Assembly (NCBI RefSeq): GCF_000317225.1
Contig: NZ_AJLL01000069.1
Location: 1 to 47,961 of the forward strand
Direction of reading: 5' to 3'
Length of the DNA: 47,961 bases
From: Fischerella thermalis PCC 7521
Lineage (GTDB): Bacteria; Cyanobacteriota; Cyanobacteriia; Cyanobacteriales; Nostocaceae
Positions 1 through 47,961 of this stretch are shown here, one piece after another; position 1 is the first letter of the stretch; each line of letters starts with the position of its first letter. The notes below the pieces were generated by a model that was given only the letters and a program-made list of their open reading frames with translations, searched no databases and was not told the origin of the DNA. A program made the translations under genes and the position numbers.

Positions 1-218
1 GCGTTGTAGCTACCATGACAAGAAATACCATTTTTGATCTTGGTGATATCTTGGATAGCTGTTTGGTCAGCTTGGTTAACTACTGTGTTACCAACACCGA
101 CAGCAGCACCATTTTGAGTTGCATTTTGTTGGCTGCTTTGCACATCAGCCAGAGCCGCACCAGGAGCAATCATCAAACCAGCAGCTAGTAAACCGAAAGC
201 AAAAGACTTCTTCAACAT
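1..218 (-). CDS. Small secreted protein of unknown function (3' end outside window)
   Basis: A reading frame on the minus strand starts at the ATG at 218..216 and runs off the window edge after about 72 codons. It begins MLKKSFAFGLLAAG, followed by a hydrophobic stretch and an ALA-D cleavage-like site near residue 24, a typical Sec signal peptide. The mature part is rich in Gln, Asn, Thr and Val (for example QNATQNGAAVGVGNTVVNQ) and ends in the window with a single Cys in ISCHGSYN. A GAGGT ribosome-binding site lies about ten bases upstream. It is probably an exported or periplasmic small protein. No family was recognised and its function is unknown; the C-terminus is missing. Confidence 0.6.
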   Translation of the reverse strand, partial: MLKKSFAFGLLAAGLMIAPGAALADVQSSQQNATQNGAAVGVGNTVVNQADQTAIQDITKIKNGISCHGSYN

Positions 219-684
219 TGTTTTAGACCTCATTTAGTTTTGTGTTGTTTGTGTGTTTTTGGCTAGAGGGTTTACACCTTTGACTCCTTGAGGAGTTGTT
301 TTCGGTGTCTCTGTTGTGTTTTTGTTTTGTTAATGAGAGCTACAAAGTCCAATTTATTCATTCCGGATTAGTCTGAAAGATTTTTGGAAAAAACTTTGTT
401 TTTGTTTTGTCTACCCTCAGATATAAGGAGATAAAGGCTAGGGAATAAGGGCTTTCCAAATTCCTAACGACCTAATTACCGAAGCAAGCTTTCGTCCTTG
501 AACCTCTACCTCATCTCTTGTAAAAATTTTCTTGCAAGAGATTTAGGATGTTAGTACACTTCACACTTAATATTCTTAACCAAAATTCTTAGGTGTAGTC
601 AAGAGCTGGGTTAAGTTTTTAAGGCGCTAATTTTTTTTTGATGCTACGATCTACGACTATAGGTAGATCAAAAGTGCTGTAGCT
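219..684. other. Divergent intergenic region, promoters likely
   Basis: This 466-base gap separates two divergently transcribed genes, so it should hold promoters for both. It contains a short inverted repeat (ATCTCTTG at 513-520 with CAAGAGAT at 535-542, 14-base loop) that could be a hairpin or an operator. The stretch 240-340 is T- and G-rich on the plus strand and would form the long leader of the minus-strand gene. No open frame with coding character was seen. Confidence 0.35.
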
Positions 685-1032
685 GTGAAACGGAAGGCAA
701 AACCAAACATCGCTTTTCTGCGTGAAAAAGCAGGGCTAACTCAGCTGGAGTTATCGCGTCTTGTAGGCGTGACAGAAAGCACTATTCAAAATTGGGAAAG
801 TGGCAGGACTGGAACAGAACAAATAGAAAGAATCATTAAGTTTTGCAAAGCACTGAATTGTCAAGTAGAAGACTTAATTGAGTATGTAAACATCCCACAG
901 GAGCCAGCTACAAAACCTAGTTCCCTTAGCGATATACACAATATGTTGGGGACAGACGAACCTTCATCAACTTCCAGCCTTGACACACAAGCTGATACAA
1001 CACTGCAAGAGTCAAGACTCAAGGGTCGATAG
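685..1032 (+). CDS. XRE-family helix-turn-helix transcriptional regulator
   Basis: A 115-residue protein with a GTG start. Residues about 8-65 form a classic Cro/C1 (XRE) helix-turn-helix: LREKAGLTQLELSRLVGV, then TESTIQNWESGR as the recognition helix region, then a third and fourth helix ending at VEDLIEYV. The remaining 45 residues are Ser, Thr, Pro and Asp rich, without a recognisable sensor or dimerisation domain, and look disordered. It should bind DNA, but the target cannot be read from the sequence. It stands alone, transcribed away from the secreted-protein gene across a 466-base gap. Small XRE proteins with short tails are common in filamentous cyanobacteria. The family call is firm, the role unknown. 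Confidence 0.85.
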   Translation: MKRKAKPNIAFLREKAGLTQLELSRLVGVTESTIQNWESGRTGTEQIERIIKFCKALNCQVEDLIEYVNIPQEPATKPSSLSDIHNMLGTDEPSSTSSLDTQADTTLQESRLKGR

Positions 1033-1033
1033 T

Positions 1034-1080
1034 CAAGGGTTTGTTAGTGGTTGGTTGTTGGTTGTTAGTGGGTAGGAATC
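1034..1080. repeat. Short tandem repeat tract (GTTGGTT / TTAGTGG type)
   Basis: Degenerate tandem copies of GGTTGTT and TTAGTGG units follow the regulator stop codon directly. The same words recur at 2204-2271, 13108-13204, 31935-31996 and 46285-46323, so this is one member of a dispersed intergenic repeat family. Confidence 0.6.
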
Positions 1081-1151
1081 AGTGAACAGTACCAGTCGCA
1101 GTTAACATTGAGAAATAGAATTTGATAACTGATAACTCAACCACACCCTCC

Positions 1152-1829
1152 TCATCTCTTCAGACTTTGCTGCCACAGTGTATCTATGGTTACAAAGTAA
1201 AAGCCTTGTTGGAGTAATTGGGGTATTAGTATGTTAGTTATTTCAGCTACATCTTCTCCACCACAAGCACCATCATGCAAAACGATAATAGAGCCATTAT
1301 TTACGTGTTGTAGGACTCGCTGTACAACGGTGGTAACTCCCGGTCTTACCCAATCTTCTGGTACAACACTCCACATGACAGAACGATAATTCCACCGTTG
1401 TAATAGGTTTAGAGTTTGAGGTGTAAATAAACCATTAGGTGGTCTGACGTCACGTACTTGCTCTGGTTGCAGTTCGCAGGTATCATAAATTGCAGCTTGG
1501 GTTCTTTCTAGGCTGTCTTTGAGTTCGCTAGGGGAGAGCAAAGGAAAATTATGGTGATAGTAACCGTGCAGTCCAATCCAATGTCCACGATCGCACACTT
1601 GTTTCGCTAAGCTGGGTGAACGGTTGACACAAGCACCCAACCAAAAGAAATTTGCTGTAATTTGATAATGATCTAAAACTTTTAATAATCTCGGTGTATG
1701 TTGCGGATGGGGACCATCGTCAAACGATAAAGCGATCGCTTTAGAATTGCAGTCGCCTCCCCACAAACATGTGGGAAACGTTGGTTTGAGAATTGGGTGT
1801 AAAACCGGAAATAAAGGATAAAGCTGCAT
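1152..1829 (-). CDS. Polysaccharide deacetylase (NodB / CE4 family)
   Basis: A 225-residue protein. The NodB homology domain covers most of it: the first motif is ALSFDDGPHPQHTP (residues about 33-46, with the catalytic-base and metal Asp pair), the second motif region contains HGYYHHNF near residue 90, where the His residues bind the metal, and the C-terminal motif is SIIVLHDG. Members remove N- or O-acetyl groups from chitin-like oligomers, peptidoglycan or exopolysaccharide. There is no clear signal peptide, although the first 20 residues are mildly hydrophobic, so the location is uncertain. It is transcribed alone. The family is secure; the substrate is not determined. Confidence 0.88.
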   Translation of the reverse strand: MQLYPLFPVLHPILKPTFPTCLWGGDCNSKAIALSFDDGPHPQHTPRLLKVLDHYQITANFFWLGACVNRSPSLAKQVCDRGHWIGLHGYYHHNFPLLSPSELKDSLERTQAAIYDTCELQPEQVRDVRPPNGLFTPQTLNLLQRWNYRSVMWSVVPEDWVRPGVTTVVQRVLQHVNNGSIIVLHDGACGGEDVAEITNILIPQLLQQGFYFVTIDTLWQQSLKR

Positions 1830-2041
1830 TATTATTAGACATGCTGTTAATTTCTATTTTACAAAAATTAATTTATCCAAAGATAATGATACGCGTATAT
1901 TTGCCATATAAAGTATCATCTTCATTTCTCCCTTTTCTCCCTTCCCTTGTCCTTTGTTGTTGATCCCACCTATTTATGTAACAAATTCTGTAACAACGAC
2001 ACAGTTCCAGCCTTTACCCGTTTAGATTAGATTAGAACAAA

Positions 2042-2060
2042 CTTAAGGGAAATCCCTTAA
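2042..2060. promoter_or_regulatory. Inverted repeat just upstream of the RnfD-like gene
   Basis: TTAAGGGA and TCCCTTAA are separated by two bases and end ten bases before the ATG at 2071. The near-perfect symmetry and the position suggest an operator or a leader hairpin. No known regulator site was matched. Confidence 0.3.
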
Positions 2061-2070
2061 TTAACGGGTA

Positions 2071-2907
2071 ATGAAGTTCAAAATTATACGCGATATCCGC
2101 GATTATCAAATTCTTTTTCTCTCTTTGTTCCTAATATTAGGAATTGCTACAGTGGATTGCACTCATAATAGTCACCTGTCTATCAACACAATGGTTGTTG
2201 TCACAATTGTTGATAGTTGATTGTTGGTGGTTAGTGGGAAAGATTAACAATCAACAACCAACAACCAACAAAACATCAATCTTCGCAGTTCCTTAATTAC
2301 TGCTTTGGGGCTTAGCTTATTGTTGCGGGCTGACCACTGGACGACAATGGTGTTTGCAGCAGTAATAGCGATCGCCAGTAAATTTGTCTTCAAAATTGGC
2401 GACAAACATTTCTTCAATCCTGCCAATTTTGGGATTATCTCTGCTTTAATACTTACCCCTGATGCTTGGGTTTCTCCGGGACAGTGGGGTGAGGACTGGT
2501 GGTATGGGCTGTTATTTGCTGGAACTGGTGGGATGATTCTCAAGCGAGTGGGACGTTGGGATACTACAGCTGCCTTTTTGGGGGCATATGCTGCTTTAGA
2601 AGCCGTGCGTAATTTTTATCTGGGTTGGACTTGGGATGTTTACTGGCATCGTTTGATGAGTGGATCTTTGCTGCTGTTTGCTTTGTTCATGGTGACTGAT
2701 CCCCGGTCAATTCCCAATGCTCGCATCGCCCGTGTAGTTTGGGCAGTGTGCATCGCTGTGTTGACTTTTATTTTGCGGAATTATTTCTTTGTTTCCACTG
2801 CCGTTTTCTGGGCATTATTTGCTTTAGCCCCATTGACTGTGCTGCTAGATGTGATTTGGCAAGCATCTCGGTTTAGGTGGGAGTTTGGGGAGGTTGGGGA
2901 TGGATAG
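2071..2907 (+). pseudogene. RnfD/NqrB-like membrane protein gene, split by a repeat insertion
   Basis: An ATG at 2071 opens a frame beginning MKFKIIRDIRDYQILFLSLF that stops at TGA 2218-2220. The same frame, after a second stop (TAA 2245-2247), resumes at about 2278 with LRSSLITALGLSLLLRADHW and continues without stops to 2907, through FFNPANFGIISAL, SPGQWGEDWW and FALFMVTDPRSIPN. The latter are typical of RnfD/NqrB-family proteins, including the conserved DPRS region. The two parts read as the ends of one cyanobacterial RnfD-like protein whose second membrane segment has been replaced by a CAACAAC-type repeat carrying two stops. The downstream part could restart at the TTG at 2305 (200 residues, several membrane helices). 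No other rnf or nqr genes are nearby. Probably inactive; a truncated product is possible. Confidence 0.75.
2204..2271. repeat. Heptamer-type fold-back repeat inside the RnfD-like gene
   Basis: The left arm (2204-2234, GTTGATTGTTGGTGGTTAG core) is partly complementary to the right arm (2244-2271, AACAATCAACAACCAACAAC core), so the tract could fold back. The unit is the same as that seen in intergenic tracts elsewhere in the window. It introduces in-frame TGA and TAA codons. Confidence 0.65.
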
Positions 2908-2935
2908 GGTCTCCACTCCCACCCTTCCTTGCCTT

Positions 2936-5323
2936 CTAAATACCCAGTAGTTCATCTAGTTGCAAAGTTGGTAAATCTTCTGGAATTACAGTTCTAACAA
3001 CAGTGGCTTTGTGGCTTTCTTGTTGGTTGGCTGTATCTACGGCGATCGCTTCTATACGAACTTCTAAACAACCCAAAGGAATATGGATTTGAGTAGTCAC
3101 CTCTAATCCTGAGGTTGTGGGTAGTAAATTGGTAAGCAAACATGGACCGTCTAGTATCCGACGGGTTTGGCAATCTTCAACCCATAGCTTGATCGCAGTC
3201 TTAGGGTGTACACAATCCAACTCCACACGTACTCTTACAAATTTCCCACAGATGAGTTCGCCTTCAGGTACATACAGTTGTGGAGTCGGCAAGGGTTCAG
3301 TAATTGCCGATGCGATCGCCACAGGAATTTCTTCTTGCTGTGAGGAACTACCGAGTTCTTCTTGTCCATCAGTATCATCTACGACAATTTCTTGAGCTAA
3401 CCAAGCTGGTTTGTTAAATTGTCGGATTTTTAATAGAGGAGGTGGGGGAGGAAGGGGAAGTGGGGAAGAAGGGGTGATGGGGTGATGGGGTGATGGGGGG
3501 AATGAGAATTCTTGTGTGGTTTCCTGTTCTTTTGTTGCTTCTAATTTTGTTTCTGATTCTAGAGTTTCAGTATCAACGGGGGACGCAGACTGTTGTTGTG
3601 ATATTTCTTCGTGAGTGGGTAAAGAGGTATCGTAGTCTTCATACTCGACATCGATAGGTTCAGGCAAAGAGTAGCCATGACTGTGCATCCACTTCCTAAT
3701 CAAAGGTGACATGTTGGAAGCTTCTACTGTTAACAATTCCGAACTGCGTTGAACAACTACTGCTACAGAGTCATTAAAAGAATCATCTGGATTTTGTTTA
3801 TCATTTGTTATTAGTTGAGGTTGATCAGCTTCTGCCAGCAAAGGCGATTTTAATTTTTCTGGTAGAATGCTTGTGATATTTTCGCGATCGCCTGGTAAGC
3901 TTTTGATTCTTCTCAAAAATGGAAAAATACTGTTATTTCTGCCTTTGTGCTTGACAATGGCAAAAGAAATATTTTTGGGCAATGGCTGCAACTGTTTGGG
4001 AGTTGCACAAGCAAGGATAATAGCAGTAGTATCCGTAGTTGCCCTTTGCTCAAGATGAGTAACAGGATCTGCTTTTTCCAAAGATTCTATTGGTTTTGGG
4101 AGTTCGCAAACAGCAACAGGAGTTTGCTTTTGGGGAAGTTTGGGTAGTTGTGGCGAACGGAGATTAGTAGATTTATAAGAGTGTGTAACTAATGGTGGCA
4201 GAATATTTGTAGCAGACTGGGTAAATGAAGACTGAGCTATTTTTTGAGATTTAACAATATTAAAAAGTTCCAAATCCAGCTTGACAGATGGTTTTGGTGC
4301 TGGTTCTGGTTCACTGGCTGCTGGAGTATTAATTGCTAGTAATTGAGTAATATCGGCTGTGATTGTGAAAGATTGGCTAGCTAACAGCGTAGTTTCACCA
4401 GCAGGTGCAAGTTTACCATGCAAACTCATCTCACCCAAAATTAGTTTCGATTCGCACTCAACAGGAATTTCGATTGAAGAGTTGATTGCAAATGGCAGTA
4501 ACTTTTCTGACAAGGGTTGGCGTGTTTGGGCTAATATTTCTAAGCTTTGAGGCGATCGCAATTCAAGGCGTAGTTCTCCAGCGACTAACTTTTGGAGAGT
4601 GGATGTTTCTGGAGACTGCACGCAGCCGTTAATACTGAGAATTTGCCCCCAACGGGCGATATAAATTTCTTGTTCTAAATTCAGTAACAGCGGTAGTTCT
4701 GGGATGTCTAGAGGTAAATCTTCTAAAACTTCATCTTCTGTAAACTTTTCACAAGCAGGTAAGGCTAACTCCACTAAATGTTGTAATATTTGCTCTGCTG
4801 TTTCGCCTTGTAGCCAAACTGGGCTGACAGGCTGATCAATAGTTGCATCTTCATCGTCAATTGTACTCGTTTGGGCGATTGTGGAGATTTCTTCGTATTC
4901 ACTCTCCCCATCCCCAAATTTCCCCATCAACCCATCTGTTCCTTGGGGCAAAACTTGTAGTTGTAAACTACGTAGCCAGGGTTTACCGAAAATATCCGAC
5001 ATTAAATTGCCAGAACATTGTAACTCCCAAAAACCAGGCTTGAGATAAGTGAAAGGAATGACCGCCATTAAGCCTTCAGCATTAGTACGACGCGATCGCT
5101 TATAAACACGCCGCTTTTTTGGTCCTTCCAGAGTTGAATAGTGAATTACCCGCACTTCCACATCAATATTAGCAAGGTTGGAGCGAGCTACAACTCTATA
5201 TCTACCTTCCGATATTTCTACCTTTGGCGATTCTAGGGTATGCCACGAGCGATCGCCCTGTTTCTGTATCAGAAATTGCCAGTGTTCCATTGTCACAGAT
5301 GCCGAGAACGCAGAGCTACGCAT
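2936..5323 (-). CDS. Large cyanobacterial protein of unknown function
   Basis: A frame of 795 codons; the better start may be the ATG at 5290 (MEHWQFLIQKQGD), giving 784 residues. The N-terminal 130 residues look like a beta-rich domain (WHTLESPKVEISEGRYRVVA and KPGFWELQCSG). The long centre is acidic, Pro, Ser and Gln rich and looks disordered, with a Pro/His linker at about residues 608-628 encoded by GGGGTGAT repeats. The last 130 residues (from LYVPEGELICGKFVRVRVEL) form a second beta-rich domain with LWVEDCQTRRILDGPCLL. There is no signal peptide or membrane segment, so a cytoplasmic location is likely. No enzyme motif was recognised. Short frames on the opposite strand are shadows. Function unknown. 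Confidence 0.75.
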   Translation of the reverse strand: MRSSAFSASVTMEHWQFLIQKQGDRSWHTLESPKVEISEGRYRVVARSNLANIDVEVRVIHYSTLEGPKKRRVYKRSRRTNAEGLMAVIPFTYLKPGFWELQCSGNLMSDIFGKPWLRSLQLQVLPQGTDGLMGKFGDGESEYEEISTIAQTSTIDDEDATIDQPVSPVWLQGETAEQILQHLVELALPACEKFTEDEVLEDLPLDIPELPLLLNLEQEIYIARWGQILSINGCVQSPETSTLQKLVAGELRLELRSPQSLEILAQTRQPLSEKLLPFAINSSIEIPVECESKLILGEMSLHGKLAPAGETTLLASQSFTITADITQLLAINTPAASEPEPAPKPSVKLDLELFNIVKSQKIAQSSFTQSATNILPPLVTHSYKSTNLRSPQLPKLPQKQTPVAVCELPKPIESLEKADPVTHLEQRATTDTTAIILACATPKQLQPLPKNISFAIVKHKGRNNSIFPFLRRIKSLPGDRENITSILPEKLKSPLLAEADQPQLITNDKQNPDDSFNDSVAVVVQRSSELLTVEASNMSPLIRKWMHSHGYSLPEPIDVEYEDYDTSLPTHEEISQQQSASPVDTETLESETKLEATKEQETTQEFSFPPSPHHPITPSSPLPLPPPPPLLKIRQFNKPAWLAQEIVVDDTDGQEELGSSSQQEEIPVAIASAITEPLPTPQLYVPEGELICGKFVRVRVELDCVHPKTAIKLWVEDCQTRRILDGPCLLTNLLPTTSGLEVTTQIHIPLGCLEVRIEAIAVDTANQQESHKATVVRTVIPEDLPTLQLDELLGI
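3471..3500. repeat. In-frame GGGGTGAT tandem repeat (three copies)
   Basis: Three perfect copies of the 8-base unit GGGGTGAT, starting at 3471, 3479 and 3487 and followed by a G run, sit inside the large minus-strand gene and encode part of its Pro/Ser/His linker. The flanking DNA is also a purine-rich low-complexity stretch. Confidence 0.7.
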
Positions 5324-5639
5324 GTAATCATAGCTTTAGTTTGTTTGCCAGTTTACACGATTATCAGGAGATATCCACATGTTCTGGTTGTGGGTGGAGA
5401 AAGTATTTTAGCTGTAGATGAGTGCCACAGCTTAATCGAGCTTTTGAAAAGCTTTGAGCGCCGGTAGCCCTGGCTCAAACTTTTTGTTGCGTCCTCTGTT
5501 GTGCGTAAGTCCAGTTTCATTTTTCACACTACAACAACTTGCAGGGGCGCAAAGCATTGCGCCCCTAACTAGTTATTTTGTTGAAACTTCCTATAAAAGC
5601 CGAAAATTGAAGTTTGAAATTTTAAAAATTTATAAATAA
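5324..5639. other. Intergenic region with a strong hairpin
   Basis: The region between the large unknown gene and the small secreted-protein gene holds AGGGGCGCAA (5543-5552) and TTGCGCCCCT (5557-5566), a perfect 10-bp stem with a 4-base loop. It could end transcripts or be a dispersed palindrome. Nearby text (GTCCTCTGTTGTGCGTAAGTC) resembles other dispersed words in the window. Short plus-strand frames here show no coding character. Confidence 0.45.
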
Positions 5640-5879
5640 CTAGTCTTCATGACGATGCTGCCATGCCACACCAAAAGCTGCCGCTGCTCCAGCAGCTAAT
5701 CCAGTACCCATTCCTTCTATAGTTTTAGTAATCGGATCTTTAGTTAAACACTCACTAGTGACTGTACTTGCTTGCAAACAGGAATTGCTTTCTGCCCAGC
5801 TAGTGGTACCACCTAGAACTACACCAGCTAAACTACAGGAAACAACGAGCAGTAAAAGGCGCTTAGTTTTTCTATCCAT
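5640..5879 (-). CDS. Small exported or membrane protein of unknown function
   Basis: A 79-residue protein. It opens with a basic stretch (MDRKTKRL), then a hydrophobic core (LLLLVVSCSLAGVVLGG) and a likely cleavage at SWA-E near residue 29, which is a signal peptide. The mature part has two Cys (NSCLQ and SECLT), which could form a disulfide, and a Gly/Ala-rich segment (GTGLAAGAAAAFGVAW) resembling a glycine-zipper membrane segment, ending in the charged tail QHRHED. It may sit in the envelope. No family was recognised. The signal peptide and overall composition support a real gene; function unknown. Confidence 0.65.
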   Translation of the reverse strand: MDRKTKRLLLLVVSCSLAGVVLGGTTSWAESNSCLQASTVTSECLTKDPITKTIEGMGTGLAAGAAAAFGVAWQHRHED

Positions 5880-6094
5880 AGATAGTTGTTAGAAATTAAA
5901 TAAGTTGCAAAGATTCCTCACCTACTTTACACAACAGGCGGGTTGTCCAGCAAATTAAATCCGTAGGAAGTGAGTTGAATGATTACACTAGCAAATAGTG
6001 TTATTCCTTTAATCCAGCTATATTCCTTTAATTTCAAGTTCGCGCGCGGTGTGATTATGATACTCATCGCCTGAATACAACAGCGTTGATTAAA

Positions 6095-7009
6095 TTATCT
6101 TCCCATCTCACTACCGCCAAAAATCCGCCTTTGCACCAACGTAATTATAATGATGACCATTGCTAGCAGAAAAGCGATCGCAGCTCCATACCCCATTTGT
6201 AAGTTACGAAATACAGCCTGATATATCAGTAAAACTACGGTCAAAGTAGCATTGTTGGGGCCACCATTACCATTGGAGAATATATAAGATTGATCAAAAA
6301 GCTGGAATGTCCCAATTATGCCCATCGCCACCACAAAGAAGGTAACAGGTTTGAGCATAGGAATTGTTACGTAAATAAACTTTTGCCAGTCATTAGCACC
6401 ATCCAACTCCGCCGCTTCGTAGAGTGATTGGGGGATATCCTGCAACGCTGCCAAATAGATGACCATGTAAAAAGGTGCTGTTGACCAGATATTCATGATC
6501 ATAATACCTTTGAGTGCTACAGCTGGATCACCTAACCAGTTATAGGTGGGTAGTCCCACAAAAGCAAAAAAATCATTGAGTAACCCATCAGTGTTGTAAA
6601 TCCACATAAAGATTAGCGTCAACACAGCAGAAGAAGTAACTGTGGGTAAAAAGAAAAGGATACGCCACCAGTTTTTCCCACGAATGCCAGAATTGAGAGT
6701 CACAGCCAAGACTAACGCCAAAATAGTTTGTATTGGCACGACAATGGCAACGTATTCCACTGTATTCTTGAGAGCAATCCAAACTCGTTCATCTTCTACT
6801 AGGCGCGTAAAGTTCCGAAAACCGATGAACTCATACTTAATCCCACCAAGAAGTTGGACTTTGTGCAGCGATAGAAAAACTGCCCAAACAATTGGCAAGA
6901 TGACAAAAGTAATTAAAACTAAAATAGCAGGCATCATAAATAGATACCCCGCTAAGTTTTCTGCTATATTCCCTCTGGTTTTGCGCCGCCGCTTTCTGGC
7001 TTGCAACAC
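6095..7009 (-). CDS. Carbohydrate ABC transporter permease (MalF/UgpA type)
   Basis: An inner-membrane permease subunit of a sugar ABC importer. I place the start at the GTG at 7009 (VLQARKRRRKTRG, about 304 residues) because a GGAGG lies seven bases upstream; an upstream ATG at 7063 adds 18 residues without hydrophobic or family character. About six membrane helices are visible, from YLFMMPAILVLITFVILPIVW to AIAFLLAMVIIIITLVQRR. The cytoplasmic EAA loop that contacts the ATPase is clear: LYEAAELDGANDWQKFIYV followed by IPMLKP. Importers of this class need a second permease (MalG type), a binding protein and an ATPase; none is adjacent, so the partners must be elsewhere or lost. The sugar is unknown. 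The large opposite-strand frame (6642-7250) is a shadow. Confidence 0.88.
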   Translation of the reverse strand: MLQARKRRRKTRGNIAENLAGYLFMMPAILVLITFVILPIVWAVFLSLHKVQLLGGIKYEFIGFRNFTRLVEDERVWIALKNTVEYVAIVVPIQTILALVLAVTLNSGIRGKNWWRILFFLPTVTSSAVLTLIFMWIYNTDGLLNDFFAFVGLPTYNWLGDPAVALKGIMIMNIWSTAPFYMVIYLAALQDIPQSLYEAAELDGANDWQKFIYVTIPMLKPVTFFVVAMGIIGTFQLFDQSYIFSNGNGGPNNATLTVVLLIYQAVFRNLQMGYGAAIAFLLAMVIIIITLVQRRIFGGSEMGR

Positions 7010-7118
7010 GAGAAAACCTCCACCAATCTCGCACCTAGTTAAATGTAGCGATCGCTGGTGCATGATTACCTATACTACTATCTTCAGTGTAGTACAGGCT
7101 AAAACTATATTCATATTT

Positions 7119-7191
7119 CCTTCTTCGTGTTCTTTGCGTCTTCGTGGTTCAATAATTATTTTTGAACCGCAAAGACGCGAAGATACGAAGG
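7119..7191. repeat. Long imperfect intergenic hairpin (TTTGCGTCTTCG type)
   Basis: The left arm (7119-7152) and right arm (7162-7191) are imperfect reverse complements around a short AT-rich loop; core words are CTTTGCGTCTTCGTGGTTCAA and TTGAACCGCAAAGACGCGAA. This is a well-known style of dispersed palindrome in Nostocales genomes; a related element lies at 42697-42763. Confidence 0.65.
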
Positions 7192-7233
7192 TAAATCAAA
7201 AGCGAATCTTAAAAAAGTTACAGATTGATGTAA

Positions 7234-7650
7234 TTAATTTTCAGCGATGATTTTACAAATATCATCTAAAAGTGAGTCATATTCAATAAACTCTTCTGGA
7301 TAAAATTCCAAGTAAATTTGATTGAGATTTGGGTTAAGAGATAATATGCATACTTCAATATTAAGTTTTCCTTTCTGCCATCCTTCACTACCAATTCTCA
7401 ATATCTGGCAATTAATAGCATAATTAAATTGAATCTCGCTTAGCTTGATATGATGTTCACCTAAAGATATTAAGTTAAATAGCTCTAGCATGGAAACACC
7501 GGGTTCCAGACTATTAGACTCATATACACGTCGCTGTAATCTGTGTCTAATTAGTTTCTCTACTAATTCTTTTAGTCTACTTACTTTAAATGTATCTTTC
7601 CCTAAAAGTATAACGTCATCACAATCTAGAGGTATAATTTTATTGTTCAT
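7234..7650 (-). CDS. KGK-domain protein
   Basis: A 138-residue protein. The first 25 residues (CDDVILLGKDTFKVSRLKEL) and the motif GSEGWQKGKLNIEV (about residues 89-102) match what I recall of the cyanobacterial KGK domain family, named after the Lys-Gly-Lys motif. The remaining text is a mix of short helices and strands with an acidic C-terminus (FYPEEFIEYDSLLDDI). No membrane segment or signal peptide is present. Members of the family have no established function. It is transcribed in the same direction as the permease gene, 224 bases upstream of it and separated by a hairpin repeat, so it is probably a separate unit. Confidence 0.65.
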   Translation of the reverse strand: MNNKIIPLDCDDVILLGKDTFKVSRLKELVEKLIRHRLQRRVYESNSLEPGVSMLELFNLISLGEHHIKLSEIQFNYAINCQILRIGSEGWQKGKLNIEVCILSLNPNLNQIYLEFYPEEFIEYDSLLDDICKIIAEN

Positions 7651-7757
7651 ATCAGGTAAATAGACAAAGTTGATTTATGATGGATACCAACCACCATAAT
7701 TTAAATACAACTTCTAAGATATTCTGCTAATTAGCTGACATCAATTTAGTTAAAGAT

Positions 7758-8675
7758 TTGAGAAAACTAGAAACACTCACTACCAGCGAGTTACTAACTT
7801 GGATACAACAAGCCAAAGTCCAAGCATCTCAAGGACAAGTTGCTGAACGTATTCCCAGTTTGGCTGTAGCTAATTCCAGTTGGTTTGCTGTTCAAATTTG
7901 TTGTGCATCAGGAGAAACTGTTGCAGGCGATATGGCTTGTGTTTTTCCTTTGATGAGTGCTATTAAGCCGTTTTCACTGCTGTACCTGCTGGAAGATTTG
8001 GGAGTAGAAAAGGTTTTTAGCTGGGTTGGGGTTGAACCTTCCCTTGATGCTTTCAATTCTATAGAACAATTAATGGCGGATGGTGGATATCCTCGTAACC
8101 CAATGATCAATAGTGGAGCAATTACCATTGCTGATAAACTACCAGGAAACAACGCTAGCGATCGCACTCAAAAATTCTGTCAATGGCTGAATCAAATCGC
8201 AGGTTGTCAACTTAAGTTAGATGAAGTTACACTCGCTTCGGTACGTTCAGCAGGTTCTCAAACTAACCGAGACATTACCCACTATTTAGCCGAGGCTGGT
8301 TATGTAAATAATCCAGTAATCGCTCTTGACACCTACGAACAAATATGCTGTTTATCTGGGACAGTTACAGACTTAGCCTATCTGGGAAAAATTCTCGCTT
8401 TTGCAAGTGAATTAATTTCATCGAAACATAGTCAGATTGTCAATGCTTTGATGTTAACTTGTGGGCTGTACGAAGCTTCTTTTCAATATGCTGTACAGAT
8501 TGGTTTGCCGATGAAATCAGGCATTAGTGGTACACTTCTAGCGATAGTGCCAGGTGAAGGTGCGATCGCTTGTTACAGTCCCCCATTAGATCATGTAGGT
8601 AATCCTGTGGGTGCGATCGCTTTTGTTGAGGTATTATCCCAGCATTTGCAGTTGAGTATTTTTGCAAATTCATAG
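7758..8675 (+). CDS. glsA: Glutaminase
   Basis: A serine-dependent glutaminase of the beta-lactamase-like fold, which hydrolyses glutamine to glutamate and ammonia in the cytoplasm. At 305 residues it has normal family length. The catalytic Ser-x-x-Lys is S67-A-I-K70 in FPLMSAIKPFSLL. Other family landmarks are INSGAI (about residues 117-122), ACYSPPLDHVGNPVGA near the end, and the GLPMKSGISGTLLAIVPG loop. The start is read as TTG at 7758; no good ribosome-binding site is visible and no nearby in-frame ATG covers the conserved N-terminus. It is a single-gene unit. Several hydrophobic replacements are present, but the active-site motifs are intact, so activity is likely. Confidence 0.9.
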   Translation: MRKLETLTTSELLTWIQQAKVQASQGQVAERIPSLAVANSSWFAVQICCASGETVAGDMACVFPLMSAIKPFSLLYLLEDLGVEKVFSWVGVEPSLDAFNSIEQLMADGGYPRNPMINSGAITIADKLPGNNASDRTQKFCQWLNQIAGCQLKLDEVTLASVRSAGSQTNRDITHYLAEAGYVNNPVIALDTYEQICCLSGTVTDLAYLGKILAFASELISSKHSQIVNALMLTCGLYEASFQYAVQIGLPMKSGISGTLLAIVPGEGAIACYSPPLDHVGNPVGAIAFVEVLSQHLQLSIFANS

Positions 8676-8689
8676 ACGTGCTTTTATCG

Positions 8690-8840
8690 AGTTTTGGGTC
8701 TAAGACCCCGTCCTAGTAGTCGCCATAGGGCATTGGGAGACTCTAAACGGACGTGGAGAGACTGTAAGACTACCTAGTAGCAAGTTTCTGTGAAGCGTCA
8801 AGGAATCCTCGCTCCTTTAGGACGAGGAGGTATGTCAACA
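8690..8840. mobile_element. Possible right-end remnant of an IS200/IS605 (TnpB-type) element
   Basis: After the glutaminase gene lies a structured, non-coding stretch with AGTCGCCATAGGGCATTGGG, then GTGAAGCGTCAAGGAATC and a hairpin (TCCTCG...CGAGGA, 8806-8828). From memory this resembles the right ends, overlapping the omega RNA, of cyanobacterial IS605/IS1341 elements. No tnpA or tnpB frame is left. The assignment rests on recalled similarity and the hairpin only. Confidence 0.35.
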
Positions 8841-8848
8841 GAGGTCAT

Positions 8849-8880
8849 AGATCCCCGACTTTTTGAAAAGTCGGGGATCT
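8849..8880. terminator. Strong hairpin between convergent genes
   Basis: AGATCCCCGAC (8849-8859) and GTCGGGGATCT (8870-8880) form a perfect 11-bp stem, extended by A-T pairs into a small loop. It lies between the convergent glutaminase and lipoprotein genes and may terminate both; it is also a common dispersed palindrome. Confidence 0.55.
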
Positions 8881-8902
8881 GAACAACCACAACCTGTCAA
8901 AA

Positions 8903-10093
8903 TCAATCGGGTGGACTAGTAGGTTCGACAATCGATGTTGCGGTGGGGATGGGTGTGGGTTCTATTTCAAGAACAGGTGGTTTTTCTTCCTTGGGCTGTA
9001 TTTCTGGTGTTGGTTCGACAGTCGGTGTTGCGGTGGGGATGGGTGTGGGTTCTATTTCAAGAACAGGTGGTTTTTCTTCCTTGGGCTGTATTTCTGGTGT
9101 TGGTTCGACAATCGGTGTTGCGGTGGGGATGGGTGTGGGTTCAACAGTTGGTGGCTTAGTTGTGTAATTAGGATCTACAATTGAGCGAACTTGATCTGCT
9201 GATAGTTCTCCTCTAACTATTCTAGAAAGGGTGTCTTTCCCCTTGGGTTCATAGGTTATCAGCCGAACCGTACTGTTAAATTCATTTTTGACGGGACTGC
9301 CCTGGTTGTCGAGAAATTCCAGTTTTACCCAGTTTTTACCTGGTTTAAAACCTTTCAGGTAAATTGCTTGCCAGCGGTCAAGCACAAAGCTTTCACCATT
9401 AATTGTGCAGCGAATGCGCCAATCTGCAAATGGGTTATCAGGATTGTCTTTAGCTAGCAGATGTAACGGCGCATTGGTTAAATAAAAGTCCAGTAAAATC
9501 GGTTCTGCCCCATAGTTACCATCAGGACGGTTGTAGGTTAACAAGGGCAATGCTGGATCAGGCTTATTACTATCGCTCTTAGTGAAAACATGAAATGTTG
9601 TTTGGGCGTAAGCACCTTCATTCTTATAGCTTTCGTGCCAAGGACGAGAAGCAAAAACACGGAGAGTATGAGTACCTGGAGGTAAGTCAGATAAAACTAA
9701 GGGTTGATTTAGGTCATAAACTTCTATACCTGGTTGATTGTCCAGAATTACCTGGAGATGGGGGCCTAAGTTTAATTTCGAGTCTTTGTAAATAGGAAGA
9801 TCCTTGACCTGAAAACGGACTGTGACTGTGTTATCTTGAAGGATTTCCTCGGACTTGGGGGAAAGTATTGATACTTGTGGTCTGTATAAGTCAGTAGTTT
9901 GCCGTAGTTCTTGGACGGTAATTGGTGGGGCAACTTCTGAGAATTGCTTTGTAGAAATTTCAGGGTTTTGCTGGAAGCTAGCAGATGGTTCTTGACTAAC
10001 AGCTTTTTCACCACAACTCGTCAGACTTAATATCAGTACTAAAGCGATTAGCGACTTTAGGAGAGTTACAGCTGTCGTCCGTCGCGAGTTCAT
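8903..10093 (-). CDS. Lipoprotein with Pro/Thr repeat tail
   Basis: A 396-residue exported protein. The N-terminus is a lipoprotein signal (RRTTAVTLLKSLIALVLILS, then lipobox LTSC with the Cys at about residue 27). The body, residues about 70-300, appears beta-rich with Ig-like text (VSILSPKSEEILQDNTVTVRF; LSDLPPGTHTLRVFA; WRIRCTINGESF), typical of conserved cyanobacterial proteins without known function. The C-terminal 80 residues are two full and one partial copy of a 30-residue unit rich in Pro, Thr and Glu (EPTPIPTATP, VEPTPEIQPKEEKPP), encoded by a 90-base tandem repeat. Such a tail could span the periplasm or bind the cell wall; that is inference. It is transcribed alone. Confidence 0.8.
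   Translation of the reverse strand: MNSRRTTAVTLLKSLIALVLILSLTSCGEKAVSQEPSASFQQNPEISTKQFSEVAPPITVQELRQTTDLYRPQVSILSPKSEEILQDNTVTVRFQVKDLPIYKDSKLNLGPHLQVILDNQPGIEVYDLNQPLVLSDLPPGTHTLRVFASRPWHESYKNEGAYAQTTFHVFTKSDSNKPDPALPLLTYNRPDGNYGAEPILLDFYLTNAPLHLLAKDNPDNPFADWRIRCTINGESFVLDRWQAIYLKGFKPGKNWVKLEFLDNQGSPVKNEFNSTVRLITYEPKGKDTLSRIVRGELSADQVRSIVDPNYTTKPPTVEPTPIPTATPIVEPTPEIQPKEEKPPVLEIEPTPIPTATPTVEPTPEIQPKEEKPPVLEIEPTPIPTATSIVEPTSPPD
8936..9142. repeat. 90-bp tandem repeat in the lipoprotein gene
   Basis: The segment beginning CGGTGGGGATGGGTGTGGGT occurs at 8941, 9031 and 9121, a 90-base period with very few differences. The period is a multiple of three, so each unit adds 30 residues without a frameshift. 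Confidence 0.9.
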
Positions 10094-10198
10094 GTTTTTG
10101 ACTTAACTCATTAACAACTGAAAGATTATTTTGGCTCAAAGTACCCACTCAAAAACATAACCAAAAGGTGAAATTCCTCGTCCCCTTGTGGGCGAGGA

Positions 10199-10280
10199 GT
10201 TTGGTAATTGGTAATTGGTAATTGGTAATTGGTAATTGGTAATTGGTTTTCCCATTACCGATTACCCATTACCCATTACC
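10199..10280. repeat. GGTAATT heptamer tract with inverted partner
   Basis: About six tandem copies of GGTAATT are followed by GGTTTTCCCATTACC and copies of ATTACCC. The two halves are complementary and could fold into a long hairpin. The same heptamer, on the other strand, makes up the array at the window end. Confidence 0.8.
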
Positions 10281-10547
10281 ACGACGGGGCGACTTTTCTC
10301 TACACCCACGAGGCGTATCGCATCCCCGTCGCTTTGGTGAAATCTCCCTTACCTCTAGCAGAAAATCTGAATTTTAATTTACTGATGAAAGCATAAATTA
10401 ATCTTATGTAATAAAAATAACTATTTTTCTTAATAGTAATTTAACCATATTTTAGTAGCCCATGTAACAGAAATACCTCGATCTGGCAATAAGGTTGTAA
10501 CTAAAAGATAGAGTAGGTTACTTGAAATTGAACTATAAACTTTGCGA

Positions 10548-10565
10548 ATTGTTTACCTTTGTAAA
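10548..10565 (-). promoter_or_regulatory. HLR1-like (RpaB) site upstream of psaA, tentative
   Basis: Read on the minus strand the site is TTTACAAAGGTAAACAAT. The first half fits the HLR1 half-site consensus (G/T)TTACA(T/A)(T/A), followed by the two-base spacer; the second half has two mismatches. RpaB is known to control photosystem I genes through HLR1 in cyanobacteria. Placement about 270 bases before the start codon is plausible only if the leader is long. Confidence 0.25.
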
Positions 10566-10833
10566 ATATATGGAGAAACTATTGACTTTTTGACAAGTGC
10601 TTTGCACTCAAAAAGCAGATTATGCAGTTACTCCAAGGATTTTGAATTATTGTTAAAATGTCTCCAACAATGTGCGAGAGAAGACTTTATAATTCAACAG
10701 AAACCACTCTCCACACAAGGTCTTCATCGCAGCTCCAAAAATTAATGGAGAAAGCGACTAAGCTTTACCAAAGCCAGAGAAGACGTCCTGTGGTATCCAT
10801 AATTCCTCAGTCCTTTTTAAGAGAGGAGGTCGA

Positions 10834-13092
10834 ATGACAATAAGTCCTCCGGAGCGAGAGGAAAAAAAGGCAAGAGTGATAGTCGATAACGACCCGGTTC
10901 CTACTTCATTTGAGCGGTGGGCTAAGCCAGGACACTTCGACAGAACTCTAGCCAAAGGACCCAAAACCACTACGTGGATTTGGAACCTGCACGCACTCGC
11001 CCACGATTTTGATACACATACAAGCGATTTAGAAGACATTTCCCGCAAGATATTTGCAGCACACTTCGGTCACTTAGCCGTAGTGACTCTGTGGCTGAGC
11101 GGGATGATTTTCCACGGCGCTCGTTTTTCCAATTACGAAGCTTGGTTAAGCGACCCTCTCAACGTTAGACCTAGTGCTCAAGTCGTTTGGCCAATCGTTG
11201 GTCAAGATATTTTGAATGGGGATGTCGGTGGCGGCTTCCACGGTATTCAGATTACTTCTGGCTTGTTCCAAGTTTGGCGTGGTTGGGGGATCACCAACTC
11301 GTTCCAACTGTACTGCACTGCGATCGGTGGTCTAGTACTAGCAGGCTTACTCTTGTTTGCTGGTTGGTTCCACTACCACAAGCGTGCTCCCAAGTTGGAA
11401 TGGTTCCAGAATGTTGAGTCCATGCTGAATCACCACTTGCAAGTACTGCTAGGTTGTGGTTCTTTGGGCTGGGCTGGTCACATCATCCACGTATCCGCGC
11501 CAACAAACAAGCTGTTAGATGCAGGAGTCGCTGTCAAGGATATCCCCTTGCCGCACGAGTTCATCTTGAACTCAGCGAATTTGATCAACCTTTATCCCAG
11601 CTTTGCCAAGGGTCTAGCACCATTTTTCACCCTGAACTGGGGTGTATATTCAGACTTCCTCACCTTCAAGGGAGGTCTTAACCCAGTTACAGGCGGCTTG
11701 TGGATGACAGACATTGCTCATCACCACTTGGCGATCGCGGTATTGTTCATCATTGCTGGTCACCAATACCGTACCAACTGGGGTATCGGTCACAGCATTA
11801 AAGAGATCCTCGAAAACCACAAAGGTCCCTTCACTGGTGATGGTCACAAGGGTCTCTATGAAAATATGACCACATCCTGGCACGCGCAGTTAGGCACTAA
11901 CCTTGCCATGCTGGGTTCATTGACCATTATCGTGGCACACCACATGTACGCGATGCCTCCGTATCCGTACTTGGCAACAGACTACGCCACCCAACTGTGT
12001 ATTTTCACTCATCACATGTGGATTGGCGGCTTCTTAATTGTTGGTGGTGCAGCCCACGCTGCCATCTTTATGGTGCGCGATTACGACCCAGTAGTGAACC
12101 AAAACAACGTTTTGGATCGCGTAATTCGCCACCGAGATGCAATCATCTCTCACCTGAACTGGGTATGTATCTTCCTCGGCTTCCATAGCTTTGGACTATA
12201 CGTTCACAACGACACAATGCGTGCCTTGGGCCGTCCCCAAGACATGTTCTCTGACACAGCAATTCAGTTGCAGCCGGTGTTTGCTCAGTGGGTGCAAAAC
12301 CTACACACCCTAGCTCCTGGTGCAACCGCACCTAATGCACTTGAACCTGTCAGCTATGCCTTCGGCGGTGGTATCCTCGCTGTAGGTGGCAAAGTGGCAA
12401 TGATGCCGATCGCGTTGGGTACGGCGGACTTCATGATCCACCATATTCACGCATTCCAAATTCATGTCACCACCCTAATTCTTCTCAAAGGATTCCTGTT
12501 TGCTCGTAGTTCTCGTCTAATTCCAGACAAAGCAAACCTGGGCTTCCGCTTCCCCTGTGATGGTCCTGGTCGTGGCGGTACCTGCCAAGTATCTGGTTGG
12601 GATCACGTATTCCTGGGACTGTTCTGGATGTACAACACCATCTCGATCGCTATTTTCCACTTCAGCTGGAAGATGCAATCTGACGTCTGGGGAACAGTAG
12701 ACGCAGCTGGTAACGTGTCTCATGTCACTGGTGGTAACTTTGCCCAGAGTGCCATCACCATTAATGGCTGGTTGCGTGATTTCTTATGGGCACAAGCTAC
12801 ACAAGTCATTAATTCCTATGGCAGCGCACTGTCAGCTTATGGATTGATGTTCTTGGGCGCACACTTCATTTGGGCATTCAGCCTAATGTTCCTGTTCAGT
12901 GGTCGTGGCTATTGGCAAGAACTGATTGAGTCCATTGTTTGGGCACATAATAAATTGAAGGTAGCACCTGCAATACAGCCCCGTGCTCTGAGTATTATTC
13001 AAGGTCGGGCTGTAGGTGTAGCTCACTACCTCTTAGGAGGAATTGCCACAACCTGGGCATTCTTCCACGCACACATCCTTTCAATAGGCTAG
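10834..13092 (+). CDS. psaA: Photosystem I P700 chlorophyll a apoprotein A1
   Basis: One of the two large membrane subunits of photosystem I; with PsaB it binds P700, most antenna chlorophylls, the A-branch electron carriers and half of the FX iron-sulfur cluster in the thylakoid membrane. At 752 residues it has normal length. The FX loop is [12 protein letters not shown] (residues 573-584), with cluster ligands C575 and C584. Many conserved His in membrane helices are visible ([53 protein letters not shown]). AGGAGG lies four bases before the ATG. It is followed 157 bases later by psaB, the usual two-gene operon. The sequence looks like the standard, not the far-red, paralogue. Confidence 0.99.
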
Positions 13093-13107
13093 TAATCAGC
13101 CAGAGGA

Positions 13108-13204
13108 GTTAGTAGTTAGTAGTTAGGGTTTGTTGGTGGTTGATGGTTGGTTGCAACTAACAACTAACAACAGGCAGCTAACAACTAACAACTAACAACT
13201 AACA
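13108..13204. repeat. Heptamer fold-back repeat in the psaA-psaB spacer
   Basis: GTTAGTA units on the left (13108-13126) and CTAACAA units on the right (to 13204) are largely complementary, with GTTGGTGG-type words between them. The transcript could form a long imperfect hairpin in the operon spacer. Confidence 0.75.
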
Positions 13205-13249
13205 AAGCTGATACGTGATGGCTAAAAGTCAGAGGACTTATCGAAACCT

Positions 13250-15475
13250 ATGGCAACAAAATTTCCAAAATTTAGCCAGGATCTCGCACAAGACCCGACT
13301 ACACGTCGGATCTGGTATGCGATGGCTATGGGAAATGATTTTGAAAGCCATGATGGCATGACTGAAGAAAATCTTTACCAAAAGATTTTCGCTACTCACT
13401 TCGGTCACCTGGCAATCATTTTCCTGTGGGCTTCCAGCCTTCTCTTCCATGTAGCCTGGCAAGGTAACTTTGAACAGTGGATTAAAGATCCCCTTCATAT
13501 CCGTCCTATTGCTCACGCGATTTGGGACCCTCACTTTGGTAAACCCGCAATAGAAGCTTTTACTCAAGGTGGTGCTAGCAACCCAGTAAATATTGCCTAC
13601 TCTGGTGTTTACCACTGGTGGTACACCATCGGTATGCGGACAAATGGTGACCTTTACATGGGTTCTATTTTCCTCCTGGTGTTGTCATCCTTGTTCCTGT
13701 TTGCAGGTTGGCTGCACTTACAACCCAAATTCCGCCCAAGCCTGGCTTGGTTCAAGATGGCTGAGTCTCGTCTGAACCACCACTTGGCAGGTCTGTTTGG
13801 TGTAAGTTCACTGGCTTGGACTGGTCACTTAGTCCACGTTGCGATCCCTGAATCTCGCGGACAACATGTAGGCTGGGATAACTTCCTCAGCACCTTACCT
13901 CACCCAGCTGGCTTACAGCCCTTCTTTACTGGTAACTGGGGTGTTTACGCAGAAAACCCAGACACTGCCAGCCACGTATTTGGTACTTCCCAAGGTGCTG
14001 GTACTGCGATTCTCACATTCTTGGGTGGTTTCCATCCCCAGACTGAATCGCTGTGGTTGACTGATATGGCTCACCACCACCTAGCGATCGCAGTTCTGTT
14101 CATCGTTGCTGGTCACATGTACCGCACTAACTTTGGCATCGGTCACAGCATCAAAGAAATGATGGATGCCAAAACCTTCTTCGGTAAGCCCGTTGAAGGC
14201 CCCTTTAACATGCCTCACCAAGGCATTTATGAAACCTATAACAACTCTTTGCACTTCCAGTTGGGTTGGCACCTAGCTTGTTTGGGTGTAATCACCTCCC
14301 TGGTAGCGCAGCACATGTACTCCCTGCCTCCTTACGCATTTATTGCTAAGGACTACACAACTCAGGCAGCGTTGTACACTCACCACCAGTACATTGCTAT
14401 ATTCTTGATGCTCGGTGCTTTCGCTCACGGTGCCATCTTCTGGGTACGTGACTACGACCCCGAACAAAACAAGGGCAACGTACTTGAGCGCGTGCTGAAG
14501 CACAAAGAAGCGATCATCTCTCACCTAAGCTGGGTATCCCTATTCTTGGGCTTCCACACCTTGGGTCTGTATGTTCACAACGACGTAGTAGTTGCTTTTG
14601 GCACACCTGAAAAGCAAATTTTGATTGAGCCAGTGTTTGCTCAGTTCATCCAAGCTTCTCACGGTAAAGTGCTGTACGGACTCAACGTTCTGTTGTCCAA
14701 CCCAGATAGCGTTGCTTACACAGCTTATCCCAACTACGGCAACGTTTGGTTGTCTGGTTGGCTGGATGCAATCAACTCTGGCACTAACTCCCTCTTCTTA
14801 ACTATTGGCCCTGGTGACTTTTTAGTACACCATGCCTTCGCCCTAGCTATCCACACCACCACCTTGGTACTAGTTAAAGGTGCTTTGGATGCTCGTGGTT
14901 CTAAGCTGATGCCCGATAAAAAGGACTTCGGCTACGCCTTCCCTTGCGACGGTCCTGGTCGTGGCGGTACTTGCGACATCTCTGCTTGGGACGCCTTTTA
15001 CCTCGCTACCTTCTGGGCATTGAACACAGTAGGTTGGGTAACTTTCTACTGGCACTGGAAGCATCTAGGTATTTGGCAAGGTAACGTTGCTCAGTTCAAC
15101 GAATCTTCCACATACCTCATGGGCTGGTTCCGTGATTATCTCTGGGCTAACTCCGCTCAGTTGATCAACGGATACAACCCCTACGGCATGAACAACCTGT
15201 CTGTTTGGGCTTGGATGTTCCTCTTCGGACACCTAGTTTGGGCCACCGGCTTCATGTTCCTCATCTCCTGGAGAGGTTACTGGCAAGAGTTGATTGAAAC
15301 TCTTGTTTGGGCACACGAGCGTACTCCAATTGCGAACCTGGTTCGCTGGAAAGACAAGCCCGTTGCTCTGTCTATTGTTCAAGCTCGTTTGGTTGGTTTA
15401 GTTCACTTCTCTGTGGGCTACGTCCTAACCTACGCAGCATTCCTCATTGCCTCGACGGCTGGTAAGTTCGGTTAA
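13250..15475 (+). CDS. psaB: Photosystem I P700 chlorophyll a apoprotein A2
   Basis: The second large reaction-centre subunit of photosystem I, pairing with PsaA and carrying B-branch cofactors. At 741 residues it has normal length. The FX loop [12 protein letters not shown] is at residues 564-575, with ligands C566 and C575. Conserved His-rich helices are present, such as [35 protein letters not shown] and [19 protein letters not shown]. The ATG is chosen because the protein begins [20 protein letters not shown], the usual PsaB start; AGAGGA is upstream but rather far (about 13 bases). It is probably co-transcribed with psaA and ends before a strong terminator. Confidence 0.99.
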
Positions 15476-15501
15476 CCCGGTTGCTAGTTTTGTAGGTAAT
15501 T

Positions 15502-15537
15502 AAAAAATCCCCTACCTTTCGGCAGGGGATTTTTTGT
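15502..15537 (+). terminator. Rho-independent terminator after psaB
   Basis: AAAAAATCCCCT and AGGGGATTTTTT form a long stem around a CTTTCGG-type loop, followed by T-rich DNA, 27 bases after the psaB stop. It is a textbook intrinsic terminator. Confidence 0.9.
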
Positions 15538-15687
15538 GTAAGTATTTAGGGAAAATCTTTTTTGAAGTTCCCAATCAATTCTCAAGCTTTTGGGTTATTA
15601 TTGTTGAATTTGTGATTCCACCCTACCCCAGTTAGTAGCTGGCGGTCTTGCCAAGGTGATCTAACCTCAAAAAATGAGGAATTCAAT

Positions 15688-15950
15688 ATGAAACATGCAA
15701 CAAGTAAACGTAGTGTTGATTTTGTTGAGTTTCCCTACAATTCATCTCGCAATGTTAGTTGTCCAGAAGATATTGAGAACAATCGTAAAATTCTTTTTGG
15801 ACACGCACCATTAACATCAGTTTTAAGCCTTCCTACAAACGAAAATGTCCGCGACTATCTTCTAGATGCAGAAGGAAAACAAAGACGTAGACCAACAAGT
15901 GTCCACTGAGCTATAGAAGATACCTTAAAAAGCGATCGCAAGATATAATC
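15688..15950 (+). pseudogene. 5' fragment of a decayed gene (possibly AIPR/DndB-like), tentative
   Basis: The ATG at 15688 has GAGGA upstream and opens a 73-codon frame ending RRRPTSVH at a TGA (15907-15909). Reading past the stop in the same frame gives AIEDTLKSDRKI before a second stop near 15948, which looks like a natural continuation, so the TGA seems to interrupt a longer gene whose remainder is gone. The text FGHAPLTSVLSLPTNENVRD and EGKQRRRPTSVH reminds me of N-termini of phage-resistance-associated proteins of the AIPR/DndB type, but this is memory and weak. A HIP1 octamer lies at the break. A short intact gene of 73 codons is the alternative. Confidence 0.4.
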
Positions 15951-15987
15951 TTAGACCAGCAGTTGGCTTAGTACAAGGAGTCTGAAA

Positions 15988-16428
15988 GTGTCTATTCCCG
16001 AAATAACTCAAAAACTGTTGGCAGCGAAAAAAGATAAAGGACTAAGCTTTACAGATTTAGAAAAGATTTTGGGACGTGATGAAGTATGGATTGCGGCTGC
16101 AATCTATCGTCAAGCTAGTGCTTCTGAGGAAGAGGCAAAACAATTAGTTGAAGCATTAGGACTTGATGAAAGTTATGTGAAAGAATTAACAGAATATCCT
16201 GTTAAAGGATTAGGCCCTGTTGTACCAACAGATCCTCTGATTTACCGTTTTTACGAAATTATGCAAGTGTATGGAATGCCGATGAAAGCGGTGATTCACG
16301 AAAAGTTTGGCGATGGAATCATGAGCGCAATTGATTTTACTTTAGATATCGAAAAAGAAGAAGACCCCAAAGGCGATCGCGTTAAAGTTATCATGTCTGG
16401 TAAATTTCTTCCTTACAAAAAATGGTAG
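15988..16428 (+). CDS. cynS: Cyanate hydratase (cyanase)
   Basis: Cytoplasmic enzyme that converts cyanate and bicarbonate to ammonia and carbon dioxide through carbamate, for detoxification and as a nitrogen source. At 146 residues it is normal in length. The N-terminal two-thirds is the helical domain related to helix-turn-helix proteins ([20 protein letters not shown]), and the C-terminal part is the decamer-forming catalytic domain. Catalytic residues are R87, E90 ([13 protein letters not shown]) and S113 ([10 protein letters not shown]), matching the known Arg-Glu-Ser set. The start is GTG at 15988, supported by AAGGAG seven bases before it. The cynABD transporter genes often linked to cynS are not present here. 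Confidence 0.95.
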
Positions 16429-16588
16429 AGTTTTATTTCTACCCTATTTTCCTTTTAACCATCCTTGCGGGAAGTGCCCCAGTGCAGTGAAGTTGAAGCG
16501 TCAGAAACCTCGCACGTAGCGTAAGCGGAGTGCGTAGGTAGTTCATATAAGAATTTTATATGAAAATAAATTATAAGTACAAATTCTC

Positions 16589-17494
16589 TTGACACAAGAA
16601 GAAATATCCTCAGAAAAAGCAATAAACTTTACACCCTATTACACCCAAAATCACGGTGCTGCATATTTAGGCGATAGCCAGGAACTAATAAAATTTATTG
16701 AAGATAACAGTATTAATCTAATTATTACTTCACCTCCATTCGCGCTCACCCGCAAAAAAAAATACGGCAACGAAAGCGCCGAAAAATATATAGAATGGTT
16801 TCTACCTTTTGCCTACGAATTCAAAAGAGTACTTGTAGATGATGGCTCATTTGTACTGGATTTAGGCGGTGCTTACCTACCTGGAAATCCAGTACGCAGT
16901 ATCTACCAATATGAATTATTAGTCAGGCTGTGCAAAGAAGTCGGCTTTTTTCTTGCCCAAGAATTTTATCACTATAATCCAGCACGACTGCCTACTCCTG
17001 CTGAATGGGTGACAATTAGGCGCATTCGCGTTAAAGATTCAGTAAATGTAGTTTGGTGGTTATCGAAAACACCTCACCCGAAAGCTGATAACAGAAAAGT
17101 TTTAAAGCCATATAGCCAGAGTATGAAGCAGTTACTCAAAAATGGCTATAAAGCTAAAATGCGTCCTAGCGGACATGATATTTCTGAGAAGTTTCAAAAA
17201 AATAATCAGGGTGCAATTCCACCTAACTTACTAGAAATTGCCAATACTGAATCTAATAGTGCATACCTGCGTCGCTGTAAAGCAGCGGGAATACAACCTC
17301 ATCCTGCACGTTTTCCCCAGGGTTTCGCGGAGTTCTTTATTAAATTTTTAACAGATGAAGGCGATCTGATTTTAGATCCCTTTGCAGGTTCCAATACAAC
17401 AGGTTTCGTTGCTGAGACTTTGCAAAGGCGGTGGATTTCGTTTGAAATGAGTGAAGATTATATTATCGGCAGTCGTTATCGGTTTGAGGTGTAG
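16589..17494 (+). CDS. DNA methyltransferase, N4-cytosine/N6-adenine type, solitary
   Basis: A 301-residue beta-type DNA methylase. The catalytic motif IV is TSPPF (about residues 48-52, IITSPPFALTRKK), the S-P-P form usual for N4-cytosine enzymes. The AdoMet-binding motif I, near the C-terminus, is LILDPFAGSNTTGFVAETL, followed by RRWISFEMSEDYI. The order IV then I fits the beta group. No restriction gene is adjacent, so it is probably a housekeeping methylase, as known in cyanobacteria; an orthologue of the GGCC N4-cytosine enzymes (M.Ssp6803II type) is possible but the specificity cannot be read. The start is a TTG at 16589 with no clear ribosome-binding site, so the N-terminus is uncertain. 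Confidence 0.88.
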   Translation: MTQEEISSEKAINFTPYYTQNHGAAYLGDSQELIKFIEDNSINLIITSPPFALTRKKKYGNESAEKYIEWFLPFAYEFKRVLVDDGSFVLDLGGAYLPGNPVRSIYQYELLVRLCKEVGFFLAQEFYHYNPARLPTPAEWVTIRRIRVKDSVNVVWWLSKTPHPKADNRKVLKPYSQSMKQLLKNGYKAKMRPSGHDISEKFQKNNQGAIPPNLLEIANTESNSAYLRRCKAAGIQPHPARFPQGFAEFFIKFLTDEGDLILDPFAGSNTTGFVAETLQRRWISFEMSEDYIIGSRYRFEV

Positions 17495-17868
17495 GGAGCG
17501 TTAGGAAATTAGCATTTAAACACCTATCTTGCCATTAAACCGAAAATTTTTTCTACAGATGCTGAAACCGTACAGTGGTTAGTAATTGATTGCAGAAAAC
17601 AATTCAGCACTCAAAACATATTGTGATGATAATTGCCAATATAGTAAAAACCCTACTATTTTTGTAAGAATAGTAATTAATTAGACATGAACGACACTAG
17701 CTAAATACATTAAAGATATTGTAAAACTAATCTCACAAGCTAGCTAATTACACTTATTCAGTGTAAATACTGTAAAAGGTGATAATTTAGCTAATGAAGA
17801 ATTTTCCTGATACCAGCCAGAAAACGCTGCTTTTGGGAAAAAGAGCAACTATTGGGAGAAATTAGGAT
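17495..17868. other. AT-rich intergenic region
   Basis: This 374-base region before the SGNH hydrolase gene contains short inverted repeats such as TTACAC...GTGTAA near 17748-17766 and a repeated CTAGCTAA word (near 17697 and 17740). It probably holds the promoter of the downstream gene. No coding frame or RNA was recognised. Confidence 0.35.
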
Positions 17869-18837
17869 ATGAGGGATGTTTATCTGTTGGCAGCAGGCTT
17901 GTTAACAGGATTAGTTTTGCCAGCATCGACTTTACCACAACAACCTATTTTTCATACTGATGATCATCAAGTACATGGAAAGAACAAGGAAAACTTACAG
18001 CCAGTAGTAACAGAAACATTAATCCCCACGCTGGAAACTTCTTCACCAGAATTTAGCGAACAAAGTTTGCCTGTAGCAACAGAATCATTTTTAACACCAA
18101 GCTATAAACCTATTTGGAAGCCTACGTCTGGAAATGAACTTTATTATCATAGGTTAGCTGCTCTCAAAGCTGGTCAAATTTATACACGTATAGCCGATGA
18201 ACAATTAAAGACATTGTGGGATGGCAATAACCATCAATTAACTTATGAAGATTGGAAAAGTTTGTTGGCTATGGAAGCCAAAGCAATGGCTAAAGGTCAA
18301 GGTAAAAATCGTTTGAGCATCCTAGTTGGCGATTCTTTGAGTATGTGGTTTCCGAAAGAAATGCTCAAGCGTGAACAATTATGGTTGAATCAGGGAATTT
18401 CTGGAGATACTTCTAGTGGGGTTTTAAAAAGATTATCGGCTTTTGCCAAAACGAAACCAAGTGTTATTTATGTCATGGTTGGGATTAACGACTTACGCAA
18501 AGGTAGAAGTGATGAAGTGATTTTAAGCAATCATCGCTTGATTATCCGACGCTTACGACAAAATCATCCAGAGAGTATGATTATTGTTCAATCTATCTTG
18601 CCCAGCCGCTTGTCTAATATTTCTAATAACCGCATTCGTACTCTCAATCATCAACTTGCTTTGCTTGCCCAAAAAGAAGGGGTAAATTATCTTAATCTCT
18701 ACAATTGGTTTGCAGACTTTGAAGGAAACTTGCGAGAAGATTTAACTACAGATGGTTTACATCTCAGCGAATATGGATATGAAGTTTGGCGAGCAGCGAT
18801 TGATCGAATAGAGTCTCAACTAGCTTTTGGTTCTTAG
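17869..18837 (+). CDS. SGNH/GDSL-family hydrolase, exported
   Basis: A 322-residue esterase or lipase-like protein. Residues 1-22 (MRDVYLLAAGLLTGLVLPAS) look like a signal peptide or membrane anchor, followed by about 70 Pro/Thr/Ser-rich residues and a helical linker. The SGNH domain runs from about 148: block I VGDSLS with nucleophile S156, block II NQGISGDTS with G178 or its neighbour, block III VGINDLR with N207, and block V DGLHLS with D295 and H298. Such enzymes remove acyl or acetyl groups from lipids, polysaccharides or peptidoglycan outside the cytoplasm; the substrate is unknown. Its gene stands alone. All catalytic blocks are intact. Confidence 0.9.
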   Translation: MRDVYLLAAGLLTGLVLPASTLPQQPIFHTDDHQVHGKNKENLQPVVTETLIPTLETSSPEFSEQSLPVATESFLTPSYKPIWKPTSGNELYYHRLAALKAGQIYTRIADEQLKTLWDGNNHQLTYEDWKSLLAMEAKAMAKGQGKNRLSILVGDSLSMWFPKEMLKREQLWLNQGISGDTSSGVLKRLSAFAKTKPSVIYVMVGINDLRKGRSDEVILSNHRLIIRRLRQNHPESMIIVQSILPSRLSNISNNRIRTLNHQLALLAQKEGVNYLNLYNWFADFEGNLREDLTTDGLHLSEYGYEVWRAAIDRIESQLAFGS

Positions 18838-18924
18838 AGCGATCGCAACAATCGCAACAAAAATAATAAATTTGATAATGATAATTGTTTACCAATTTGC
18901 ATCAACTTTGCAAGCTATCATAGT

Positions 18925-18985
18925 AATTGGTTGTTAGTCAATTGTCAATTGTCAATTATTAGTGGTTAGTTATTGGTTGTTTACT
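18925..18985. repeat. TCAATTG tandem tract
   Basis: Three TCAATTG copies followed by TTAGTGGTTAG words lie between the convergent SGNH hydrolase and response regulator genes, another member of the dispersed short-repeat family. Confidence 0.55.
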
Positions 18986-19064
18986 CCACCCTTATGGGAA
19001 GCCGCTGTTGCGTCTACACACTCCTCATACTCCCCCATCTCCCCACCCCCTCAACCTTTACTCA

Positions 19065-19730
19065 TCATTCCACTAGACCATGTTTTATTGCAAAGCGCAC
19101 TAATTCAGCTCTGTTGCTAGCGCCTGTTTTTCTCAATAAACTGCTGACGTACTTTTCCACTGTCCGAGGACTTAGGTGCAACTTTTGACCCATGTCAGCA
19201 TTAGAAAGTCCATGAGTCAAAAGTTCCAGAACTTCTCGTTCTCTGGGAGTCAGCTCTAAGAGCCATTGAGATTTTTGAATGTCATTTAACTGTGAGCCGT
19301 TACCATCCAAAGTGTTGGTATTTTCTAGATGAGAAAGACGGTATGCAGATTGAATAATTTGCGATCGCGCCAACAAATTACGAATAGCTGCTCCTAATTC
19401 TTCTAATTCAAAAGGCTTGGGTAAATACAAATCACATCCAGATTGATAACCAAGAATTCTTTCTTGCGTTTTTGTTCGTGCTGTCAACAAAATTACTGGC
19501 AGCAAACGAAATTCAGATTTTTGGCGGACTTGGCGTACCAGTTCATAACCATTCATTCGTGGCATGACAATATCAGTAACCATCAAATCAGGATGATACT
19601 CTTGTACCTTTGCTAAAGCCTCTTGACCGTCATCAGCAACAATTACCGAGTAGCCAGACAGTTCAAGATAATCGCTGATAGACAGACGAGTGCCCGGATC
19701 GTCATCCACTACAAGGATCGTCAAGGGCAT
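19065..19730 (-). CDS. NarL/LuxR-type response regulator
   Basis: A two-domain response regulator of about 221 residues. I start it at the ATG at 19730 (MPLTILVVDDDPG), since the 22 upstream codons are not receiver-like. The receiver domain (1-120) has the acidic pair DDD, the phospho-acceptor Asp in DLMVTDIVMP, the Thr in LLTAR and the Lys in PKPF. The LuxR-type helix-turn-helix follows at about 155-215: LTPREREVLELLTHGLSN, LSPRTVEKYVSSLLRKTG. It resembles the Ycf29-like regulators of cyanobacteria and red algal plastids, a recollection only. No histidine kinase is adjacent; the pseudo-kinase at 23750 is 4 kb away. Confidence 0.9.
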   Translation of the reverse strand: MPLTILVVDDDPGTRLSISDYLELSGYSVIVADDGQEALAKVQEYHPDLMVTDIVMPRMNGYELVRQVRQKSEFRLLPVILLTARTKTQERILGYQSGCDLYLPKPFELEELGAAIRNLLARSQIIQSAYRLSHLENTNTLDGNGSQLNDIQKSQWLLELTPREREVLELLTHGLSNADMGQKLHLSPRTVEKYVSSLLRKTGASNRAELVRFAIKHGLVE

Positions 19731-19796
19731 GGACTGTACACCCCTAGCATTTTTTACTAATAAATTTGCTTTTATGATCACTATCGCTGAATACAA

Positions 19797-20272
19797 ATAA
19801 TAATAGTACTCTTATGTTTCATACTATGACAGGAGTAATAACTAATCACTCCCCAAAATGTTGAATTACAAAGTTTATCTACCCTCAGTGAGAGCTATGT
19901 TTAAATAAAGTAACTCTAGAAAAATCAGACACTTCATAATATATGTCATTAGATGTAATTTTGTTTACAAATTTTCACAAAATATTTATTATGGAAGTAA
20001 GACATCAAGTATTTTTTAGAGGTGTACCTACATAAAATATAGTTCAAATCAAAAAATTGAATAAAAAACAATAGGTAAATTAAGACAAATAAACATACTT
20101 GTAAATCTGAATTTAGCACACAAGTATCTGTTGTTTATAAGACATTGATGACATTTACCTGTTTTCCAAAAATCTTCGGATCAACTTGCTAAATCTATCC
20201 AGAGGAAAGAAGAAAATACTAAACAAATTATGTATTGTGTAGTTTAGTTTTGAAAAATCAAGAAAAAAGTCC
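19797..20272. other. AT-rich intergenic region between divergent genes
   Basis: About 480 bases, very AT-rich, between the response regulator and rhomboid genes, which are divergent, so both promoters should be here. No repeat family, RNA gene or open frame of note was seen. Confidence 0.35.
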
Positions 20273-20989
20273 GTGGTTCCAATTAGAGATAATAATCCAA
20301 CAAAAATCACGCCCTATGTGACTTATGGGCTGATTGCCGTTAACGTTCTAGCATTTCTTTATGAATCTAGTCTCCCTCCCCAATATTTAGATGGGTTCTT
20401 TCACTTATTTGCAGTAGTCCCGCGAGAACTCACAGCTAGTTTTGCAGGTATTTCTGTAAATCAGCCAGTGCCAGAGTGGGTAACTTTATTTACTGCTCAA
20501 TTTTTGCATGGTGGTTTGCTACACCTTGGTGGCAACATGTTATTTTTGTGGATTTTTGGTAACAATGTCGAAGACAAATTAGGCCATGTTAAGTATTTAT
20601 TTTTCTATTTAGCTAGTGGTGTTCTCGCAACATTAGCTCAGTGGTACTTTTCACAAAATTCTGCTATTCCCTCATTAGGAGCAAGTGGTGCGATCGCTGG
20701 TGTGTTAGGAGCATACATCATCCGTTTTCCCCAAGCTGAAGTTCTTGGTGTTGTCCCCTTGGGATTTTTCTTCCCTACCTTCCGTGTACCAGCATACTTT
20801 TTTCTAGGATTCTGGTTTCTTGAACAAGCTTTCTACGGTCTTGCTAGTCTGGAAGCTCCAACAAACATTGGCATGGAAAATGGAGGTATTGCTTACTGGG
20901 CCCATGCTGGTGGTTTTGTGGTTGGAGCGATTCTTGGCCCGATACTGGGATTATTTCAAGATTCAGAGCAAGAAAAATATAATTGGTAG
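20273..20989 (+). CDS. Rhomboid-family intramembrane serine protease
   Basis: A 238-residue membrane protein with about six to seven helices. The catalytic serine is S138 in SLGASGAIAGVLGAY (the GxSG motif) and the catalytic histidine is H211 in YWAHAGGFVVGAILG. The conserved helix-2 text FLHGGLLHLGGNMLFLWIFG is intact and supplies the oxyanion-hole residues. Rhomboids cleave single-pass membrane proteins within the membrane; the substrates here are unknown. The start is GTG at 20273 (MVPIRDNNPTK, the usual rhomboid opening in cyanobacteria). It ends 47 bases before the convergent smpB stop codon. Confidence 0.93.
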   Translation: MVPIRDNNPTKITPYVTYGLIAVNVLAFLYESSLPPQYLDGFFHLFAVVPRELTASFAGISVNQPVPEWVTLFTAQFLHGGLLHLGGNMLFLWIFGNNVEDKLGHVKYLFFYLASGVLATLAQWYFSQNSAIPSLGASGAIAGVLGAYIIRFPQAEVLGVVPLGFFFPTFRVPAYFFLGFWFLEQAFYGLASLEAPTNIGMENGGIAYWAHAGGFVVGAILGPILGLFQDSEQEKYNW

Positions 20990-20993
20990 TCAT

Positions 20994-21035
20994 TGGTCAA
21001 TGGTCAATTGACACTTGACCCTTGACCCTTGACTT
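20994..21035. repeat. GGTCAAT / TTGACCC tandem tract between convergent genes
   Basis: GGTCAATGGTCAATTGACACTT and two TTGACCC copies form a short, self-complementary repeat tract between the rhomboid and smpB stops and could act as a two-way transcript end. Confidence 0.5.
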
Positions 21036-21036
21036 T

Positions 21037-21504
21037 TTAATAATTTTTCATTGCCCGTTGCATTTCGCGCTGGTCTTGACGTTTTTTAATATCCTCTCGT
21101 TTGTCATGCAGCTTTTTACCTTTGACAAGGGCTATACTAACTTTTACCCAACCACGTTTGAGATACATCTTTAAAGGAACCAAAGTTAATCCCTGCTGCT
21201 CCACCTTACCAACTAGCTTGCGAATTTCTTGGCGATGCAGCAGTAATTTGCGTGTACGACGTGGTTCATGATTAAAATACTGTCCACTGGCAGTGTAAGG
21301 GGAAATATGCACGTTTATCAGCCATGCTTCTCCATTGCGGATCAAAGCATAGCCATCTTGGAGATTTACCCTACCTGCACGAATCGATTTTACCTCAGTC
21401 CCCGTCAGCTGAATACCAGCTTCGTAGGTTTCAAGAATTTCGTACAAATACCGGGCTTGCCGATTGTCACAAATAACCTTATAACCGTCGCTCTTATCGC
21501 TCAT
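21037..21504 (-). CDS. smpB: SsrA-binding protein
   Basis: SmpB binds transfer-messenger RNA and brings it to stalled ribosomes during trans-translation in the cytoplasm. At 155 residues it has normal length. Landmarks are the OB-fold text YEAGIQLTGTEVKSIRAGRVNLQDGYA, the HISPY segment, the HEPRRTRKLLLHRQEI segment and the basic tail KGKKLHDKREDIKKRQ with DQREMQRAMKNY, which enters the mRNA channel. The ATG at 21504 gives the usual short N-terminus. The ssrA gene itself was not found in the window. The call is firm. Confidence 0.97.
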   Translation of the reverse strand: MSDKSDGYKVICDNRQARYLYEILETYEAGIQLTGTEVKSIRAGRVNLQDGYALIRNGEAWLINVHISPYTASGQYFNHEPRRTRKLLLHRQEIRKLVGKVEQQGLTLVPLKMYLKRGWVKVSIALVKGKKLHDKREDIKKRQDQREMQRAMKNY

Positions 21505-21757
21505 TGAAAATTTTACTTGCGTCTAAATAATAACTAAAAAATCCTTGAAGTTGCCTAGTTATTTATAAAAGGCCATTAAACCAATATAATATGCCCAACT
21601 GGATGTTAGTCCTATCCTAGCTTTTCTGAGAAGCTTGGGTTTTATATATCTTAAGCAAGAGTATATAAAGTTTTTAGTTTACAGCTGTGGATTGATTTTG
21701 TTGCGATCGCAAGTCGGTAGAGTGGTGAATAAATTTGCAACAGATCAGGAAAGCATC

Positions 21758-22045
21758 ATGATGAAAAATAACCTTACCAAAATGGTTGGCGCTAGTGTCC
21801 TCACTTTGGGAATGACAATTCTCCCCTTGACTATACCAGCACAAGCACAAACCACGACAGACCCCACAATTAATAATCCGAATCCACCAAATACCGGAGT
21901 TTATTATGATAGGGGTTTTGATTGGGGTTGGTTAGGACTACTCGGTTTATTAGGTTTAGCAGGTCTAGCTGGCAGGAAACGTAACGATGAACCAACTCGT
22001 TATCGCGATCCAAACGCTGTTGGTAGTAGCACCTATAGAGAATAA
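21758..22045 (+). CDS. WGxxGxxG-type small exported protein
   Basis: I start this at the ATG at 21758 (MMKNNLTKMVG, 95 residues), because AGGA lies seven bases upstream and the sequence then reads as a signal peptide: basic start, hydrophobic VGASVLTLGMTILPLTI, cleavage after AQA near residue 30. The mature part is short and Pro/Asn-rich, then has WGWLGLLGLLGLAGLAGRKR, a hydrophobic segment followed by basic residues. This is the WGxxGxxG C-terminal anchor pattern, after which comes a polar tail (NDEPTRYRDPNAVG). It is probably a single-span membrane protein. Function unknown. A frame extending upstream to 21635 is unlikely to be translated. Confidence 0.7.
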   Translation: MMKNNLTKMVGASVLTLGMTILPLTIPAQAQTTTDPTINNPNPPNTGVYYDRGFDWGWLGLLGLLGLAGLAGRKRNDEPTRYRDPNAVGSSTYRE

Positions 22046-22123
22046 TTCTACATCCACCATCCAATCACAACGAAACTAAAAACTGTGAGACAAACTAGAC
22101 TTTTAGGAAAATGATAAAAAATG

Positions 22124-22160
22124 AAAAGCCTTGAGGGATATTCTACTCAAGGCTTTTTTT
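22124..22160. terminator. Terminator between convergent genes
   Basis: AAAAGCCTTGAG (22124-22135) and CTCAAGGCTTTT (22146-22157) form a perfect 12-bp stem, with extra T residues on the plus strand and A residues on the left. It probably ends both the WGxxGxxG gene and ictB. Confidence 0.85.
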
Positions 22161-22167
22161 ACAAACT

Positions 22168-23601
22168 TTAATTTATTCCAAGTTCTGGATGAAGTGAATT
22201 TCCTTGTCGGTTGTGGTCTGACACCACAGGAGTCCAGTAGCTAGCAACTAAAGCAACCAATAGCCACCAGATACTATTGACTACTGGGCGATACCATACA
22301 GTGTCTACAAAACCATGACCTAGCATACCTACTAAAGCAGCGATCGCTCCAATCAACCACAAACCGTCTACGCTATTTAATTGTCGGAATCTTTGCAGTT
22401 GTAACCAACCTGTATTAAATATTACGACTAATAGCCAAACAAAACTAACCAAACCAACAATTCCTGTTTCCACAGTCACTTCCAACAGAACCGAGTAAGC
22501 GCTCAAAGCATTATACCGAGGTAGCTGGTAGAGCGGATAAATATTATTAAAAACATCGTGTCCAGGGCCGATACCAAAAATCGGATAGTCTTGGATCATT
22601 CTGAACACCGCAGTCCAAACATTTATGCGGAAGTTATTACTACTATCATTACGGCCTGCAAAAATACTGGTAATGCGTAGGCGAAAAGTTTCTGAAACCC
22701 CAAACATGATTGCAAAAAAAGCCACAAAACACCCCAACAGTATGGGTACTAACCAAATACGCCAAAACCGGGGTAAGTAATCAGCGTACCAATACCGTAA
22801 TAGCAACACAATAGCAACAAGTGCGATCGCCAAACCAATAAAGCCACCACGACTGTCAGCAAAACGAAAACAGGCAAGATTGACAACCAACATAGTGATA
22901 GCCAAACCTTTACGCAGCCATCCCCGCCAAGCAAACACCGCCACAAAACTCAAAATCACAGCTGGTAACAAATATCCAGCCAGTAAATTTGGATTACCCA
23001 AATAACTATAGACCCTGGTATTTTTAGACAACGGAGATTCAGGGTCAACCCAAGTTGCCAATTGTGCCGCACCAAAAAACTTCTGTCGCACACCATAGAT
23101 ACTGACAACTAAGGACACATGTAAATATAAAACCAGTAAAAAAGCTCGAATCCGGGGCGATTTGAGTATCCTGGCACAGAGGGCAAAAAATACTAAATAA
23201 AGTGTAAAATTTATCAATCCTTCTAAAGCTGCCTTTTTTTCTGGTGATAAAGCCGTAGCAACTACACAGACTCCCCAATACAGCAACACCAGCAAGTGAA
23301 TTGGAGTAGCAAATAAATTATTTGAAGAGCTTACCTCATCAGACAAAGTTAACAGTAGCCAAAATCCTGCACAAGCAGCTAACAGAACCCCAAGCAGGGT
23401 TGTATTCGCCGCGGTAAAAGGTGCTAACACTAACACCAAGCTGACTAAAGTAGCCGCTATGATATCTCCCCACTGCATTAAAATACTACTTTGCCGCCAA
23501 GAGCGCAGCACCCCTACTAGAGAACCATGCAGGTAGCTGGAGTCCAGATATTCCTTGAGTGGGAAATAGGATAATGTGAATTTTTGCCAGATTAGATTCA
23601 T
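22168..23601 (-). CDS. ictB: IctB family putative inorganic-carbon membrane protein
   Basis: A 477-residue protein with about ten or more membrane helices. I place the start at the ATG at 23601 (MNLIWQKFTLSYFP), as in the IctB family; the frame extends 60 codons further without family-like text. Landmarks are ATPIHLLVLLYWGVCVVATALSP, GAAQLATWVDPESP, RVYSYLGNPNLLAGYLLPA, FAGRNDSSNNFRINVW and IFGIGPGHDVFNNIYPLYQ. These match IctB of Synechococcus, a protein linked to inorganic carbon accumulation, which also belongs to the O-antigen ligase/polymerase superfamily (Wzy_C). The true biochemical role remains debated, so transport is not proven. It lies 148 bases downstream of the pseudo-kinase gene on the same strand. 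Confidence 0.9.
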   Translation of the reverse strand: MNLIWQKFTLSYFPLKEYLDSSYLHGSLVGVLRSWRQSSILMQWGDIIAATLVSLVLVLAPFTAANTTLLGVLLAACAGFWLLLTLSDEVSSSNNLFATPIHLLVLLYWGVCVVATALSPEKKAALEGLINFTLYLVFFALCARILKSPRIRAFLLVLYLHVSLVVSIYGVRQKFFGAAQLATWVDPESPLSKNTRVYSYLGNPNLLAGYLLPAVILSFVAVFAWRGWLRKGLAITMLVVNLACFRFADSRGGFIGLAIALVAIVLLLRYWYADYLPRFWRIWLVPILLGCFVAFFAIMFGVSETFRLRITSIFAGRNDSSNNFRINVWTAVFRMIQDYPIFGIGPGHDVFNNIYPLYQLPRYNALSAYSVLLEVTVETGIVGLVSFVWLLVVIFNTGWLQLQRFRQLNSVDGLWLIGAIAALVGMLGHGFVDTVWYRPVVNSIWWLLVALVASYWTPVVSDHNRQGNSLHPELGIN

Positions 23602-23749
23602 AAGATGCTGTAAGCAACTAGCACAGAGCGTAGAACTTGGATTTAATGATAGTTCGGTATTTTTCAAAAATAGAAAAATTTCCAGTCCATAGTCCATGCT
23701 AATTGAAGACAGACATCCGATTTTAGATTTTGGATTTTGAATTGGTTTC

Positions 23750-25330
23750 CTATGGAAAAGAAGGAGTTGTTGAGGAAACATCGCTCAAAGCTTCTGCTTT
23801 TCCTTGATTTAGTGGCAAACTCAGGATATAGCGGAATCCTGCCTCTGGTGATCCTTGAATTGAAATATATCCGCCGTGCAGTTCTGCTAAATGACAACTG
23901 AGCAGTAAACCCAAACTTTCCCGCGAGAGAGAACCAGAACACTTAGTGGTATTGAGGATACTTGATGTCGAAACTTTCACAGTTTGGGACTTGTCCAAGC
24001 CTAATGGTAGACCGCTTGCGTCTTCTTGATCTTCTAAAAGAGTATTAAAATCAGTGGTTTTCTCGTCTGTTAGTTCTAGCAACGGTACTACACTCAAGCG
24101 AAAATAAGGATCAACCTCGGTGATTCCATCTCCCAACCAAGGATGGGAAACCCACACCGTAATGTTAAGCGTATTTTCCTTGTGAGAAACATGAATTCGC
24201 ACAACACTACCTGTAGCAGAAAGTTGAATCACACTGAAAATCAGGTGATAGAGCATCTGTCGCACCTTGTCTTTATCCAAAAGCCAAATGCGATTGCGTC
24301 CAGGTTCAAGAGATAGGCGAATATCTTGCTCGCGGCGATTAGCAGCCTCTGCAAGAGTATTAATTGCTTGTTGACACAGCATTTCAATATCTACAGGCGA
24401 TAGATTCAAAGCTGTCTCAGTTTCATCCATTGCTCCCAGTTCAGAAATTTCATTTACTAGAGAAAGCAGGTATCTACCACTGTGTTGGATAATGTCTAAG
24501 TATTCTCTCTGCTTGGTAGTCAAAGGCCCATAAATTTCACGTCCCAAAACACTAGCCATACCCAGTACAGATGTTAAAGGTGTGCGTAACTCTTGGGTTA
24601 ACTGTTCCAACAGTTCTAACTTTAGTTGACTAGTAGGAACCGAACTTGTTGGCAAAGTAATTGGACTGATTCTAATTTCGCTTTCACTCTTTTTAGGCTC
24701 TGGGAGTGACCAGTCAGAAACGCTACGCGCTGTTTTTATTTCTGAAGTTGCTTGCAGGAGTCGGTTACGTTCAAATTCACTCATACTCCAACGAGCGATG
24801 ATTTGTAAAAACTCAATATCTCGATTGGTAAAATTACGCGGCACTAAATCCATTACTGCCAATGCGCCCAAACAATTTCCACAAGCATCAATTAGTGGCG
24901 CTCCCAAATAAGCACGAATGCCATAATCCTCTACTAATTTGCTGGCAACTGTATTGCCTGCATCTACCAGATTTCTGGTATCATTTATAACTATAATTTG
25001 CGAATTTTCTACGACCTGGGTGCAAAAAGACTCTTGACGTAGTAATTGGCGATTTTGCGCTAACTGATTCATTAATCCTAATCTAGATAAGCCTACTGCT
25101 GATTTGAACCAATGGCGCTCTTGATCGACAAATCCCAAAATGGAAATTGGTGCTTCCAAAAAGTGAGCAGCAGTTTGAGTAGCTTCTTCAAAAACTGGAA
25201 TCGTTTCTGGTTGTCGTAGCCCTAATTCTGACAATGCCCTGAGACGTTGTTGTTCTCTCGTTTCCGGAGATGCCCAACCATCCTTTAAAGACAACAATTT
25301 ATTTTCCGACTCTACCATTACCACTGTCAC
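23750..25330 (-). CDS. GAF-domain histidine-kinase-like protein lacking the phospho-acceptor His
   Basis: A 526-residue soluble protein. A GAF domain covers about residues 40-190 (FLEAPISILGFVDQERHWFKS; YLGAPLIDACGNCLGAL). The dimerisation helix follows at about 238-300, but where kinases have S-H-E-L-R-T-P-L this protein has T-Q-E-L-R-T-P-L, with Q246 in place of the phosphorylated His (codon at 24595..24593). The ATP-binding region also looks degenerate: the N box is VRQMLYHLIFSVIQL without the Asn, and the usual DxGxG is not clear, although GLLLSCHLAELHGGYI resembles the end of the domain. It is probably a pseudo-kinase scaffold or sensor. The start is GTG at 25330, with an ATG four codons later as an alternative. 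ictB follows downstream. Confidence 0.85.
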   Translation of the reverse strand: MTVVMVESENKLLSLKDGWASPETREQQRLRALSELGLRQPETIPVFEEATQTAAHFLEAPISILGFVDQERHWFKSAVGLSRLGLMNQLAQNRQLLRQESFCTQVVENSQIIVINDTRNLVDAGNTVASKLVEDYGIRAYLGAPLIDACGNCLGALAVMDLVPRNFTNRDIEFLQIIARWSMSEFERNRLLQATSEIKTARSVSDWSLPEPKKSESEIRISPITLPTSSVPTSQLKLELLEQLTQELRTPLTSVLGMASVLGREIYGPLTTKQREYLDIIQHSGRYLLSLVNEISELGAMDETETALNLSPVDIEMLCQQAINTLAEAANRREQDIRLSLEPGRNRIWLLDKDKVRQMLYHLIFSVIQLSATGSVVRIHVSHKENTLNITVWVSHPWLGDGITEVDPYFRLSVVPLLELTDEKTTDFNTLLEDQEDASGLPLGLDKSQTVKVSTSSILNTTKCSGSLSRESLGLLLSCHLAELHGGYISIQGSPEAGFRYILSLPLNQGKAEALSDVSSTTPSFP

Positions 25331-25782
25331 CTTGATAATTCTAGATAATGTAATTTATATAACCACTGTTTATGGGTTATTCGCTATTATTCAGCATTCC
25401 CCAATTTTGTGTCTGATCAACAAAGTAGATGTAAAAATTTTCACTCGTCAAAAATTTTGTGCATGGCTAGAACACTAGTTATAAATCAGATATAATGACT
25501 GATTTTAGTGCTTTAGCACTACTAAAAACCAGTTTTTCACTCAAATTGAACCTCTAAAGTTACTGAAGTTGTTGTTCTACTTGTTTCTAAGTAGTACAGA
25601 ACATTTTTCAGCATTTTGCAACCATGTACTGAGCATTGCTGATTCTGATGTTGAAGTTCGTTAGTATCTAATTCTACATGGGTAACATAAAACTAATGGG
25701 AATGGGTAATGGGGAATAACAAAAAAATGCCAATTACCAATCACCAATTATTTTGAACAAATTTTTTGCATATTACTGAAAA
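25331..25782. other. Intergenic region with small hairpins and a repeat tract
   Basis: This 452-base region holds TAGTGCT/AGCACTA (25506-25521), a small perfect hairpin, and near 25690-25755 words such as GGGTAATGG and CCAATTACCAATCACCAATT from the dispersed heptamer family. It must carry the promoters of the divergent kinase-like and aminotransferase genes. No gene was recognised. Confidence 0.4.
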
Positions 25783-26952
25783 ATGGATATACCAATAACA
25801 ATCCCTTTTGTAGACTTGAATTTACAACATCTGCCGATTCAAAATCAGTTGCAACAAGCAATCCAAGTAGTATTAGAACAGGGAGATTTTGTTTTAGGAA
25901 AAGCACTTTCAGATTTTGAAGCAGCTTTTGCCACGGCTTCTGGTACAAAATACGGAATTGGTGTTGCATCTGGAACTGATGCGATCGCTCTCGGTTTACA
26001 AGCTTGTAATATCCATGCTGGAGATGAAGTCATCTTACCAGCTAACACTTTTGTGGCAACGTTGATTGGAGTGTTGCGTACAGGAGCAAAACCAATTTTA
26101 GTAGATTGCGATCCCCACACAGCTTTAATTGATTTAGAAGCAGCAGCAAAAGCAATTACAGCAAAAACAAAAGCACTTATTCCCGTACATCTTTATGGTC
26201 AGATGGTATCACCGAAACAGCTATTAGACTTGGCTGATACCTACAAAATCCTAATTTTTGAAGACGCCGCCCAAGCACATTTAGCCGAACGGGAAGGATA
26301 TCGTGCTGGTTCAGTAGGTATAGCAGCGGCTTTTAGTTTTTATCCCAGCAAAAATTTAGGAGCATTTGGAGATGGGGGAATACTCTTAACGCAAAATCAA
26401 GATGTAGCTGAAAAAATGGTACGTTTGCGTAACTACGGTGCATCCCGCAAGTATTTTCACACAGAAATAGGAACCAACAGTCGCTTAGATACCATCCAAG
26501 CTGCGGTGCTGCACCAAAAATTACCATATCTCCAAAACTGGAATCGCGATCGCCTTACCATTGCCCAACATTATGATACCGAATTAGCACCCCTAGCAAC
26601 ACAAGGTATTATCCCCATCCAAAACCATAGTGCTCAAGGGCATGTATACCACCTGTATGTGATCAGAATTTGTGAATCTTGCCCTGTAAATCGTTCTGTC
26701 ATTCAAGAAGAACTTACAGCTATGGGAATTCAAACAGGAATTCATTACCCAATTCCTTGCCATCTGCAACCAGGATTTTCGGATTTGGGCTATCAAAAGG
26801 GTGATTTTCCTCATGCAGAAATGCTAGCAAACCAAATCTTGTCCTTACCCATGTATCCAGGTTTAAGCCACAGCCAAATTCAGAAAGTTACAGATGCGAT
26901 CGCTCGTATTCTAAAAGTTAACTCTCCCACTGAAAGCCTTTTGTTTGCTTAA
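25783..26952 (+). CDS. DegT/DnrJ/EryC1/StrS-family sugar aminotransferase
   Basis: A PLP-dependent aminotransferase of 389 residues that typically aminates a nucleotide-linked keto sugar for surface polysaccharide or glycan synthesis. The PLP-binding Lys is K190 in SFYPSKNLGAFGDGG. Other family landmarks are the N-terminal IPFVDLNLQH, the GVASGTDAIALGL loop, the IFEDAAQAHLA motif with the PLP-contacting Asp, and GTNSRLDTIQAAVL, plus IHYPIPCHLQPGF near the C-terminus. It starts at the ATG at 25783. It precedes the exosortase gene by 121 bases, and rfbB lies 4 kb downstream, so an envelope-sugar role is plausible, but the actual substrate is unknown. Confidence 0.92.
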   Translation: MDIPITIPFVDLNLQHLPIQNQLQQAIQVVLEQGDFVLGKALSDFEAAFATASGTKYGIGVASGTDAIALGLQACNIHAGDEVILPANTFVATLIGVLRTGAKPILVDCDPHTALIDLEAAAKAITAKTKALIPVHLYGQMVSPKQLLDLADTYKILIFEDAAQAHLAEREGYRAGSVGIAAAFSFYPSKNLGAFGDGGILLTQNQDVAEKMVRLRNYGASRKYFHTEIGTNSRLDTIQAAVLHQKLPYLQNWNRDRLTIAQHYDTELAPLATQGIIPIQNHSAQGHVYHLYVIRICESCPVNRSVIQEELTAMGIQTGIHYPIPCHLQPGFSDLGYQKGDFPHAEMLANQILSLPMYPGLSHSQIQKVTDAIARILKVNSPTESLLFA

Positions 26953-27019
26953 AGGGAAGATGGGGAGACAAGGGAAGGGGGACGACTTGGGGGACAAACC
27001 AGACAAGGAAGAAAACAAA

Positions 27020-27073
27020 CAACAAATAACCATTAACAATTGACCATTGACTAATGACCAATGACCAAAATCT
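27020..27073. repeat. TTGACCA/AATGACC tandem tract
   Basis: AACAATTGACCATTGAC, TAATGACC and AATGACC copies run right up to the exosortase start codon, so its ribosome-binding region lies in the repeat and no normal Shine-Dalgarno sequence is visible. Confidence 0.5.
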
Positions 27074-27970
27074 ATGCTTAATCAACGTTCATTTCAAAAT
27101 ATAATTTCACCAAAGTTTCTTAGCTTAGTAATTCTAGCTATTTTAGGGCTGCTTTATGCCCCTCTTTTACTGCATTGGCTCGATGGTTGGTTACATAAAA
27201 ATATCAGCACAGAACACGAATATTTTAGTCACGGTATTATTGGTTTACCTTTTGCTGCATATACAGCTTGGCTAAAGCGGAAAATTTGGCAAAGACTACC
27301 AGACCGTCAACATCCCTTTGGTGCTGTCCTCTTATTAATAGGAGGAATTTTTTATCTAAGTGGGGTCAGCGAATGGGTTAATCTTTCCTTCCCCGCCATA
27401 CTTGCAGGATTGTGCTTATGGTTCAAAGGCATCCCTGGCTTAAAATTACAAAAGTTTTCCTTGCTGTTAGTTTTTCTGGCAACACCAACACTACTTCCGT
27501 ATTTGATAGCACCCTACACCTTTCCTTTGCAGAGTTTCATTGCTGGCACAGCAGGCTTTATCTTAAATCAGTTTGGCATGACAGTCATCGTCGATGAAAT
27601 CAATATATATGTGGGGGGAAGAATTGTAGAAGTAGCTCCCTACTGTGCAGGTTTAAAAATGTTATTTACTACTCTCTATGTTGGCTTGATGCTACTTTAT
27701 TGGACTGGTAAATTATCATCTCGACGCAAGACCATTTCATTTTTATTGATCGCAATGTTGATTAGTATCAGCGGTAATATCATTCGTAATACTTTATTAA
27801 CCTATTTTCATGGTACGGGTAATGAAGGAGCGTTCCATTGGTTACATGACAGTTGGGGCGGCGATATGTTTTCTGCCGTCATGTTAATGCTATTGATACC
27901 CGTGCTGAATAATATTGATAATTTCTTCTCCGGATCTGTAGAAATTCAGCAAAAACAAGTTAGTGGTTAG
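27074..27970 (+). CDS. Exosortase (cyanoexosortase type)
   Basis: A 298-residue membrane protein with about eight helices that should be a transpeptidase-like enzyme sorting proteins with PEP-CTERM tails to the envelope. The catalytic triad is visible: C191 in VEVAPYCAGLKML, R238 in SGNIIRNTLLTYFHG and H258 in WLHDSWGGD. The N-terminal EHEYFSHGIIGLPF is also typical. It fits the cyanoexosortase B group best, by memory. The usual EpsI-like partner protein is not encoded next to it: the following gene is msrA after 55 bases. No clear PEP-CTERM substrate is encoded in the window. The neighbouring aminotransferase gene may belong to the same glycan pathway. Confidence 0.85.
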   Translation: MLNQRSFQNIISPKFLSLVILAILGLLYAPLLLHWLDGWLHKNISTEHEYFSHGIIGLPFAAYTAWLKRKIWQRLPDRQHPFGAVLLLIGGIFYLSGVSEWVNLSFPAILAGLCLWFKGIPGLKLQKFSLLLVFLATPTLLPYLIAPYTFPLQSFIAGTAGFILNQFGMTVIVDEINIYVGGRIVEVAPYCAGLKMLFTTLYVGLMLLYWTGKLSSRRKTISFLLIAMLISISGNIIRNTLLTYFHGTGNEGAFHWLHDSWGGDMFSAVMLMLLIPVLNNIDNFFSGSVEIQQKQVSG

Positions 27971-28025
27971 TGGTTAAAATGTTAAGTAAAGTAAAAATAA
28001 TTCTCATATGTGAGAGTAAAAGTCA

Positions 28026-28682
28026 ATGGTGCTATTTGGATTTGGTAAAAAATTAACCCTGCCTAGTCCTGAGGAAGCTTTGCCAGGACGAGCAGAATCT
28101 ATGCCAGTTACTAACCGTCATTATGTGCTAGGTAATCCAATCCAGCCTCCGTTTCCAGAAGGGACGGAAATGGCTATTTTTGGTATGGGATGTTTTTGGG
28201 GTGCAGAACGCAAGTTCTGGGAACTGTCAGGTGTTTATACTACTGCTGTTGGTTACGCTGCTGGCATCACTCCTAACCCCACCTATAGAGAAGTTTGTAC
28301 CGGTATGACTGGTCACAACGAAGTAGTGTTAGTTGTGTATGATCCCAAAGTGATTAGTTACACCGATTTACTCAAAGTCTTTTGGGAAAATCATGATCCC
28401 ACCCAAGGAATGCGTCAGGGTAATGATGTTGGTACACAGTATCGTTCCGGAATTTACGTATATTCTGAAGAACAAAAAAAACTAGCTGAAGCTTCGCGGG
28501 ATACATATCAAGAAGCTCTCAATAAAGCAGGTTACGGCAAGATCACTACAGAAATCCTTAATGCGCCGGAATTTTATTACGCCGAAGACTACCATCAACA
28601 ATACCTGGCCAAAAACCCTGGTGGTTATTGCGGTTTAGGAGGGACAAATGTTGCTTGTCCTGTGGGATTAGTTGAATCTTAG
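28026..28682 (+). CDS. msrA: Peptide methionine sulfoxide reductase MsrA
   Basis: Reduces the S form of methionine sulfoxide in proteins and protects against oxidative damage in the cytoplasm. At 218 residues it is of the longer MsrA class, with an N-terminal extension ([21 protein letters not shown]) before the catalytic domain. The active-site motif is GMGCFWGAE with C56 as the nucleophile. Family text includes [40 protein letters not shown] and QYRSGIYV. The C-terminal [14 protein letters not shown] holds two further Cys that may be the recycling residues. It lies 55 bases after the exosortase gene and could be co-transcribed. Confidence 0.96.
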
Positions 28683-29341
28683 TTACATGGCAATACGGTT
28701 CAGTTAAGAATTTTTAGTGAGATTTGATGATGTGTAGAGACGTGCCATGGCATATCTCTACATTGTTTTACGTAAATTCGTAGCGGGGCGAAGCATTTGT
28801 GTTGGAAGATGGTAATTTTGGGTTGATTGTTAGAAAAATATGATACTAATCAACAAGTATTAAGAATTACTTATAAGTGGTATAAACATTCATTTTTAGA
28901 TATTAATCACCAAAAAATTGCTCATATTAGGCTTTTTCCTCGTTTATTGTACTTACGCAAAAAACCTCTCAAACTCTTATTTCTCTGTGTCCTCTGTGGT
29001 TTGTTTTTTCGTTACCCATGCCTAAGTCCTGATATAGTTGCTGGATATTTTGTTTGTTGTTAACAACTATTCAGAAATTCTTATTAAAAAATATTGCCAC
29101 TACTTGAAGTAATTGCTAAAGTGTGTATTGGCAACAAGACTAGTAATCCTAGTAAAAATTACAGGAGTAAACTATGGGCCAGATCCATTCTGCCGATCGC
29201 GTAAAGTGTTAATTTTCGGCTTTGGATTTTGAGTGAAATTCGATAGTTCATTTGTCTTACCTGATACCGTGATTCCTAAAAGTCGTGATGGTGATTGTAT
29301 AGCAAAGGTGGGGTAAGACTAGAATTTGGAGGTTAAAATCC
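28683..29341. other. Intergenic region of about 660 bases with a dispersed palindrome
   Basis: It contains a palindromic element at 28734-28761, common words such as CTGTGTCCTCTGTGG near 28985, and an AT-rich stretch. A frame at 28827-29063 overlaps these words and has no recognisable family, so I do not call it a gene. The end of the region holds the SDR ribosome-binding site (TGGAGG at about 29327). Confidence 0.45.
28734..28761. repeat. 28-base GTAGAGACGTGCCATGGC-type palindrome, imperfect copy
   Basis: GTAGAGA at the left and TCTCTAC at the right flank GTGCCATGGCAT. A perfect copy is at 37391-37418 and a shorter relative at 46931-46951, so it is a dispersed family. Confidence 0.75.
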
Positions 29342-30217
29342 ATGAATATTCAAGGCAAGGTAGCTCTGATTACCGGGGCTTCCCGTGGTATTGGACGTGC
29401 CATAGCTCTAAAACTAGCGCAACAAGGTATGAAACGCTTGATCCTAGTGGCACGCGATCGCCACAAGTTGGCAGAGGTAGCTAAAGAAATCGAGGCAATA
29501 GGCGCACAAACTACAATTTTGGCATTAGATTTAACTAAACCAATCTTTGTACATGTTGCTGTTGCTCAACTTTGGCGTAGTTATGGCCCGATTCACTTGC
29601 TGGTAAATTGTGCAGGTGTAGCCTACCAAAACTCCTTCTTGCAATCTAAACTACCCCAAGTTCAAGAGGAACTTTCTCTCAATTTATTAGGGACTTATAC
29701 CCTAACTCATATGATGGCTCGACGCATGGCAAGCCGCAGCGAAGGAACAATAGTGAATGTCTCTAGCCTCATGGGGAAAGTGGCTGCACCGACTATGGCG
29801 ACTTACTCGGCTACTAAATTTGCACTTTTAGGGTTTACGCAAGCTTTACGCCGCGAACTTGCTCCATACAACATCAAAGTCATAGCATTATTACCAGCTC
29901 TGACAGATACCGATATGGTACGCGACTTAGAGTTATTTCGCTGGGTGATACCAATGACTCCCGAACAAGTAGCTCAAGCATTTGTATGTGGATTACAAAA
30001 AGACTCATCAGAAATTTTAGTTGGATGGCAAAGCCATTTAGCAGTTTGGTGTCAACGTTTTGCTCCTTGGTTGTTGGAGAAAATTTTACAAATGGCAACT
30101 CCCAAAGTTCAAGAATCCAGAAGACACAAAACTGACAAGCAAAATATGTTCAGGACAAGGATGCATTCATCACCAGACTTTTCACATTTTGCCAATAGTT
30201 TTGTAAAGCTTAGATAG
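29342..30217 (+). CDS. Short-chain dehydrogenase/reductase
   Basis: A 291-residue NAD(P)-dependent oxidoreductase of the classical SDR type. The cofactor site is TGASRGIGRAI (about residues 11-21), NCAG follows near residue 93, and the active site has S in VNVSSLMG and the Tyr-Lys pair in YSATKFALLGF. The R in VARDRHK suggests NADP preference (inference). The last 50 residues (after LLEKILQMATPK) are basic and Ser-rich without SDR character and may be a species-specific tail. The start has GGAGG ten bases upstream. The substrate is unknown; the text resembles members of cyanobacterial lipid or ketoacyl reductase groups only in general terms. Confidence 0.9.
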   Translation: MNIQGKVALITGASRGIGRAIALKLAQQGMKRLILVARDRHKLAEVAKEIEAIGAQTTILALDLTKPIFVHVAVAQLWRSYGPIHLLVNCAGVAYQNSFLQSKLPQVQEELSLNLLGTYTLTHMMARRMASRSEGTIVNVSSLMGKVAAPTMATYSATKFALLGFTQALRRELAPYNIKVIALLPALTDTDMVRDLELFRWVIPMTPEQVAQAFVCGLQKDSSEILVGWQSHLAVWCQRFAPWLLEKILQMATPKVQESRRHKTDKQNMFRTRMHSSPDFSHFANSFVKLR

Positions 30218-30246
30218 ATAATAATTAAGGCGATCGCTCAAACTAC

Positions 30247-30710
30247 ATCTATCTTAAAAATAGGGATCGGGGAAGGTGGTCCCCTGGTGGGGATTGATCA
30301 AGAGGTTTTCATCCCCTCATTGTGAGCATGAAAATTCTTACCCCTTCTGCCACGGCGCTCCTTGTTCGCCCACAGGTGGCGAACCCGCGCCTCCTCTGTC
30401 CTCTGCCTTCATCACAAAAAAGATGTGAGAAATGCGATCGCAGCCATCCATTGTGACAAATTGCTGAACCAAAATAGGGCTAGTTTTTTTATTGCTAAAA
30501 TATCTTCCTAAAGCAGGAGTTAAATGTTGAGAAAATTGCAGTGAGAGTTGCAATAGCAACGAGGGAATGAAAATTTAACTCCTCCTACACCCCAACACCC
30601 ATTTTCAAGCTAGACCCCCACGGGCTATTTATCCCACAATGAGGTGATGAAAACCTCTTCCCCGCTCTTCGCCCGCTCCCTGCTCCCCGATCCCTATTTT
30701 CAAGACAGAT
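30247..30710. mobile_element. Fold-back (MITE-like) element with nested inverted repeats
   Basis: The outer arms, 30247-30273 and 30684-30710, are reverse complements at 25 of 27 positions (TAGGGATCGGGGA core). The inner arms, 30300-30324 and 30635-30659, match at 24 of 25 (AAGAGGTTTTCAT core). The interior is 310 bases and holds a short hairpin (TTCGCC...GGCGAA) and a minus-strand frame at 30338-30559 of unclear origin. No transposase is present. The arrangement suggests a non-autonomous mobile element or a deletion relic. Confidence 0.65.
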
Positions 30711-30716
30711 TATGAC

Positions 30717-31778
30717 TTACGCATAAACCTTGTTGTAATATGCCTGATATTCTTCCGATAGCAGAGGTTTCCACCAGTTCTCATGGGTAAGATACCATGC
30801 AACTGTTAGACGCAAACCTTCTGTAACAGTCACTGAAGGTATCCAACCTAACTGAGTTTTAATCTTGGTGGCATCAATGGTGTATCTGCGATCGTGTCCG
30901 AGTCTATCTTTAACAAAAGTAATTAAGTTCGCTGCTGGACGTACTGGTAAATTCGGTGCTAATTCATCCATGAGTTGACATAACATTTGCACTAAATTGA
31001 TATTTTCTACTTCATTGTTACCGCCGATATTGTAAGTTTCGCCTGGTATACCACGATGAATTACTACATCTAAAGCACTACAATGATCGCCTACATACAG
31101 CCAATCTCGCACATTTTTACCGTCACCGTATACTGGTAATTCCTTGCCCATCAATGTATTAATACACACCAGGGGAATGAGTTTTTCGGGAAACTGATAG
31201 GGGCCGTAATTATTAGAGCAATTAGTGATAATTGTTGGTAGTCCATAAGTATGGTAATAAGCACGAACTAGGTGATCGCTACCTGCTTTTGATGCCGAAT
31301 AGGGACTATTGGGAGCATAGGGAGTAGTTTCACTAAAAGGGGGATCATCGGGGTTTAGACTACCGTAAACTTCATCAGTAGAAACGTGTAGAAATCGATA
31401 ATTTGTAGGTTGAGAATTTGCTTGCCAATGTTGACGAAAAGCCTCTAACAGAGTGTATGTACCCACTACATTAGTTTCTACAAAAGCACCAGGCCCCAAA
31501 ATCGACCGATCAACATGAGATTCTGCGGCAAAGTGGGCAATAGTATCAATATTCTCGGTTTGTAGTAGTTTGTCAACCAATGAGCGATCGCATATATTTC
31601 CTTGCACAAAACGAAAATTCTCTTGCTTCTCCAATCCTGCTAAGTTGGCAATATTTCCCGCATAAGTCAAGGCATCTAAAACTACTACCCGGTCATGAGG
31701 ATAATTTTGACACCAGTGATGCACAAAATTTGACCCAATAAATCCTGCACCACCAGTTACCAATAACTGACGACTCAT
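30717..31778 (-). CDS. rfbB: dTDP-glucose 4,6-dehydratase
   Basis: Second enzyme of dTDP-L-rhamnose synthesis; it converts dTDP-glucose to dTDP-4-keto-6-deoxyglucose. At 353 residues it has normal length. The NAD site is VTGGAGFIGSNF near the N-terminus, followed by DALTYAGN. Active-site text is HVSTDEVYG (Thr, Asp, Glu) and SPYSASKAGSDHLVRAY (Tyr, Lys). NNYGPYQFPEKLIPL and DWLYVGDHCSAL also match. The ATG at 31778 has GAGGAG six bases upstream. Other rhamnose genes (rfbA, rfbC, rfbD) are not in the window. It may supply sugars used by the surface-glycan genes. Confidence 0.95.
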   Translation of the reverse strand: MSRQLLVTGGAGFIGSNFVHHWCQNYPHDRVVVLDALTYAGNIANLAGLEKQENFRFVQGNICDRSLVDKLLQTENIDTIAHFAAESHVDRSILGPGAFVETNVVGTYTLLEAFRQHWQANSQPTNYRFLHVSTDEVYGSLNPDDPPFSETTPYAPNSPYSASKAGSDHLVRAYYHTYGLPTIITNCSNNYGPYQFPEKLIPLVCINTLMGKELPVYGDGKNVRDWLYVGDHCSALDVVIHRGIPGETYNIGGNNEVENINLVQMLCQLMDELAPNLPVRPAANLITFVKDRLGHDRRYTIDATKIKTQLGWIPSVTVTEGLRLTVAWYLTHENWWKPLLSEEYQAYYNKVYA

Positions 31779-31934
31779 TACTCACTCCTCTGTTTTGGCT
31801 ACACTGCCGCAATATAATACTAGCCGCTTGAGAGGAGAGGTGGGGAATTCGGGATTCCCTCTGGGGATTAGGGGTTGTGGGGAGAAAACAATTCAAAATT
31901 CACGCAATAGGAAGAGAGTAGGAAGTGTGAGGAG

Positions 31935-31996
31935 TAGTAAGCAATCAACTACTAACCACTAACCACTAACCACTAACTACTAACAATTGACAATTG
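31935..31996. repeat. CTAACCA tandem tract
   Basis: Four tandem ACTAACC units with variants are followed by ACAATTGACAATTGACC. It lies just downstream of the WD40 gene stop and belongs to the same short-repeat family as the psaA-psaB spacer. Confidence 0.7.
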
Positions 31997-32004
31997 ACCA
32001 TTGA

Positions 32005-34341
32005 TTAACTTATCTGCCAAATTTTAATAGTTTTATCTGAACTGCCACTGACGATCAACTGACTATCAGGGCTAACAGCAATAGTATTTACTGCTGCGGT
32101 ATGTCCGTTGAGAGTGCGTAGAAGTTCTCTGGTATACAAACACCAAATTTTGATGGTTTTATCAGCACTACCACTAAAAAGAAGTTGTCCATCTGGACTA
32201 ACAGCGACTGATTTTACTTCATCTGCATGACCAGTGAAGGTATGCAGCATCTTCCCGCTTTCAAGTTCCCAAATTTTGATGGTTTTGTCAGCACTACCGC
32301 TAAATAAAAGTTGTCCATCTGGACTAATGGCAACTGAGTATACTTCACCTCCATGTCCGTTGAGAGTGCGTAGTGGTTCGCCTGTGCGCGGGTTCCATAA
32401 GCGAATTTTTTGATCGCTGCTGGCACTGGCTAGGATTTTACCATCAGGACTGATGGCGGCACCATGAACAGCAGAGGAATGCCATAGAGTACAAATGCGA
32501 TCGCCTTTTTGTAGGTTCCAAATCTTGATTTTGTTACTACCGCTAGCCAGAATTTCTCCATCAGGACTAATCACTACGAAATTCACGGGTTTTTGGTGTC
32601 CCAAAAGTTTGTGCAGTAGTTTTCCAGTGGATAGATGCCAAACTTTGACATTACTTCTAGGATGTTCGCAACTACCAACAGCAAGAAAATTCCCATCTGA
32701 ACTAACAGCAACCGATGAAACTTCTCCCAAATCATCTTTAAGGGTGCGAATCACTTTACCTGTGTTTAAATTCCAGACTTTAATGGTTTTGTCTGTACTC
32801 CCACTGACTAAAATCTGTCCGTCTGGAGTGATGGCGACAGATGAAATTTTGCCTGTATGTCCGCTGAAGGTGTGACTAACAGAAGCATTTCCCAGTTTGT
32901 GTGTGTGTTTGGAGTTGGCGATCGCATATAAAATTTCTTCTACATTGTTGATACTCTGACTATCGCCAACTGCTGAAAAATATTCTCTAAGCTTTTGCAA
33001 ATATGGTGTATCTGCTATTGTTGCGGCGCTACGCATCGCCGCAAATAGATTATGAGTTTGCACTTGTGGTACTTCGTGCAATTGTAACCATGTGTCAATA
33101 GAGTATTGCAATTGTTCGTCCGCCAAAGAGCGATCGCTCAAATGTGATAAACTCTGGGCTAATTGCAGAGCTAATTCAGGAATCCAATAACGATGTTTTT
33201 CTTCTAAAGCTTGGTAGACTTGTTTGTATCCTGAGGCGATCGCTTGCAGTGATTGCAAGTCAATGGGACTGTTGAGCAAACTCGGCAGTAAATCTGGTAG
33301 CAGAGGTGGGACATCGTGATGAACCAGATGATAAATATCAGCTATCCAACCAGCAACTAGACAGTGACAGGTAATTAAAACTTGGCAAAGTTGCTCCAAA
33401 TCTTGACGATTGATTTGATATCGTAGGGATAATTTACTAACATCTACTCCCTTCGCTCTCCATTTTTCTTCTTTCTCCAAAATTGCTAAATTACTGGCAT
33501 TTTCTTTACCTAAGTAATTAATTTCCTCTACATTTTCTCCTAGTGCTATTAATTCATCTCGTATGCTTCTCCACTCATAGGCGCGGTTTTTTGCCGACTG
33601 TTCCACAATTTCTCTGTAAGATATCCGAGAAATAGTTTTATAGTAATAACGCTCTTGCCCCAGCCCCCAATAACCAATCCGAAAATTGAGGTAATCTCCA
33701 TCTGCTTCCGACTCTAAAATCAAAATTGGCTCTGTTTTCAACATTCCAAACAGAGCCTTAATACTAGATTCGCTGTGAAAACGCTTACTATCCCATGCTC
33801 CTGCTAAAAACTCTGTTGGTCTAATTGGATCTTGTAAGGAATAATATTCACTGAGAAAATCTCGTAATCCTTCCGCCAACATTAACTCGATGTCAGCAGC
33901 GAATTCCTCTTGTCGCAAATCAAACTGATCAAACCCCACTTTTGGAGGTGCTAGGAAAATTTTTAGAGGTCGGCGTTCATAATTAGTATTAGACTCTAAA
34001 ATCTGCGAAGGATACAACCGCAAAGGCCAACTATCAAATAGTTTATTAACCTCTGGAATCTTTAGTGCTGTTTCCTGTTCTTGAGTTGCAATTTGTAACT
34101 GCGTCTGATGGTAGTAAACTGCTAGCTGCTGTTCCTCTGGCTTTTGTTGTTCATCATATCTTCCCAAATAGCTAAGTTTCTCACTAGCACTGCTGACAGT
34201 TTGGATAATTTCTTGAATTTGGGCGGGATAATCGTTCTTAGTTTCATCAGGACGTGCATCATTACTTTTTTGTACTAAAGTTGCAATTACAGGCGCAAAT
34301 TCTAGCACTAATTGAAGTAGTAACTTTAAGCCTTGCTCCAT
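32005..34341 (-). CDS. WD40 repeat protein with an uncharacterised N-terminal region
   Basis: A protein of about 778 residues starting at the ATG at 34341 (MEQGLKLLLQL; a GTG six bases upstream is possible). The first 490 residues hold a short hydrophobic start, a coiled-coil-like segment (EQQLAVYYHQTQLQIATQEQE) and a mixed region (SWPLRLYPSQILES, LKIFLAPPKVGFDQFDLRQ, GYWGLGQERYYYKTI) that I do not recognise; related text occurs in other large Nostocales proteins. The C-terminal 290 residues are seven WD40 blades with the usual GH and D-x-x-I-K-I-W signatures, enough for one closed propeller. Blades 5 and 6 share a near-identical segment (SPDGQLLFSGSADKTIKIW), implying recent copying. It probably scaffolds protein contacts; function unknown. 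Confidence 0.88.
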   Translation of the reverse strand: MEQGLKLLLQLVLEFAPVIATLVQKSNDARPDETKNDYPAQIQEIIQTVSSASEKLSYLGRYDEQQKPEEQQLAVYYHQTQLQIATQEQETALKIPEVNKLFDSWPLRLYPSQILESNTNYERRPLKIFLAPPKVGFDQFDLRQEEFAADIELMLAEGLRDFLSEYYSLQDPIRPTEFLAGAWDSKRFHSESSIKALFGMLKTEPILILESEADGDYLNFRIGYWGLGQERYYYKTISRISYREIVEQSAKNRAYEWRSIRDELIALGENVEEINYLGKENASNLAILEKEEKWRAKGVDVSKLSLRYQINRQDLEQLCQVLITCHCLVAGWIADIYHLVHHDVPPLLPDLLPSLLNSPIDLQSLQAIASGYKQVYQALEEKHRYWIPELALQLAQSLSHLSDRSLADEQLQYSIDTWLQLHEVPQVQTHNLFAAMRSAATIADTPYLQKLREYFSAVGDSQSINNVEEILYAIANSKHTHKLGNASVSHTFSGHTGKISSVAITPDGQILVSGSTDKTIKVWNLNTGKVIRTLKDDLGEVSSVAVSSDGNFLAVGSCEHPRSNVKVWHLSTGKLLHKLLGHQKPVNFVVISPDGEILASGSNKIKIWNLQKGDRICTLWHSSAVHGAAISPDGKILASASSDQKIRLWNPRTGEPLRTLNGHGGEVYSVAISPDGQLLFSGSADKTIKIWELESGKMLHTFTGHADEVKSVAVSPDGQLLFSGSADKTIKIWCLYTRELLRTLNGHTAAVNTIAVSPDSQLIVSGSSDKTIKIWQIS

Positions 34342-34347
34342 ACACAA

Positions 34348-35028
34348 GATGCCTGCTAAATAAACTTAAAAGCTTTCAGTATCATCAACGCTATAGCCTC
34401 ATTCAATCAGGTATGACTGCCATCCGGCAAATTACCATAATATGGCGATTTTACTACTTTTTTACATCCAAATTTGCAGGAAAATGAGCAAATGAGCAAT
34501 AATTTATCGTAGACTCTGCTATCACAAAGCTGAGTGTTGATTACCATAAAAATTTAGCGATAATTCCGTCAAAAACCCACAAAATCTCATAAAAATCAAA
34601 ATGCGGATTGTGTGATTTGCTTTCCTCCTCAACACCGGAATTAAAAATAGCAAGGGAAGCCTTTAATCCGCAGCATAACTATGGAAACAGACTGAACTTC
34701 ATCACTTCCATATAATCGTTATACTACACCCATTTAAACCAAAAAAATGTTAAGTAACTTAGATGATGGAGTGATTATAGTCCAACATTTATTTCTACGG
34801 TCACAAATAAATACAGTGGATACCTCAATTTCCTTAATAACTTGAACTGATATGATGTCCGATTAATTGCTTAGAATATAAAGCTTGGGCATTGAGCATA
34901 GTGAAAAAATAACCAATGATCACCAATCACCAATTACCGACCCCGACGGATAATATATCTTGATAAGACCCTGAACAATCAAGGTCTTAGGTTAACAAAA
35001 AATTATTAAATTAAAACTCTAAAATTAT
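34348..35028. other. Intergenic region of about 680 bases
   Basis: AT-rich DNA between the WD40 gene and the small exported protein gene. It contains CCAATGATCACCAATCACCAATTACC near 34914-34937 from the heptamer family in two short words, and AAGACC/GGTCTT arms around 34969-34991, a weak hairpin possibly ending the minus-strand gene. No gene or RNA was recognised. Confidence 0.35.
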
Positions 35029-35418
35029 CTAAAATCTTGCTCCCAATTGGCCGTTGATGCCGCGCACAGAGTTGTAACCTGCACCCAAGAATAGATTATC
35101 ACCAGCGCCCACCTGAACCCCGCCTGAAACTGCAAGTCCTTTATCTTCTGAATAGTATCCTAAGCCTACATATGGTGAAACCACTGGTAAACTGATAAAT
35201 TTTAATACATCTACCCCTGTAGCACTGTCGGGGCCAATTCCCAATTCAGCACCCCAATTCAAAGCCCTTGCACCCACAGAGTAAGTTACATCACCATCTT
35301 TGCTACCAACTGATACCCAAGGTTGTGGTACTAATTGAGCATGAGTGATTTGTGGAGTAAATAACACTAAAAAACCAACTGATGTAATGATTTTTCTAAA
35401 AATGGTTGCTGTTTTCAC
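35029..35418 (-). CDS. Small exported beta-rich protein
   Basis: A 129-residue protein. Residues 1-27 are a signal peptide (basic start, hydrophobic IITSVGFLVLFTP, cleavage at THA-Q). The mature part alternates short hydrophobic strands and Gly/Asn turns (VTYSVGARALNWGAELGIG, SPYVGLGYYSEDKGLAVSGG, DNLFLGAGYNSV) and ends in RF, with a terminal Phe as in outer-membrane barrels. It could be a small barrel or part of a larger assembly, but it is short for an independent porin. No family name was recognised. The gene appears intact and is transcribed alone. Confidence 0.65.
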   Translation of the reverse strand: MKTATIFRKIITSVGFLVLFTPQITHAQLVPQPWVSVGSKDGDVTYSVGARALNWGAELGIGPDSATGVDVLKFISLPVVSPYVGLGYYSEDKGLAVSGGVQVGAGDNLFLGAGYNSVRGINGQLGARF

Positions 35419-35659
35419 CTTTTTCTCCTATTAGTCTTTAGCTAATAGTGACGGATTTTACCTGTTTATGTGCCAATCTTAAAAATAGGGTTTAAAGATT
35501 AGAGGTTAAGCATTGCCATTCCAGGAATGATAAATTACGAAAAGTGCTAGAGCAAGTCATTCGCTCTCATACTTAAGGCCAATAGCTAATCATTAATAGG
35601 AATAGAAAAACACTTTTTTCTCAATGTGAGCCATTAGCAACTAACAATTAAAAATTCTC

Positions 35660-36067
35660 ATGAGCGAACCTAAAGGCAGTAAAACTCAAGCTAGAGTTTG
35701 GGTGGTGGAAAATGGCAAAATGCGATCGCGAGGAGGTCTGCACGCTGCTGCTTTATTTGATGCTCAAGGGCAGTTGTTAACAGTAACAGAGGATGTAGGA
35801 CGTCACAATGCCTTGGATAAACTCATTGGTTCAGCTTTATTAAGCGATCGCTTACCTTTGCATAATCACATTGTGATGGTCAGTGGACGCTCTAGCTTTG
35901 AGATTTTACAAAAGTGTATAGTTGCTGGAATTCCAATTATTTGTGCTGTTTCTGCTCCTAGTAGTTTAGCAGTTTCTGTAGCTAAGGAGTTTGGCATCAC
36001 TTTAATCGGATTTTTGTGCGAACAAAAGTTCAATGTTTATTCTGGACGGGAAAGAATAAATATATAG
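35660..36067 (+). pseudogene. C-terminal half of FdhD (formate dehydrogenase accessory protein), truncated
   Basis: A 135-residue frame. From [10 protein letters not shown] (residues 25-34) onward it matches the second half of Fdh[68 protein letters not shown]. Full FdhD is about 260-280 residues, and the sulfur-transfer Cys pair lies in the missing N-terminal half. The first 24 residues ([15 protein letters not shown]) are not FdhD-like. Upstream DNA carries no recognisable remainder. It is most likely a decayed fragment; a standalone domain is possible. No formate dehydrogenase gene lies nearby. Confidence 0.75.
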
Positions 36068-36330
36068 CCATCACAAAAAATAAATATATAGAAAGAGCAA
36101 CCGTGACTATTCCTAATAGTCCCAAATAGTCCCAACGCCCAAGCCTGAGTCCGCGATCGCACTCAAGCAGGTTTGATCCAGTGACCCTTTTGGCAAAGGA
36201 AAGAATTATTGTCTATAACCTTCTGCCTTTCTTCGGTCAGTAAGTATTCTTTCCTTCACAAAAAGACATAATTCGGTAAAATTAGGTAAAGCAATTTATG
36301 CAGTTGTAAAACAAAGGCGTCAGCAATCTC

Positions 36331-37437
36331 ATGCAGCTGAAATTCAGTGCATCTCGGCTTTCCTTAACTCCCCTAATTCCAATCGCACCCTTTTTTCTTT
36401 GGGGCACAGCGATGGTGGCGATGAAAGGAGTAATTTCCCACACCACACCATTGTTTATGGCCGGGGTGCGGATAATCCCAGCAGGGGTACTGATTTTAAT
36501 TGCAGGTGCTTTTATGGGTAGACCCCAGCCTAAGGGTTGGACTGCTTGGCTGTGGATTGCTTTATTTGCTTTGGTAGATGGGGCATTATTTCAAGGCTTT
36601 TTGGCTGAGGGATTAGTGAGAACTGGTGCTGGCTTGGGATCAGTGATGATTGACTCCCAACCTTTGGCGGTGGCTTTGATGTCTTCTTGGTTGTTTCAAG
36701 AAAGAATTGGTTTGTGGGGATGGTTAGGACTTTTGTTGGGTGTCACGGGGATCAGTTTAATTGGCTTACCGGATGAGTTGATTTTAGGTCTTTTGTCTCA
36801 CAACACTCCTGAAATTTTGCTTTCTCCCACTCTCCCGTTCCTAAATTCTCTGTTTACTAGTGGCGAATGGTTAATGCTATTGGCAGCATTGAGTATGGCT
36901 GTGGGAACGGTGATGATCCGCTTTGTCAGCCGTCATGCTGATCCCGTCACTGCTACAGGATGGCATATGGTTATAGGTGGTTTACCCCTGTGGGGGATTT
37001 CATCGGTTGTCGAATCTCAACAATGGCAGAATCTCGTACCATCTGACTGGGCAGCTTTGGGGTATGCTACGGTATTTGGCAGCGCAATTTCCTATGCCTT
37101 GTTTTTCTATTTTGCTTCTAGCGGTAATCTGACTAGTCTCAGTTCTCTGACTTTTCTCACGCCTGTATTTGCCTTATTATTCGGCAATTTATTGCTGCAA
37201 GAAGTCCTCAGCCCGTTACAGTGGATAGGAGTTGGTTTGACTTTAATTAGTATTTACCTGATTAATCAACGCGATGTTTTAGCTGGTGTAGAGGAGATCG
37301 GGGATCGGGGATCAGGTACAAGGGAAGAGGGAGAAGGAGGACAAGAGGAATACTTAACACCCAACCAGCAGCCAGCAACCACTAACCAATGTAGAGACGT
37401 GCCATGGCACGTCTCTACAACAACCACCAACCACTAA
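36331..37437 (+). CDS. DMT-superfamily (EamA) transporter with a repeat-derived tail
   Basis: A membrane transporter of 368 residues with about ten helices in two EamA halves: the first from FFLWGTAMVAMKGVISHTTP, the second from LAALSMAVGTVMIRFVSRHADPV, the last helix being QWIGVGLTLISIYLINQRD. The substrate is not predictable. The family core ends near residue 315. The remaining 50 residues are translated intergenic repeats: the purine-rich GGGATCGGGGATCAG stretch, GGAGAAGGAGGAC, CCAACC words and a complete 28-base palindrome (CRDVPWHVST at 37391-37418). The original stop has apparently been lost. The start is the ATG at 36331. It is transcribed alone. Confidence 0.85.
   Translation: MQLKFSASRLSLTPLIPIAPFFLWGTAMVAMKGVISHTTPLFMAGVRIIPAGVLILIAGAFMGRPQPKGWTAWLWIALFALVDGALFQGFLAEGLVRTGAGLGSVMIDSQPLAVALMSSWLFQERIGLWGWLGLLLGVTGISLIGLPDELILGLLSHNTPEILLSPTLPFLNSLFTSGEWLMLLAALSMAVGTVMIRFVSRHADPVTATGWHMVIGGLPLWGISSVVESQQWQNLVPSDWAALGYATVFGSAISYALFFYFASSGNLTSLSSLTFLTPVFALLFGNLLLQEVLSPLQWIGVGLTLISIYLINQRDVLAGVEEIGDRGSGTREEGEGGQEEYLTPNQQPATTNQCRDVPWHVSTTTTNH
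37391..37418. repeat. Perfect 28-base palindrome inside the DMT transporter tail
   Basis: GTAGAGACGTGCCA pairs perfectly with TGGCACGTCTCTAC. The element is read in frame as part of the transporter. An imperfect copy lies at 28734-28761. Confidence 0.9.
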
Positions 37438-37469
37438 CTTTGACAATTGACAATTGACAATTGACCACA

Positions 37470-37820
37470 TCACTTTTCTGGTGCTTCTGATTGCAGAATA
37501 GTTTGACAGTATTCGATGATAATTGTCAGGCGATCGCTAATTGTTTTGAGTCGATCAACAGCAGTTGCAGCTTGTCGCGCACCTTGAAGAAACATCACGT
37601 CAATTTCCAACAGTCGCAGTTGCTTACTCATCTCTGTCTTGTAGGATAGTTCCCGTATTTTTTCCTCTGCTAAAGGTAAAATCTGCTGCCGAAAAAATTC
37701 TTGTAAAGACAAAAGATGCTGTCGCAGTTGCTGGGCATCTGTTTGGTGAGTTGCTGCTTGCGAGCGGAGTTGCTCTAATAGTATTACGAAGGTGTGATAT
37801 CTCTCTTGATTGACAGACAT
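37470..37820 (-). CDS. PatD-like small helical protein (tentative)
   Basis: A 116-residue, fully helical, soluble protein (YHTFVILLEQLRSQAATHQTD; LRQHLLSLQEFFRQQILPLAEE; MSKQLRLLEIDVMFLQGARQA). The length and the MSKQLRLLEIDVMFLQGARQ segment resemble what I remember of the heterocyst frequency control protein PatD of Anabaena, an NtcA-regulated factor affecting heterocyst number. I cannot verify this without a search. It ends 32 bases from the DMT transporter stop in convergent orientation. No NtcA site was identified in its short upstream region. If right, the organism forms heterocysts. Confidence 0.6.
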   Translation of the reverse strand: MSVNQERYHTFVILLEQLRSQAATHQTDAQQLRQHLLSLQEFFRQQILPLAEEKIRELSYKTEMSKQLRLLEIDVMFLQGARQAATAVDRLKTISDRLTIIIEYCQTILQSEAPEK

Positions 37821-38132
37821 TCAGTGCTAATTGAGATACTATTAATGTCAAGTAATTTTTCTTATACAATACTCTTCTCTAACCTTTTGTTAAGGTTTAG
37901 GACTCCAAAATATTAAATTTGGAGTCTGATTTGCCATCATTAGATTCTGATGACTATTATGCTTGACACCCAATACAGGATAATTTGCCCAAGCTTCTTG
38001 TTTAAGCAATTATCCTGCGATCGCTTTTTCCTCCGCCGTGTCAGCAGCAAATAGTTTTTCGACGACATTCAAAGTCAAGTGTGTTCACTCCTCCGTCTAA
38101 CCACCGAATCATCTCCAGCCCCGCTATATTTT
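37821..38132. other. Divergent promoter region of the PatD-like gene and relA/spoT
   Basis: About 310 bases upstream of both divergent genes. AT-rich at the left with TTAAATTTGGAGTC words; a HIP1-like CGATCGC at the right. No repeat, RNA or frame of note was seen apart from the weakly supported 5' extension of the relA/spoT frame. Confidence 0.35.
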
Positions 38133-40409
38133 ATGATGAGCAGCACAATTGTCAACCACCCTATTGATATAACTCTTCCAGAATGGCTAGAAAGTTGTTT
38201 GCGTACACCGCCTGTAGACGGTGCTGCAACGGAAGAAGATCGGAAATATTATGATACAAGTTTGATTTGTCGAGCCTTTGAGTTTGCTTATCAGCTGCAT
38301 CAAGGTCAGTACCGCAAATCAGGAGAACCATACATCTGTCATCCGATTGCTGTAGCTGGAATGCTACGTGATTTAGGTGGTAGTGCAGCTATGATAGCAG
38401 CTGGATTTCTTCATGATGTAGTAGAAGATACAGATGTTACAATAGAAGAAATAGAACAGCGTTTTGGGTCAGAAGTTAGATGCTTAGTTGAAGGCGTCAC
38501 CAAGCTATCTAAAATCAATTTCAAAAGCAAAACTGAAAGTCAAGCCGAAAATTTTCGGCGGATGTTTTTAGCAATGGCGCAAGATATTCGCGTGATTGTA
38601 GTGAAGTTGGCAGATCGCTTACACAACATGCGGACATTAGAATATATGCCAGAAGAGAAACGCCGTCGTACCGCCACAGAAACACGAGAAATTTTTGCTC
38701 CCCTAGCAAATCGCTTGGGGATTTGGCGTTTTAAATGGGAATTGGAAGACTTAGCATTTAAATATTTGGAACCAGAAGCTTTTCGACAAATTCAGCAGCT
38801 TGTTTCGGAAAAACGTACAGATCGAGAAGAGAGATTGAAAAAAATCTCAGAGACATTAAGAACTCGACTTGCAGAAGCAGGAATTCGCTGTCTTGATATC
38901 AGTGGACGTCCCAAGCATCTTTATAGCATCTATCAAAAGATGCAACGGCAAAATAAAGAATTTCATGAAATTTATGATTTAGCAGCACTGCGAATTATTG
39001 TACAAACGAACGAGGAATGTTATCGCGCTTTAGCGGTCGTTCATGATGTCTTCCGCCCGATTCCCGGTAGATTTAAAGATTATATTGGATTGCCCAAGCC
39101 CAACCGTTACCAATCATTACATACCGGGGTAATAGGTCCTTGGGGACGACCTTTAGAAGTGCAAATTCGGACAATGGAAATGCACCATGTGGCAGAATAT
39201 GGTATTGCTGCTCATTGGAAGTATAAAGAAACTGGTGGTTCTCACACTGGCTTAACTGCATCAGATGAAAAATTTACTTGGTTGCGGCAGTTATTAGAAT
39301 GGCAAAGTGATTTAAAAGATGCCCAAGAATATTTAGAAAGCATCAAAGATAATCTTTTTGAAGAAGACATTTATGTCTTTACTCCCAAAGGGGATTTAGT
39401 TGCTTTAAAACCCGGTTCTACGACAGTAGATTTTGCTTATCGCATTCACACAGAAGTAGGGAATCGCTGTACGGGAGTGCGGGTAAATGGTAGGATGGTG
39501 CCACTTTCAACACGCTTACAAAACGGCGATATCGTTGAGATTATTACTCAAAAAAATGGTCATCCTAGTCTGGATTGGTTGAACTTTGTTCGGACTAGTG
39601 CAGCAAAAAACCGGATTAAACAATGGTACAAGCGATCGCGCCGGGAAGAAAATATTGCTCGTGGACGCGAATTATTAGAAAAAGAACTTGGGAAAACAGG
39701 TTTTGATAATGTGCTGAAATCAGAAGCAATGCAGGCGGTAGCAGAAAGATGTAATTACCACTCTACAGAGGATTTACTCGCTGGTTTGGGTTATGGGGAA
39801 GTTACACTCAACTTGGTGCTGAACCGTTGGCGAGAAATCGTCAAAGCACAGCAGCCTGCTACTAACGAGCCAGATAATACCACACACCTACCTACCACAG
39901 CTAAGGCGGCGTTGTTACGAGAGGCGACGCCCATAACTTCCCGTGCTAGTGATTCGCCTATCGTCGGCGTAGAAGGGTTATTGTATCACTTAGCTGGGTG
40001 TTGTACCCCTATTCCCGGCGAAGCAATTATCGGTGTAGTAACACGGGGCAAAGGAATTTCGATTCATCGCCAAGGGTGTCATAATCTGGAAAAAGTAGAA
40101 TGCGATCGCCTTGTACCTGTAAGTTGGAACCAAGCAGTAGAACACAGTGGTCGTCCCGTAACTTACGCGGTGAATTTGCAAATTGAAGCACTAGACCGAG
40201 TAGGAGTATTAAAAGATATTTTGTCACGACTCAGTGACCAAGGAATCAACGTCCGTCATGCAAATGTCAAAACATCGTTTGGTCAACCAGCATTGATTGA
40301 TTTGGGGATTGAAATTCGCGATCGACCTCAATTAGAACAGTTGTTTACTCAAATTAAGAAAATGAGTGATATTCTTAATATCCGTCGCGTTGGTCAAATT
40401 GACGAATAA
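38133..40409 (+). CDS. Bifunctional (p)ppGpp synthetase/hydrolase (RelA/SpoT)
   Basis: Makes and breaks the alarmone (p)ppGpp in the cytoplasm. I start at the ATG at 38133 (MMSSTIVNHPIDITLPEWL, 758 residues) since the 18 upstream codons from a GTG are not family-like. Domains in order: HD hydrolase (CHPIAVAGML; FLHDVVEDTD), synthetase (SGRPKHLYSIYQKMQRQ; DLAALRIIV; RFKDYIGLPKPNRYQSLHT), TGS (DIYVFTPKGDLVALKPGSTTVDFAY) and C-terminal ACT (VLKDILSRLSDQGINVRHANVKT). Both catalytic domains keep their motifs, so it should be the single long Rel-type enzyme usual in cyanobacteria. It ends with a strong hairpin before the convergent membrane protein gene. Confidence 0.96.
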   Translation: MMSSTIVNHPIDITLPEWLESCLRTPPVDGAATEEDRKYYDTSLICRAFEFAYQLHQGQYRKSGEPYICHPIAVAGMLRDLGGSAAMIAAGFLHDVVEDTDVTIEEIEQRFGSEVRCLVEGVTKLSKINFKSKTESQAENFRRMFLAMAQDIRVIVVKLADRLHNMRTLEYMPEEKRRRTATETREIFAPLANRLGIWRFKWELEDLAFKYLEPEAFRQIQQLVSEKRTDREERLKKISETLRTRLAEAGIRCLDISGRPKHLYSIYQKMQRQNKEFHEIYDLAALRIIVQTNEECYRALAVVHDVFRPIPGRFKDYIGLPKPNRYQSLHTGVIGPWGRPLEVQIRTMEMHHVAEYGIAAHWKYKETGGSHTGLTASDEKFTWLRQLLEWQSDLKDAQEYLESIKDNLFEEDIYVFTPKGDLVALKPGSTTVDFAYRIHTEVGNRCTGVRVNGRMVPLSTRLQNGDIVEIITQKNGHPSLDWLNFVRTSAAKNRIKQWYKRSRREENIARGRELLEKELGKTGFDNVLKSEAMQAVAERCNYHSTEDLLAGLGYGEVTLNLVLNRWREIVKAQQPATNEPDNTTHLPTTAKAALLREATPITSRASDSPIVGVEGLLYHLAGCCTPIPGEAIIGVVTRGKGISIHRQGCHNLEKVECDRLVPVSWNQAVEHSGRPVTYAVNLQIEALDRVGVLKDILSRLSDQGINVRHANVKTSFGQPALIDLGIEIRDRPQLEQLFTQIKKMSDILNIRRVGQIDE

Positions 40410-40438
40410 TATCATGTTTGATTGGATATCTTAGTCAT

Positions 40439-40476
40439 GGGAAATAGGTAATAACAGTGCGGTTTACCTATTTCCC
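40439..40476. terminator. Hairpin between convergent genes
   Basis: GGGAAATAGGTAA (40439-40451) and TTACCTATTTCCC (40464-40476) form a perfect 13-bp stem with a 12-base loop, between relA/spoT and the small membrane protein gene. There is no T run, so it may be a two-way transcript end. Confidence 0.7.
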
Positions 40477-40488
40477 AACCATTGATTA

Positions 40489-40815
40489 TTAAGATGTTAA
40501 ATTTATAACCCAAATCCAACAGCCACCATTGAGTAAAGCAGTGAAAATCGCACCAATAATAACCCCCTTCATCAAGGCAAATTTTTCTTGCCTTTTCAGT
40601 CGCAAAAGCACAGGAATGATATATACAACTTGCGTTATACCAATTCCAAAAAAATAGACTAAAAAAATTGTCTGAAAAAATCTGATGCTATATTGAGAAG
40701 CAATTATTAATTCTATATAAGCAAGAATGCCCAAAATCAAAGTTGCGATGATATGCATTCCCAGGACGAGAAAAATTCCGCCGATCACATAATAAAATTC
40801 ATTCCTTCTCGACAT
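40489..40815 (-). CDS. Small four-helix membrane protein, downstream of the radical SAM gene
   Basis: A 108-residue protein with four predicted membrane spans: FYYVIGGIFLVLGMHIIAT, LGILAYIELIIAS, FQTIFLVYFFGIGITQVVYIIPVLL and MKGVIIGAIFTALLNGGCWIWVI, with a basic loop (RLKRQEK) between the third and fourth. No family was recognised. It begins 9 bases after the stop codon of the radical SAM gene on the same strand, which strongly suggests co-transcription and translational coupling. A membrane role together with the radical SAM enzyme is plausible, but function is unknown. Confidence 0.75.
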   Translation of the reverse strand: MSRRNEFYYVIGGIFLVLGMHIIATLILGILAYIELIIASQYSIRFFQTIFLVYFFGIGITQVVYIIPVLLRLKRQEKFALMKGVIIGAIFTALLNGGCWIWVINLTS

Positions 40816-40824
40816 GTAGCTTCC

Positions 40825-42255
40825 TTAATTGGCAAAATTAAGTCTTTGATTATTAATCAAATCATACCCTGTACTACCTTGGCGATAAAATATATTAAAA
40901 GTATCAAAGGGAATGATTCTGCCATCTGGGTGGACAATATGAATACACGATCGCTTCACTGAACGCACATCAAAGTTATAGGGATCAAGAAACTGGACAA
41001 TCATCACCCGAAAAATATTGGCGTAGGTAATTCCTTCGGGAACGGGAAGCATTGGCAAACAACACAAAAGCTGCTTTAATGATGTGGCGGCAGAAGTAGG
41101 TGAATGACTGGTGGAAAATAACTCAAAAATGTGGCGTTTGAGTTCTGGGTTTTGTTCATAAAGTACACTGTTGGGCATAATTTCCACAAACTTTTCAGGA
41201 TTAATTAACCCAGTTAGAGGTATAACTTTACCATTTAATTTGAGTGCATAAGCCATTGCCAAACAATCGGGATGGCAAGGAACAGGTAGAATATCTTCTG
41301 GTTTAAAATAAGGACTTTGTTGTAATATTGACCTGCGTACTTCAGTAAGAGTGTACCTGTCTCGCTTGGGATCAAAGCCTTGCAAACGTCCAGCAGCTTG
41401 GATTGGTTGAAACGTCACGCCGCGTACGCAAGGCTGTTGCAAAGCATACTCAATTATTTTGCCGATTTCGTGGTCATTCAGCCCTTTTTTGAGGGTAACA
41501 ACTAAAGTTGTAGAGATATTATACTCATTGAGGTGAGCGATCGCCATTTTCCTAACGCTACGCAAATCTACACCCCGCAAATCTTTTAGCGCTTCTGCCT
41601 CCAAGCTATCAAATTGCAGATATACTTCTATACCAGGCATATATTGACTCAGGCGACTGCAAAAAGTTTTATCTTTCGCAATTCGCACGCCATTAGTATT
41701 AATCATTAAATGTTTAATTGGCTTGCTTTTGGCAAGATCCATAATTTCAAAAAACTCTGGGTGGATTGTTGGTTCACCACCACTCAACTGCACAATTTGC
41801 GGTTCTCCCTCATTCGTCACTACCGCATCAATCATGCTTGCAATTTCTGCTAAACTGCGGTGTCGTCTGGATTGATGAGAAACTTGTGAAAATTCTTCCG
41901 CACCGGAATCAGCATAACAAATTGGGCAAGAAAGATTGCATCTATCTGTAACTTCTATTAAAGTTAAACAACTATGCTGTTCATGATCTGGGCAGAGCCC
42001 ACAATCATAAGGACAACCATATTTAATTGGTGTATTAAACTTGAGTGGCATATCTCCTGGTTTGATAAATTCCAGGGATTTTTTGTAATATCCAACATCA
42101 TCAGCAATTAAAACTTCTTCTCGTCCGTGGGTGGGACAATGTTTAATTAAGTAAACGCGATCATCTTGAAAAATGATTTTTGCTTCGACTTTGCTGAGAC
42201 ACTTGGAACAAATACTATTTGTCAAAGCGTAAAATACGTAATTGCGAGTAGGCAT
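40825..42255 (-). CDS. Radical SAM protein resembling Tes/MJ0619 (tetraether lipid synthase) relatives
   Basis: A 476-residue protein starting at the ATG at 42255 (MPTRNYVFYALTNSICSKCL; the frame extends 19 codons further without support). The N-terminus looks like a small zinc or iron-binding ribbon (C16, C19, C40 in HCPTHGREEV). Then comes KYGCPYDCGLCPDHEQHSC (C81, C85, C88, C96), a second cluster-type motif, and the radical SAM motif CNLSCPIC (C106, C110, C113). The SAM-binding GGEP is in VQLSGGEPTIHPE, and PCHPDC follows in the C-terminal half. This Cys layout matches what I recall of archaeal Tes (MJ0619 group) and bacterial relatives, which join lipid chains or act on pterins. Substrate unknown; the downstream gene encodes a small membrane protein. 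Confidence 0.85.
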   Translation of the reverse strand: MPTRNYVFYALTNSICSKCLSKVEAKIIFQDDRVYLIKHCPTHGREEVLIADDVGYYKKSLEFIKPGDMPLKFNTPIKYGCPYDCGLCPDHEQHSCLTLIEVTDRCNLSCPICYADSGAEEFSQVSHQSRRHRSLAEIASMIDAVVTNEGEPQIVQLSGGEPTIHPEFFEIMDLAKSKPIKHLMINTNGVRIAKDKTFCSRLSQYMPGIEVYLQFDSLEAEALKDLRGVDLRSVRKMAIAHLNEYNISTTLVVTLKKGLNDHEIGKIIEYALQQPCVRGVTFQPIQAAGRLQGFDPKRDRYTLTEVRRSILQQSPYFKPEDILPVPCHPDCLAMAYALKLNGKVIPLTGLINPEKFVEIMPNSVLYEQNPELKRHIFELFSTSHSPTSAATSLKQLLCCLPMLPVPEGITYANIFRVMIVQFLDPYNFDVRSVKRSCIHIVHPDGRIIPFDTFNIFYRQGSTGYDLINNQRLNFAN

Positions 42256-42385
42256 AGTGCAGAAGTTTGTTTTTAAAACCACGATAAAATTTATCTTTTG
42301 GAAATCGCACACAGTGCAAGGCGATAAACACCGATGTACACAGATAGATTATTTACCGGAATGCATTTATGTTTTGAAGTGCTGT

Positions 42386-42661
42386 TTATTCACCAGGCTG
42401 TGGTATGAGCCTATACAATAGCCACAGAGCAACAATTACTCCCACCAATTCCGCAGCGATCGCACAGCTAACTGCTTGCATAGAGATAATTTGCAGGGGA
42501 GTAATTGGTAAATTTGAAGTTGTGATCGCCGCACCAGGTAAGGGTGTATATAGGGGGATACTTCCCAACACTAACTGTAGCCAGAAACCAATCCAACCTA
42601 GTATGCGAAATTTGCTGGCAATTCTACGAACGTTGGTTGATGGCGAGTGTGATGTATGCAT
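42386..42661 (-). pseudogene. Short DUF3611-like membrane protein, possibly a deletion remnant
   Basis: A 91-residue frame. The start VRRIASKFRILGWIGFWLQLVLGSIPL resembles the N-terminal helix of cyanobacterial DUF3611 proteins, which are usually about 180-200 residues, and the end (AIAAELVGVIVALWLLYRLI) resembles a later helix. The middle (TPLPGAAITTSNLPIT) is short, so about half the family length seems to be missing. It may be a shortened gene or a real small two-helix protein. Similarity is from memory; confidence is limited. Confidence 0.45.
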
Positions 42662-42696
42662 ACATATATAGAGTGATAGGGTAGATGCTAAAATTT

Positions 42697-42763
42697 CTTG
42701 GTGTCTTAGTGTCTTTGTGGTAAAAAATTAACTTTTGAACCACCAAGCCACTAAGACACAAAG
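42697..42763. repeat. Long intergenic hairpin (CTTAGTGTCTTTG type)
   Basis: The arms 42697-42721 and 42739-42763 match as reverse complements at 22 of 25 positions, around a 17-base AT-rich loop. Related in style to 7119-7191. Confidence 0.75.
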
Positions 42764-43129
42764 GTAAAAATACTAAAATTCGGGAAATTTTTTGAGGATT
42801 TTTACCCACCACCAAAGGGCTGATGCTAAAACGTCATGGGAGCAACTGCGGAAATATCTGGCTCACAACCACCTACTTGACTGGTAATAAGTATCCATAA
42901 ATACTGCGATAATTCTCTGTTCTATCTCTGTGTTCTCTGTGCCTAGTGCGGTTTATTAATGCACAAATTTAGCTGTGCCACGCCACTACTGGCTGAAGAT
43001 TTACTGGTGATAATACTGTGTTATGCCTCCTCTCAGGTATTTTCGCCTACAATAAGGGGATGAAAAATCGACCACCGATGCACACTGATGCACACCGATG
43101 GACACAGATGTATTTTGCGTTGGTGACTA

Positions 43130-43225
43130 ATACCAAGTTGTGTTTAAAAACCTCACCCCTATCCCCTCTCCTTGGTAAGGAGAGGGGATAGGGGTGAGGT
43201 AATATCTATGAATGCAACTTGGTAT
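43130..43225. mobile_element. 96-bp MITE-like palindromic element
   Basis: Outer arms ATACCAAGTTG (43130-43140) and CAACTTGGTAT (43215-43225) flank a perfect 24-bp inverted repeat (43150-43173 with 43177-43200, core CCTCACCCCTATCCCC) with a 3-base loop. Such nested palindromes are typical of small non-autonomous elements in cyanobacterial genomes. No coding capacity. Confidence 0.7.
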
Positions 43226-43248
43226 AACACAAGATTACGTGCGATCGC

Positions 43249-43767
43249 TCATTCTCCATTACCTCTATCAGCAGCATAAATCTCGTAGTAAAGTAAGGGT
43301 TTTTCGTTCACTATCGCTCTTTTTGTCCAAGACATGCCTATTTTTTCCAACACCCGAATTGAGCGATCGTTTGGCTCATCGACGTCTGCAACTATATATT
43401 TAATACCCAGGTCTGCAAATGCATAATCAAGCACAGCTAAAGTTGCTTCGGTTGCATAACCACGTCCCCAAAACTGGGGTCGGACACCAAAAATTAAACT
43501 TGGTGCTGTTTCGGTAAACTGGAGTAAACCTGCAAACCCTGCTATCTGGTTGTTTTGCTGAGCAAACAACAACCAAATTCCGTAACTGTGATTGCGGAAA
43601 CTGGCAATACTAGCTTCAATGAAAGATTGGGCTTCTTCACGGGAGATTTGGCGATCATCGAAGAGAAATCGCCGTATATCCGCATCACACCATAAATTGT
43701 GTAGAATGTCAAGATCCTCAAGTTGGCATGGTCGTAGGTGCAGACGGTCAGTATGTAGTAAATTCAT
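43249..43767 (-). CDS. GNAT-family N-acetyltransferase (RimJ/RimL-like)
   Basis: A 172-residue acetyltransferase using acetyl-CoA. It opens with LHTDRLHLRPCQLEDLDIL, the usual RimJ-like start, and has the acetyl-CoA-binding loop in FGVRPQFWGRGYATEATLAVLDYAF (the Q/R-x-x-G-x-G/A pattern) at about residues 93-117, then VADVDEPNDRSIRVLEKIGM. The substrate, a protein N-terminus or a small amine, cannot be read. Its ATG overlaps the stop codon of the upstream acetyltransferase gene by one base (TAATG), so the two are translationally coupled. The two proteins are only distantly similar, an old duplication or two separate family members. Confidence 0.92.
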   Translation of the reverse strand: MNLLHTDRLHLRPCQLEDLDILHNLWCDADIRRFLFDDRQISREEAQSFIEASIASFRNHSYGIWLLFAQQNNQIAGFAGLLQFTETAPSLIFGVRPQFWGRGYATEATLAVLDYAFADLGIKYIVADVDEPNDRSIRVLEKIGMSWTKRAIVNEKPLLYYEIYAADRGNGE

Positions 43768-44318
43768 TACAATAACAGAGTATAACTAGATTCGTCCGGT
43801 TGCCAAGCTGCTCGTGTCAAAGCATAATACACTACATCTAAATTATAGAAATGAGCATCTTTTTCATACTTTAACCCTGCTTTTTCCATCACACGACGGG
43901 AAGCATTATGCTCTGGTAAGGTGATGGCAACAATTTTATCTAAGTTGACTTCCTCAAAACCATACCTCAAACTGGCTTTTGTCGCTTCTGTGGCGATACC
44001 TTGATTCCAATAAGCTTGATCCAAACGATAAAGAACTTCTACTTCTGGACTATTTGGTAAGAAATTTAAACCGCAATGACCGAATAATTTATTTGTAGCT
44101 TTGTCTACTACAGCCCAAACACCAAAACTGTGCTGTTTCCAATGCTGAATAAAAAATTCTAAAATCTGTTGTGTTGCTTCTTTGACTTGGTCTTGGGGAA
44201 TAGGCTCTCTGGGTGAGTATTTCATTGCTTCTGGATTACTCAAAATTACTGCTGTTTCATCCACATCATCAAGGGTGTAGGGTCTGAGTCGTAATCGCGC
44301 GGTTTCAATCTCTGGCAT
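43767..44318 (-). CDS. GNAT-family N-acetyltransferase (RimJ/RimL-like), upstream of pair
   Basis: About 183 residues from the ATG at 44318 (MPEIETARLRLRPYTLDDVD); a further eight codons upstream to 44342 are less likely. The GNAT core shows FGVWAVVDKATNKLFGHCGL, then the acetyl-CoA loop YRLDQAYWNQGIATEATKASLRYGF and ALPEHNASRR-like text (ITLPEHNASRRVMEKAGL). It is the first gene of a two-gene operon with the next acetyltransferase, overlapping by one base. The substrate is unknown. The ABC exporter gene starts divergently about 80 bases away. Confidence 0.92.
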   Translation of the reverse strand: MPEIETARLRLRPYTLDDVDETAVILSNPEAMKYSPREPIPQDQVKEATQQILEFFIQHWKQHSFGVWAVVDKATNKLFGHCGLNFLPNSPEVEVLYRLDQAYWNQGIATEATKASLRYGFEEVNLDKIVAITLPEHNASRRVMEKAGLKYEKDAHFYNLDVVYYALTRAAWQPDESSYTLLL

Positions 44319-44396
44319 GGTGACGAGTAGGAATGCAAACACTATATTAAAAAAATTTGCTTATAGTATTGTAAAAATTAATATAATTTTCCTATT

Positions 44397-46277
44397 ATGA
44401 GTATCTCTATCCCTCGAAAAAAATCTCACTCAGGATACCGTCGGCGTGAAAATGACTGGCGGTTATTTTTGCGATTGCTACCCTATGCTCGTCGTCATGT
44501 GCGATCGCTGACGTTATCAATAATATTACTTGTACCAGTAGCTGTATCTAATGCTGTCCAACCATTGTTGATTGGACAGGTTATTTCCCTGATTCGTAAA
44601 GAACCGAGTACCTACGAATTTCTACGTAATATACCGTTCTGGCAAGCCTTACAATTTCTGGAAGTGTTGTTAGTAATAACGGTGATTATCCGCCTTATAT
44701 TCACAGGCTTTCAGGGTTATTTGGTACAGAAGGTAGGACAACAAATCACTGCTGACATTCGCCAAGATTTATTTCATCACGTTACATCTTTGGCAGTGCG
44801 CTTTTTTGACCGCACACCTGTAGGTAAAATAATTACTAGACTTACCAGCGATGTGGAAGTGTTAGGAGATGTCTTTGCCACTGGCGCCATTGGCATTGTC
44901 TCTGATTTATTCTCTATGCTGATGATAGTCGGTTTTATGTTTTCGATCCAGTGGCAGCTTGCTTTGCTGTTGCTGGTGATGCTTATCCCTGTATCGGCTT
45001 TAATAATTTATTTTCAACAGCAATACCGTAAAGCTAATTACAAAGCCAGAGAAGAACTTTCAATATTAAATTCCCAACTGCAAGAAAATATTGTTGGTAT
45101 TAATGTTGTGCAACTCTTCCGCCGGGAAAAATTTAATGCTGAGTTGTTTCGCAAAACCAATACACGTTATGTCAAAGAGGTAGATAAAACGATTTTTCAT
45201 GATACAGCGGTATCTGCAACATTAGAATGGGTTTCCTTGGTGGCGATCGCAGCTGTTTTGTGGATTGGTGGTTATTTACTTTTGCAAAATAACTTGACTT
45301 TTGGAACCTTGTCTTCATTTGTATTGTATGCTGAAAGGCTATTCCAGCCATTACAGCAATTTGCGGAAAAGTTTACGGTGATTCAATCAGGTTTCACCGC
45401 CATCGAACGTGTTTCTGATGTTTTAGATGAACCCATCGAAATACGCGATCGCGCCAACCCCAGGGTATCAGTTTTTGATGTTCAATTTGGCTATATTGAT
45501 GAAATAGTGGAACATCTTGAATCTGAAGCTGAACATTCCAAACCACAATTAGGAGAAATCAAATTTGAACACGTTTGGTTTGGATATAAAGAAGATGATT
45601 ACGTCATTAAAGATTTAGATTTCACGATTCATCCCGGAGAGAAAGTAGCATTAGTCGGTCCCACCGGTGCGGGTAAAACTACTATCATCCGTCTTTTGTG
45701 TCGTCTCTATGAACCCAGCCAAGGACGCATTTTAGTTGATGGTATAGATATCCGAGAATTACCCCAAGCCGAACTCAGGCGCTACATGGCGGTAATTTTG
45801 CAAGAAGGTTTTTTATTTGCTGGCGATGTGAAAAGCAATATTACCTTAGCAGATGGCTACTCTTTTGAGGAAGTGCAACAAGCAGCAGAGAAAACTAACA
45901 TTGCCCAATTTATTGAACAACTTCCTCAAGGATATAATACCCAACTGCGGGAGAGGGGTACAAATCTTTCTAGCGGTCAAAAGCAACTATTAGCCTTTGC
46001 TCGTGCAGCAATTCGCAACCCCCAAATTCTAGTATTAGATGAAGCTACAGCTAGCCTAGATGTAGGAACAGAAGCATTAATTCAAGAAGCTTTAAACAAG
46101 CTATTGATCGGAAGGACTGCAATTATTATTGCTCACCGTCTATCTACAATTCGCAACGTAGACCGGATTTTTGTACTCAAGCGTGGAGAATTAATAGAAC
46201 AGGGAAATCATGAACAGTTATTGCAACTAGGGGGACTTTACGCTACCCTACACAACCTACAGATGTTAGGAAGTTAA
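44397..46277 (+). CDS. ABC exporter, fused membrane and ATPase domains (MsbA/MDR type)
   Basis: A 626-residue half-transporter that should work as a homodimer, exporting a lipid, drug or peptide. The membrane domain (about 25-335) has six helices and conserved loop text (FFDRTPVGKIITRLTSDVEVLGDVF). The ATPase domain follows, with Walker A GPTGAGKTT (421-429), the Q loop VILQEGFLFAGDVKSNI, signature LSSGQKQLLAFARA, Walker B ILVLDEATASLD and the H loop IIAHRLSTI. All motifs are intact. A short insert (EHLESEAEHSKPQLGE) lies before the ATPase domain. The ATG at 44397 has only a weak ribosome-binding site. The substrate is unknown. Confidence 0.94.
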   Translation: MSISIPRKKSHSGYRRRENDWRLFLRLLPYARRHVRSLTLSIILLVPVAVSNAVQPLLIGQVISLIRKEPSTYEFLRNIPFWQALQFLEVLLVITVIIRLIFTGFQGYLVQKVGQQITADIRQDLFHHVTSLAVRFFDRTPVGKIITRLTSDVEVLGDVFATGAIGIVSDLFSMLMIVGFMFSIQWQLALLLLVMLIPVSALIIYFQQQYRKANYKAREELSILNSQLQENIVGINVVQLFRREKFNAELFRKTNTRYVKEVDKTIFHDTAVSATLEWVSLVAIAAVLWIGGYLLLQNNLTFGTLSSFVLYAERLFQPLQQFAEKFTVIQSGFTAIERVSDVLDEPIEIRDRANPRVSVFDVQFGYIDEIVEHLESEAEHSKPQLGEIKFEHVWFGYKEDDYVIKDLDFTIHPGEKVALVGPTGAGKTTIIRLLCRLYEPSQGRILVDGIDIRELPQAELRRYMAVILQEGFLFAGDVKSNITLADGYSFEEVQQAAEKTNIAQFIEQLPQGYNTQLRERGTNLSSGQKQLLAFARAAIRNPQILVLDEATASLDVGTEALIQEALNKLLIGRTAIIIAHRLSTIRNVDRIFVLKRGELIEQGNHEQLLQLGGLYATLHNLQMLGS

Positions 46278-46284
46278 TTTTTTT

Positions 46285-46323
46285 GTTGGTTGTTGGTTGT
46301 TGGTTGTTGGTTGTTAGTGGTTA
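46285..46323. repeat. GGTTGTT tandem tract
   Basis: About five tandem TTGGTTG units followed by TTAGTGG, between the ABC exporter and the NurA-domain gene. Confidence 0.7.
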
Positions 46324-46389
46324 TTTCCATACTCCCCACACTCCCCACCTCCCCACCTATCATGTAATTTAAAATCCCAAAATTCTCCT

Positions 46390-47658
46390 ATGCTTGACCT
46401 GACCAAACTAACACGACAAATGCAAGGTTTGAGTCAGCATCTTACACAAGAAGCTGCTGCTAGTCGCCAACGTTTAGAATTAGCTCAACAACATTTTCTT
46501 AACGCTTGCGATCGCCAAGAAGAATTTATACAGAAGCAGGAAAAATGGCGCGATCGCATTCTGTTTGCTAGTGCGACTCCTGTTGAACCACTCAACACTT
46601 GTATTGAAATCCCTGTTCCCCCCAAAGTTCATACTGTGATCGCCACTGATGGTTCCCAAATAGCGCCTAACCATCATGAAATAGCCTACTGCTATCTACT
46701 CAATATTGGCAGAGTCGTTTTGCACTACGGTCAAAATAAACACCCGCTTCTAGATAGTTTACCGGAGATATTTTATCGTCCAGAAGACTTATACATTTCC
46801 CGTCAGTGGGGAATTAAAACCGAAGAATGGATGAGTTATTGTCGTACCGCCAGCGAAGCCACAGTCTTAGCAGAATTAGCCTGTAGTGTTGTCTCAAAAA
46901 ATACAGAAACATCTCCTCCCCACACTTCCAGACGCGATGAATCGCGTCTCTACATTACTTCCCACACTCCCCACACTCCCCCCACTCCCAAAATCCCCAC
47001 CCTCGCAATGGTCGATGGTTCGTTAATATACTGGTTTTTAGAACAATTACCCTTTGATGCACGCGATCGCATTTTACCCCCAATCCTGCAAGCTTGGCGA
47101 CAAATGCGGGATGCTCAAATTCCCCTGATGGGTTATCTCAGCGCATCTCGTAACATCGAAGCAATGAACTTCTTGCGTCTTTTGGCTTGTCCCCATCCTG
47201 TGCCTGATTGTATGAGTTTTTGCCCCAATCAACTGGAAAAAGTTCCCTGTAAGGTGTTTGAACCGCTACGAGATACAACACTTTGGACAACGCAACTTCA
47301 ACCAGGACAACGTGGTCCCCTGTGGCGTAGTAATGCCCGTATCCTAGACTTATACGAAGACTTACAGATTTACTTTTGTTATGTCCACGTAGGAGCCGAA
47401 ATTGCCCGGATAGAAATACCTGCGTGGGTAGCAGAAAATACATCTTTATTTGAGGAATCACTAGGATTGATGTTGGCACAAGTGCAAAAAGGATATGGCT
47501 ACCCCGTAGCCATAGCTGAAGCACACAATCAAGCAGTAGTACGTGGTGGGGATAAAGCGCGTTTCTTTGCTCTTTTAGAACGACAAATGATCAAAGCTGG
47601 TTTGAGAAACGTGGGAACATCTTATAAAGAAGCAAGAAAACGGGGAAGTATTGCATAG
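46390..47658 (+). CDS. NurA-domain nuclease-like protein with a repeat-derived insert
   Basis: A 422-residue protein of the NurA type, named after the archaeal 5'-3' nuclease acting with HerA in double-strand break resection; cyanobacterial homologues are uncharacterised. The conserved metal-binding aspartates lie in VIATDGSQIAPNHHE (D87) and LAMVDGSLIYWF (D209), and the C-terminus has GYPVAIAEAHNQAVVRGGDKARFFALLE. Residues about 168-201 are a foreign-looking Ser/Thr/Pro/His linker encoded by a palindrome (46931-46948) and CCCACACTCC repeats. The insert sits between the two acidic motifs, apparently in a loop, and keeps frame. The start is the ATG at 46390. No herA gene is adjacent. Confidence 0.85.
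   Translation: MLDLTKLTRQMQGLSQHLTQEAAASRQRLELAQQHFLNACDRQEEFIQKQEKWRDRILFASATPVEPLNTCIEIPVPPKVHTVIATDGSQIAPNHHEIAYCYLLNIGRVVLHYGQNKHPLLDSLPEIFYRPEDLYISRQWGIKTEEWMSYCRTASEATVLAELACSVVSKNTETSPPHTSRRDESRLYITSHTPHTPPTPKIPTLAMVDGSLIYWFLEQLPFDARDRILPPILQAWRQMRDAQIPLMGYLSASRNIEAMNFLRLLACPHPVPDCMSFCPNQLEKVPCKVFEPLRDTTLWTTQLQPGQRGPLWRSNARILDLYEDLQIYFCYVHVGAEIARIEIPAWVAENTSLFEESLGLMLAQVQKGYGYPVAIAEAHNQAVVRGGDKARFFALLERQMIKAGLRNVGTSYKEARKRGSIA
46891..46993. repeat. In-frame repeat insert in the NurA-domain gene
   Basis: It contains the palindrome GACGCGAT/ATCGCGTC (46931-46948) followed by TCTACAT, then tandem CCCACACT and CCCCCACT words, all of which are usual in intergenic DNA. The length is compatible with an uninterrupted frame. 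Confidence 0.7.
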
Positions 47659-47829
47659 TAGAGTTTTAGGACTTACGCACACTCTACGAATCCTTGGCGT
47701 TTTAGCGGTTCAATATAAAATTTTCATTCTAAACCCCAACAGAACGCAGAGTAAGACAGGAAAGAGGTTAATATCATGTCCGGTGAAACACTTATCATAT
47801 TTGTGAAGGACTGTAGGTAATGGAAAAAA
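47659..47829. other. Intergenic stretch before the terminal heptamer array
   Basis: It opens with GGACTTACGCACACTCTACG, a word also seen in other intergenic gaps of the window, and has no coding frame or RNA that I can support. Confidence 0.35.
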
Positions 47830-47961
47830 CCAATTACCAATTACCAATTACCAATTACCAATTACCAATTACCAATTACCAATTACCAATTACCAATTAC
47901 CAATTACCAATTACCAATTACCAATTACCAATTACCAATTACCAATTACCAATTACCAATT
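47830..47961. repeat. CAATTAC heptamer array reaching the window end
   Basis: About 19 perfect tandem copies of the 7-base unit CAATTAC fill 132 bases without variation and run past the window edge. The reverse complement (GGTAATT units) forms the tract at 10199-10240. Confidence 0.95.

Follow-up and report, generated by a model that had tools for sequence, protein, structure and literature searches.

A Tes-like radical SAM gene, an Lgt paralogue and small membrane proteins: a candidate bacterial lipid-modification system

In Fischerella thermalis PCC 7521, a gene for a radical SAM protein resembling the archaeal tetraether lipid synthase (Tes) stands beside a gene for a small membrane protein, which raises the question of whether the two work together, and on what. 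The pair lies within a stretch of 47,961 nucleotides (contig NZ_AJLL01000069.1, positions 1 to 47,961), which we call the window. The initial annotation had proposed a lipid-modifying or membrane-associated radical SAM system, and the evidence given below supports that interpretation in part.

The radical SAM protein and its relation to Tes

The features of the gene pair are as follows.

40825..42255, minus strand: Tes-like radical SAM protein, 476 aa (P0001); ATG at 42255, stop ends at 40825
42127..42210, minus strand: rubredoxin/Zn-ribbon-like motif C16-x2-C19-x20-C40-x2-H43; Pfam PF23545, 63.6 bits
41968..42015, minus strand: N-terminal auxiliary cluster motif CPYDCGLCPDHEQHSC (C81, C85, C88, His, C96); aligned to the Tes [Fe4S4]N ligand segment
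41917..41940, minus strand: radical SAM cluster motif CxxxCxxC (CNLSCPIC; C106, C110, C113); PF04055, 77.8 bits
40945..41277, minus strand: C-terminal region with C327, C398, C399 and C437, all four invariant in 32/32 aligned sequences
40489..40815, minus strand: small membrane protein, 108 aa, three predicted helices (P0002); from ORF call, alignment and AlphaFold2
40519..40521, minus strand: Cys99 codon of P0002, proposed modification site (KGVIIGAIFTALLNGGC); C99 in 18/18 aligned sequences (itself included)

The ORF check placed both genes where the initial annotation had put them, with 9 bases between them. An in-frame GTG at 42312 is a possible alternative upstream start of the radical SAM gene; the nearest homologues begin at the ATG at 42255. 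Just upstream of this gene, at 42386-42661 on the minus strand, is a 91-aa DUF3611-like ORF with two matching stretches, which may be a remnant, because its best stretch covers only 30 of 175 profile positions. Elsewhere in the window are a 135-aa ORF (35660-36067, plus strand), which resembles the C-terminal half of the formate dehydrogenase accessory protein FdhD, and an ORF (27074-27970, plus strand) that is presumably a cyanobacterial exosortase, another membrane protein-sorting enzyme.

The N-terminal Cys ribbon, the CPYDCGLC motif and the CxxxCxxC core noticed in the initial annotation are all present. The ribbon, CPYDCGLC (C81, C85, C88) with the accompanying H91, H94 and C96, and CNLSCPIC are invariant in all 32 aligned radical SAM sequences, the window protein included. 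In a structure comparison, the full-length fold matched that of Tes (GDGT-MAS; MJ0619, PDB 7tol/7tom); SuiB, tied with MoaA, and then SkfB ranked after it. The spacing of the ribbon is identical to the C9x2C12x20C33x2H36 of Tes given in a passage of PMC9433317, and the motifs and spacing of the rubredoxin-type, N-terminal auxiliary and radical SAM clusters are alike in Tes and the window family. In contrast, Tyr459 and Met439 of Tes, described in the same source as completely conserved in 1000 archaeal homologues, correspond to I440 and V420 in the window protein, with Ile in 31 and Met in 23 of the 32 family members. The C-terminal region is proposed, from its conserved cysteines, to hold an auxiliary cluster with ligands unlike those of Tes: the Cys that aligns to a Tes Cys, C331, is kept in 17/32, whereas the other four are invariant. 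The structural model has pLDDT values below 50 within this region, at residues 356-369 and 371-403.

Against the NCBIfam model for Tes (NF045702) the window protein scored 284.8 bits, below the cut-off of 450. Its best NCBIfam match, over the full length, was the TrsS radical SAM (seleno)protein family (NF045646), which all 32 aligned members matched; the score of 319.7 bits was below the cut-off of 490. The GDGT ring synthase (GrsA/GrsB) family was absent among the NCBIfam matches listed (25 of 64). The initial assignment to a Tes-like group thus holds for motifs, spacing and full-length fold, and fails at Tyr459, at Met439 and at the NF045702 cut-off. The enzyme is a relative of Tes, but is not Tes.

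An Lgt paralogue and its linkage to the radical SAM gene

Relatives of the radical SAM protein are encoded in at least 558 of 585 pattern stretches (genome contigs). The best 80 of these (L029-L108), a sample that favours close relatives, share 58-86% identity and come from cyanobacteria, Bacilli, Bacteroidota, Acidobacteria, Planctomycetes, Melainabacteria/Obscuribacterales, a spirochaete, an alphaproteobacterium and others. With relatives spread over so many phyla, the idea of a system special to a photosynthetic bacterium, with which we started, falls. In cyanobacteria other than this one, and in Bacilli as well, homologues of the small gene directly follow the radical SAM gene; this exceeds chance and bears out the suggested linkage: the pairing of the two genes is real and conserved.

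Inspection of the neighbours together with Pfam revealed a further partner, a short LGT-family protein encoded upstream of the radical SAM gene. Five full-length members scored 75-103 bits against PF01790, and a fragment scored 26.6. Among the best 80 of at least 558 loci, a same-strand Lgt-like gene lies within 1.3 kb upstream of the radical SAM gene in 72, at -200 to +160 nt in 64 (including one split into two ORFs in L098 and a 170-aa piece in L095) and at 161-1300 nt in 8. The gene is elsewhere in the locus in L030 and L053, and six of the 80 loci have none (L032, L081, L088, L096, L105 and L067, the last with a radical SAM ORF that runs off its contig). There is no Lgt-like gene beside the radical SAM gene in the window. 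The same genome carries an unlinked Lgt-like copy on contig C69, with a PF01790 score of 108.8 bits against a gathering cut-off of 24.9, in addition to a canonical Lgt (283.1 bits). The copy on contig C69 (L027:9305-10045) stands 3 bases before a short ORF (10049-10624) that resembles a nitrate/taurine-type ABC permease and scores below family cut-offs.

We also surveyed the phylum of the window through 292 genomes, its own included, that were sampled from a larger set. The radical SAM gene was found in 10 of them at an E value of 1e-20 or better, and the Lgt-like gene, at 1e-50, in 8, all of which are among those 10; the eight include the window's own genome, where the two genes are unlinked. 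Of the two other genomes, G004 combines the radical SAM gene with a lipoprotein-like ORF, and its only Lgt match is of the canonical type. In G050, a genome 64% complete, the radical SAM match reaches only 30-34% identity and there is no Lgt-like match at 1e-5. Across 76 loci, the distances between Lgt-like proteins and those between radical SAM proteins correlated at 0.90, against a maximum of 0.14 in 500 permutations, a correlation that partly reflects common species history. Overall, the Lgt paralogue, the Tes-like radical SAM gene and the small protein gene very probably form one functional unit.

The paralogue differs from Lgt itself (PF01790, 5azb/5azc) at its active site. Four Lgt-like proteins that were scanned scored 28-57 bits, below the TIGR00544 lgt cut-off of 118.9. 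We compared 81 Lgt-like sequences with the canonical Lgt of the window's genome and with E. coli Lgt, whose residue numbers were placed on the paralogue by manual counting along the alignment. The equivalents of Arg143, Arg239 and Tyr235 (R130, R204 and Y200) are kept in 81/81; the RHPxQLYE segment is kept in the paralogue too. The position of His103 holds Val in 73, Leu in 3, Met in 3 and Ile in 2, and His in none of the 81; Asn146, of the Lgt signature motif, is Cys in every one. In the copy from the window's genome these changes are Val91 and Cys133. Glu243 is replaced by Asp in 55 and kept in 26, Arg246 is Lys in 79 and Arg in 2, and K88, E102, K105 and D157 are newly conserved. Passages of PMC4728403 report that replacing His103 of E. 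coli Lgt by A, N, Q, R or Y abolished complementation, that R246K failed to complement, that the lipobox peptide has its proposed binding place at the HGGL motif, and that the active site opens to the periplasm. The standard Lgt reaction cannot be assumed for a paralogue with these altered residues, and the loss of His103 together with the change of Arg246 to Lys means that it may be no transferase at all.

Small membrane proteins and a conserved cysteine

The small protein of the window had been described as having four helices. Its AlphaFold2 model shows three long ones instead (residues 3-39, 44-75 and 79-107; mean pLDDT 89). Six residues, G13, Q62, P68, G84, L94 and C99, are invariant among 18 aligned cyanobacterial and Bacilli proteins.

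We counted as a downstream small ORF any hydrophobic ORF 50-175 aa long that has two or more helices and begins -45 to +150 nt from the radical SAM stop; L022, L024 and L105, as well as L067 with its truncated radical SAM ORF, were left out of these counts. Such an ORF is present in 64 of the 87 loci examined. A C-terminal Cys (residues -26 to -3 from the end) occurs in 62 of these 64 ORFs, compared with 31 of 86 similar control ORFs from the same loci; the two exceptions, in L091 and L102, are in loci that hold further copies with the Cys. HMM profiles of three small-protein groups found 63 members in 58 loci, and 62 of them have the C-terminal Cys. All of these Cys counts are taken over related sequences. 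When small ORFs were chosen greedily for the layout scoring described below, which drops true ORFs overlapped by spurious ones, 62/88 loci kept a featured ORF.

Of the 23 loci without a downstream small ORF, 13 hold another small protein inside the cassette. Seven Paenibacillus/Saccharibacillus loci encode a Cys-rich ribbon with one helix ending in -ICG- (six) or -LCA- (L057); its coding region either precedes the Lgt-like ORF or overlaps the start called for that ORF. In six Acidobacteria loci, the space separating the Lgt-like gene from the radical SAM gene encodes one to three small proteins with a first helix that ends in -GLCG-, -GACG-, -GLCF- or, in L064, -SSLCA-. Four loci (L017-L020) from more distant relatives within the phylum carry lipoprotein-like ORFs of 62-184 aa in place of the small ORF. 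The family match is weaker or cut off in L032 and L095, at a contig end or some way off, and no small protein was seen in the cassettes of L030, L053, L088 and L096. Several copies occur in L015, L031, L091, L094, L084, L078, L097, L100, L108 and L102; in the last, four small membrane proteins follow in a row 3' of the radical SAM gene (L102:11958-13603), each with a Cys near its end except the nearest copy.

A common layout joins these proteins: basic residues, a hydrophobic helix, small residues and a Cys, which is the layout of a lipoprotein signal. In P0002, as read from its sequence, this element would be internal (KRQEKFALMKGVIIGAIFTALLNGGC). The scored basic-helix-Cys layout, which was set only after examples had been inspected, was present in 69 of 86 cassette ORFs and in 26 of 179 control ORFs (Fisher p 9e-26; the sequences are related). 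P0002 is not a classical lipoprotein: it has no N-terminal signal with a lipobox, and its Cys, C99 in a chain of 108 residues, belongs to the third helix. A role of the conserved Cys in structure or in binding a metal is also conceivable.

Six of the 292 genomes of the phylum matched the small-protein profile, namely G038 and five that carry both the radical SAM gene and the Lgt-like gene; the profile thus reaches only five of the ten genomes with a radical SAM match. G038, which is 73% complete and gave no such match, has two tandem relatives (L125/L128), both without the Cys, while the Cys is kept in an unlinked paralogue in G129 and in a degenerate one in G185. Profile comparison related the cyanobacterial to the Bacilli proteins with a probability of 99% and detected no homology between the cyanobacterial/Bacilli and the Bacteroidota proteins (0.3%); hence the Cys that these groups share reflects either very remote homology or convergence. 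A plasmid search with the small protein gave no match, and in a Pfam and NCBIfam scan of small proteins the only match to pass its cut-off was a B-box zinc finger, in one of the two Paenibacillus-group proteins scanned.

A proposed mechanism and its relation to known systems

We propose, with a probability of about 0.45, that the two window genes belong to a three-part bacterial membrane system that modifies a phospholipid and lipidates a Cys of the small protein. Its parts would be the Lgt paralogue, the Tes-like radical SAM enzyme and one or more tiny membrane proteins, in which the Cys, presumably at the outer end of a transmembrane helix, would be the working part. Radical SAM enzymes are cytosolic. 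Here, the enzyme would take a bacterial phospholipid into a Tes-type lipid pocket and alter the ends of its acyl chains by radical chemistry, either by coupling or by another C-H modification. The Lgt paralogue, with its changed active site, would then draw on the altered lipid, or on an ordinary lipid whose alteration follows later, and form a glyceryl-lipid thioether with the Cys. The order of these steps is a difficulty, because the Lgt site faces the periplasm and the radical SAM enzyme does not; the same topology favours alteration of the lipid before its transfer.

What the analysis shows is that the parts are linked and co-occur, that the enzyme has the fold of Tes, that the Lgt site is changed and that the Cys is conserved in surroundings like those of a signal peptide; lipidation of this Cys, a lipid as the radical SAM substrate and the order of the steps are inferred. 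According to passages of PMC9433317, two phospholipids bind to archaeal Tes, which carried E. coli phospholipid when isolated, so a Tes-like enzyme most likely alters a lipid. Action of the radical SAM enzyme on the lipid part is, in our judgement, moderately probable, and we regard the odds of lipidation of the Cys as even. That the cassette amounts to a dedicated protein-lipidation pathway apart from the Lgt-LspA-Lnt route, in which the paralogue attaches to the Cys an unusual anchor made by the radical SAM enzyme (perhaps tail-coupled, membrane-spanning or macrocyclic), is doubtful.

The radical SAM enzyme and the Lgt paralogue might instead produce or reshape a free lipid of an unusual kind, such as a tail-coupled or membrane-spanning one, with the small protein as a scaffold or regulator and its Cys in a structural role. 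The Tes fold is compatible with such a system, the loss of His103 and Arg246 fits lipid binding without protein acylation, and a passage of PMC8941075 proposes membrane-spanning lipids as the product of bacterial Tes homologues. However, Tyr459 of Tes is lost, and the small-protein family changes between groups while the helix-Cys layout stays, which a mere scaffold would not need; we consider this explanation unlikely. Less likely again is a direct modification of the small protein by the radical SAM enzyme in the manner of a RiPP maturase, for example a bond to its Cys, with the Lgt paralogue as a membrane docking partner: the peptide maturase SuiB is in the best fold group after Tes, and the small ORFs, being sometimes multi-copy, look like substrates. 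In L018 (4615-6459) and L019 (4719-6569), the gene that follows the radical SAM gene is presumably a homocysteine S-methyltransferase. An enzyme for a soluble substrate, such as a small-molecule methylase, with the membrane genes as bystanders, would agree with that neighbour and with the Pfam name of PF23545 (HMPTM), but it is highly improbable, as the Lgt-like gene is kept in 72 of the best 80 of at least 558 loci, unlike a bystander, and MJ0619 itself proved to be a lipid enzyme, as stated in a passage of PMC9433317.

Within the openly licensed PMC literature, we found no analysis in print of the proposed three-part membrane modification system and, among the papers listed, no title or abstract joining Lgt or a paralogue with a Tes-like radical SAM enzyme, which is no proof of absence; PMC7641849, PMC8939145 and PMC3877243 contain an Lgt term and radical SAM but, as far as their passages go, are unrelated. 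The gene set is widespread in bacteria and little noticed, and it suggests an undescribed way of lipidating proteins. If the proposal is true, it would provide a new lipid anchor that is testable in genera with cultured strains (Paenibacillus, Chitinophaga and Mucilaginibacter).

Among known systems, Tes shares the fold, whereas the gene partners of the window family, Lgt-like and small membrane proteins, set it apart. A passage of PMC8941075 reports 456 bacterial Tes homologues without established function, and one of PMC9433317 likewise notes such homologues; the passages of both make no mention of Lgt-like neighbours. The homologue from Edaphobacter aggregans, with 32% identity to archaeal Tes according to a passage of PMC8941075, may belong to the family of the window protein rather than to Tes. 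Lipid-biomarker work, as passages of PMC8941075 and PMC11868695 describe it, includes bacterial Tes homologues in its counts as potential producers of membrane-spanning lipids and has no confirmed activity for them. These counts would need splitting if the family has a part in protein lipidation, either in place of such lipid synthesis or in addition to it. Mss, the bacterial membrane-spanning lipid synthase, couples two fatty acids and is counted apart from the Tes homologues in a passage of PMC11868695.

The Lgt paralogue keeps the Pfam family and the Arg143, Arg239 and Tyr235 of Lgt, and replaces His103, Asn146 and Arg246. The MYXO-CTERM/myxosortase system, as described in passages of PMC11980579, has a Cys next to a C-terminal helix for which lipidation by an Lgt-like enzyme is predicted. 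In those proteins the Cys comes first, followed by the helix and an Arg-rich tail, whereas the small proteins considered here have basic residues, helix and Cys. P0002 is accordingly not a MYXO-CTERM protein, its elements being reversed and no such family match being found; the term 'Radical SAM' is absent from the main text of PMC11980579. A comparable gene pair occurs in a region of ~3,500 bases with radical SAM and prolipoprotein diacylglyceryl transferase genes in Pseudarthrobacter single-cell genomes from soil; the region is missing from one of four such genomes and is mentioned in passing, with no function proposed, in a passage of PMC12010503. This pair may be a cassette of the same kind as that of the window, and would then add Actinomycetota to its range.
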